NCBI GenBank assembly: GCA_019359375.1
Contig: JAHHHL010000057.1
Location: forward strand, 1-35,786
From: Lyngbya sp. HA4199-MV5
Lineage (GTDB): Bacteria; Cyanobacteriota; Cyanobacteriia; Leptolyngbyales; Leptolyngbyaceae
Direction: 5' to 3'
DNA length: 35,786 bases
Below the pieces are notes generated by a model. It had not been told where the DNA came from. It saw only the letters and a program-made list of their open reading frames with translations, and searched no databases. The position numbers were made by a program, and so were the translations under genes. This document shows, piece after piece, positions 1 through 35,786 of this stretch (the stretch's first letter is position 1; every line of letters starts with the position of its first letter).

Positions 1-127
1 GGAGAACCGGGATTAAAAACCCTTTGGCGAGGGTTAGGCGTACTGCACCACTTGCTCCAAGGAGCGCAACTTGCGCCCAAACCTTAATCCCTAAAGCAGT
101 TCTAGCGACTTCTGCGTAATGGATAGA
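1..127 (-). repeat. Terminal inverted copy of a 127-bp repeat (left end)
   Basis: Bases 1-127 are the exact reverse complement of bases 35660-35786. Identity stops at base 128. The unit contains nested pairing: GGGATTAA with TTAATCCC, GCGCAA with TTGCGC, and AACCCT with AGGGTT followed by T residues. It reads outward from both ends in the same sense, as two inverted copies of one dispersed element would. A length of exactly 127 also matches a common de Bruijn k-mer size, so the contig probably ends where the assembler met a multi-copy repeat. Which element it belongs to is not recognised. Confidence 0.9.
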
Positions 128-231
128 TTTTAATCACGGGCGGGTAAGCAACGAAGCGACCAGCCTTTCAATACTTTTGTCAGTCAAACAGCCTCTTAAG
201 CCTCCGAGGTTTTGGTCGAAATGTGTAAGTC

Positions 232-362
232 CTAGGGCGCGTCATCAATTCAGCTCCAAAACCTGCGGTATCAGCATGATCGTGTCCACCCCAACACACG
301 AAGCTAGGGGCTGGAACCCTTGCTCCAAGCAATATGTAGTCGTAATTGATGACAGCCTCTAG
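232..362 (-). mobile_element. 131-bp MITE-like element, copy 1
   Basis: A 131-bp segment bounded by CTAG and ending in inverted TCATCAATT/AATTGATGA arms. Its reverse complement aligns without large gaps to 18938-19068, which has the same length and roughly 80% identity by eye. Both have ends of the type CTAG-GGCGCG-TCATCAATTA, and neither has coding capacity. Length, inverted ends and two dispersed copies fit a miniature inverted-repeat element. The YTAR-like flank would suit an IS5-family parent, but that is inference. Confidence 0.75.
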
Positions 363-373
363 CTGCTTTATCC

Positions 374-1033
374 TCAAGCAACCCCAACAAAGAGATCATC
401 AAAACTTTTAGCAGGCGCGTCTGGCTTCGCTACAATTTCGACAATCTTGTTGCGTGCCGACGGTGAGAACAGTGCCTCAACACTGACCTGCGCAACTTTC
501 GTGCGGGGAATGCTGCCCTTAAAGAGGGTGTCGGCAGACGACATCACCACAGCGTCAGTATTGTCTTCGTTTTTGAGACCACCGGGACGGACGATCGTAT
601 AGGTCAGCTCACTTTTTTGGATATACTCTTCCGCCTGCTTTTTCCACACCAAAATCAGAAAGAATAGATTTAAGAGATGAAACAATCGCGAGGTGCCAAG
701 CGACGAGACAAACACAAACTGCTCAATGCCCTTTGTTTTTGCCGCATCAACCAGATTTTTGGTGCCTTCATAATCAACCTTGTAGGGCGCTGTGGGGTCA
801 AAGCCCGGTTTTGCACCCGTCGCACACAGAATGACCGTACTGTCTTCTAACGCGGCTGACAGGCTAGCTGGATCGAGCACATCGCCAACCACCAGTTCTG
901 CTTCGGGCGGTAGGATTGATTGCGCCTTTTCGCGATCGCGCACCAGCGCCCGGACAGGAATGCTCCTTGCAACCAGTTCCTTCACAATCCGTTGACCTGT
1001 TTGCCCCGTGGCTCCAGCTACAAATGCTTTCAT
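374..1033 (-). CDS. NAD(P)-binding atypical SDR / NmrA-like protein
   Basis: A 219-residue Rossmann-fold protein of the atypical short-chain dehydrogenase (NAD(P)H-binding, NmrA/Ycf39/TIC62-like) type. The dinucleotide-binding GATGQTG motif lies at residues 7-13. An acidic VVGDVLD segment follows the second strand, then an FVSSLG strand and the characteristic TIVRPGGL strand near residue 150. The classical YxxxK catalytic pair is not evident, as in many members that bind NAD(P) as scaffolds or act on unknown substrates. The ATG start is preceded by an AAGGA ribosome-binding site, and a small palindrome CTTAC-A-GTAAG (1044-1054) lies just upstream and could be an operator. It is divergent from the DUF1997 gene. 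The substrate is unknown. Confidence 0.85.
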   Translation of the reverse strand: MKAFVAGATGQTGQRIVKELVARSIPVRALVRDREKAQSILPPEAELVVGDVLDPASLSAALEDSTVILCATGAKPGFDPTAPYKVDYEGTKNLVDAAKTKGIEQFVFVSSLGTSRLFHLLNLFFLILVWKKQAEEYIQKSELTYTIVRPGGLKNEDNTDAVVMSSADTLFKGSIPRTKVAQVSVEALFSPSARNKIVEIVAKPDAPAKSFDDLFVGVA

Positions 1034-1436
1034 AACGTTTTTCCTTACAGTAAGCGAGTGGACAACGGAAGAAGGGAAATGATGCTCCTTGATCGCCCAT
1101 ATCCGTCGTCTTCACCTAGACTTTACCGAATTCTTTAAGCGAACAAACCTATCGTATGGATAGCTCTCGATCGTTAAACCAGGTTGCCGCTCAGCCATAG
1201 AGTAGTGATATGTTAATGAACGTTAAGGCTAGAACGAACGGTACGGACACATCTAAGCAATAGTCTTAACGCCTTTGGGGTGTGGCTCTGTTGCTCTCAG
1301 TCAGTGATTTACGGCTTTCCAGTCACGAAGCAGACGCAGCGATTTGCTCAAAAATCCGTGAAACCCCGGTGAGGTCGTGAAGAGCTAAAGAGGCACTATA
1401 GATCCAAGCAACCAGCCATGAACCTTGAGCCGCTTT
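1034..1436. other. Divergent intergenic region, no gene seen
   Basis: About 400 bases separate the divergent SDR-like and DUF1997 genes and must hold both promoters. No convincing -35/-10 pair, RNA gene or repeat unit could be assigned. A minus-strand reading frame that runs into it is antisense to the DUF1997 gene and has no recognisable domain. Confidence 0.5.
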
Positions 1437-2201
1437 ATGCAGTCCAATTCCACTGAGTCCAATCCTGTTGAGCGTCCTGAAGGTTTGCTGCACACCGCAT
1501 CGGTCATTCCAGATATGAACTACTTGATGACAGACGATAGCCAAAACCTGATCGAGCCGACCCAGTTTCACAGCCATTTTGTAGACTGCATGGAAATGGC
1601 TTCAGATATGCACACCGTAGCGGAGTATCTGGATGCTCACTCTGTTTGGTTTAAGAGCTGTGCCCAGCCAATGGTGGTCGAGCCGCTAGGGGATAACGGC
1701 TATGCGCTGGTGATCGGTCGCTTTGGTTCGCATGGCTATCAGATCGAGCCGAAGATTGGCTTACACCTGCTGCCTCAAGATCATGGCGTGTACCGCATCG
1801 AAACTATTTCCATCCCCGGCTATGTGACTCCTGGTTACGATGTCGATTTTCGAGCGGCGATGGAGCTAGTCGAAATGGGTGCTGAAGCGCCGATTGGCTT
1901 GAGCAATCGCAACCACGCCTCTACCAAAATGACTCGCGTAGAGTGGCAGCTAGACCTCACTGTATCGATTCAGTTTCCCCGGTTTATTCACGCACTGCCC
2001 AAAAATCTGGTGCAGAGTACGGGCGATCGTCTCCTCCGCCAAATTGTGCGCCAGGTATCGAACCGTCTCACCCGCAAAGTGCTGGAAGACTTTCACAAAA
2101 CGCACGGTCTGTCGATTCCCAAGCCTGCCAAGCGCTGGTTCTTCCAAAAGCAAGAGAGCCATGTGGACGAACATCTGGACGATGAGCCAACGGCTGAATA
2201 A
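1437..2201 (+). CDS. DUF1997 domain-containing protein
   Basis: A cyanobacterial/plastid DUF1997-type protein of 254 residues when read from the ATG at 1437. The frame also opens from a TTG at 1425, but no ribosome-binding site favours it. Family-like features are a central beta-rich region (VVEPLGDNGYALVIGRFG, then QIEPKIGLHLLP), a strand-rich WQLDLTVSIQFPRFI segment, and the closing helix RLLRQIVRQVSNRLTRKVLEDFH. The fold resembles lipid-binding SRPBCC/START-like proteins. Its biochemical role is not established. It is followed by a hairpin at 2260-2296 that probably ends transcription, so it appears monocistronic. Confidence 0.8.
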   Translation: MQSNSTESNPVERPEGLLHTASVIPDMNYLMTDDSQNLIEPTQFHSHFVDCMEMASDMHTVAEYLDAHSVWFKSCAQPMVVEPLGDNGYALVIGRFGSHGYQIEPKIGLHLLPQDHGVYRIETISIPGYVTPGYDVDFRAAMELVEMGAEAPIGLSNRNHASTKMTRVEWQLDLTVSIQFPRFIHALPKNLVQSTGDRLLRQIVRQVSNRLTRKVLEDFHKTHGLSIPKPAKRWFFQKQESHVDEHLDDEPTAE

Positions 2202-2259
2202 GCCCGCGCCGTGTGAAGTGGAATAGAGGCTGGTTGTGTTCATTGTTATCCCGGTGGCG

Positions 2260-2296
2260 ATCGACCTAGCCTCCGTGAGTCCGAAGGTAGGTCGAT
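2260..2296 (+). terminator. Hairpin downstream of the DUF1997 gene
   Basis: A perfect 9-bp inverted repeat, ATCGACCTA (2260-2268) and TAGGTCGAT (2288-2296), with further CCT/AGG pairing inside, followed by only a short T run. It lies about 60 bases after the stop codon. It is a plausible transcription terminator, or a small palindromic repeat. Confidence 0.55.
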
Positions 2297-2436
2297 TTAA
2301 GCTAACTTAGCGGCTGGAAATACAGTTGTGCCTCTTATATCTTGGTGAAGACATCTCAAAAGCCCGTTGGCTAGAAATTAGCATCAGGCTAGTATGGGTT
2401 GTTATGGTGGGTAGTGGCTTTGCAGGAGAGCTAATT

Positions 2437-2907
2437 ATGGCGATGAGTCTTGATTCTAGTTGGGACTTGTCAATTGACAATCGTAACGGTCAATTAGCTC
2501 TTGTTGTTGAAATCAAGCGCAAAACCAATGTATCGCCGGGGTGGGCAGCAAGGCTACGTCGAAATATCTATGCACACGGAACTTTTCCGAAAGCTCCGTA
2601 TTTTTTGATGGTTTTTCCAGATAAATTTTACCTATGGTCTGATGGTGAAGCTTACCAGGATCAGAGCGAACCTACTTACACGATTGATGCATCTCCAATT
2701 CTTCAACCTTACTTTGAGAGGGCAGGAGTAGGTGCTAACCAAATCAGTGGAGCTAGTCTAGAACTCATTGTTACATCTTGGCTTGGAGAGATTATTCATT
2801 CAGATCAATTGCCTGAAAACATTGATACTTCTCAACAATGGTTAATTGAGTCAGGACTTTATGCTGCCTTGATTGGAGGAAAACTTGAGCATGAGGCGGC
2901 TGCGTGA
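2437..2907 (+). CDS. PD-(D/E)XK nuclease-like protein paired with a PIN protein
   Basis: The ATG at 2437 has a GGAGAG ribosome-binding site a few bases upstream, giving 156 residues. The open frame reaches 2326, but that extension has no such site. The N-terminal strand pair shows Asp14, then Glu25-Ile-Lys27 in LALVVEIKRK, matching the spacing of a PD-(D/E)XK nuclease core. A hydrophobic strand, PYFLMVFPDKFYLW, follows. The stop codon overlaps the GTG start of the PIN-domain gene (GTGA), so the two are translationally coupled. The pair looks AT-richer than its neighbours, which hints at horizontal acquisition. I recall related proteins annotated only as hypothetical in cyanobacteria. Nuclease activity is inference from the motif, and it might instead be the cognate partner or inhibitor of the PIN protein. 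Confidence 0.7.
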   Translation: MAMSLDSSWDLSIDNRNGQLALVVEIKRKTNVSPGWAARLRRNIYAHGTFPKAPYFLMVFPDKFYLWSDGEAYQDQSEPTYTIDASPILQPYFERAGVGANQISGASLELIVTSWLGEIIHSDQLPENIDTSQQWLIESGLYAALIGGKLEHEAAA

Positions 2908-3527
2908 ATGTTTATGTTGAGACAAACTTTGTTCTAGAACTAACCTTTGAGCAAGAGCAGTGTTCAAGTTGTGAACAGATTTTGCAACTTTGTGAAGCAG
3001 GAAAAGTAAAGCTCATCGTTCCAGCTTATAGCCTTGCTGAACCGCATGAAAAACTGAGCCGCCAAGCACGAAGCCGTCGAGAATTGCAGCAGTCGTTAGA
3101 GACTGAATTGCGGCAGCTTTTACGTACAGCCCCTTATGCAAGTCGTATCAAGAGCATCCAAAATATTGCTAGCTTGATGATTCAGAGTAATGAAGAAGAA
3201 AGGCATCGTTTTGTTCAATGTCGCGATCGACTCCTTGAAGTTGGAGAAATTGTTGCGCTCAATGCCAGTATATTGAGTGAGGCAGCTTCCTATGAAACTA
3301 CTTACGACTTAACACCACAAGATGCCCTTGTCTATGCATCAGTTATGACTCATTTACGACAGGACTTACCGGAACAGGCTTGCTTCTTAAACCGAAACTC
3401 CAAAGACTTTGATAGTCCTGATATCATTGATGAACTTAGACCACTTAACTGTAGAATGATTCCACGATTTGATCGTGGACACAGCTTTATTCAGTCACAG
3501 TTGCCATTTGAGCAGCTAGAGATATAA
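2904..3527 (+). CDS. PIN-domain (VapC-like) ribonuclease
   Basis: A 207-residue protein starting at a GTG that overlaps the previous stop codon. The N-terminus MNVYVETNFVLEL places an acidic residue (Glu6) at the usual first PIN metal-ligand position. TPQDALVYASV supplies the central Asp, and FLNRNSKDFDSPDI supplies C-terminal acidic residues. The PIN fold is typical of Mg-dependent RNases such as VapC toxins, but this protein is longer than the 130-150 residues usual for VapC and carries a helical middle (SRQARSRRELQQSLETE). The coupled upstream gene is not a recognisable DNA-binding antitoxin. It could be a toxin-antitoxin-like or defence module, or an RNA-processing pair; the sequence does not decide. 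Confidence 0.75.
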   Translation: MNVYVETNFVLELTFEQEQCSSCEQILQLCEAGKVKLIVPAYSLAEPHEKLSRQARSRRELQQSLETELRQLLRTAPYASRIKSIQNIASLMIQSNEEERHRFVQCRDRLLEVGEIVALNASILSEAASYETTYDLTPQDALVYASVMTHLRQDLPEQACFLNRNSKDFDSPDIIDELRPLNCRMIPRFDRGHSFIQSQLPFEQLEI

Positions 3528-3639
3528 CCAGTCGCTGTACTGAAACACCACAAGCTAGCCGATTGAGTTACAAAGGTTCTTTGCGCCTGCTGAGCGGAAA
3601 TGTTAAACCTGTCTGTGCAAATAATTTCGTTGGCTGCAC

Positions 3640-4542
3640 TCAATTCTCTTTCACGGTGAGTCGTTCGACGCTGAGCCGCAGTACTGATAATCCTAGAATA
3701 ATCAGGAACATGACTAGCCCGATCGTGCAGGCGTAGCTCATTTCCAGGTCTTGAAACGCTTGTTCGTAGACGTAATAGACGATCGTCTTCGAGCTATTAC
3801 GCGGACCACCCTGGGTCATGATGTAGACTTCTTCAAACACCTTGGTCGCTGAGATGGCAGAAATCACGGCGACCAGCAAGATGTAAGGCTGCATCAAGGG
3901 AACCGTAATATCCCAATGCTTTTTGATGCCGTCGGAACCATCGATCGCCGCTGCTTCGTACAAATCTTCGGGAATCGCCTGCAAGCCTGCGAGGTAAATC
4001 ACCATGTAGTAACCCAGTCCTTTCCAAACCGTAACCACCATGACGCTAAAAATCGCCAAATTGGGGCTGGTGAGCCAGGGAATGCCGCCTGAGATGCCAA
4101 CGAGTTTTAGAAGCTGGTTGAGCAAGCCATTATCCGCATAGAGCCACTTCCAGGCAATGCCTGCAACCACCATCGAAATCACGACCGGGGTATAGTACGC
4201 TACGCGAAACCACCGAATGCCGCGCAGCTTTTGGTTAACCAGAATCGCCATGCCCAATGGCAGCGCCACTAGAATGGGCACAACGCCGACGAGGTACAGA
4301 ACCGTATTGCGAAAGGTCTCCCAAAAGACGCGATCGCCCCACAGTCGCCGAAAGTTCTTCAGCCCAATCCACACAGGCGGCTGCGTCAAATCAAAGTCGT
4401 AGCGCGTAAAGCTCAGGTAGAACGCCTGCAATGCCGGGTAGAACACCGTCAGGCTGAGGACAAGCAGAGCAGGCAGCAAAAAAAGGTAAGGTGTAAGCCG
4501 CTGTAGCAACAGGCTCCGATCCTTTAGCATCCATTTGGGCAT
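3640..4542 (-). CDS. ABC sugar-type permease (MalF/UgpA-like)
   Basis: A 300-residue inner-membrane permease with six predicted hydrophobic segments, the first being LTPYLFLLPALLVLSLTVFY. The permease EAA loop is clear near residues 190-215 (EDLYEAAAIDGSDGIKKHW then ITVPLMQP) and is where the ATPase docks. Length and motif fit the carbohydrate uptake type 1 family. No binding protein, second permease or ATPase of that family is adjacent: the neighbours are the PIN gene, a 70-bp MITE and an operon of a different ABC class. The permease either works with subunits encoded elsewhere or is a remnant of a dispersed system. The substrate is unknown. Confidence 0.88.
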   Translation of the reverse strand: MPKWMLKDRSLLLQRLTPYLFLLPALLVLSLTVFYPALQAFYLSFTRYDFDLTQPPVWIGLKNFRRLWGDRVFWETFRNTVLYLVGVVPILVALPLGMAILVNQKLRGIRWFRVAYYTPVVISMVVAGIAWKWLYADNGLLNQLLKLVGISGGIPWLTSPNLAIFSVMVVTVWKGLGYYMVIYLAGLQAIPEDLYEAAAIDGSDGIKKHWDITVPLMQPYILLVAVISAISATKVFEEVYIMTQGGPRNSSKTIVYYVYEQAFQDLEMSYACTIGLVMFLIILGLSVLRLSVERLTVKEN

Positions 4543-4627
4543 TTCGACGTGGGCGACAAACGCTAAGCAGACCTAGCCCATCATAAGGGAAAGAGTTTTG
4601 AGTTAAGTAGCTATCAGCGGTCAATCG

Positions 4628-4697
4628 TAGGGGCTTAGCATTCGGGCAAAGATTTTTGCAGTAGGTTAAGGATCATCTGCCGAATGCTAAGCCCGTA
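4628..4697. mobile_element. 70-bp TA-flanked MITE-like palindrome
   Basis: A 70-bp unit bounded by TA on both sides. Its terminal arms TAGGGGCTTAGCATTCGG and the complement of CCGAATGCTAAGCCCGTA match at 17 of 18 positions, with a perfect 15-bp core (4631-4645 with 4680-4694). The ends resemble the GTAGGGGC-type miniature elements I recall in many cyanobacterial genomes. TA target duplication is typical of IS630/mariner-like elements. It lies between two minus-strand genes and could also act as a transcript-ending hairpin. Confidence 0.75.
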
Positions 4698-4757
4698 CAG
4701 GGGGCATATCTTTCTTAAAAACCTCTTTAGCCTCCTTCTGCCCTCTGCCTTTTATCC

Positions 4758-5450
4758 CTAAACCAATGCCTTCGCAGGCTTCCAGGCTTCCAGTCCTTTC
4801 AGAACATCCGTAGCGGTTGCTGTCCAGCCGACGATGCCACCCTGGGCACGTACCATTTCTAGGGTCGATTGTTTAAATTCTGGGAAGTAGCTTTCGGTGC
4901 AGTCTTCGACCATGACGCACTCGTAGCCACGATCGTTCGCCTCGCGCATGGTGGTTTGCACACACACTTCAGTCGTCACGCCTGTAATAAACAGGTGCGT
5001 AATGTTTTTTGCCTTCAGCAGCGATTCCAATTCGGTTGCATAAAAAGCCCCTTTTCCAGGCTTGTAAATGACCGTTTCATTGGGTAAAGGAGCCAATTCG
5101 GGAATGATGCCATTGCCCGGTTCACCTTTGATAAGAATGCGTCCCATTGGTCCTTCGCTGCCGATCGTCAACTCACCTTTGCCTCGCTTAATCTTGGAAG
5201 GAGGGCAATCAGAAAGGTCTGGTTGATGACACTCGATCGTATGAAAAATCGGCAATTCCAAGGCACGAAAACCGTCAATTAGTTGTTTCAAAGTGGGCAC
5301 GATCGCCCGCAACAAACCTACATCATTTCCTAAAATATCGCCAAAGCCACCCAACTCCATAAAGTCTCGCTGCATATCAATCACAATCAATGCAACATTG
5401 CTAGAGCTAGGAAGTTCATAATCGTAAGGCTGAGCAGAAATTGTGATCAT
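4758..5450 (-). CDS. Isochorismatase-fold cysteine hydrolase, biuret-hydrolase-like
   Basis: A 230-residue cytoplasmic amidohydrolase of the isochorismatase superfamily. The triad is visible: Asp25 (VIDMQRDF), Lys130 (YKPGKGAFYAT) and nucleophile Cys163 (ITGVTTEVCVQTTMREAND). The KPGKGAFYAT and TTEVCVQTTMREANDRG segments resemble biuret amidohydrolase (BiuH) and related triuret/ureide hydrolases more than classical isochorismatases. It is the last gene after a BMP-type nucleoside/purine transporter on the same strand, separated from it by inverted heptad repeats. A role in hydrolysing an imported urea-like or purine-derived nitrogen compound is likely but inferred. Nicotinamidase or ureidoacrylate hydrolase activity cannot be excluded. 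Confidence 0.85.
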   Translation of the reverse strand: MITISAQPYDYELPSSSNVALIVIDMQRDFMELGGFGDILGNDVGLLRAIVPTLKQLIDGFRALELPIFHTIECHQPDLSDCPPSKIKRGKGELTIGSEGPMGRILIKGEPGNGIIPELAPLPNETVIYKPGKGAFYATELESLLKAKNITHLFITGVTTEVCVQTTMREANDRGYECVMVEDCTESYFPEFKQSTLEMVRAQGGIVGWTATATDVLKGLEAWKPAKALV

Positions 5451-5451
5451 A

Positions 5452-5542
5452 GTTGTTAGTTTTTAGTTGTTGGACAATAAACTGAGATCGACATCTATTG
5501 GTTTAAAGTTCTTAGTCTTTCTAACAACTAAAAACTAACAAC
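5452..5542. repeat. Inverted heptad repeats between operon genes
   Basis: A tandem heptad run (TAGTTGT, TAGTTTT, TAGTTGT) at 5452-5471 is the perfect reverse complement, over 20 bases, of 5523-5542. The two arms flank a 51-base spacer and could form a large hairpin between the ATPase and hydrolase genes, modulating read-through or mRNA stability. The heptad structure fits cyanobacterial short tandem repeats. Confidence 0.8.
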
Positions 5543-5583
5543 CAACAACTTTTCCCCAGCTAATTGCTGTGGGCTGAGTGCCT

Positions 5584-7146
5584 CTAATGCCCCGCCATAC
5601 TCTGACCGATCGCCGCAAAGTCTGCATCCTCGATCGTGCTTTCGTAGGCGAAGGTGCCACCGCTGATGACGAAGATGCGATCGGAGAGTTTGAGTAGCTC
5701 GTCTAGATCTTCGCTCACTAGCAACACGGCAACACCACGATTGCGCGCTTCGAGAATTTGTCCGTGAATGTAGTCCACCATTGCAAAGTCCAGACCAAAG
5801 CAGGGGTTGGCAGCAATCAGTAGCTTGATGTGGTCTTCGGACAGTTCCCGTGCAAGGACGGTGCGCTGGACGTTCCCACCAGAGAGGTTGCCCACGGGTG
5901 TATCAGGCGAGGGGGTTTTGATTTTGAAGGAGCTAATCAAGCCGACTGCCATTTCGCGGATGGCTTTGAAGATGAGCAGGATGCCTTTTGCCTGGGGTGG
6001 GCGATCGAACGTCCGCAGTGCCAGGTTCTCAGCCACGCTCATGTGGGCGACGCAGGCATTCCGTAGGGGTTCTTCGGGTAAGACAAACACGCGATTCTTA
6101 AACATTTCGGCGCGAGTCATCTTGTAGGGTTGACCGTCCACCAGTACCTCACCTGCCGTTGCTGGACGCTGACCTGCCAGCACTTCCACCAGTTCACGCT
6201 GACCGTTGCCAGAGATGCCTGCGATGCCGACGACTTCGCCACTGTGAACCGTCAGATCCACACCACCAACCGCTTCTAGCCCATTGTCTTTATTGGCGTA
6301 AATGCCTTTGATTTGCAGGATGGGCTTAGGTTCGCCATGAATGCTTTTCTCGACCTTCTGCGGCTCCCGTTTTTCACCCATCATCATTTCTGCCATCGCA
6401 GAAACGGTCATGTCTTTAACCGTGCCGCTGCCCGCAAACTGACCTTTACGAAGCACAGTAATTTCGTCGGTAAACGCCGTGATCTCACGAAACTTGTGGC
6501 TGATCATCAAGACGCTCAGCTTACCATCCGTGACCTGCTCTCGAATCAAGCCCAGCACCTCATCGGCTTCCGCAGGCGTGAGCACAGAGGTGGGTTCATC
6601 CAGAATCAAAATTTTGCTTTGCAGGTAAAGCTGCTTGAGGATTTCGAGCTTTTGCTTTTGTCCAGCCGCTAGTTGCCCAACCAGCAGATCAAGGGGCACT
6701 TTGAAGGGTGCGGTCTCCATAAAGGCGGAAAGTGCCTCAAATTCCTTCTTCCAGTTGATGAGGTTGGTGTTATCAAAGCGAGACAGCACCAGATTTTCGG
6801 CAACCGTCATGGCGGGCACAGAGGTGAAATGTTGGTAGACCATGCCAATGCCGTAGGTGTGAGCATCACGCGGGCTGGCGATCGCCCTCACCTGTCCGTC
6901 AATCAGCACCTCTCCTGATGTCGGCGTATAAAAGCCCATAATGCACTTCACCAGAGTGCTTTTACCCGCGCCGTTTTCCCCCAGTAGGGCATGAAAGGTG
7001 CCCGGTTTGAGCTTCATGGATACATTTTCCAGCGCCGTGAAGGAGCCAAACCGCTTGGTCATGTTAACCACTTCCAGTTCTGGTGGTCCCGCCAGCGCAT
7101 GAGCATTATTGGTGGTGTGGGTGAGTGGATTTGCAACTTCTGTCAT
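5584..7146 (-). CDS. ABC ATPase with two nucleotide-binding domains, BMP-type nucleoside/purine uptake
   Basis: A 520-residue fused ABC ATPase. Domain 1 has Walker A GENGAGKST (56-64), a variant signature QLAAGQKQKLEI, and Walker B ILILDEPTSVLTP. Domain 2 has the degenerate P-loop GISGNGQRE, signature NLSGGNVQR and the altered Walker B LLIAANPCFGLD. This asymmetry is normal for the YufO/NupA and ribose/galactose-type family, where site 2 is catalytically weak. A 236-base gap separates it from the permease gene upstream in transcription, unlike the tight packing of the other transporter genes. It powers the two permeases at 7383-9584. Confidence 0.93.
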   Translation of the reverse strand: MTEVANPLTHTTNNAHALAGPPELEVVNMTKRFGSFTALENVSMKLKPGTFHALLGENGAGKSTLVKCIMGFYTPTSGEVLIDGQVRAIASPRDAHTYGIGMVYQHFTSVPAMTVAENLVLSRFDNTNLINWKKEFEALSAFMETAPFKVPLDLLVGQLAAGQKQKLEILKQLYLQSKILILDEPTSVLTPAEADEVLGLIREQVTDGKLSVLMISHKFREITAFTDEITVLRKGQFAGSGTVKDMTVSAMAEMMMGEKREPQKVEKSIHGEPKPILQIKGIYANKDNGLEAVGGVDLTVHSGEVVGIAGISGNGQRELVEVLAGQRPATAGEVLVDGQPYKMTRAEMFKNRVFVLPEEPLRNACVAHMSVAENLALRTFDRPPQAKGILLIFKAIREMAVGLISSFKIKTPSPDTPVGNLSGGNVQRTVLARELSEDHIKLLIAANPCFGLDFAMVDYIHGQILEARNRGVAVLLVSEDLDELLKLSDRIFVISGGTFAYESTIEDADFAAIGQSMAGH

Positions 7147-7382
7147 GCTGCCTCCTGAGGGGACATTTAAATGGATGCGTAGAGCGATGGGTTCAGAATC
7201 GTGAAGGTTGGGCTAGATGCGGTAGAGGATTGCTGGAGGCTCAGGCTTCAGAGCGGGTGAGAGAAGGTAGCGCGACCTCCGTGAGAATTTTCTGCTTGAT
7301 AAGCCTAGGCTTGATTGACTGACGCGATCGTGATCTAGCAATCCCATCTAGGCAGTCCCAATCACCAGTCGCCAAGCTTTCA

Positions 7383-8336
7383 TCAACCACTGATCGTTCC
7401 TAATGCACCCGGCGCACCAGAGAGCGTCTTCTTCGGCGAACAGGTGATGATCATGATGAGTAGCGTCAACACGTAGGGAGCCGCATTAAACAGATAGCGT
7501 CCTTGCTCAATGCCAACCGATTGCAGCGCCGGACCAACTGCCTGTGCGCCCCCAAAGAAGAGCGAAGCCCATAAGCACTGAATGGGATTCCACCGGGCAA
7601 AAATCACCAGTGCGACCGCCATCAAGCCCTGACCGCTGGAAATGCTCTCAGACCACAGACCGGGATAGTAAAGGGACAAACAAGCGCCACCAATGCCTGC
7701 CAGAAAGCTTCCCGCAATGATGCAAAGCATTCTTACCTTAGAAATGGAAACGCCCATTGCGAGAGCGGCATCGGGACTATCGCCAACAGCGCGGATAAAT
7801 AAGCCCCACCGCGTTGATTTGAAGAACCAGAACATGAGTGGCGCGATCGCCACACCCAAAATAAATAAGGGACTAATCTTCAGTGCCGACTGGACAGCGG
7901 GGATGGAACTCCAGTTGCCAAGGTCGATCGTGGGCAGCGGGGGAGCCTTGGGTTGAATGAAGGGTTTGCCCAAAAAGAACGCAATGCCACTCCCAAAAAT
8001 GATCATGGCGATACCCACCGCAATGTCATTGACCTTCGGCTGTTGTGAAAGCCACGCGTGGATGAAGCCCAACCCCATGCCCGCAACACCTGCCACTAAC
8101 ACCCCAATCCAGGGAGAGATGGCTGCGCCAACCTTGTCTTGCAGCAGATACGACACGGCATAGGCGCTCATTGCTCCCGTCAGCAACGTACCTTCCAGAC
8201 CCAGGTTGATTTTGCCGCTCTTTTCGGTCAAACATTCACCCAGACTAACGAAGAGAAAGGGCGCACTCCCCCGCAGCGTCCCTGCAAAAATGCCGAGTAC
8301 AACCCCCCACGCGCCTAATGCCTCTGTTGCCATCAC
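7383..8336 (-). CDS. ABC permease, BMP-type nucleoside/purine transporter (YufQ/NupC-like)
   Basis: A 317-residue polytopic membrane protein of the branched-chain-permease-like BPD_transp_2 class. It shows the family hallmark near residues 30-60, FVSLGECLTEKSGKINLGLEGTLLTGA, and many hydrophobic helices. It pairs with the larger permease encoded at 8439-9584 to form the heterodimeric channel, with the lipoprotein at 9587-10777 as receptor and the double ATPase as motor. The nearby repeat block at 8371-8438 separates the two permease genes but does not disturb either frame. Confidence 0.92.
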   Translation of the reverse strand: MMATEALGAWGVVLGIFAGTLRGSAPFLFVSLGECLTEKSGKINLGLEGTLLTGAMSAYAVSYLLQDKVGAAISPWIGVLVAGVAGMGLGFIHAWLSQQPKVNDIAVGIAMIIFGSGIAFFLGKPFIQPKAPPLPTIDLGNWSSIPAVQSALKISPLFILGVAIAPLMFWFFKSTRWGLFIRAVGDSPDAALAMGVSISKVRMLCIIAGSFLAGIGGACLSLYYPGLWSESISSGQGLMAVALVIFARWNPIQCLWASLFFGGAQAVGPALQSVGIEQGRYLFNAAPYVLTLLIMIITCSPKKTLSGAPGALGTISG

Positions 8337-8370
8337 GGTTCTCCAAACAAGGTTAGTGAAATGAGAAATG

Positions 8371-8438
8371 AAGGGTAAAGGCTAAGGGATAAAGGGTAAA
8401 AATTTTAGCCTTCATACTTTAGCCTTCATACTTTCCCT
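8371..8438. repeat. Short tandem repeat block between permease genes
   Basis: A low-complexity block has purine-rich AAGGGTAAAGGCTAAGGG on one side and two tandem 14-mers, TTTAGCCTTCATAC (8404-8417 and 8418-8431), on the other. The two halves are partly complementary (GGCTAA with TTAGCC), so a weak hairpin is possible. It resembles the other heptad-based repeats of this window. Confidence 0.75.
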
Positions 8439-9584
8439 CTAGACTGTTGCCGTTGCTGTGATCGACGCGGGTGGCGTACCTTTCAACTCCGGCTCCTTAA
8501 AGATCTTCAAGCGTCCGTAAAGCGACTCGCTGTAGAGAACGACAATGAAGACTATGCCCTGAAAAACCAGCACGGTGGCATCCGGCATGTTGAACGATCG
8601 CTGGAGCGCTCCGCCACTCGCAATAATGCCACCCAGGAGTACCGCCACAAGCGCTGCTGCCAGGGGATTGTAACGGGCAACAAAGGCAACCAAAATGCCA
8701 GCATAGCCGTAGCCTGCCACGATCGAGGCGTTTGCCTGCCCTTGCACGGCTGCAACCTCAACCATTCCGGCTAAACCAGCGCAAGAACCCGCCAGGAAGC
8801 AGATGATAATCGTCAGTTTGCCCACAGGTAGCCCCGCAATCCGCGCGGCTTTGATATTGCCCCCGGCAGTACGCGCTGCAAACCCAAACGTGGTGTGCTG
8901 AATCAAGAAGTAGGCAATCACGCAGGCAATGATGCCATAAATCAACCCGTAGTGAATTCGCGTTGAGAAAATATTCCCAATCTTGTAGATGTCTGGAATC
9001 GGGAAGCTAGAAGGCTTGTTGAGCGAGGCGGGGTCTTTCATCGGACCCTCCACCAGATGGTTCAGAAGGGCGATCGCAATGTAGTTCATCAGCAAGCTGC
9101 TAATGGTTTCATTCACGGCTCGGTAGTGCCGCAATGCGCCGACGATCGCAATCCACACGCCGCCAAATATAATGCCACCCAGCGCCATCCCAAGCTGCAC
9201 CGCCAACGGTGGCAAGCCCAGAAGATTTTGCACCTGATCCGGCGACGGGAGCAAGCTGCCGTAAGACAGCAACAGCCCAAAGATCGCTGCGCCAATGCCA
9301 CCCATCACCAATGCGCCTTCATTGCCAATAATCATCAGCCCCAAACGGGCGGGCAGTGCTGTGCAAAGAGCTGTGAGCATTAGCGGTGCCGCACGTAACA
9401 GCGTGCCCTGGAACGATCGCCAATTGCCAAACGCCGACTTGTAAATGGCTCCATAGATGTCAAAGGGATTTTTGCCACAGATGGCGCAGAAAATGCCAAA
9501 GACGATCAGTGCGACAAGTAATGCCCCGAACGGGATACAAATCGATTCAGCGGTCGATCGCCAATTAGAACGACTGAGTGCCAT
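8439..9584 (-). CDS. ABC permease, BMP-type nucleoside/purine transporter (YufP/NupB-like)
   Basis: A 381-residue polytopic permease, the larger of the pair. The motif ALPARLGLMIIGNEGALVMGG and the periplasmic/cytoplasmic loop AVNETISSLLMNYIAIALLN are typical of the family. A conserved glycine-rich helix (LAGSCAGLAGMVEVAAVQGQ) sits in the C-terminal half. It starts 2 bases after the lipoprotein stop codon (TAA-CT-ATG), so the two genes are certainly co-transcribed and probably coupled in translation. The substrate class is nucleosides, purines or related nitrogen compounds by family; the exact substrate is unknown. Confidence 0.92.
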   Translation of the reverse strand: MALSRSNWRSTAESICIPFGALLVALIVFGIFCAICGKNPFDIYGAIYKSAFGNWRSFQGTLLRAAPLMLTALCTALPARLGLMIIGNEGALVMGGIGAAIFGLLLSYGSLLPSPDQVQNLLGLPPLAVQLGMALGGIIFGGVWIAIVGALRHYRAVNETISSLLMNYIAIALLNHLVEGPMKDPASLNKPSSFPIPDIYKIGNIFSTRIHYGLIYGIIACVIAYFLIQHTTFGFAARTAGGNIKAARIAGLPVGKLTIIICFLAGSCAGLAGMVEVAAVQGQANASIVAGYGYAGILVAFVARYNPLAAALVAVLLGGIIASGGALQRSFNMPDATVLVFQGIVFIVVLYSESLYGRLKIFKEPELKGTPPASITATATV

Positions 9585-9586
9585 AG

Positions 9587-10777
9587 TTAGCTTGCCTTCC
9601 CAATAACGCCTTCAGCCAGCCAGTTAATTTGAGTCGGTGCCGAGTCTGTCACTTTGTACGTCGTGCCAGCGGGAATCTTGACTGCACCCGCATTGTCTTT
9701 GATCACACCTTTATAAACCGTTACCGACCCGTCAACAATCTTCGCCTTGGTCGCTTCTTCATCCTTCTTGGCAGCATCAGAGACAGCGGGACCAAACGTT
9801 GCCAGACTGATGTAATCTTCCTTGAGACCACCAATGACCTGGTGAGGAATGCCCCCATTCATCAAGGTCTTGCCCGCTTTGAGCCACTCAACATATTTCT
9901 TTTGGATCGTGCCCCAGTTGTAGACCGTGCCGGTTAGATAGCCTTTGGGAGCTAGGGCAGACTGGTCAGAGTGGAAGCCGCTTGAAAAGATGCCGCGTTT
10001 TTCAGCCGTTTCAATGACCACTTTGGGGCTGTCTACATGCACACCAACCACATCAATCCCCTGGTCTGCCAGCGAGTTTGTGGCTTCTGCCTCTTTCACG
10101 GGCAGCGACCAATCACCCGTAAAAATCACCTGCATCTTCATGTCGGGCTTCACGCTACGCGCCCCCAGCATAAAGCTGTTGATATTCCGCAGCACCGGAT
10201 TAATGGGTTTTGCTCCTACAAAGCCGAGCTTTCCAGTTTTGCTCGTTGCAGCGGCGATGCGCCCAGCCAGGTATTGCCCTTCGTCAATGAGAGCGAAATA
10301 GCTACCCACATTGTTGGGTAAGCCTTCTTTCCACAGCGTACCAGAGTGGAAGAACTGGACATCTGGATAGTCCTTGGCGACTGCCAGTACGTGTGGGTCG
10401 AAATAGCCAAAGGACGTGGGAACGATGACCGTCGCGCCGTTCTGGTCAATCATATTACGCATGACTTCCTGAACTTCTTTGGTTTCAGGCACGCTTTCTT
10501 GCTCGACGATTTTGATGCCAGGGATAGAGGCGATCGCTGCTGCTCCTTTTGCCTGTGCCTGGTTCCAGCCATAGTCATCCTTGGGTGCGTTATAGATAAA
10601 CCCGATCACGATCGGCTTATCTGAAACAGGGCTGGCACCACCACTACTTGCCTGGGTTTCAGGAGGCGGAGAAGAACAACCCGTCCACAGCTTAGAGGTT
10701 GCCCCAAACGCAGCGGTTGCCATCAACCCTCGAATGATCTGGCGACGGGGAATATAGAGCGGTCTTCTCGTACTCAC
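9587..10777 (-). CDS. BMP family substrate-binding lipoprotein
   Basis: A 396-residue extracytoplasmic receptor of the basic membrane protein (Med/TmpC/PurA) family. The GTG start at 10777 has an AGGAG ribosome-binding site nine bases upstream. The N-terminus carries RRQIIRG, a hydrophobic stretch and then a WTGC near-lipobox with a Ser/Pro-rich linker, suggesting a lipid anchor and possibly Tat-style export. The mature part starts VIGFIYNAPKDDYGWNQAQ and includes TVIVPTSFGYFDP and LGFVGAKPINPVLRNINSF, all typical of BMP receptors for nucleosides or purines. It is the first gene of the operon, so the promoter lies in 10778-11298. Confidence 0.92.
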   Translation of the reverse strand: MSTRRPLYIPRRQIIRGLMATAAFGATSKLWTGCSSPPPETQASSGGASPVSDKPIVIGFIYNAPKDDYGWNQAQAKGAAAIASIPGIKIVEQESVPETKEVQEVMRNMIDQNGATVIVPTSFGYFDPHVLAVAKDYPDVQFFHSGTLWKEGLPNNVGSYFALIDEGQYLAGRIAAATSKTGKLGFVGAKPINPVLRNINSFMLGARSVKPDMKMQVIFTGDWSLPVKEAEATNSLADQGIDVVGVHVDSPKVVIETAEKRGIFSSGFHSDQSALAPKGYLTGTVYNWGTIQKKYVEWLKAGKTLMNGGIPHQVIGGLKEDYISLATFGPAVSDAAKKDEEATKAKIVDGSVTVYKGVIKDNAGAVKIPAGTTYKVTDSAPTQINWLAEGVIGKAS

Positions 10778-11298
10778 GTTTTAATTCTCCTGAGAAACTA
10801 TATGAAGGGGATCAACAGAGATCGGTAGGGGGCGATGTGAAGCGCAATCAGGCAATTGGGGTGGGCGATTGGGGAGTGCAACATCACTGAGGGATCAGCG
10901 ATCGCCAGTGGTAGCAAGATGTCTGTCAGCCTATGAGAAAAAAAAAACTCAAAATGTGCCAGATGTGACATTTAGTTGTTTCAACGCGGTGCGCCAGAGG
11001 TGCGTATAAAGTGAGAAGAATGTCATGAGCGTGACACAGCCTCTCAAACAGAGCTCATAAGATAGACGGCTAAGCAACGCTAAATCTCACTTCTAGATAG
11101 GGTTTCAGCATCTTGTATCCGTACTTTAGCAGCCAAATTTACGTCTAAAGGTAATGCATCTTAAACGGTTTCAGAGGCATCCCTAACGTATGATAGTGGC
11201 TTCTTACACACCAACTACGCACTTTAGTCTTCGCTGAGGCTTTCACAAAAGACCGTGATAAATCGTTGATTTTTGTAGCATTTGCTTACCTTTGACGT
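10778..11298. other. Divergent intergenic region between transporter operon and STAND gene
   Basis: This region of 521 bases holds the promoters of the BMP operon (leftward) and the STAND-WD40 gene (rightward). It contains an A-rich tract near 10938-10947 and TGTGACA-like words near 10965 and 11031. No perfect NtcA site (GTA-N8-TAC) was found; the nearest match, at 11275-11289, has a 9-base spacer. No riboswitch could be recognised by eye. Confidence 0.45.
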
Positions 11299-14200
11299 AT
11301 GGATGCTGATGCAGCACTCAAACTTATTGAAACAGCGTTGAACGATAGGCGTTTGGGGCGATTGCAGGCGATCGTCCTTCGGCTCGCGTGGGATGACTGG
11401 TCGTATCAAGAGATTGCCAAACAGTCAGGCTACGAAGTTGGTTACATCAAGCAGACAGGTTCGCAACTCTGGCAGATCCTCTCAGAAACGCTAGGAGAGC
11501 GCGTCACAAAGAACAATCTGCACGTTGTGTTGAAGCGGTATGCCAGTCGGGAGAGGATAGGGAGTCGGGAGTCGGGAGTCGGGAGTCGGGAGGCAGAGGG
11601 CAGAAGGCAGGAGGCAGAAGGTAACGTTGTTGGCTCCACACTCGAAGCAAAAGCCAGCAGTCAAAAGCCAGAAGGAATCCCTTACCCCACTCCCCACTCC
11701 CCACTCCCCACTCCCCACCAAGACTGGGGCGAAGCCAGTGATGTGTCAGTCTTCTACGGTCGATCGGCTGAACTCACCACTCTTGAGCAATGGGTGCTGG
11801 ACGATCGCTGCCGACTGATCGGACTCTTCGGCATGGGTGGTATTGGCAAAACGGCGCTTTCTGCCCGGTTGGCAAGGCAGATTCAAGACCAGTTTCAATC
11901 GGTCATCTGGCGATCGCTCCGCAATGCCCCGCCGATTCACACGCTGCTGCATGACGTGATTCACTTTGTTGCCGATCAGCAGACGCAAACCCTCCTATCA
12001 GATAGAGACACACTGGACAAGCAAATCTTGCTGCTGCTGCACTATCTAAGGTCTCACCGCTGTCTGCTGATTTTGGATAATGCTGAAACAATCATGCAAC
12101 CCGGCGATCGGGATGGTGGCTATCTACCAGGCTATGAGGGCTATGGTCAGCTTTTGCGATGCATCGGCGAAACCCCACACCAGAGCTGTTTACTCATTAC
12201 CAGCCGTGAAAAACCCAAAGGGCTGGCTCCCAAAGAAGGCGATGGCTTGCCCGTGCGATCGCTCCAGTTGACGGGGTTAACGCCTGCGATCGGGCGAGAA
12301 ATTTTCAGCATCAAAGGCACCTTCTCCGGTTCGGCAGCAGAATGGCAACGGCTTGTTGATCACTACGCAGGCAATCCTCTTGCCCTGAAGATTGTTGCGA
12401 CGGCGATCGCTGATTTCTTTGACGGCAGCCTGACGCAGTTTTTGGACTTCTCACAGCAAGGTAGCTCGGTCTTTGGAGACATTCGGGACTTGCTGGCACG
12501 TCAAATCGGTCGCCTGTCCGACCTTGAACAACAGGTCATGTTTTGGCTGGCGATCAACCGTGAACCCCTTCGCTTTCCCGAACTGCAAGCCGACTGCTTA
12601 CCACCCGCCACCCCTGCCCAACTGCTCGAAACCCTTACTGCTCTGGAACGCCGTTCCCTCATCGAAAAGAACGGCAACCTTTTCACCCTGCAACCCGTAG
12701 TGATGGAGTATATGACCGAGCGGTTGATTGAGGGGGTTTGTGGGGAGATTGAGGGAGTGGGGAGGCAGGAGGCAGGAGGCAGGAGGCAGGAGGCAGGAGT
12801 GGGGGAAGCAGGGGAAGCAGGGGAGGCAAGGGAAGCAGGAAGCAGGAGGCAGGAGGTAGGAGGTAGGAGGCAGGAGGTAGGAGGCAGAACTCAAAACTCA
12901 AAACTCAGAACTCAAAACTCAAAACTCTTTCCCACTCCTCTCCTTCGATCGCACGCACTCATCAAAGCGCAGGCAAAGGACTATGTGCGGGAGGCGCAAA
13001 TTCGCTTACTGTTGCTGCCGATCGTTGAGCGGCTGTTGCACACGGGTAGTCGGGCTGATCTTGATCGCGTCCTGATGCAGCTTCTCAACGCACTGCGCGG
13101 GCAAGCACCCCACATGATCGGGTATATAGGCGGGAATGTGATCAATTTGCTCTGTCAGCTTCAGGCGAATCAAGCCGATGAAGGGCTGGAAGGGGGCGAT
13201 CGCAGGATGTACGCTTCAGGGTTGAGTAGTCGAACTATGGGTACGTTGCACGATCGTGACTTTTCTCACCTCACCTTCTGGCAAGCCTACTTTCAAAAAG
13301 TACACCTCCACGGAACCGACTTTTCTCACTCTGATCTCAGCAAAGCGGTCTTTACCGAAACGTTTAGCCAAATTCTGGCGGTTGCCTTTAGCTCGGATGG
13401 TAAATTGCTGGCAGCAAGCGATATCAGCTACGAAGTACATATCTGGCAGGTGTCTGATGGCAAAAAACTACTGACCTGTAAAGCCAAAGATGGCTGGGCA
13501 TGGTCGGTTGCGTTCAGTCCTGATAAACGCCTGCTTGCCAGTAGTGCCAATGGCACCATTCACCTCTGGGATATCCGCACAGGCGACTGTGTAAAAACAC
13601 TCAAAGGCTATACCAGCCGCGTCTTCTCGCTGGCGTTTGACCCCACAGGTACCTACCTCGCCAGCGGCAACGAAGACCCCCAGGTGAGAATCTGGCACGT
13701 TGCCACAGGCGCGCTCACCGCTGTGTTGACGGGTCATACCGATGAAGTCCATTCCGTCGCGTTTAGTCCCGATGGTCGACTACTGGCAAGTGGAAGTTAC
13801 GATCGCACCATTAAATTATGGGACATGTCAGGGTTGGAGGGGGCAGAAGGCAGAAGGCAGAAGGCAGAGGGGGCAGGGGCAGCAACTCAAAATCCAAGAC
13901 TCTCTAGCATAGCGGCGCACTTACGAAGTAGCTCTCAAAGAGCTAGTGCTACTCCTCACTCCTCACTCCTCACTCCTCACTCCTCACTCCTCACTCCTCA
14001 CTCCTCACTCCTCACCCTCACCGGACACGCTGATTGGGTCTGGTCGATCGCCTTCAGCCCCGATGGCAGCACGTTAGCCAGCAGCAGTAGTGATCGCACC
14101 ATCAAGCTGTGGGACATGCAAACCCAACAGTGCTACAAGACGTTAGCGGGTCATGCGGAGGCGGTGCGATCGATTGCCTTTGCTGTTACTCCAACGAATG

Positions 14201-15861
14201 GCTTGCACGGAGCTTGCTTAGTCAGTGGCAGTGACGACCATACAGTGCGGTTGTGGAACGACAATGGCGACTGCCTGCGGGTGCTACAAGGTCACACCAG
14301 TTGGATTTCTGCCGTTGCCTTTAGCCCTGACGGAAACTTACTCGCCAGCGGCAGTGAAGATCAGTCTGTACGCTTGTGGGATGCTCGCACCAACCAATGC
14401 TTACGGTTACTGCAAGGCTACAACAGCGGTGTCTGGTCGATCGCCTTCAACCCCAATGGTCGCACCCTGGTCAGCGGTGGGCAGGATCGGGTCGTTCGAG
14501 TTTGGAATCTATCGCAATGCAAACGTCAGAAGGCAGAAGCATACAGAGAAGAAAGCCAAGGCAAATCCCTCCCCCCCCATTCCCTACTCCCCATTCCCTA
14601 CTCCCTTCCTGGGCACACAAGCTGGGTCTGGTCAGTTGCCTTCAGCCCCGATGGGTACACGATCGCCAGTGGCAGCGAAGACAGCACCGTGCGCCTATGG
14701 AATCTGCCTGAGGTTGAAGGGCAGGAAGTAGAAGGCAGGAGGCAGGAGGCAGGAGGCAGGAGGCAGGAGGCAGAAGAGGACACGGGGACACGGGAACACG
14801 GGGACACGGAGAATTCTGATCACATTCAAAACTCTCATCCCACATCCCTCGCCCCTCATCCCACACCCCACACCCCACACCCCACACCCCATACCCCACA
14901 CCCCACACCCCATCCCCTCACCGGACACACCCACGCCGTCTGGTCAGTTGCCTTTAGCCCCGATGGTCAACTGCTCGCCAGTGGCAGCCTGGATGGTACC
15001 ATTCGCCTGTGGGATCGATCGGGCGATGAGCAGCACTGCCTGTATGGTCATGAAAGCGGCGTTTGTGCGGTCGCTTTTGCACCCCGATCGTCCGCATCAG
15101 GGCAGCACCTCCTTGCCAGCGGCAGTCAAGATCAAACGATTCGGCTGTGGTCGATCGCTCCTGAAACTGCACAGATCCATGACTCCAATCGTCCGAGACC
15201 CGTGACCGCGCAACCCATAAACACGCTGCATGGTCACAACAGTTGGATTCGTTGTATCGCCTTTAGCCCCGATGGCACGCTACTGGCAAGCGGCGGTTCC
15301 GATGGCATCATTATTGTGTGGGAAGTCAAAACGGGCGATCGGCTGCACACATTTCAAGCGCACTCCAGCCTGGTGCTAACCGTCACCTATAGCCCTAACG
15401 GGAATATTCTCGCTAGCAGCGGCGGCGATGGCATCATCAAACTGTGGGATCTTTCAGGTATCAACGGTCAGCGGTCAGCGGTCAGCGGTCAGCCATCAGC
15501 GCCGCTCCAGGCTCACCCCTCCGATCCAGACTCTTCCCCTGACTTCCCACTCCCCACTCCCCACTCCCCACTCCCGTTAATCCAAACCCTGCACGGTCAT
15601 CAAAATTGGGTTCGCTTTCTAGACTACAGTTCCGATGGCACATTGCTGGCAAGCTGTAGTCAAGATGGCACCATCAAGCTGTGGGATCAGACCGGGGTTT
15701 GCCTCGAAACGTTAAGGGTGCAGCGCCCCTACGAAGGTGCAACGATTACAGGCGTGACTGGACTCACCACCGCTCAAAAAAACACCCTGAAGTTACTGGG
15801 TGCGATCGAACACCTTACTGACCACCCCTTACCACCAGCCCCATCAGCCTCACCTGCTTAA
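11299..15861 (+). CDS. STAND/NB-ARC-like ATPase with 14 WD40 repeats
   Basis: A 1520-residue signalling protein. Residues 1-80 form a helix-turn-helix-like domain ([21 protein letters not shown]), common at the N-terminus of cyanobacterial STAND proteins. The NTPase follows: Walker A GMGGIGKT (178-185), Walker B LLILDNAE (Asp260), sensor LLITSRE (about 298-304) and GNPLALK (358-364). A winged-helix-like region and a short pentapeptide-like stretch ([12 protein letters not shown]) precede 14 WD40 units (about 690-1470), enough for two seven-bladed propellers. APAF1-like family logic predicts ligand sensing by WD40 and ATP-driven oligomerisation. No effector domain such as TIR, protease or nuclease is fused, so the output may be a partner or the HTH. 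Six in-frame low-complexity linkers interrupt it at domain junctions, yet the frame stays open throughout. Confidence 0.9.
11545..11718 (+). repeat. In-frame repeat insert A (HTH-NTPase linker)
   Basis: A purine-rich block of GGGAGTC heptads and GGCAGAAG/GGCAGGAG units (11545-11621) is followed, after a short non-repetitive spacer, by a pyrimidine block of CCCCACT heptads (11681-11718). It encodes an Arg/Gly/Glu/Ser-rich then Pro/His-rich linker between the HTH-like domain and the STAND NTPase. Confidence 0.9.
12749..12947 (+). repeat. In-frame repeat insert B (NTPase-C-terminal linker)
   Basis: The longest purine tract of the window: tandem AGGCAGG and AGCAGGGG-type units (12749-12888), then ACTCAAA heptads (12888-12926), then a short pyrimidine tail. 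It encodes about 65 residues of Gly/Glu/Ala/Arg-rich sequence followed by repeated TQNSKL, directly after the winged-helix region. Confidence 0.9.
13833..14013 (+). repeat. In-frame repeat insert C (after WD40 blade 4)
   Basis: A GGCAGAA-rich purine block (13833-13880) is followed by a spacer containing the hairpin AGCTCT-CAA-AGAGCT, then nine or so tandem CTCCTCA heptads (13951-14013). It is translated as TPHSSLL repeats in the loop after the LWD end of blade 4 and before the next LTGH start. Confidence 0.9.
14523..14613 (+). repeat. In-frame repeat insert D (after WD40 blade 8)
   Basis: A short AGGCAGAAG-type purine block is followed by C-rich pyrimidine units of the CCCTACTCCCCATT type. 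It interrupts the loop between blade 8 (RVWNL) and blade 9 (LPGHTSW). Confidence 0.85.
14713..14918 (+). repeat. In-frame repeat insert E (after WD40 blade 9)
   Basis: Tandem AGGCAGG heptads are followed by four imperfect copies of ACACGGGG, then tandem CACACCC/CCCATAC pyrimidine heptads. It encodes RRQEAGG repeats, a [10 protein letters not shown] stretch and TPHTPHP repeats between blades 9 and 10. Confidence 0.9.
15462..15577 (+). repeat. In-frame repeat insert F (after WD40 blade 13)
   Basis: Four tandem GGTCAGC heptads (encoding GQRSAVSGQ) are followed by a spacer and tandem CTCCCCA heptads (encoding [10 protein letters not shown]). It sits in the loop between blades 13 and 14. Confidence 0.88.
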
Positions 15862-15913
15862 TCATGTAGGATGAATCCGAGCATTGTTGCACCCATGCCG
15901 AGTACTGATGCAT

Positions 15914-16897
15914 ATGAACCGAAAACTTCTTTCCACTGTCATTGCGGTTATCTTGTGCCTTGTGACGTTTGTGCTCGTCATCAACACCAGCCGTAGCCAA
16001 CTGACCCTTGCTCAAAGTGCCGATACTGCGCAACTGCCAAACACTCTTTTGGTAAACCCTGCTGCACCGAAGCTCGATCCTGCCTCGACTGCTTGTGCCC
16101 TACAGCCCGATCGAGGTAGTGTCCAGGCGCGCACCCAGGCAATGTTAAAGCGACGTACCCAGTTGCTTGCCAGCGGGACTTTTGACCTTTCGCGGTTTCG
16201 GCAAGCGTCTAAAGTAGCGTCACAAGTAGGCGACAAGGCAACGTTAGCAACCGCACAACCGGATGCTGGCTCTGTACCAAGAGAGCAAATCGCGTTTGTC
16301 GATCCAACCAACTACGGCGATCGCTTTCTCAACGACATTAACGGCAACCCTGCCAACCTGGAACCCATCATCGTGCTACACGAAACCGTTGGGTCTGCCA
16401 GCAGTGCCCTTAACATGTTTCAAGCCTTTCATCGCAACGATGATGACCAGGTGAGCTATCACACGCTGGTAAAGCGAGATGGCACGCTTGTCTACTTAGT
16501 GCCGCCAGATAAACGAGCGTTTGGGGCAGGCAATTCTGTTTTCGTGGGTGCCAATGGCGCTGAAGCGGTGAAAACACACCCGTCCTTTCCAGGCTCGGTC
16601 AATAATTTTGCCTATCACATTTCGCTAGAAACGCCCTATGACGGCAACCATAACGGCTATAGCCACAGCGGTTACACGCAGGCTCAGTACAAATCCCTCG
16701 CCTGGTTGGTGGCAAAAACAGGCGTTGCTGATGAGCGGATCACGACGCATAAAGCCGTCGATCGCTCCCGATCGCGCATCGACCCCCGCAGTTTCAGCAA
16801 CAGCACCTTTTTCTCGTTGCTCAGCGCACAACCCCGAACCACTGAAATTGCCATTCGCTGCACCGATCCAACACCGCTGGTAACTCAACCGCAGTGA
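15914..16897 (+). CDS. Exported N-acetylmuramoyl-L-alanine amidase (Amidase_2/PGRP-type)
   Basis: A 327-residue protein when started at the ATG at 15914; an in-frame ATG at 15908 is also possible. The N-terminus MNRKLLSTVIAVILCLVTFVL is a signal peptide or anchor. After an Ala/Gln-rich linker, the zinc amidase domain begins at PIIVLHETVGS (His156) and includes YHTLVKRDGTLVYLVPPDKRA. It ends with THKAVDRSRSRIDPRSF, giving the second His and an acidic ligand. The family cleaves the bond between muramic acid and the peptide stem in peptidoglycan, in the periplasm. It follows the STAND gene by about 50 bases on the same strand and could be read through from it, but functional linkage is not shown. 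Confidence 0.88.
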   Translation: MNRKLLSTVIAVILCLVTFVLVINTSRSQLTLAQSADTAQLPNTLLVNPAAPKLDPASTACALQPDRGSVQARTQAMLKRRTQLLASGTFDLSRFRQASKVASQVGDKATLATAQPDAGSVPREQIAFVDPTNYGDRFLNDINGNPANLEPIIVLHETVGSASSALNMFQAFHRNDDDQVSYHTLVKRDGTLVYLVPPDKRAFGAGNSVFVGANGAEAVKTHPSFPGSVNNFAYHISLETPYDGNHNGYSHSGYTQAQYKSLAWLVAKTGVADERITTHKAVDRSRSRIDPRSFSNSTFFSLLSAQPRTTEIAIRCTDPTPLVTQPQ

Positions 16898-17040
16898 CGA
16901 ATCGCTTGCAAGAATGCTTTGTACCAACGCAATAGCACTCATCAGGTTCTAACCCTCGTGCCTTCGCTCCGCGCCGAAATGTGGTTGAACCACAGCCATG
17001 TAAGGGAAGTGTCAAATTGCGGCTAGTGCAGCGTTCTCCA

Positions 17041-17073
17041 AGACCTCCGAGGTTTTGAAAACCTCGGAGGTCT
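17041..17073. terminator. Perfect 33-base palindrome between convergent genes
   Basis: AGACCTCCGAGGTTTT, one central G, then its exact reverse complement: a 16-bp stem. It lies between the amidase and a convergent minus-strand gene, where a bidirectional terminator is expected. A half copy (CCTCCGAGGTTTTG, 201-214) occurs at the left end of the window, so it also behaves as a dispersed palindromic repeat. Confidence 0.7.
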
Positions 17074-17115
17074 AAAAGCTCGATTTTTAGCCGAAATCTG
17101 AGTGTTAACAAAGTA

Positions 17116-17913
17116 CTAGGCTCGTTGCGCGATCGCAATGTTCCGGTCTACAACCGTTGCCTTGTATTGCTGGTCAGAATACTGGTCAATGTGCTGAAAA
17201 AGCGCGACAGGTGGCACAATGCGGCAGCTAAAGAACTCGATCGCGGCTCTGCCATCAGGAAACAAGAGCACTTTGGGAGACAGATCCTTGGGCGTTTCCA
17301 CCTTCCACTGCCATTGCACCTGAGCAGGTATTGCCCCAACCAGCCGATGGTGTGACCAATGGCAGGCTTTGCCGAGTCGTCCAAATTCCCCTAGCTCTCG
17401 TCGCAACAGAGACGCAATCATAAACGAAGCAGGCGAGCGATCGCCCTCAATCGCCTCCATCACACTGGGCAATGCCCCCTCTGGATGAGGTGGATGGGTA
17501 CGATCGCCACTGGCAGTCAGCGCTTTCTCCAGTTGAGCTGTCGTGCTAAGCGCCTCTGGTACAGCCCAAATGACACCAACCCCTTCCTCTGGTTGTCGGT
17601 GCAAATAGCTCACTAGCCGCATATCGGGCTTGAGGTTCAGTCCGGGAAGCTTCATCAACACAGCCCCCGGATTCGCCGCGCTGATAAACCATTCTCCCCG
17701 TGTATTGGGCGCATGGGTTGCCTCTTCAATCGCACCGCCAAAATTAAAGAGATCGCCCAAATCACTTAGCGAATCGGGTTCTGGGATCTCTGCTTCATTT
17801 GCAAACGAAGCCCACGATCGTGGATGGTTTTCAGACTCAGGCAGCGCAAAGCCGTGCTGCATATGTTGTCGAATTTTCTGTAGGACTTCAAGCTGAATTT
17901 TTTGCACAGGCAT
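17116..17913 (-). CDS. Conserved hypothetical protein, function unknown
   Basis: 265 residues when read from the ATG at 17913; the open frame extends six codons to a TTG at 17931. No family is recognised with confidence. It is soluble-looking, with no signal peptide or membrane helix. An acidic N-terminal third (SENHPRSWASFANEAEIPEPDSL) is followed by alpha/beta sequence (MRLVSYLHRQPEEGVGVIWAVPEAL, read as two adjacent parts) and a C-terminal WQWKVETPKDLSPKVLLFPDG segment. Codon use looks like its neighbours. It is convergent with the amidase gene and divergent from the metal ABC ATPase. Confidence 0.75.
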   Translation of the reverse strand: MPVQKIQLEVLQKIRQHMQHGFALPESENHPRSWASFANEAEIPEPDSLSDLGDLFNFGGAIEEATHAPNTRGEWFISAANPGAVLMKLPGLNLKPDMRLVSYLHRQPEEGVGVIWAVPEALSTTAQLEKALTASGDRTHPPHPEGALPSVMEAIEGDRSPASFMIASLLRRELGEFGRLGKACHWSHHRLVGAIPAQVQWQWKVETPKDLSPKVLLFPDGRAAIEFFSCRIVPPVALFQHIDQYSDQQYKATVVDRNIAIAQRA

Positions 17914-18076
17914 AGCTATGGCGCATCCCAAGGCTGAATTGAGTAAGCAGCCAAGCGTCAGCCCAGCCTACTTCACTGGCTAGTGTGCCCAACTGCGATG
18001 GGATCATCGATATCGCAGCGGAGGGAGATTGAGGAGCCGTATTGGTTTACACAGCCTAAAGCTTCCTGTATGGTTA

Positions 18077-18091
18077 TGAAAATGATTCTCA
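18077..18091 (+). promoter_or_regulatory. Fur/Zur-type operator upstream of the metal ABC ATPase
   Basis: TGAAAAT-G-ATTCTCA is a 7-1-7 inverted repeat with 6 of 7 matched pairs, close to the AATGATAATCATT-type Fur box and to cyanobacterial Zur boxes. It lies 16 bases before the ATG of the ABC ATPase, where a bound repressor would block transcription. Fur or Zur control is inferred. The transporter subclass makes zinc or manganese/iron likely. Confidence 0.65.
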
Positions 18092-18107
18092 TTCCAATCA
18101 AGTCGTC

Positions 18108-18857
18108 ATGCTACAGGTTCAGCACCTTAGTGTCAATTATCGGCATTTGCAAGCACTGAAGGACGTTGGTTTCGACCTACCGGATGGTGCACTGGTGGGG
18201 TTAATTGGTCCCAATGGTGCAGGCAAAAGTACGCTGATCAAGGCGCTCTTAGGGCTGCTCCCAGTCACTCAGGGGCGGGTGCTGTATCAAGGTGAACTGC
18301 TAAAACGGCAGCGACAGCGGGTTGCTTACGTCCCCCAACGATCGCAAATCGACTGGGATTACCCCATCACGGTTTGGGGCGTTGTCATGATGGCGCGAAC
18401 CACTCATGCAGGTTGGCTACGATCGTACAGTCGCCAGTCCCAGGCAATCGTCAAAGAGGCGCTGGAACGGGTGGAGTTACTGCCTTTGCGCGATCGTCCC
18501 ATTGGGGCACTTTCAGGCGGACAGCAACAGCGGGTATTTCTGGCGAGAGCGATCGCCCAACAAGCCGATCTGCTCCTGCTGGATGAACCTCTTGCTGCCG
18601 TAGACAAAAAAACCGAAGCCCTCATTTTTCAGATCTACGATGAACTAAAAGCCCAGGGCAAAACCCTCTTGATCAGTTGCCACGAATGGGGCGGCATTCT
18701 AGACCACTACGATCAGTTACTGTTGCTCAACCAGCGACTGATCGCTCACGGTGCCCCCAAAGAAGTCATGACTCAGCAAAATATTCAAACTGCCTACGGT
18801 ATTCCACCCCAGCTACCGCATTTTCATGACTCGTTGGAAAGTAACTTTTTTTGTTGA
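18108..18857 (+). CDS. Zn/Mn-type ABC transporter ATPase (ZnuC/MntA-like)
   Basis: A 249-residue cytoplasmic ATPase. Motifs are Walker A GPNGAGKST (34-42), Q-loop VAYVPQRSQIDWDYPITV, signature LSGGQQQR (about 134-141), Walker B LLLLDEP and switch His in LLISCHEW. The QRSQIDWDYPITVWG stretch is typical of the metal-uptake (ZnuC/MntA/SitB) group. A Fur/Zur-like box sits just upstream. In most genomes the permease and binding protein are adjacent; here 1.1 kb without any gene follows, including a MITE beginning 80 bases downstream. The partner subunits must be elsewhere or were separated by rearrangement. Zinc is favoured by the box but not proven. Confidence 0.85.
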   Translation: MLQVQHLSVNYRHLQALKDVGFDLPDGALVGLIGPNGAGKSTLIKALLGLLPVTQGRVLYQGELLKRQRQRVAYVPQRSQIDWDYPITVWGVVMMARTTHAGWLRSYSRQSQAIVKEALERVELLPLRDRPIGALSGGQQQRVFLARAIAQQADLLLLDEPLAAVDKKTEALIFQIYDELKAQGKTLLISCHEWGGILDHYDQLLLLNQRLIAHGAPKEVMTQQNIQTAYGIPPQLPHFHDSLESNFFC

Positions 18858-18937
18858 TCCAAGTGAGCGCAAGCAGTGATCAGTCATCAGTTGCCAGTCA
18901 TCAGTGAGGGATCGTGATGCACTAATGGCTGTAAGAG

Positions 18938-19068
18938 CTAGGGGCTGTCATCAATTACGACTACACATCACTAACAGCAGGGGTTCCCGCCCCTAGCCTG
19001 GTGTGTTTGGACGGGCGCGATGATGCTGATACCGCAAGCTTTTAGAGCTAATTGATGACGCGCCCTAG
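18938..19068 (+). mobile_element. 131-bp MITE-like element, copy 2
   Basis: Exactly as long as the copy at 232-362 and opposite in orientation. The ends CTAGGGGCTGTCATCAATTA and the complement of TAATTGATGACGCGCCCTAG match at 17 of 20 positions. The internal segment GCTGATACCGCA is shared between the copies. It has no coding capacity, so mobilisation would need a transposase in trans. Confidence 0.78.
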
Positions 19069-19159
19069 TGCGCTGTTAAGTTGAACTCAGGGGCTAGTCG
19101 TGGAAAGGTGTCGTCTTTATCCATCTCCCCCTAAACTCAAAGATGGCATTCTACATAGC

Positions 19160-19210
19160 CACTGATCACTGATCACTGATTCACTGGTTCACTGGTCACT
19201 GGTTCACTGT
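19160..19210. repeat. Tandem CACTGAT / TCACTGG repeats
   Basis: Successive heptads CACTGAT are followed by TCACTGG-type units, about seven in total and partly imperfect. The composition matches the scattered GTCATCAGT words at 18874-18910 and the GATCACTG words near 29780-29815. Confidence 0.8.
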
Positions 19211-19953
19211 TTGACCCAAGACGGTTGAAACCGAATAAACTTTTGTGCTGCCCCACCGATTGCTGGTAGATAGGTAGATTAGAGATAGCCCCAGATGATT
19301 TTAACCATGTCTCAAACCGGGGCTGTTTCATTCTAGTGAGCGAGTGTGGTTGGCAACGGCTTTGTAGCGGATGAAGCGGATAAATGATCGGTGCATAGCG
19401 CATGAGGTCATCTGTTTCATCCATTTGCCATCTGTTGCCAGCGTCTAGCGGCAGAATGAAAATAGCCCTGTATCTCAAACAGCCTCAAGAGCAGTTTAGA
19501 GCTAAGAATAGAGTACGCGTGTACGGCATCGATCGTTTGCAACGATGCTGGAATGAAGTCGGAATGAAGTTGGGTATTCTAAGACGTAGCTCGTTAGTCT
19601 GGGGTGGGTGCGTTTGTCCTGATGGTCAATTAAGGGTGCTTGGGTAGTGTAAAGCCACTTTGTGTTGAGCATTGCGCCGTAACAAAAGTGCAACACGACA
19701 CAGCCAGATTTTTTGTCGGCAAGGGTCAAGCATCTGTCTGCCAATAGTGCCTAGATCACGTCAGCGATCGACAGCGGTGTGCTGAGTGTACTGGACGGCT
19801 CAAATGCCTTATTTTAAGAGCTTTGCTTCATTTCAAAAGCCCTCTCTTAAAAGCCTTGCTTCATTGGCGGCTGCTAACCACTACTACGATGCTCATGCAG
19901 GCTTGAAGCAACCTTGATGAGCGCTTAGGGCTGACTACTTAAAACATACTGCA

Positions 19954-22900
19954 ATGATGCTGGAACTGCTCCAAAACCTACTTGCGCCCGATCGTTACAT
20001 GCCGCATGGGCAATGCTATCTCTGGCAAACGCCGTTGATTGGGCTACATGTTGTGAGCGATGCGCTGATTGCGATCGCCTACTTCTCGATCCCAACCATG
20101 CTCATCTACTTCATTCGCAAGCGCAAAGATATACCCTTCTCTCAGATCTTTGCCATGTTTGGGGCGTTCATTGTGCTGTGCGGCACCGGGCATTTGTTAG
20201 ATATCTGGACATTGTGGTATCCAGCCTACTGGCTATCGGGTGGAGTGCGTGCGTTAACGGCCCTGGTTTCTTGCTACACCGCCCTACAGCTAGTTAGTTT
20301 GTTACCTCAGTTTCTCGCACTCAAAACGCCCGAAGCGCTTGAAATCATCAATCAGCAGTTGCAGCAAGAAATTGGCGAGCGGCGACGGGCAGAAGACGCA
20401 TTGCAAAATATTGTGGCAGGCACAGCTTCAGTGACAGGCAGCGATTTTTTTCCGGCATTGGTGCAGCAGTTGGCGATCGCCCTGAATGTATCCTACGTGA
20501 TCGTGTCAGAAATCCTGGTAGACAATCCTGGCGGAATCACAACGCTGGCGCGCTGGGCAAACGGTTCTCTGGCTGAAAACATGACGATCGCGCTGGCGGA
20601 CAACCCTTGCGAAGCGGTGATACAAGAAAGTCAGCTCTATCATTATTCAGACACTCTGCAAGCGCGCTTTCCAAACTCCATCATTGCACAAGACCTGCAA
20701 GCAGAAAGCTATCTGGGTGTGCCTCTGGTCAGTGCAGCAGGGCTTGTGATTGGACATCTGTGTCTGTTAGACACGCAGCCACTCGTGGTCGATGAAAACC
20801 AACGTGCGATCGTCCGCGTGTTTGCAGCACGAGCAGCGGCTGAACTGGAGCGCCAGTGGGCTGAGCAAGCCCGTAAGCGTGCTTATGAAGCCCTGGAGTT
20901 TCGGGTAGATGAGCGCACGGCTGAATTGCTTGACATCAACACCACACTTGAAATCGAAATTCAAGAGCGCCTTGCAGCCGAGATCGAATTGCAACGCATG
21001 GCAGAACGACAACGGGCAACCACACGGATCATTTTGCGGCTGCGGCAGAGTTTAGATCTGGATGACATCTTCAACACAACCACAGTGGAATTGCGACAGG
21101 CGATCCGGTGCGATCGCGCCCTCATCTACCGCTTCAACCCAGATTGGAGCGGCAACGTAGTCGCTGAGTCAGTTTCGCCAACCTGGAGAGCGATCGTGCC
21201 GCTTCGTCAAGAAGAACCAGCGCTCACCCAGGCTACCGTCGATCGACCAGACTGCATCATCAAGCGGCTCGATGGCACCGAAATCGTCATTCAAGACACC
21301 TACCTGCAAGCAACGGAAGGCGGACTCTACCATGCACAAAACAACCACTGCTGTGTGCCTGACATCTATGCCGCAGACTTTGATGCCTGCTACCTTGACC
21401 TGCTCGAAGCACTGGAAGCACGCGCCTACGTTACGGTACCGATTTTTTGCGGCAATCAACTGTGGGGCTTGCTAGCCGCCTACCAGAACGATAGACCTCG
21501 CCAATGGCAGGAGGCAGAAATCCGGATCGTCTCTCAAATTAGTGGACAGCTAGGAGTCGCCGTACAGCAAGCCGAATTATTCGCCCAAACCCAGCAACAG
21601 GCTGCCGCCCTGCAAGCAGCAAAAGAACTCGCCGATGCTGCCAACCACGCCAAAAGTGAGTTTCTGGCTAACATGAGCCATGAGTTACGCACACCTTTAA
21701 ATGCCGTGCTGGGCTTTACGCAACTGATGTCCTGCGATGGATCGTTAACGCAGACCCACCACGAATATCTCGATATCATCAACCGCAGCGGCGAACATCT
21801 CCTCAAGCTCATTAACGATGTCTTAGAGATGTCCAAAATTGAGGCTGGACAAATTACGTTAGACCTCGATCGCTTTGATCTCTACAATCTGCTGCAAAAG
21901 CTCGAAGAAATGCTGCACCTGCGAGCCAACGCCAAAAGCTTGCAGTTCTCCATTGTGTGTGCAGAGGACGTACCGCAGTTTGTCATTGCCGACGAAAGCA
22001 AGCTGCAACAGATTTTGATTAATCTCCTGGGCAACGCCATCAAATTTACGCAACGAGGTGGGGTCATGCTAAGGGTCTCTCAGAGTGCGGTGTCGGTCAC
22101 AGACAACCCGCTACGCCTGAACGAACCACAACCAGCGCTGCCCATTAAGCTCCACTTTGCCGTAGAAGATACGGGCGTGGGCATGTCGTTAGAAGAGCGA
22201 CAAAACCTCTTCAAACCGTTTGAACAAACCCGAAGCGGCTTAGCAACGTCAGAAGGAACCGGGCTAGGGCTTGCCATCAGCCAAAAATTTGTGCATCTCA
22301 TGGATGGTCATATCACCGTGACGAGCGAGTGCGATCGAGGCAGCATCTTTTCCTTTGCAATTCCCGTGCGTTATACCACTCCGCTCAACGCTCCTACTCC
22401 AAGCTCTATTACTCAATCCGTGATTGGCTTAGCACCCGACCAACCCACCTATCGACTGTTGATCGCCGAAGACAATGCCACCAACCGCTACTTGCTTTCA
22501 CAAATGCTGCGGATTCCAGGCTTTGCTTTGAAAGAAGTGGACAATGGACTGGATGCCGTCAACCTGTGCCAGCAGTGGCAGCCGCACCTGGTTTTGATGG
22601 ATATGCGCATGCCCGTCATGAACGGCGTTGAAGCCACTCGACAAATTAAAGCGAACCCTGAGACGCAAACCACGATCGTCATTGCGCTCACTGCAAGCGC
22701 CTTTGAAGAACAGCGGCAAGCCTTTCTCAATGTTGGGTGTGACGATTTTCTCAGCAAACCCTTTCAACGACTGTCTTTATTTACCAAAATCAGCCAGCAT
22801 TTGAACGTGCGCTATCTCTACGAAACGGCTGACTCTGCTCAAACCATGCGGTCTGGCTCCCACAATCAATCGCCGCCGCCCTTGACTGAGCGTGACCTGA

Positions 22901-23124
22901 AAGGCAGGTTAGCCAAACAGCCCGAAGCCTGGAGGGCACAACTCTATCGTGCCGCGCTAGAAGGTAGCGACACCCGCGTTTTTGAGCTGCTCGAACACAT
23001 GCCATCAGAACAGTCCTCCTTAAAAGAAGCCATTAGCGTACTGGCTGAAGGCTTTCAGTTTGACCAAATTCTCATGCTGCTCTCCAGCCCCGAAACCGCC
23101 ACGATCGAGGACGATCGCGCCTGA
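19954..23124 (+). CDS. Ethylene-binding, GAF and bilin-GAF hybrid histidine kinase (UirS/Etr1-like)
   Basis: A 1056-residue sensor kinase. Residues 1-125 form the three-helix ethylene-binding domain: SDALIAIAYFSIP and GAFIVLCGTGHLLDIW place Asp36, Cys76 and His80 exactly 11 residues beyond Arabidopsis ETR1 Asp25, Cys65 and His69, which bind copper and ethylene. GAF 1 (about 150-300) lacks an obvious chromophore Cys. GAF 2 (about 355-535) resembles cyanobacteriochromes, with Cys479 in DACYLDLLE at the canonical bilin position and Cys434, Cys466 and Cys467 as possible second cysteines. The kinase core has His576, an N-box near 690, DTGVG at 739 and GTGLGL near 768. The receiver has phospho-acceptor Asp883 and Lys935, and a helical C-terminal tail follows. 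Synechocystis Slr1212 (UirS/Etr1) shares the ethylene and CBCR modules but signals to a separate regulator; here a receiver is fused. Confidence 0.9.
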   Translation: MMLELLQNLLAPDRYMPHGQCYLWQTPLIGLHVVSDALIAIAYFSIPTMLIYFIRKRKDIPFSQIFAMFGAFIVLCGTGHLLDIWTLWYPAYWLSGGVRALTALVSCYTALQLVSLLPQFLALKTPEALEIINQQLQQEIGERRRAEDALQNIVAGTASVTGSDFFPALVQQLAIALNVSYVIVSEILVDNPGGITTLARWANGSLAENMTIALADNPCEAVIQESQLYHYSDTLQARFPNSIIAQDLQAESYLGVPLVSAAGLVIGHLCLLDTQPLVVDENQRAIVRVFAARAAAELERQWAEQARKRAYEALEFRVDERTAELLDINTTLEIEIQERLAAEIELQRMAERQRATTRIILRLRQSLDLDDIFNTTTVELRQAIRCDRALIYRFNPDWSGNVVAESVSPTWRAIVPLRQEEPALTQATVDRPDCIIKRLDGTEIVIQDTYLQATEGGLYHAQNNHCCVPDIYAADFDACYLDLLEALEARAYVTVPIFCGNQLWGLLAAYQNDRPRQWQEAEIRIVSQISGQLGVAVQQAELFAQTQQQAAALQAAKELADAANHAKSEFLANMSHELRTPLNAVLGFTQLMSCDGSLTQTHHEYLDIINRSGEHLLKLINDVLEMSKIEAGQITLDLDRFDLYNLLQKLEEMLHLRANAKSLQFSIVCAEDVPQFVIADESKLQQILINLLGNAIKFTQRGGVMLRVSQSAVSVTDNPLRLNEPQPALPIKLHFAVEDTGVGMSLEERQNLFKPFEQTRSGLATSEGTGLGLAISQKFVHLMDGHITVTSECDRGSIFSFAIPVRYTTPLNAPTPSSITQSVIGLAPDQPTYRLLIAEDNATNRYLLSQMLRIPGFALKEVDNGLDAVNLCQQWQPHLVLMDMRMPVMNGVEATRQIKANPETQTTIVIALTASAFEEQRQAFLNVGCDDFLSKPFQRLSLFTKISQHLNVRYLYETADSAQTMRSGSHNQSPPPLTERDLKGRLAKQPEAWRAQLYRAALEGSDTRVFELLEHMPSEQSSLKEAISVLAEGFQFDQILMLLSSPETATIEDDRA

Positions 23125-23260
23125 TTGGTGGAGCCAGTGTGTCTGCACAAAGGACAGGCTCAATCCCCTTACGTTCGCTAGTAAGAGCAGCGTTTAGGGC
23201 AATATAACGATAAGGATACGCTCGAACCTGGATAGAAATGCCATAGCAGGAGGCTCAGGG

Positions 23261-23494
23261 ATGTCTATAGAAAGTGCAAATCGGTTTCTGGAAGCGGTTG
23301 CTTATGATGAGACATTGCGCGATCGCTTTGAAGGGGTAACAAATCCAGATGACTTCTTGAAAATCACAGAGCAACTGGGCTATAGCTTTACAACGGACGA
23401 ACTGATGGCAATTGTCAAAGAACAAAGCCAGGGCGTGATCGTCAGACGCAGTACAGGCATTTGGAAATGGCTGCGTAACGTCAGTTGGGTTTAG
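23261..23494 (+). CDS. Nif11-domain protein
   Basis: 77 residues, with a strong AGGAGG ribosome-binding site at 23248-23253. The whole N-terminal 55 residues (SIESANRFLEAVAYDETLRDRF and KITEQLGYSFTTDELMAIV) match the Nif11 helical domain. Nif11 domains serve as leader peptides of some RiPP precursors, but there is no GG/GA cleavage motif followed by a Cys/Ser/Thr core here. The tail VRRSTGIWKWLRNVSW is instead the Trp-rich ending seen in stand-alone cyanobacterial Nif11 proteins. No modification enzyme or peptidase transporter is nearby, so a RiPP role is unlikely. Function is unknown. Confidence 0.85.
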   Translation: MSIESANRFLEAVAYDETLRDRFEGVTNPDDFLKITEQLGYSFTTDELMAIVKEQSQGVIVRRSTGIWKWLRNVSWV

Positions 23495-23722
23495 TCGATG
23501 GTCAACGTTGGGGCATAGGGTCGATAAGTGCATGAGCCGCAAGCTGGATGACTCGCTGACACAGCCACTCATCCACTCTCCACGGCTTAAAGCGGCTGTT
23601 TTGGGCAAAGAGCGTGTAGAAAAAATAGAGACGACCAAGAGGCTGAATGAGGCACTGTATGCCACCCTTTGTGCAGTCTCTTTTTGGTAAGAAAGCGTAG
23701 GAAATCGATCGTCCGCTCAGGA

Positions 23723-23751
23723 TTGACTTTTTACTTGTTGCCGTGTAAATT
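23723..23751 (+). promoter_or_regulatory. Sigma-70-type promoter for the small protein at 23869
   Basis: TTGACT (23723-23728), a 17-base spacer and TAAATT (23746-23751), about 115 bases before the ATG. This is the best feature in the 374-base gap after the Nif11 gene, which otherwise shows no gene. Confidence 0.5.
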
Positions 23752-23868
23752 GTTCAAATGTGGACACGGGTTTGGTTGCGATCGTCGATCGAATGTGGCG
23801 TTCGCGTCCATCCAGCAATCGTGCGCTTGCCACCAACTCAATTTTTTACATCACTCTTGGAGGTCTCT

Positions 23869-24117
23869 ATGCCTGAGAATTTCCTGCTTTCTGCTAGCGA
23901 GTCTGATGGTGCAATAGGCGCAACGCTCAATGAACGAATGCCCGATCGTGAGGCGTTGCGTTTGCTGCTTATTGGCTCACGTCACGGCGTTGTTGGTACG
24001 ATTCAAGCCTTACATCGCTTGCGGTTTGCCGAAGTTGGGGAGTGGAGTCCTCTCTTACCCGGTCCGTCCCCCGGTGAAGTAATGAGCATTCTCACTCGCT
24101 CGATCGCACTGACTTAA
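23869..24117 (+). CDS. Small conserved cyanobacterial protein, function unknown
   Basis: 82 residues from the ATG at 23869, chosen because a GGAGG ribosome-binding site lies 7 bases upstream; the frame is open further left but without such a signal. The core DREALRLLLIGSRHGVVGTI, LRFAEVGEWSPLLPGP and PGEVMSILTR is a pattern I recall as widespread and conserved in cyanobacteria without assigned function. It is probably cytoplasmic, with no signal peptide or membrane helix. Its neighbours do not suggest a role. Confidence 0.75.
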   Translation: MPENFLLSASESDGAIGATLNERMPDREALRLLLIGSRHGVVGTIQALHRLRFAEVGEWSPLLPGPSPGEVMSILTRSIALT

Positions 24118-24286
24118 TCAATACACTCGTTAAAGAGAGGCTTCGCTAAAGCCGTACTAATGGTTTGCTCGTTGTAAGCGATCCGGGTGTTCCCCATCGT
24201 TAGACATAGCAGTCTTTTTCATAAGATTCGTCGTCTTTACCAAACCTTTAACTGAAACAGGAAATGACTACGTAACTTCAGGGTTC

Positions 24287-24316
24287 TTGCCAGCTAGCGA
24301 ATAAAAACGGTATAAA
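24287..24316 (+). promoter_or_regulatory. Candidate promoter of the FG-GAP/zincin-like gene
   Basis: TTGCCA (24287-24292), an 18-base spacer and TATAAA (24311-24316), 30 bases before the ATG. The start codon itself has only a weak AGG upstream. Confidence 0.5.
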
Positions 24317-24345
24317 CTAAGACAATAAGTTTTCCAGGCCATCCA

Positions 24346-26487
24346 ATGTTCACCGATCGCGACTGGCGCGCTTCTGACATTGCTTCTTATCGTGGGCAGA
24401 CCTCTAGTGGGCAGTCCTGTGATGGGCAGACCTTAGCCCTCGCCCAACAAGCCCTCGATCGTCTAGGCAAGAGTGACCCGTTGCCCCTGACGACGGCGAA
24501 CGCGTTGCTAAGCTCATCGGCAAGCTCAAGTGCTAGTCGTCCTAGTCCAGCGAGTGTAAGTGTGGTGACAACACCTGAACCGTTGCCATTGGCAGCAGGT
24601 GTAACGCCATCCATACCGTCAACGTCACCTGCTAGCCTTCTAAAAACCAACGCAGACTTTAACACTGATGGTCGGGCAGATTTAATTTGGCGCAACTACG
24701 CTACTGGGCAAAACACCGTCTGGTTGATGGATGGGGCAACTCGCCTTTCTAGCACGACCTTGATGTCTGTTGCTGACCTCAACTGGCGGATCGAAGGTCT
24801 CAATGACTTTACGGGCGATGGCAAGACAGATATCGTGTGGCGCAACTATGTGACCGGGCAGAATGCGCTTTGGGTGATGGATGGCACGACGCTTCGATCG
24901 AGCCTCTATTTTCAGCCCGTTGGCGACTTCAACTGGCAGATTCAAGGCACCGTAGACTTTACAGGCGACGATAACCCTGACCTTCTCTGGCGCAACTATG
25001 CCACCGGGGAGAATGTGATCTGGGCGTTGAACGGCACGACCCTCAGAAGTACTCTCTCCCTACCCACGGTCGCAGGCACCAACCTGAGAATCCGGGCGGC
25101 AACAGACTTAACCCAGGATGGCAAACCAGAAATTCTATGGCAAAACGACCTTTCGGGCGAAACGTTCATCTGGTCACTCAACGGCACGACGATCGCCAGT
25201 ACCACCTTCCTCCCCGCTGCCAGTGATGCAAACTGGCAAATCCAGGGCGCAGTAGACAGTAACCAGGATGGCAACCCCGACCTGCTTTGGCGCAACTTGT
25301 CCACCGGGCAAAATAGAGTCTGGCTGCTGGATGGGTTGAAAGACACGGGGAAACGGTCGGATTTGCTGAGTGTAGGCGACACGAATTGGCGCGTTGCGCT
25401 ACAGGACACCTACACACCATCGAGTGCGATTAAGCTCAGTGATTTTTCGTTCAGCAAACTGGAAGGCGACACTGGAACACTGACTGTGCGACTCACGCAA
25501 GCGCCTACAGCCAACGTAACTCTCACGTTCTCGACCGGCAATTTTACAGTCGTGGATGCCGATAGCACTGTTGCCAACGGCACGCAAAATACGCTCACGT
25601 TCACGCCTCAAAACTGGCAAACGGCGCGTACTGTATCATTTATTGCTGAGAAGGATAATACGAGTGCCGATCGCTTGCTGGGTAACACCGTTCGCTACAC
25701 CTTGAGCGGTGGCTTGACGGGTAGCGGTGTCTACGAGCTGGGGAAAGTGACGAATACCTATGCACCCGACCCGACCCGTTTCAATATTGATCTCGATTTC
25801 CGCAATGATCCGTCTGGCTTTTGGACACCTCAACACCGAGCGATCGCGCAGAAAGCCGCCGATGACTGGGCAACAAAGATTGCTAACGAGTGGACGGATT
25901 TTCAACTCGACAGCACGCTCGGCAAATTAGACGCGAACTCCACACGTCCCTACAGCTTCACAACCAAACGCTCCGTAGACGACCTCCTCATTTTTCTCAA
26001 CCCGTATCAAGGTACCGCTGGCTTGGAAGCAGGCAATGGTGGACCTGACTATCAGTTTGGGGGGTGGATTTCGTCTCCAGAACTAAGACCACGGGTAGGG
26101 CAAGTGGCGCTGAATGCCGACAGCTTTTCAGCCACTAATGACCCCACTGGCTGGCTACTGTATCAAGTTGTAACCCATGAAATTGGGCATGTCCTCGGTT
26201 TGGTGGGGCTGAACTGGGTGGGCTATAACCTGGTCGATCGCGCCACCCCTCAAACAGCGGTATTCAAAGGCGAGTATGCTAAAGCTGCTAATGGCGGCAA
26301 CTATGTCCCGCTGCAATCCCAGGATGGAGCCAACCCTGTTACGGGTACCTATGACTACTCGCATCCTGCCGACAGCGTGCAGTCGATTATGTCTTACGGC
26401 TGGTTATACCGCGTGTATGCCCCGACAACTGTGGACTATGCCATGCTTGCCGATAGTGGCTATCGCGTGTATGGGTTTAATGCCTGA
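24346..26487 (+). CDS. FG-GAP repeat protein with C-terminal zincin-like domain
   Basis: 713 residues. After a low-complexity Ser/Pro-rich N-terminus come five FG-GAP/VCBS-type units of the pattern DFNTDGRADLIWRN, each with a Ca-binding-like DxDG core (about 102-345). A beta-sandwich segment with Calx-beta-like features follows (LTVRLTQAPTANVTLTFS). The C-terminal third resembles metzincin-type metalloproteases: HEIGH (611-615), Gly618 and a Met-turn SIMSYG (Met682). The expected third zinc ligand at position 621 is Gly, so activity is uncertain. Repeat content suggests an extracellular or surface role, but no classical signal peptide is visible; export could be by a type I-like route. Confidence 0.82.
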   Translation: MFTDRDWRASDIASYRGQTSSGQSCDGQTLALAQQALDRLGKSDPLPLTTANALLSSSASSSASRPSPASVSVVTTPEPLPLAAGVTPSIPSTSPASLLKTNADFNTDGRADLIWRNYATGQNTVWLMDGATRLSSTTLMSVADLNWRIEGLNDFTGDGKTDIVWRNYVTGQNALWVMDGTTLRSSLYFQPVGDFNWQIQGTVDFTGDDNPDLLWRNYATGENVIWALNGTTLRSTLSLPTVAGTNLRIRAATDLTQDGKPEILWQNDLSGETFIWSLNGTTIASTTFLPAASDANWQIQGAVDSNQDGNPDLLWRNLSTGQNRVWLLDGLKDTGKRSDLLSVGDTNWRVALQDTYTPSSAIKLSDFSFSKLEGDTGTLTVRLTQAPTANVTLTFSTGNFTVVDADSTVANGTQNTLTFTPQNWQTARTVSFIAEKDNTSADRLLGNTVRYTLSGGLTGSGVYELGKVTNTYAPDPTRFNIDLDFRNDPSGFWTPQHRAIAQKAADDWATKIANEWTDFQLDSTLGKLDANSTRPYSFTTKRSVDDLLIFLNPYQGTAGLEAGNGGPDYQFGGWISSPELRPRVGQVALNADSFSATNDPTGWLLYQVVTHEIGHVLGLVGLNWVGYNLVDRATPQTAVFKGEYAKAANGGNYVPLQSQDGANPVTGTYDYSHPADSVQSIMSYGWLYRVYAPTTVDYAMLADSGYRVYGFNA

Positions 26488-26562
26488 GAGTATCAGCGGC
26501 TCTTCATTGAGTCAGCGATCGTCTTTGAAACGGGTGCATCTGAACCAGGGACAACTCGCGGC

Positions 26563-28314
26563 TTAAAAAAGGATGTGAGTTGGTTTGATGGCAGCAGACT
26601 GTGTTGAATTGCTGTAAGGCTCTGTGTGTGCTTCCAGATCATCCGCTGTGGGGAGATGGTTAGCCTCATTTGTCTGCATGTAATGCGTGGTGCCATCGAT
26701 TAGCTCAGTCTTTGGATCTAGCAGCGGCAGAAGCACGGTAAAAGTGGATCCTTGATCCACTCCCAAACTTTCTGCCTGCACGCTACCTTTGTGCTGCTCG
26801 ACCAAATGACGCACGATCGCCAGCCCCAATCCCAACCCATTCTGAGGGCGGCTGGTGGTGCTGTCTGCCTGCCGAAAGCGATCGAAGACGTAGGGCAAAA
26901 ACTCTGGACTGATGCCACTGCCTGTATCGCTAATCTGAATTTGAGCATAGCGATCGTCGGGTGAGTGCCCGTTTGCGGTTGCCAGTGCTTCCGGCTGCAC
27001 GACCGACAGCCGCACCGTGACTGTGCCGTTTGCAGGCGTAAATTTGATGGCGTTTGAGAGGAGGTTCCACACTACTTGCTGTAAGCGGACGGAATCACCC
27101 CACACTTTTCCGATCGCTGGCTCAAGCACTGCCTCAAGCTGAATGGCTTTGACCTCCAGCATGGGGCGCACTGCCTCGATCGCCGCTTCCACCACCGAGA
27201 CCAGATTCAGCGCAAAGCATTTCAGCCGCAGCTTACCGCGCACGATCTGAGAGACATCCAAAATGTCGTCAATGAGTTGGGCCTGCGCCAGGGCATTGCG
27301 CTCAATGGTTTCAAGCGCACGAGCGATCGTCTCTTCGTCAAGTTGGCGCGTGCGTAGCAGCCGTGACCAGCCCAGCATCGAGTTCAGCGGGGTACGCAAC
27401 TCGTGAGACAGCACTGCCAGAAACTCGTCCTTCATCCGATTCGCGGCTTCGGCTTCTCGTCGTGCCGCCTGCTCTCGAAACACCTGAGCACGGGCTTCTT
27501 CAGCTTGCCTGCGTTCTGTGAGATCTTCCACCGTACCCACGTAGCCCGTCAATTCGCACAAGTCCGAAAATAAGGGCGAGGAACGGGCATAGACCCAGCG
27601 AACGGTGCCATCCCGATGTTGAAAGCGATATTCGGTGGCAAAGGTAGGCGCTTGCCCGCTGGTATACGCCTGCCACTCATGCAGGACACGATCGCGATCG
27701 TCTGGGTGAATGTGCTGAATCCACCCGCTCCCTAGACCTTCTGACAGGCTAAAGTCACCGATCGCTTGAAAACAGGGGTTCGTGTACGTGCAGGCACCCG
27801 TCGTATCGTTCATAAAAATGCCCACAGGCGCATAGGCGCTGAGCGAACGAAACCGTTCCTCACTGTCGCTGAGTTCCGCATTGATGGCGGCGAGTTGGGC
27901 AGCCTGTGCCTTCACGGCTTCGGTCTTTTTAAATAAATCCACAAAGACCGCTACTTTAGAGGTCAGAATGCTGGTGTCGATCGGCTTCAGCAAATAATCC
28001 ACCGCACCCAGCGAATAGCCTTTGAACATTAACTGTTCGCTGGCACTAAACGCCGTCAAAAAAATGATTGGAGTCTGGCGCGATCGCTCCCGGTTGCGGA
28101 TGAGCGTTGCCGTTTCAAAGCCATCCATGTCTGGCATCTGCACATCCAGCAAAATGACGGCAAAGTCTTGATTTAACAGGCACCGCAGCGCTTCTTGACC
28201 AGAGTTAGCCCGCACCAGATTTTCACCCAGGTTGCCCAAAATGGCTTCCAGCGCCAGCAGGTTTTCGGGGTGGTCATCAACCAGCAGGATGTTGACTTTA
28301 GACGGCAGCGTCAT
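26563..28314 (-). CDS. Response regulator-PAS-histidine kinase
   Basis: 583 residues from the ATG at 28314. The frame opens further upstream, but that part overlaps cheB and is not conserved-looking. Order of domains: an N-terminal receiver ([17 protein letters not shown], phospho-Asp in [13 protein letters not shown], Lys in YLLKPI), a coiled linker, a PAS domain with PAC ([33 protein letters not shown]), HisKA ([19 protein letters not shown]) and HATPase ([28 protein letters not shown]). A poorly conserved Thr/His-rich tail follows. The start lies 4 bases beyond the cheB stop, so the cheR-cheB-this-gene order is one operon. Receiver-first kinases of this sort typically take phosphate from the partner hybrid kinase. 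Confidence 0.92.
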
Positions 28315-28318
28315 AGCA

Positions 28319-28891
28319 TTAACTCCGGACACGGGATAACAATTTAACAAGGTAAGGCGCAATCTCTGGCAGTGGTAGAATCGCATCGACCGCTGTTTTA
28401 GCGATCGCAAGCTGAGGCATCATCCCAATTTCAGCCGTTGCCGGATCTTGCACGATCGCCACGCCACCCTTTGCTTTGATGCGTGCTAAACCGTTTGTAC
28501 CGTCCCGGTTTGCCCCCGTTAAGATGATACCGATCACCCGCTTGCCATAAGCATCGGCAGCAGATTCAAACAGCACATCGATCGACGGGCGTGCAAAACA
28601 AACAGGTTCATCGACCGAAAGCGTGACGTAGCCATGTTCTACGAGCAAGTGGTAGTCTGCTGGAGCCAGATAGACATGCCCTGGCAGCAGTTCGTCTTTG
28701 TCTTCCGCTTCATGCACGGGTAGCGTTGTGTACTGCTGCATGTACCCACCCATCAGCGCACCAGACTCTTTATGGCGGTGTTGCACAATGGCGATCGCTG
28801 ATGGAAAAGGCGGTTGCAACGCACCCAGTAGCGCTTTGAGCGCCGAAAAGCCCCCCAACGACGTGCCAATGACCACCAGTTCAAACGGCAT
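28319..28891 (-). CDS. CheB-type methylesterase, stand-alone catalytic domain
   Basis: 190 residues covering only the catalytic domain. Nucleophile Ser11 (VIGTSLGG), His38 (IVQHRH) and Asp130 (LTGANRDG) form the expected triad, and the [13 protein letters not shown] helix is typical. The N-terminal receiver that regulates classical CheB is absent. The ATG overlaps the cheR stop by one base (TGATG). Such receiver-less CheB/CheR pairs commonly occur beside hybrid kinases rather than in classical chemotaxis clusters. Substrates may be non-chemoreceptor proteins. Confidence 0.9.
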
Positions 28892-29736
28892 CAGTTCAGC
28901 CTCCGGTAGAGCCGCTCACCCTTCGCAATTTCTTCGTAGTGCGGCTCGTAGGGTGAAAGCTTGAGCGATTCTCGCCGCCCCAGTCCCAAAATGCCAAACG
29001 AGCAGAGGCTATCGTAAAACAGTTGATGCACCCGTTGTTGCAGCGTGCGGTTGAAATAAATCAGCACATTACGACACAGGATGACATTGAACTCATTGAA
29101 GGAGCTGTCTGTTGCAAGATTGTGCTGTGAGAAGACCACGTTTTCTTTGAGAGACGAGCGAAAAATCGCGTTGCCATAGCCAGCGGTGTAGTATTCGGAA
29201 AACGATCGCTGCCCACCCGCCTTTAAATAAAGCTGAGTGTACTCCTGCATGAGTTCGATCGGGTAAATGCCTTGCTTTGCCTTTTGTAACACCAGTTCAT
29301 TCGTATCGGTAGCGTAGAGGCGACAGCGGTGATACAACCCTTCTTCTTGCAGTAAGATCGCCATCGAATAAACCTCTTGCCCGGTCGAGCAACCCGCGTG
29401 CCAAATGCGAATAAACGGGTAGGTACGCAGGAGGGGAACAATTTTTTTGCGAAATGACACAAAAAAACTAGGATCACGAAACATCGACGTGACGTTAACC
29501 GTTAGCCCCAGGAGAAACCGCTCTAAGCAAGCCGAATCGTGCAGCAGGCGATCTTGCAGTGCCGAGATGGTGGGTAGCGCTTCTGCCGCCAAAATTTTGC
29601 GAATACGCCGCCTCAACGACGACGGTGCATAGTCTCGGAAGTCGAAGCCGTAGTAACGGTATACGCCCTCTAAAAGCAACTGAACCTCAATTTCCTCTAA
29701 GTTGGCATTGGTTGTGTCAGGATTGTTCGGAGTCAT
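28891..29736 (-). CDS. CheR-type SAM-dependent methyltransferase
   Basis: 281 residues. The N-terminal CheR helical domain (YRYYGFDFRDYAPSSLRRRI) is followed by the SAM domain, with the motif WHAGCSTGQEVYSMAI and acidic ATDTNE. LCRNVLIYFN is the family signature near the end. It methylates glutamates in receptor-like proteins using S-adenosylmethionine. It begins the cheR-cheB-kinase operon and lies 244 bases downstream of the large CHASE3 hybrid kinase on the same strand. No MCP, CheA or CheW is in the window. Confidence 0.92.
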   Translation of the reverse strand: MTPNNPDTTNANLEEIEVQLLLEGVYRYYGFDFRDYAPSSLRRRIRKILAAEALPTISALQDRLLHDSACLERFLLGLTVNVTSMFRDPSFFVSFRKKIVPLLRTYPFIRIWHAGCSTGQEVYSMAILLQEEGLYHRCRLYATDTNELVLQKAKQGIYPIELMQEYTQLYLKAGGQRSFSEYYTAGYGNAIFRSSLKENVVFSQHNLATDSSFNEFNVILCRNVLIYFNRTLQQRVHQLFYDSLCSFGILGLGRRESLKLSPYEPHYEEIAKGERLYRRLN

Positions 29737-29911
29737 GAGCTGATACTAAAAATGACCCCAAAGCTGCTGCCAGCGATCGGTCACTGGCGATCGATCACTG
29801 ATGATCTGTCACTTGTGATATACGGCTTGAGAGAGAGCATAACCCGTCGAACTTAGCAGGTTTCGTTGTTCTTTCAGCACTATCTAAAGATAGAAGTGCT
29901 TAATGATTCAG

Positions 29912-29980
29912 TAGGAGAGAGGAGGAGGCAGGAGGCAGAAGGCACAACGCCTTTACCCTTTACCCTTCCCCCCTCACCCC
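29912..29980. repeat. Purine/pyrimidine repeat abutting a stop codon
   Basis: GGAGGCA-type purine units (29921-29943) are followed by TTTACCC-type pyrimidine units (29951-29980) that run directly up to the stop codon of the large hybrid kinase. It is the intergenic counterpart of the in-frame repeats inside the two large proteins. Confidence 0.75.
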
Positions 29981-32900
29981 TCAGCGATACAGCCAGACCC
30001 GCAGTAGCGACAGCAACTGTTCGGCATCAACAGGCTTCGTGATGTAGTCAGATGCCCCTGCTTCCAGACATTTTTCTCGATCGCCCTGCATTGCCTTTGC
30101 TGTGAGCGCGATAATGGGCAGCGATCGAAAAGCTTCCATTTGACGAATCGCCTGGGTGGTTTCGTAGCCATCCAATTCTGGCATCATGACATCCATCAAC
30201 ACCACATCGATATCGGGCTGACGTTGAAGGGCGGCAATACCATCCACCCCATTCTCCGCGTAGGACACTTGCATCTGGTAGCGCTCTAGAAGGCTCGTGA
30301 GGGCAAAAATATTGCGAACATCGTCATCCACAATCAGCACTTTTTTGTGAGCCAAAACAGGATCGCTCTGGTGCAGTTGCTCCAGCATTTGCCGTTTGCC
30401 TTCGGGCAAGTTTGCCTGTACGCGGTGCAAAAAGAGTGCGGTTTCGTCAAGCAGGCGCTCGGGCGATCGCACATCCTTCACAATGATGGTTTCTGCCAGT
30501 CGTCGAAGCTGCGTTTCTTGCGAGGGGGTAAGCTCTCTGCCGGTGTAAACAATGATGGGCAAACGGGTAAACTCTGGCTGCTGTTTGATCTGCTCAATCA
30601 AGTCAAACCCCGTCATATCGGGCAAGCCCAAATCCAGCACCACGCAGTCAAAAAGCTGCGATCGCAGGGCAGCCAACGCTTCAGCCCCCGTCCCTACAAT
30701 GCTGGTAGACACATCCCCTTCACCAATCAGTTCGCGGATGCTTTGCGCCTGGACTGGATCGTCTTCCACCACCAGCAGGTTTTTGACCTGACGCTCCACA
30801 AACCCCTTGATGTCTACCAATGCCTGCGTCAACGCCTCTGGTGAAATGGGCTTTTGCAGGTAAGCGATCGCCCCAAGTTGCAAACTGCGCTGCTGTTCAT
30901 CATCCGCCGAGACAATATGGACGGGAATGTGCCGCGTGTCTGGATCGCGCTTCAGTCGATCGAGCACCGTCCAGCCATCCATATCGGGTAGCCGCAGATC
31001 CAGCATGATAGCATCGGGTTTATACGTCTGCGCCAGTACCAATCCCGGTTGGCTGCGTAAAGACGCTAACACCTTGAAGCCCTGCTCTCGCGCCATCTCC
31101 ATCAAAATGCGGCTAAAGTGCTGATCGTCTTCAATAATCAGCAGCACGCGATCGCCCGGTTGGATGAGGGCGCGATCGTCGTCAACTTCGTTGAGGGGTG
31201 TGGGGTGTGGGGTGTGGGGTAGGGGGTAGGGGGTGAACGGTAAAGGGTAAGGGGAGCGTTGCGTTTCGCCTCCTGCCTTCTGCCTTCTGCCCTCTGCCCT
31301 CTGCCCTCCGGCTTCTGCCTCCTCTCCCCTCTCCCCTCTCCCCTCTCCTCTCTCCTCCATCGGCAACACCAGCGTAAACGTACTTCCCCGCCCTGGATCG
31401 CTGGAGAGTTCAATCCAGCCGCCCAGCAGTTGAGCCAGTTCGCGGCTGATCGATAAGCCCAGTCCTGTACCGCCATATCTGCGACTCGTGGTGCCATCTG
31501 CCTGCTTAAAGGCTTCAAAAACGACAGCCTGTTTTTCGGGGGCAATGCCGATGCCTGTATCAGTGACGGCAAAGGCAAGCATGGGTGTTGGTCGATCGTT
31601 CAATGCCCGATCGAGCGCTAACTGGGGACGATCGTCGGCGATCGGGGCAATGCGTACTGTCACACTGCCCTGTTCCGTAAACTTAAACGCGTTTGCCAGC
31701 AGGTTTTTCAGAATTTGCTGAAGACGTTTGGGGTCTGTCAGCATGGACGGTGGTAAGGCTGGGTCAAGCTCAACGCGAAAGGTTAACGCAGCACTCTGGG
31801 CAACTTGCTCAAACGTGCGCTCTAGAAATTGCTGCAAATCTGTGAAGCGTAGGGTTTCAAGGTCTATGGTGATGGTGCCCGATTCAATTTTGGCTAAATC
31901 TAGAATCTCGCTGATTAACGCTAGTAAGTCGCTGCCTGCGGCGTGAATGGTGCGGCTATACTCAACCTGTTTGTCGGTTAAATTGCCATCGCTGTTGTCG
32001 CTGAGCAGTTGCGCCAAAATGAGCAAACTGTTGAGTGGGGTACGCAGTTCGTGAGACATATTGGCAAGAAACTCAGACTTATAGCGCGAACTCTGAGCCA
32101 GTTGGGTCGCTTTTTCTTCGATCGCCTGCCTTGCTTGCTCGATCGCCTGATTTTTGCGATCGCCTTCTTGCTTTTGTTCGGCTAACAGTTGGGCTTTTTC
32201 TTCCAGTTCCTCGTTGAGTTGTTGCAGTTCTTCATTCGTTTGCTGCATTTCCTCTTGTTGCTCTTTAAGCTGCGCTTCCGATAGCCGTAGCGTTTCGGTT
32301 TGCTCTTCTAGCAGGCGGTTGCTTTCCTGAATTTCGTCTTGCTGTTGCTGCAATTCTTCTGTCAGGGTTTGCGATTCTTGCAGCAGTTCATTGGTACGGA
32401 GGTCGGCGGCGATCGTGTTCAGCACCACCCCAATGCCCTCGCTGACTTCCTCAAGCAAGGTTAACTGACTGGTTGTGAAGCGCTGGAGTGAGGCTAGCTC
32501 CATGACTGCAATCACCTGCTGCTCAAACAGAATGGGCAACACCACAATGTTGAGCGGTAGTGCTTCGCCCAACCCCGATCGAATACGGCTATAGTCGCCA
32601 GGAACATCCGTCAGCAGAATGCGCTGTTTTTCGAGGGCACATTGTCCCACCAGCCCTTCACCCAGATGAAACTGATTGGCTAGATGCTTGCGTTCGCGGT
32701 AGGCGTAGCTATCCAGCAGTTTGAGTAGCGGCGGGTTTGCAGCCACATCAAGGAGGTAGAAGACTGCCTGCTGTGCCCCAACAAGAGGCGCTAGCTTGGA
32801 GAGCAACTGACGTGCGACGGTTCCTTGATCACGCTGTCCCTGGAGCAGCCGACCAATTTCTGCCAGGTTCGCTTTGAGCCAGGTTTGCTCATCGTTCCGC

Positions 32901-33691
32901 TGCCTGATATCTCGCAGATTGACAATCATCTGGCTGAAAGTGCGCGTCAGGGTGCCAATTTCGTCCTGTCGATCGCTCCTCGGCACGCTCACCTCTAAAT
33001 CACCTTCCCCAATGCGATCGGCTACTTCTGAGACTTGCCGTAGTGGTCGTGAAATGTGGCGCGCTAAGGTCAGCCCAATCAAAATCAGCAGCACTGAATA
33101 CGCTGGAATGCCGTAGATGATACTGTCGGTTGTTTGTCTGGCGGCTGTCGTAGCCGCTTGCGATCGCTGCTCTAGGAGCGATCGTTCTTCAGTGGTCATT
33201 TCTGCCAGAATTTGTCGGATGTCGTTCATCAGTCTGTCGCCACGGTCAGTCAGCACAATTTTCTGGGCTGCCTCAAAGCCCTGTCGTTGCCGTAGCTCAA
33301 CGGTCTGGGTTAGCTCAGCAAGTCTAGCCGTGATGAGGGGATCGACCTGATCCAGGCGACGCAATTGAGCAGGATTGTCGCTAATTAGCTCGCGTAACCG
33401 CCCTCTGGTTCTGCCATCCAGTACGCTGAGAGCCGCGTTGTAAGGCTCCAGATATTTTTTGTTGCCCGTGAGAAGATAGCCACGCTGCCCGGTTTCTGCA
33501 TCCTTCAGGCGAGACATGAGTTCTTCTACTTGTCCAATAACCTTGTAGGTATGCGCTTCACGCTCAGACGTTTCAACCAATTGGTTGATACTGCGATAGG
33601 CTACTGCCGACAGCACTGCAAAGAAGAGCAACCCAAGTGCAAAGCTCGCTCCAATTTTGGTACCAATCTTCAAACGGTTTAGCATATGCAT
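29981..33691 (-). CDS. CHASE3-HAMP-GAF hybrid kinase with three receivers
   Basis: 1236 residues. A transmembrane helix (about 14-33), a CHASE3 periplasmic sensor ([21 protein letters not shown]) and a second helix (about 190-212) are followed by HAMP ([20 protein letters not shown]) and GAF (about 290-445). A long Gln/Glu coiled coil (about 460-525) precedes HisKA with His547 and a HATPase containing [17 protein letters not shown] and GTGLGLS. Three receivers follow at about 846-965, 968-1084 and 1114-1236, each with an acidic pocket and phospho-Asp ([30 protein letters not shown]). A repeat-derived linker separates the HATPase from receiver 1. It probably drives the downstream cheR-cheB-regulator operon. 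The start is ATG 33691, or ATG 33685 two codons later. The ligand is unknown. Confidence 0.92.
31192..31364 (-). repeat. In-frame purine-then-pyrimidine repeat in the CHASE3 kinase
   Basis: In the coding (minus) sense a GGAGAGG/GGCAGAGG purine block is followed by a CCCCACA/CCCTACC pyrimidine block. They encode [19 protein letters not shown] and then [19 protein letters not shown]. It joins HATPase and receiver 1 without breaking the frame, and the block order matches that of the inserts in the STAND gene. Confidence 0.9.
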
Positions 33692-34115
33692 GATTGAGAA
33701 TAATCGAAAAAAGCGCTTACCAGTAAGGCTTTACAGGTTCTAACAAAATGTCTGCTCTAGCCTCCTCACTCCAGTCAACCACTGGTGTTGCAGCACTTCA
33801 AATAGCAACCAAACGCGTTTGTTGCCAGGAGGAGCGAGTGCCGATCGAGGTTGCTGCACTCAGTCATTACGGTAAAGCCGCTTGCTCTGGAATCCTTATT
33901 CTAAGTTCATGTGCCTGCAATCTGACCGTTCAACGCAATTGTGGTCAGGCGATCGATAGCGCGCAGTAAGCATGGAGGTAAGGGGTTTCCAGAGGCGCGC
34001 CCTTGAAAGATCAGCCCTAAGGTAGAATAGATGTCTACCTTGAGAACGAGGAGTTGTTTATCGCTGCGCGAACGATGTCCCCGGAAACAAAACTCGCGTT
34101 TAGTGGGGAGCCTAT
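33692..34115. other. Divergent intergenic region between two kinases
   Basis: Promoters of the leftward CHASE3 kinase and the rightward RsbRD-type kinase should lie here. The only clear structure is the inverted repeat at 34019-34041. A 73-codon plus-strand frame (33748-33969) has no ribosome-binding site or recognisable domain and is not called. Confidence 0.5.
34019..34041 (+). promoter_or_regulatory. 8-7-8 inverted repeat upstream of the RsbRD kinase
   Basis: AAGGTAGA (34019-34026), a 7-base spacer and TCTACCTT (34034-34041): a perfect dyad 75 bases before the ATG. It may be an operator for a dimeric regulator or a 5'-leader hairpin. The regulator is unknown. Confidence 0.5.
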
Positions 34116-35342
34116 ATGACGCTTTCTCAGTTATCGCCCATCCCTGATCTTGGCCAACTGCTCACGGAGCGATCGCACATCATTACCGAGGAATGGGTGG
34201 AAGCGGTCTTTCAGGATCAACAAATTAAAAGCGCCGATCCGCTTTCACCAACGGCGATCCGCGATCATATTCCGCACATTCTCGCTGCCCTTGCAACCGT
34301 ACTGGCAAAGACGCAAGAGAGTGACATTAACACGGTTGTTAAAGCCAGCCTGGAGCATGGTGCGCTACGTGCTGGTCAAGGGTTTGACCCGACAGAAATT
34401 GCGCGGGAATATCATCTGCTGCGGACAAAAATTATCCACGTCTTGCAAGCTGAGTTGCTCAAACATACGGCAGAAGAGGTCTTGAGAGCTGTCATGCTCA
34501 TTGATGCTGTGGTGGATGGCGCGATCGCTCAGTGCTTCAAAAGCTACGTGGGTGAACGCCTGCAAGAGCTGGATAAGCTGCGTGGGCAACTAATTTTGAC
34601 GAATCAGGAACTCGATCGGCTGGTGCATTCTAGCCAGGAAAATTTGTCCGTTTTGGCGCACGAGCTAAAAACGCCGCTCACTTCGATCATTGGCTATTCT
34701 GAACTGTTTCTACGTCAGCAGCGTCAACCCGCCGTTCGCGATAATCTCGATAGCCTGGAGCACATTGAGCGCGTTGTCCGCAACAGCCGTCAGTTGTTGC
34801 ACCTCATTAACGACACGCTAGAGCTTTCACGCTACGAAGCGGGTCAAATGACGCTGCGGTTAGAGCCAACGGATATCCGAAGCATCATCCACACTGTAGT
34901 TGAGGTGATTCAGCCCTTAGCAGTCTCGAATAGCTTACAGGTGATTCTGGATGATCAGCAGGCTCCCGATCGCGTCATCACCGATCCACTCCGTCTACAG
35001 CAAATTTTGGTGAATCTTGCCAGCAATGCCGTGCGCTATACCGAAGCAGGCAGCATCACCATTCAAAGCCGCTTGCTATCTGACCGTTGGTGGTCGATCG
35101 CGGTGAGCGATACAGGCATTGGCATTGCGGCTGATGATCAAGCCCGCATTTTTGAACCATTCTTTCAAGTGCTACCCCCAGATTTTGAGCGCCTGCCAAA
35201 CAGCACGGGGCTGGGGTTGGCAATCGTGGCTCGCATCGTCAAACTTTTGCAAGGTGAACTTAGCCTCACGTCGGAAGTAGGCGTTGGGTCTACGTTTACA
35301 GTTGTCTTGCCGCTTGAGCTTGAAACGGCTGCATCAAGTTAG
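34116..35342 (+). CDS. RsbRD-type N-terminal domain histidine kinase
   Basis: 408 residues, probably cytoplasmic, with no transmembrane helix. The N-terminal 155 residues are all-helical and match the RsbRD_N-type sensor (LLTERSHIITEEWVEAVF; HGALRAGQGFDPTEIAREY). A short coiled coil leads to HisKA (LSVLAHELKTPLTSIIGYSE) and a HATPase with NLASNAVRYTE, VSDTGIGIA and STGLGLAIV. No receiver is fused, so it should signal to a separate regulator not seen here. The family connects stressosome-type sensors to kinases, but the stimulus is unknown. It is divergent from the CHASE3 kinase. Confidence 0.9.
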   Translation: MTLSQLSPIPDLGQLLTERSHIITEEWVEAVFQDQQIKSADPLSPTAIRDHIPHILAALATVLAKTQESDINTVVKASLEHGALRAGQGFDPTEIAREYHLLRTKIIHVLQAELLKHTAEEVLRAVMLIDAVVDGAIAQCFKSYVGERLQELDKLRGQLILTNQELDRLVHSSQENLSVLAHELKTPLTSIIGYSELFLRQQRQPAVRDNLDSLEHIERVVRNSRQLLHLINDTLELSRYEAGQMTLRLEPTDIRSIIHTVVEVIQPLAVSNSLQVILDDQQAPDRVITDPLRLQQILVNLASNAVRYTEAGSITIQSRLLSDRWWSIAVSDTGIGIAADDQARIFEPFFQVLPPDFERLPNSTGLGLAIVARIVKLLQGELSLTSEVGVGSTFTVVLPLELETAASS

Positions 35343-35343
35343 A

Positions 35344-35388
35344 AGAGGAAGGCAGAGGGCAGAGGGCAAAGGGCAGAGGGCAGAAGAT
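35344..35388 (+). repeat. AGAGGGC-type purine repeat after the RsbRD kinase
   Basis: Tandem GGCAGAG heptads begin within a few bases of the kinase stop codon. It is the same purine motif as the in-frame inserts, but here no pyrimidine block follows. Confidence 0.8.
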
Positions 35389-35532
35389 GGATGGTACTGG
35401 CTCTAGTAAACAGGAGTCAGGAACGTCCATAAAAGAAACGAATCTGCTTCATCTGCTACTCAATCCGTTGCTAACACCTACTGTGTTGAACCTTGGTTGA
35501 CTGATAAATCTTTTAAGAATCACTTGCCCCGC

Positions 35533-35655
35533 CCTGCACTGAAAGTGCGGGCTAACAGTGGTAAGTCCTCTAAAGAGGACTACAAGGGGCTTTCAACCCG
35601 TTACCCTTCGGGAAGGCAAAGCCTACAACGGGTTTCGCACCATGAGCCCGGATTT
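35533..35655 (+). ncRNA. Structured RNA-like element (omegaRNA/IS605 3'-end-like)
   Basis: A dense series of complementary segments without coding content: an 8-bp stem (35533-35540 with 35544-35551), a perfect 8-bp hairpin AGTCCTCT-AA-AGAGGACT (35564-35581), and interleaved pairs GGCTTT (35588-35593) with AAAGCC (35618-35623) and AACCCGTT (35595-35602) with AACGGGTT (35627-35634). The last two cross, forming an H-type pseudoknot, with an extra CCTTC-GG-GAAGG hairpin as an alternative. Pseudoknotted GC-rich RNAs of this size are typical of the TnpB-guiding omegaRNA at IS200/IS605 right ends. No tnpB or tnpA is in the window, so this would be a solo end or a non-autonomous derivative. Assignment is tentative. 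Confidence 0.45.
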
Positions 35656-35659
35656 GAAT

Positions 35660-35786
35660 TCTATCCATTACGCAGAAGTCGCTAGAACTGCTTTAGGGAT
35701 TAAGGTTTGGGCGCAAGTTGCGCTCCTTGGAGCAAGTGGTGCAGTACGCCTAACCCTCGCCAAAGGGTTTTTAATCCCGGTTCTCC
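35660..35786 (+). repeat. Terminal inverted copy of the 127-bp repeat (right end)
   Basis: Exact reverse complement of bases 1-127. The adjacent inner bases also show weak likeness (GCCCG-GATT-type words on both sides), so the true element may extend slightly inward in a diverged form. An open frame runs through the unit, but without recognisable protein content. It directly follows the structured RNA-like element, so if that is an omegaRNA this sequence would occupy the guide position. Confidence 0.9.

Follow-up and report, generated by a model that had tools for sequence, protein, structure and literature searches.

The two overlapping genes P1 and PIN of Lyngbya sp. HA4199-MV5 probably form a mobile toxin-antitoxin-type module with a restriction-endonuclease-fold antitoxin, carried here as an integron cassette. 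The toxin would be PIN, acting as a metal-dependent ribonuclease. The gene for P1 comes first, with translation presumably coupled to that of PIN, and the P1 protein would bind and neutralise PIN, its own nuclease chemistry being dispensable. The host copy is a cassette located outside the integron array, between two chromosomal genes and with a decayed attC site behind it.

Gene organization of the unit

The window is the whole stretch of 35,786 nucleotides that was analysed, not the unit itself. The features of the unit and its flanks are listed in Table 1. An earlier sequence-only reading had placed the unit with an overlap at GTGA, and its coordinates are exact to the base, with the P1 stop ending at 2907 and the PIN stop at 3527. 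This overlap suggests that translation of the two genes is coupled. The unit is also AT-richer than its surroundings, as had been noticed. Its G+C content is 42.3%, compared with 52.7% for the window outside 2200-3640, and sampling of the window at 50-base steps gave no other stretch of 1091 bases with so low a value. Purifying selection acts on both genes, with dN/dS values of 0.13-0.25 for P1 and 0.06-0.15 for PIN among six close copies. No sigma-70-type promoter-like site was found on the forward strand in 2190-3700.

Table 1. Coordinates of the P1-PIN unit and adjoining features in the window.
Feature	Position	Strand	Description
P1	2437..2907	+	156-aa PD-(D/E)XK-fold protein, proposed antitoxin; ATG at 2437
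PIN	2904..3527	+	207-aa PIN_12-family protein, proposed RNase toxin; GTG at 2904
GTGA	2904..2907	+	overlap of PIN start codon and P1 stop codon
attC-like integron recombination site, partly degenerate	3520..3606	+	just 3' of PIN; covariance model
Approximate cassette	2324..3595	+	DNA shared with the copy in L002 or in L003, flanks not shared
Left flanking gene, conserved hypothetical	1425..2201	+	adjoins permease gene in same-genus genomes without the cassette
Right flanking gene	3640..4542	-	presumably a sugar ABC transporter permease, named from the sequence

Elsewhere in the window, the genes at 11299-15861 and 29981-33691, which we take to be a WD40-repeat gene and a hybrid histidine kinase gene, contain in-frame low-complexity stretches, of a type with a 13-residue motif and of the PHSPLPTPH type. 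The stretches in both genes are apparently related repeated DNA.

Predicted folds and active sites

PIN belongs to the Pfam family PIN_12 (PF16289; 56.1 bits against a cut-off of 32, E 8.1e-15). Its structural model (pLDDT 92.7) has a VapC-like fold and aligns best with VapC toxins (Z up to 11.8, 127 residues, rmsd 2.5). Two long helices (42-72 and 76-113) are inserted after the second acid of the catalytic quartet, which consists of E6, E46, D140 and D168. Glu6 in place of the first Asp, first pointed out in the sequence-only reading, is a family trait, since all 99 distinct sequences with a letter at this position have E.

The P1 model (pLDDT 84.2) shows two strands (11-14 and 20-26) followed by a helix and two further strands. 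D10, E25 and K27 are located at the first two strands, and D10 and E25-x-K27 correspond to the layout of PD-(D/E)XK enzymes. The earlier reading had placed Glu25-Ile-Lys27 on a predicted strand, in agreement with the model, and had taken Asp14 as the conserved acid, for which Asp10 has to be substituted. Of 123 distinct relatives, 117 have a letter at position 10, and in 112 of these it is D, whereas position 14 varies (Y 41, D 22, L 14, others), so the motif is D10...E25-x-K27. The best-conserved residues of P1 are Y92, W115 and G140; W115 (115/115) and Y92 (118/121) are the most constant and lie outside the nuclease motif.

With E values up to 10 allowed, neither Pfam nor NCBIfam gave a family for P1. 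The sequence-only reading had seen no DNA-binding antitoxin in the unit, and no DNA-binding family, nor a domain of the VapB type, was found in P1 when PHROGs was searched as well at the same threshold. Foldseek matches of the P1 model were weak (E ≥ 0.023), with the restriction enzyme DrdV, a Hjc-type resolvase, BpuSI and HsdR at the top. VIA-align gave no chain with Z ≥ 5, and a family assignment from this search was rejected, as its rows, with Z of 4.3 or less, are a mixture of unrelated folds. A profile search of near P1 sequences against solved structures returned nothing significant (best E 0.22). HSDR_N_2 matches 4 of 43 near P1 sequences (best E 0.0015) and 9 of 17 distant ones (best E 8.1e-9). 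The distant P1 sequences also have a few weak matches to Hjc, Mrr_cat, NucS and Cas4, and their profile matches BpuSI at E 0.011. Alignment with hhalign (probability 97.9%, E 3.5e-13) shows the near P1 sequences to be homologous to the distant ones, with motif aligned on motif. A PD-(D/E)XK core, as the earlier reading proposed for the first protein, is seen both in the P1 model and in the profiles of the distant relatives, which settle this predicted fold better than the weak structural matches do.

Retention of the active sites was counted in the 82 complete pairs among 95 distinct pairs. PIN keeps E-E-D-(D/E) in 81 of them. The D-(E/D)-(K/R) motif of P1 is intact in 72 and lost in 10, a significant difference from PIN (Fisher p 0.009). 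The chemistry of PIN seems to be required and that of P1 not, judging from these alignments.

Genomic neighbourhood and relation to defence

Neighbouring genes from 30 loci were assigned to Pfam families, covering 112 of 113 near ORFs and 124 of 129 far ORFs. ABC_tran (6), AAA_21 (5), HTH_3 (3) and Uma2 (2) are among the top 25 of 130 near-neighbour families. None of these four is in the top 25 of 141 far-neighbour families, which are mostly TPR. A PADLOC scan of the near neighbours alone, with no far control, gave mad3 (6), mad8 (6) and AriA (3). A defence or toxin-antitoxin island around the pair was rejected for lack of clear enrichment in these scans, although AAA_21 and HTH_3 lean the other way. 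The loci G460, G311 and G255 presumably lie among other toxin-antitoxin-like genes, going by their sequences, and the presumed identity of a neighbour of the P1 remnant L088 suggested a possible link to XisH/XisI. Phage carriage of the pair was also rejected: tblastn of PIN against 50,697 phage records gave no match, and none of 29 pattern stretches in viral contigs is a relative.

These data bear on the idea of a defence effector, in which P1 recognises or nicks foreign DNA and activates PIN to cut RNA, leading to abortive infection. The frequent retention of the P1 motif is in line with such a role, as are the weak fold and sequence matches led by DrdV, BpuSI and HsdR, the HSDR_N_2 matches of more than half of the distant P1 sequences, and the phage-related functions that integron cassettes often have, according to excerpts of one paper (PMC8618304). 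We nevertheless regard it as unlikely. No PADLOC family matched PIN, and the best match of P1 there is an unrelated one at E 0.066, so neither protein was assigned to a known anti-phage system; defence genes are not clearly enriched nearby; the motif is missing in 10 of 82 pairs; and P1 is often kept after the loss of PIN.

Pairing and distribution of the two genes

A single PIN scan retrieved 69 related loci, in 64 of which P1 is directly upstream of PIN. The 4-base overlap of the window is shared by 42 of these 64. The five loci without a full P1 comprise three cut by contig ends (L037, L057 and L059), one with P1 remnants (L065) and one with a PIN fragment and no P1 (L063). Among distant cyanobacterial PIN_12-like loci, a P1-like ORF of 148-184 aa is located just upstream in all 21 examined, these being the loci with DNA at hand. 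Seventeen of them were aligned, leaving out L123, L161, L128 and L131; for L128 and L131 the P1-likeness of the upstream ORF was judged by eye. The pair had been taken as obligate from the sequence alone, and this survey shows it to be almost so. L128 and L131 represent a third type, in which a PD-(D/E)XK-like ORF of 155-167 aa is followed by a PIN_12-like protein with a longer frame, of about 226-235 aa.

Records of the pair come from six phyla, namely Cyanobacteriota, Chloroflexota, Acidobacteriota, Pseudomonadota, Planctomycetota and Bacteroidota. Eight genomes of other phyla were selected for having the pair, and in them P1 lies beside 8 of the 9 PIN_12 matches over the cut-off. The ninth (G628:C77, L241) is a long canonical PIN_12 protein with a 372-aa frame and no P1 nearby. 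From this one match, the pairing belongs to the short PIN_12 branch, and the canonical long PIN_12 was rejected as a partner of P1. The distribution of P1 is patchy (24 of 292 genomes, weak matches included), and plasmid records were found for both genes (7 for PIN, 8 for P1). In the PIN tree (42 rows), two Chloroflexota rows fall inside the cyanobacterial group, while one Planctomycetota row, one Methylococcaceae row and a third Chloroflexota row stand beside it. This mixing of phyla is as expected from horizontal transfer, though no proof of it. Twenty loci whose copies are broken, truncated or doubtful were left out of the locus extraction, and some near duplicates were removed from the two alignments (A1 and A2, 43 and 42 rows).

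A gene that we take to be ispF-like is found before or beside the pair in 8 of the 21 distant loci. These P1-PIN pairs form a distant subfamily (L116, L118-L121, L123, L164 and L165), which suggests a domesticated, vertically kept branch. Such vertical keeping, together with the purifying selection on both genes, could point to a physiological role of the pair in RNA processing or regulation, in which P1 guides the PIN nuclease to its RNA. The patchy presence of the pair, its mobility on plasmids and as a cassette, and the frequent loss of PIN with P1 kept all speak against this role, and we consider it improbable.

Lopsided decay of the pair

Separate searches for P1 and for PIN covered overlapping draws of 292, 243 and 192 cyanobacterial genomes, and 40 stretches with doubtful places were re-read. 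Within the close clade, both genes are open over nearly their full length at 31 places. P1 is open and PIN is deleted, truncated, frameshifted or interrupted at 21 places, and PIN is open and P1 broken at 4. Both are broken at 14 places, and one more (G157) has only the PIN tail altered. G149 was scored as both-broken, against the favoured reading, though its P1 keeps 145 of 150 residues. Other PIN fragments accompany a complete pair (G533) or are close to the end of a contig (G509, G237:C189). The split of 21:4 exceeds the expectation from gene length (binomial p 0.004). The excess is also found in a stricter split of 17:3 (17/20, p 0.008), which omits P1 copies with altered ends (G008:C88, G311, G562), a fused P1 (G133) and G524. 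Such a pattern of decay is what would be expected if P1 were an antitoxin and PIN a toxin.

Three of the four reverse cases have a possible excuse. PIN in G326 carries E46Q, a tandem copy of P1 is still open in G524, and a T run in G517 is shorter by one T, at an assembly coverage of about 5-fold. The fourth, G297 (Paraprochloron, L007), with a frameshifted P1 and an intact PIN active site, is a plain exception. Decay by mutation alone, with more frequent loss of the longer downstream gene and no toxin logic in what would be a passenger pair, could draw on the length (207 versus 156 codons) and distal position of PIN and on single frameshifts in draft assemblies among the PIN breaks (G502, G505, G559:C260), but it is very improbable given that the excess persists against gene length in both splits and that one PIN with a dead partner carries E46Q.

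In G389, a Chroococcidiopsis plasmid copy, PIN is split behind an open P1 by a transposase-like ORF, presumably of the IS200/IS605 type. Two Paraprochloron species (L007 and L010) have a common P1 frameshift, and the one of the two with the further-decayed P1 has E46Q at the catalytic glutamate of PIN. The P1 breaks in G297, G517, G529 and G513 fall at codons 44-64, near T runs (window 2601-2606 and 2612-2616), and reflect either a mutational hot spot or assembly errors. In L087/L204 (G133), P1 is the rear part of a fusion that has about 220 additional residues at its N-terminus, and all that is left of PIN is a remnant of residues 2-31 some 0.7 kb downstream.

The unit as an integron cassette

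The integron cassette nature of the unit was absent from the earlier reading. The DNA shared with the copy in L002 corresponds to window 2334-3595 and that shared with L003 to 2324-3536, and the flanks are not shared. The flanking genes were compared by BLAST in six same-genus genomes. In four of them (L258, L259, L256 and L257) the flanks are 22 to 122 bases apart, representing an empty site. L255 has a SpoU-methylase gene (Pfam 91.2 bits) at the same site, and no left flank was seen by BLAST in L254. This intergenic site has received different genes, as it holds the SpoU gene in L255 and P1-PIN in the window. The SpoU rRNA methylase gene (L255:609-1385, G640) has a related attC-like tail (E 0.0042, array-trained model).

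An integron integrase was identified in the host genome (475.6 bits, cut-off 265; ORF C8:61740-62702), and attC-like repeats form an array on its left side. This chromosomal integron of IntI and repeat array spans G000:C8:48165-62702 (L281, L282). Cassettes in the array include a VapB-VapC pair, a methyltransferase-like gene (below the Pfam cut-off) and an overlapping pair of RusA and AHJR-like nucleases. A covariance model was trained on six attC sites of this array. Its single match in the window up to E 10 is the site directly behind PIN (E 1.3e-6), which has a right box, GTTAAAC, at 3602-3608. As only this right box is intact, the site does not fit the strict attC motif RYYYAAC...GTTRRRY; a scan with this motif missed it, and it was found by BLAST and the covariance model.

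The array-trained model was also applied to 717 kb from the 69 relatives. Sites directly behind PIN, as in the window, were found in L002 (1.8e-12), L055 (4.8e-6), L003 (3.3e-5) and L021 (0.0017), in addition to one site about 4 kb off in L009 and four more in L055. A refined model, whose E-value for the window is not independent because the window site was used in training, added a weak site behind PIN in L005 (E 0.38). Among 76 further loci it found a site in L106 (G170) alone, again behind PIN (E 6.3e-14). An attC-like site thus lies right behind PIN in 5 of 69 relatives (one weak) and 1 of 76 further loci, and most relatives have the pair without a recognisable attC. Covariation in the attC hairpin, in an alignment fitted to the structure, amounts to 94 cells with both sides changed compared with 36.4 in shuffles. 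In Cyanobium L055, the pair is bracketed by attC sites at 5355-5450 and 6627-6722. The next cassette there contains a Gp49-like gene (61.7 bits, cut-off 23.9) and an HTH-like gene just under the Pfam cut-off.

In the host genome, P1-PIN makes up a single integron gene cassette on contig 39, followed by a decayed attC. It is not part of the attC array beside intI, which is on contig 8. Two-ORF toxin-antitoxin cassettes are a known kind, as described in excerpts of a previous study (PMC8618304), and integrons in cyanobacteria are known already from another paper seen in excerpt (PMC2426708).

Discussion

The sequence-only reading offered three options for the pair: an unusual toxin-antitoxin, an RNA-processing pair or a defence module. 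The first is favoured here on account of the lopsided decay, the invariant PIN site beside a degenerate P1 motif, and the cassette context, whereas an association with defence islands did not emerge as a clear enrichment in the neighbourhood scans. The unit has generic type II features, being made of two small, adjacent, overlapping genes that are mobile and of which PIN is lost more readily than P1. We infer that PIN is toxic and has an RNA target, that P1 binds and neutralises PIN, and that the module is autoregulated.

Several observations stand against a toxin-antitoxin. With 72 of 82 pairs retaining it, the P1 motif is kept more often than pure binding would require, and G297 combines a P1 frameshift with an intact PIN site. 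The distant pairs adjoining the ispF-like gene look like stable inheritance and not addiction. No DNA-binding domain was found in P1, and no sigma-70-type promoter-like site was seen on the forward strand of 2190-3700. Toxin-antitoxin or defence genes are not clearly enriched nearby, few relatives have an attC behind PIN, and the structural matches of P1 to solved nucleases are weak.

VapBC modules consist of a PIN toxin and an antitoxin of the AbrB, RHH or HTH type. P1-PIN resembles them in having a small partner first and a PIN-fold protein with VapC fold matches second, in its overlapping genes, and in being mobile and patchy. It differs in the partner, which is a protein of about 156 aa with a predicted PD-(D/E)XK fold and no DNA-binding domain found. 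Compared with VapC, the present PIN has more residues (207 aa), carries a long insert of helices and has Glu for the first Asp. The view that this is not a standard VapBC module stands, the overlapping pair combining a PD-(D/E)XK-fold protein, in which no VapB-type domain was found, with a PIN protein.

PIN-associated antitoxins described by Makarova et al. (2009; PMC2701414) include COG2442, COG2886, COG2880, COG1753 and MerR-like families. As for P1, those antitoxins were inferred from their pairing with PIN genes, and some are abundant in cyanobacteria and Chloroflexi. Unlike P1, the partners in the parts of that paper considered here are HTH, AbrB and RHH proteins, and none in its section 9 has a restriction-endonuclease fold. 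The same excerpts name Uma2, a PD-(D/E)XK family of cyanobacteria, as a likely solo toxin. P1 is comparable to Uma2 as a restriction-endonuclease-fold family in a toxin-antitoxin context, but would be a retained and probably neutralising partner. Like the toxin-antitoxin cassettes of chromosomal integrons in Vibrio and others (PMC8618304, in excerpt), the unit is a two-ORF cassette closed by attC; it differs in its protein families, its position outside the array and its decayed attC.

Related literature, available as excerpts, includes a paper on Synechocystis toxin-antitoxins (PMC4963859) and a review of antitoxins (PMC4803016). PF16289/DUF4935 was found in one paper, whose excerpts briefly describe the domain and list genes (PMC6722718). 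A full-text literature search, with most subscription journals outside its scope, listed no paper that appears to describe a PD-(D/E)XK partner for PIN; with this scope it does not prove novelty. P1-PIN looks like an undescribed poison-and-antidote pair.

It is conceivable, though we hold this more tentatively than the toxin-antitoxin reading itself, that the pair represents a superfamily in at least six phyla with an exapted restriction-endonuclease-fold antitoxin. A (pseudo)nuclease would cage an RNase, perhaps releasing it on sensing DNA damage or foreign DNA, and the superfamily would have spread among cyanobacteria partly as integron cassettes. The loss of PIN with P1 kept, and the E46Q change in PIN beside a dead P1, amount to a natural experiment that makes the assignment testable. 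If the toxin-antitoxin reading is right, the antitoxin repertoire would gain one more protein fold, an unannotated protein family and a branch of PIN_12 would gain a function, and cyanobacterial integrons would be shown to move toxin-antitoxin cassettes.
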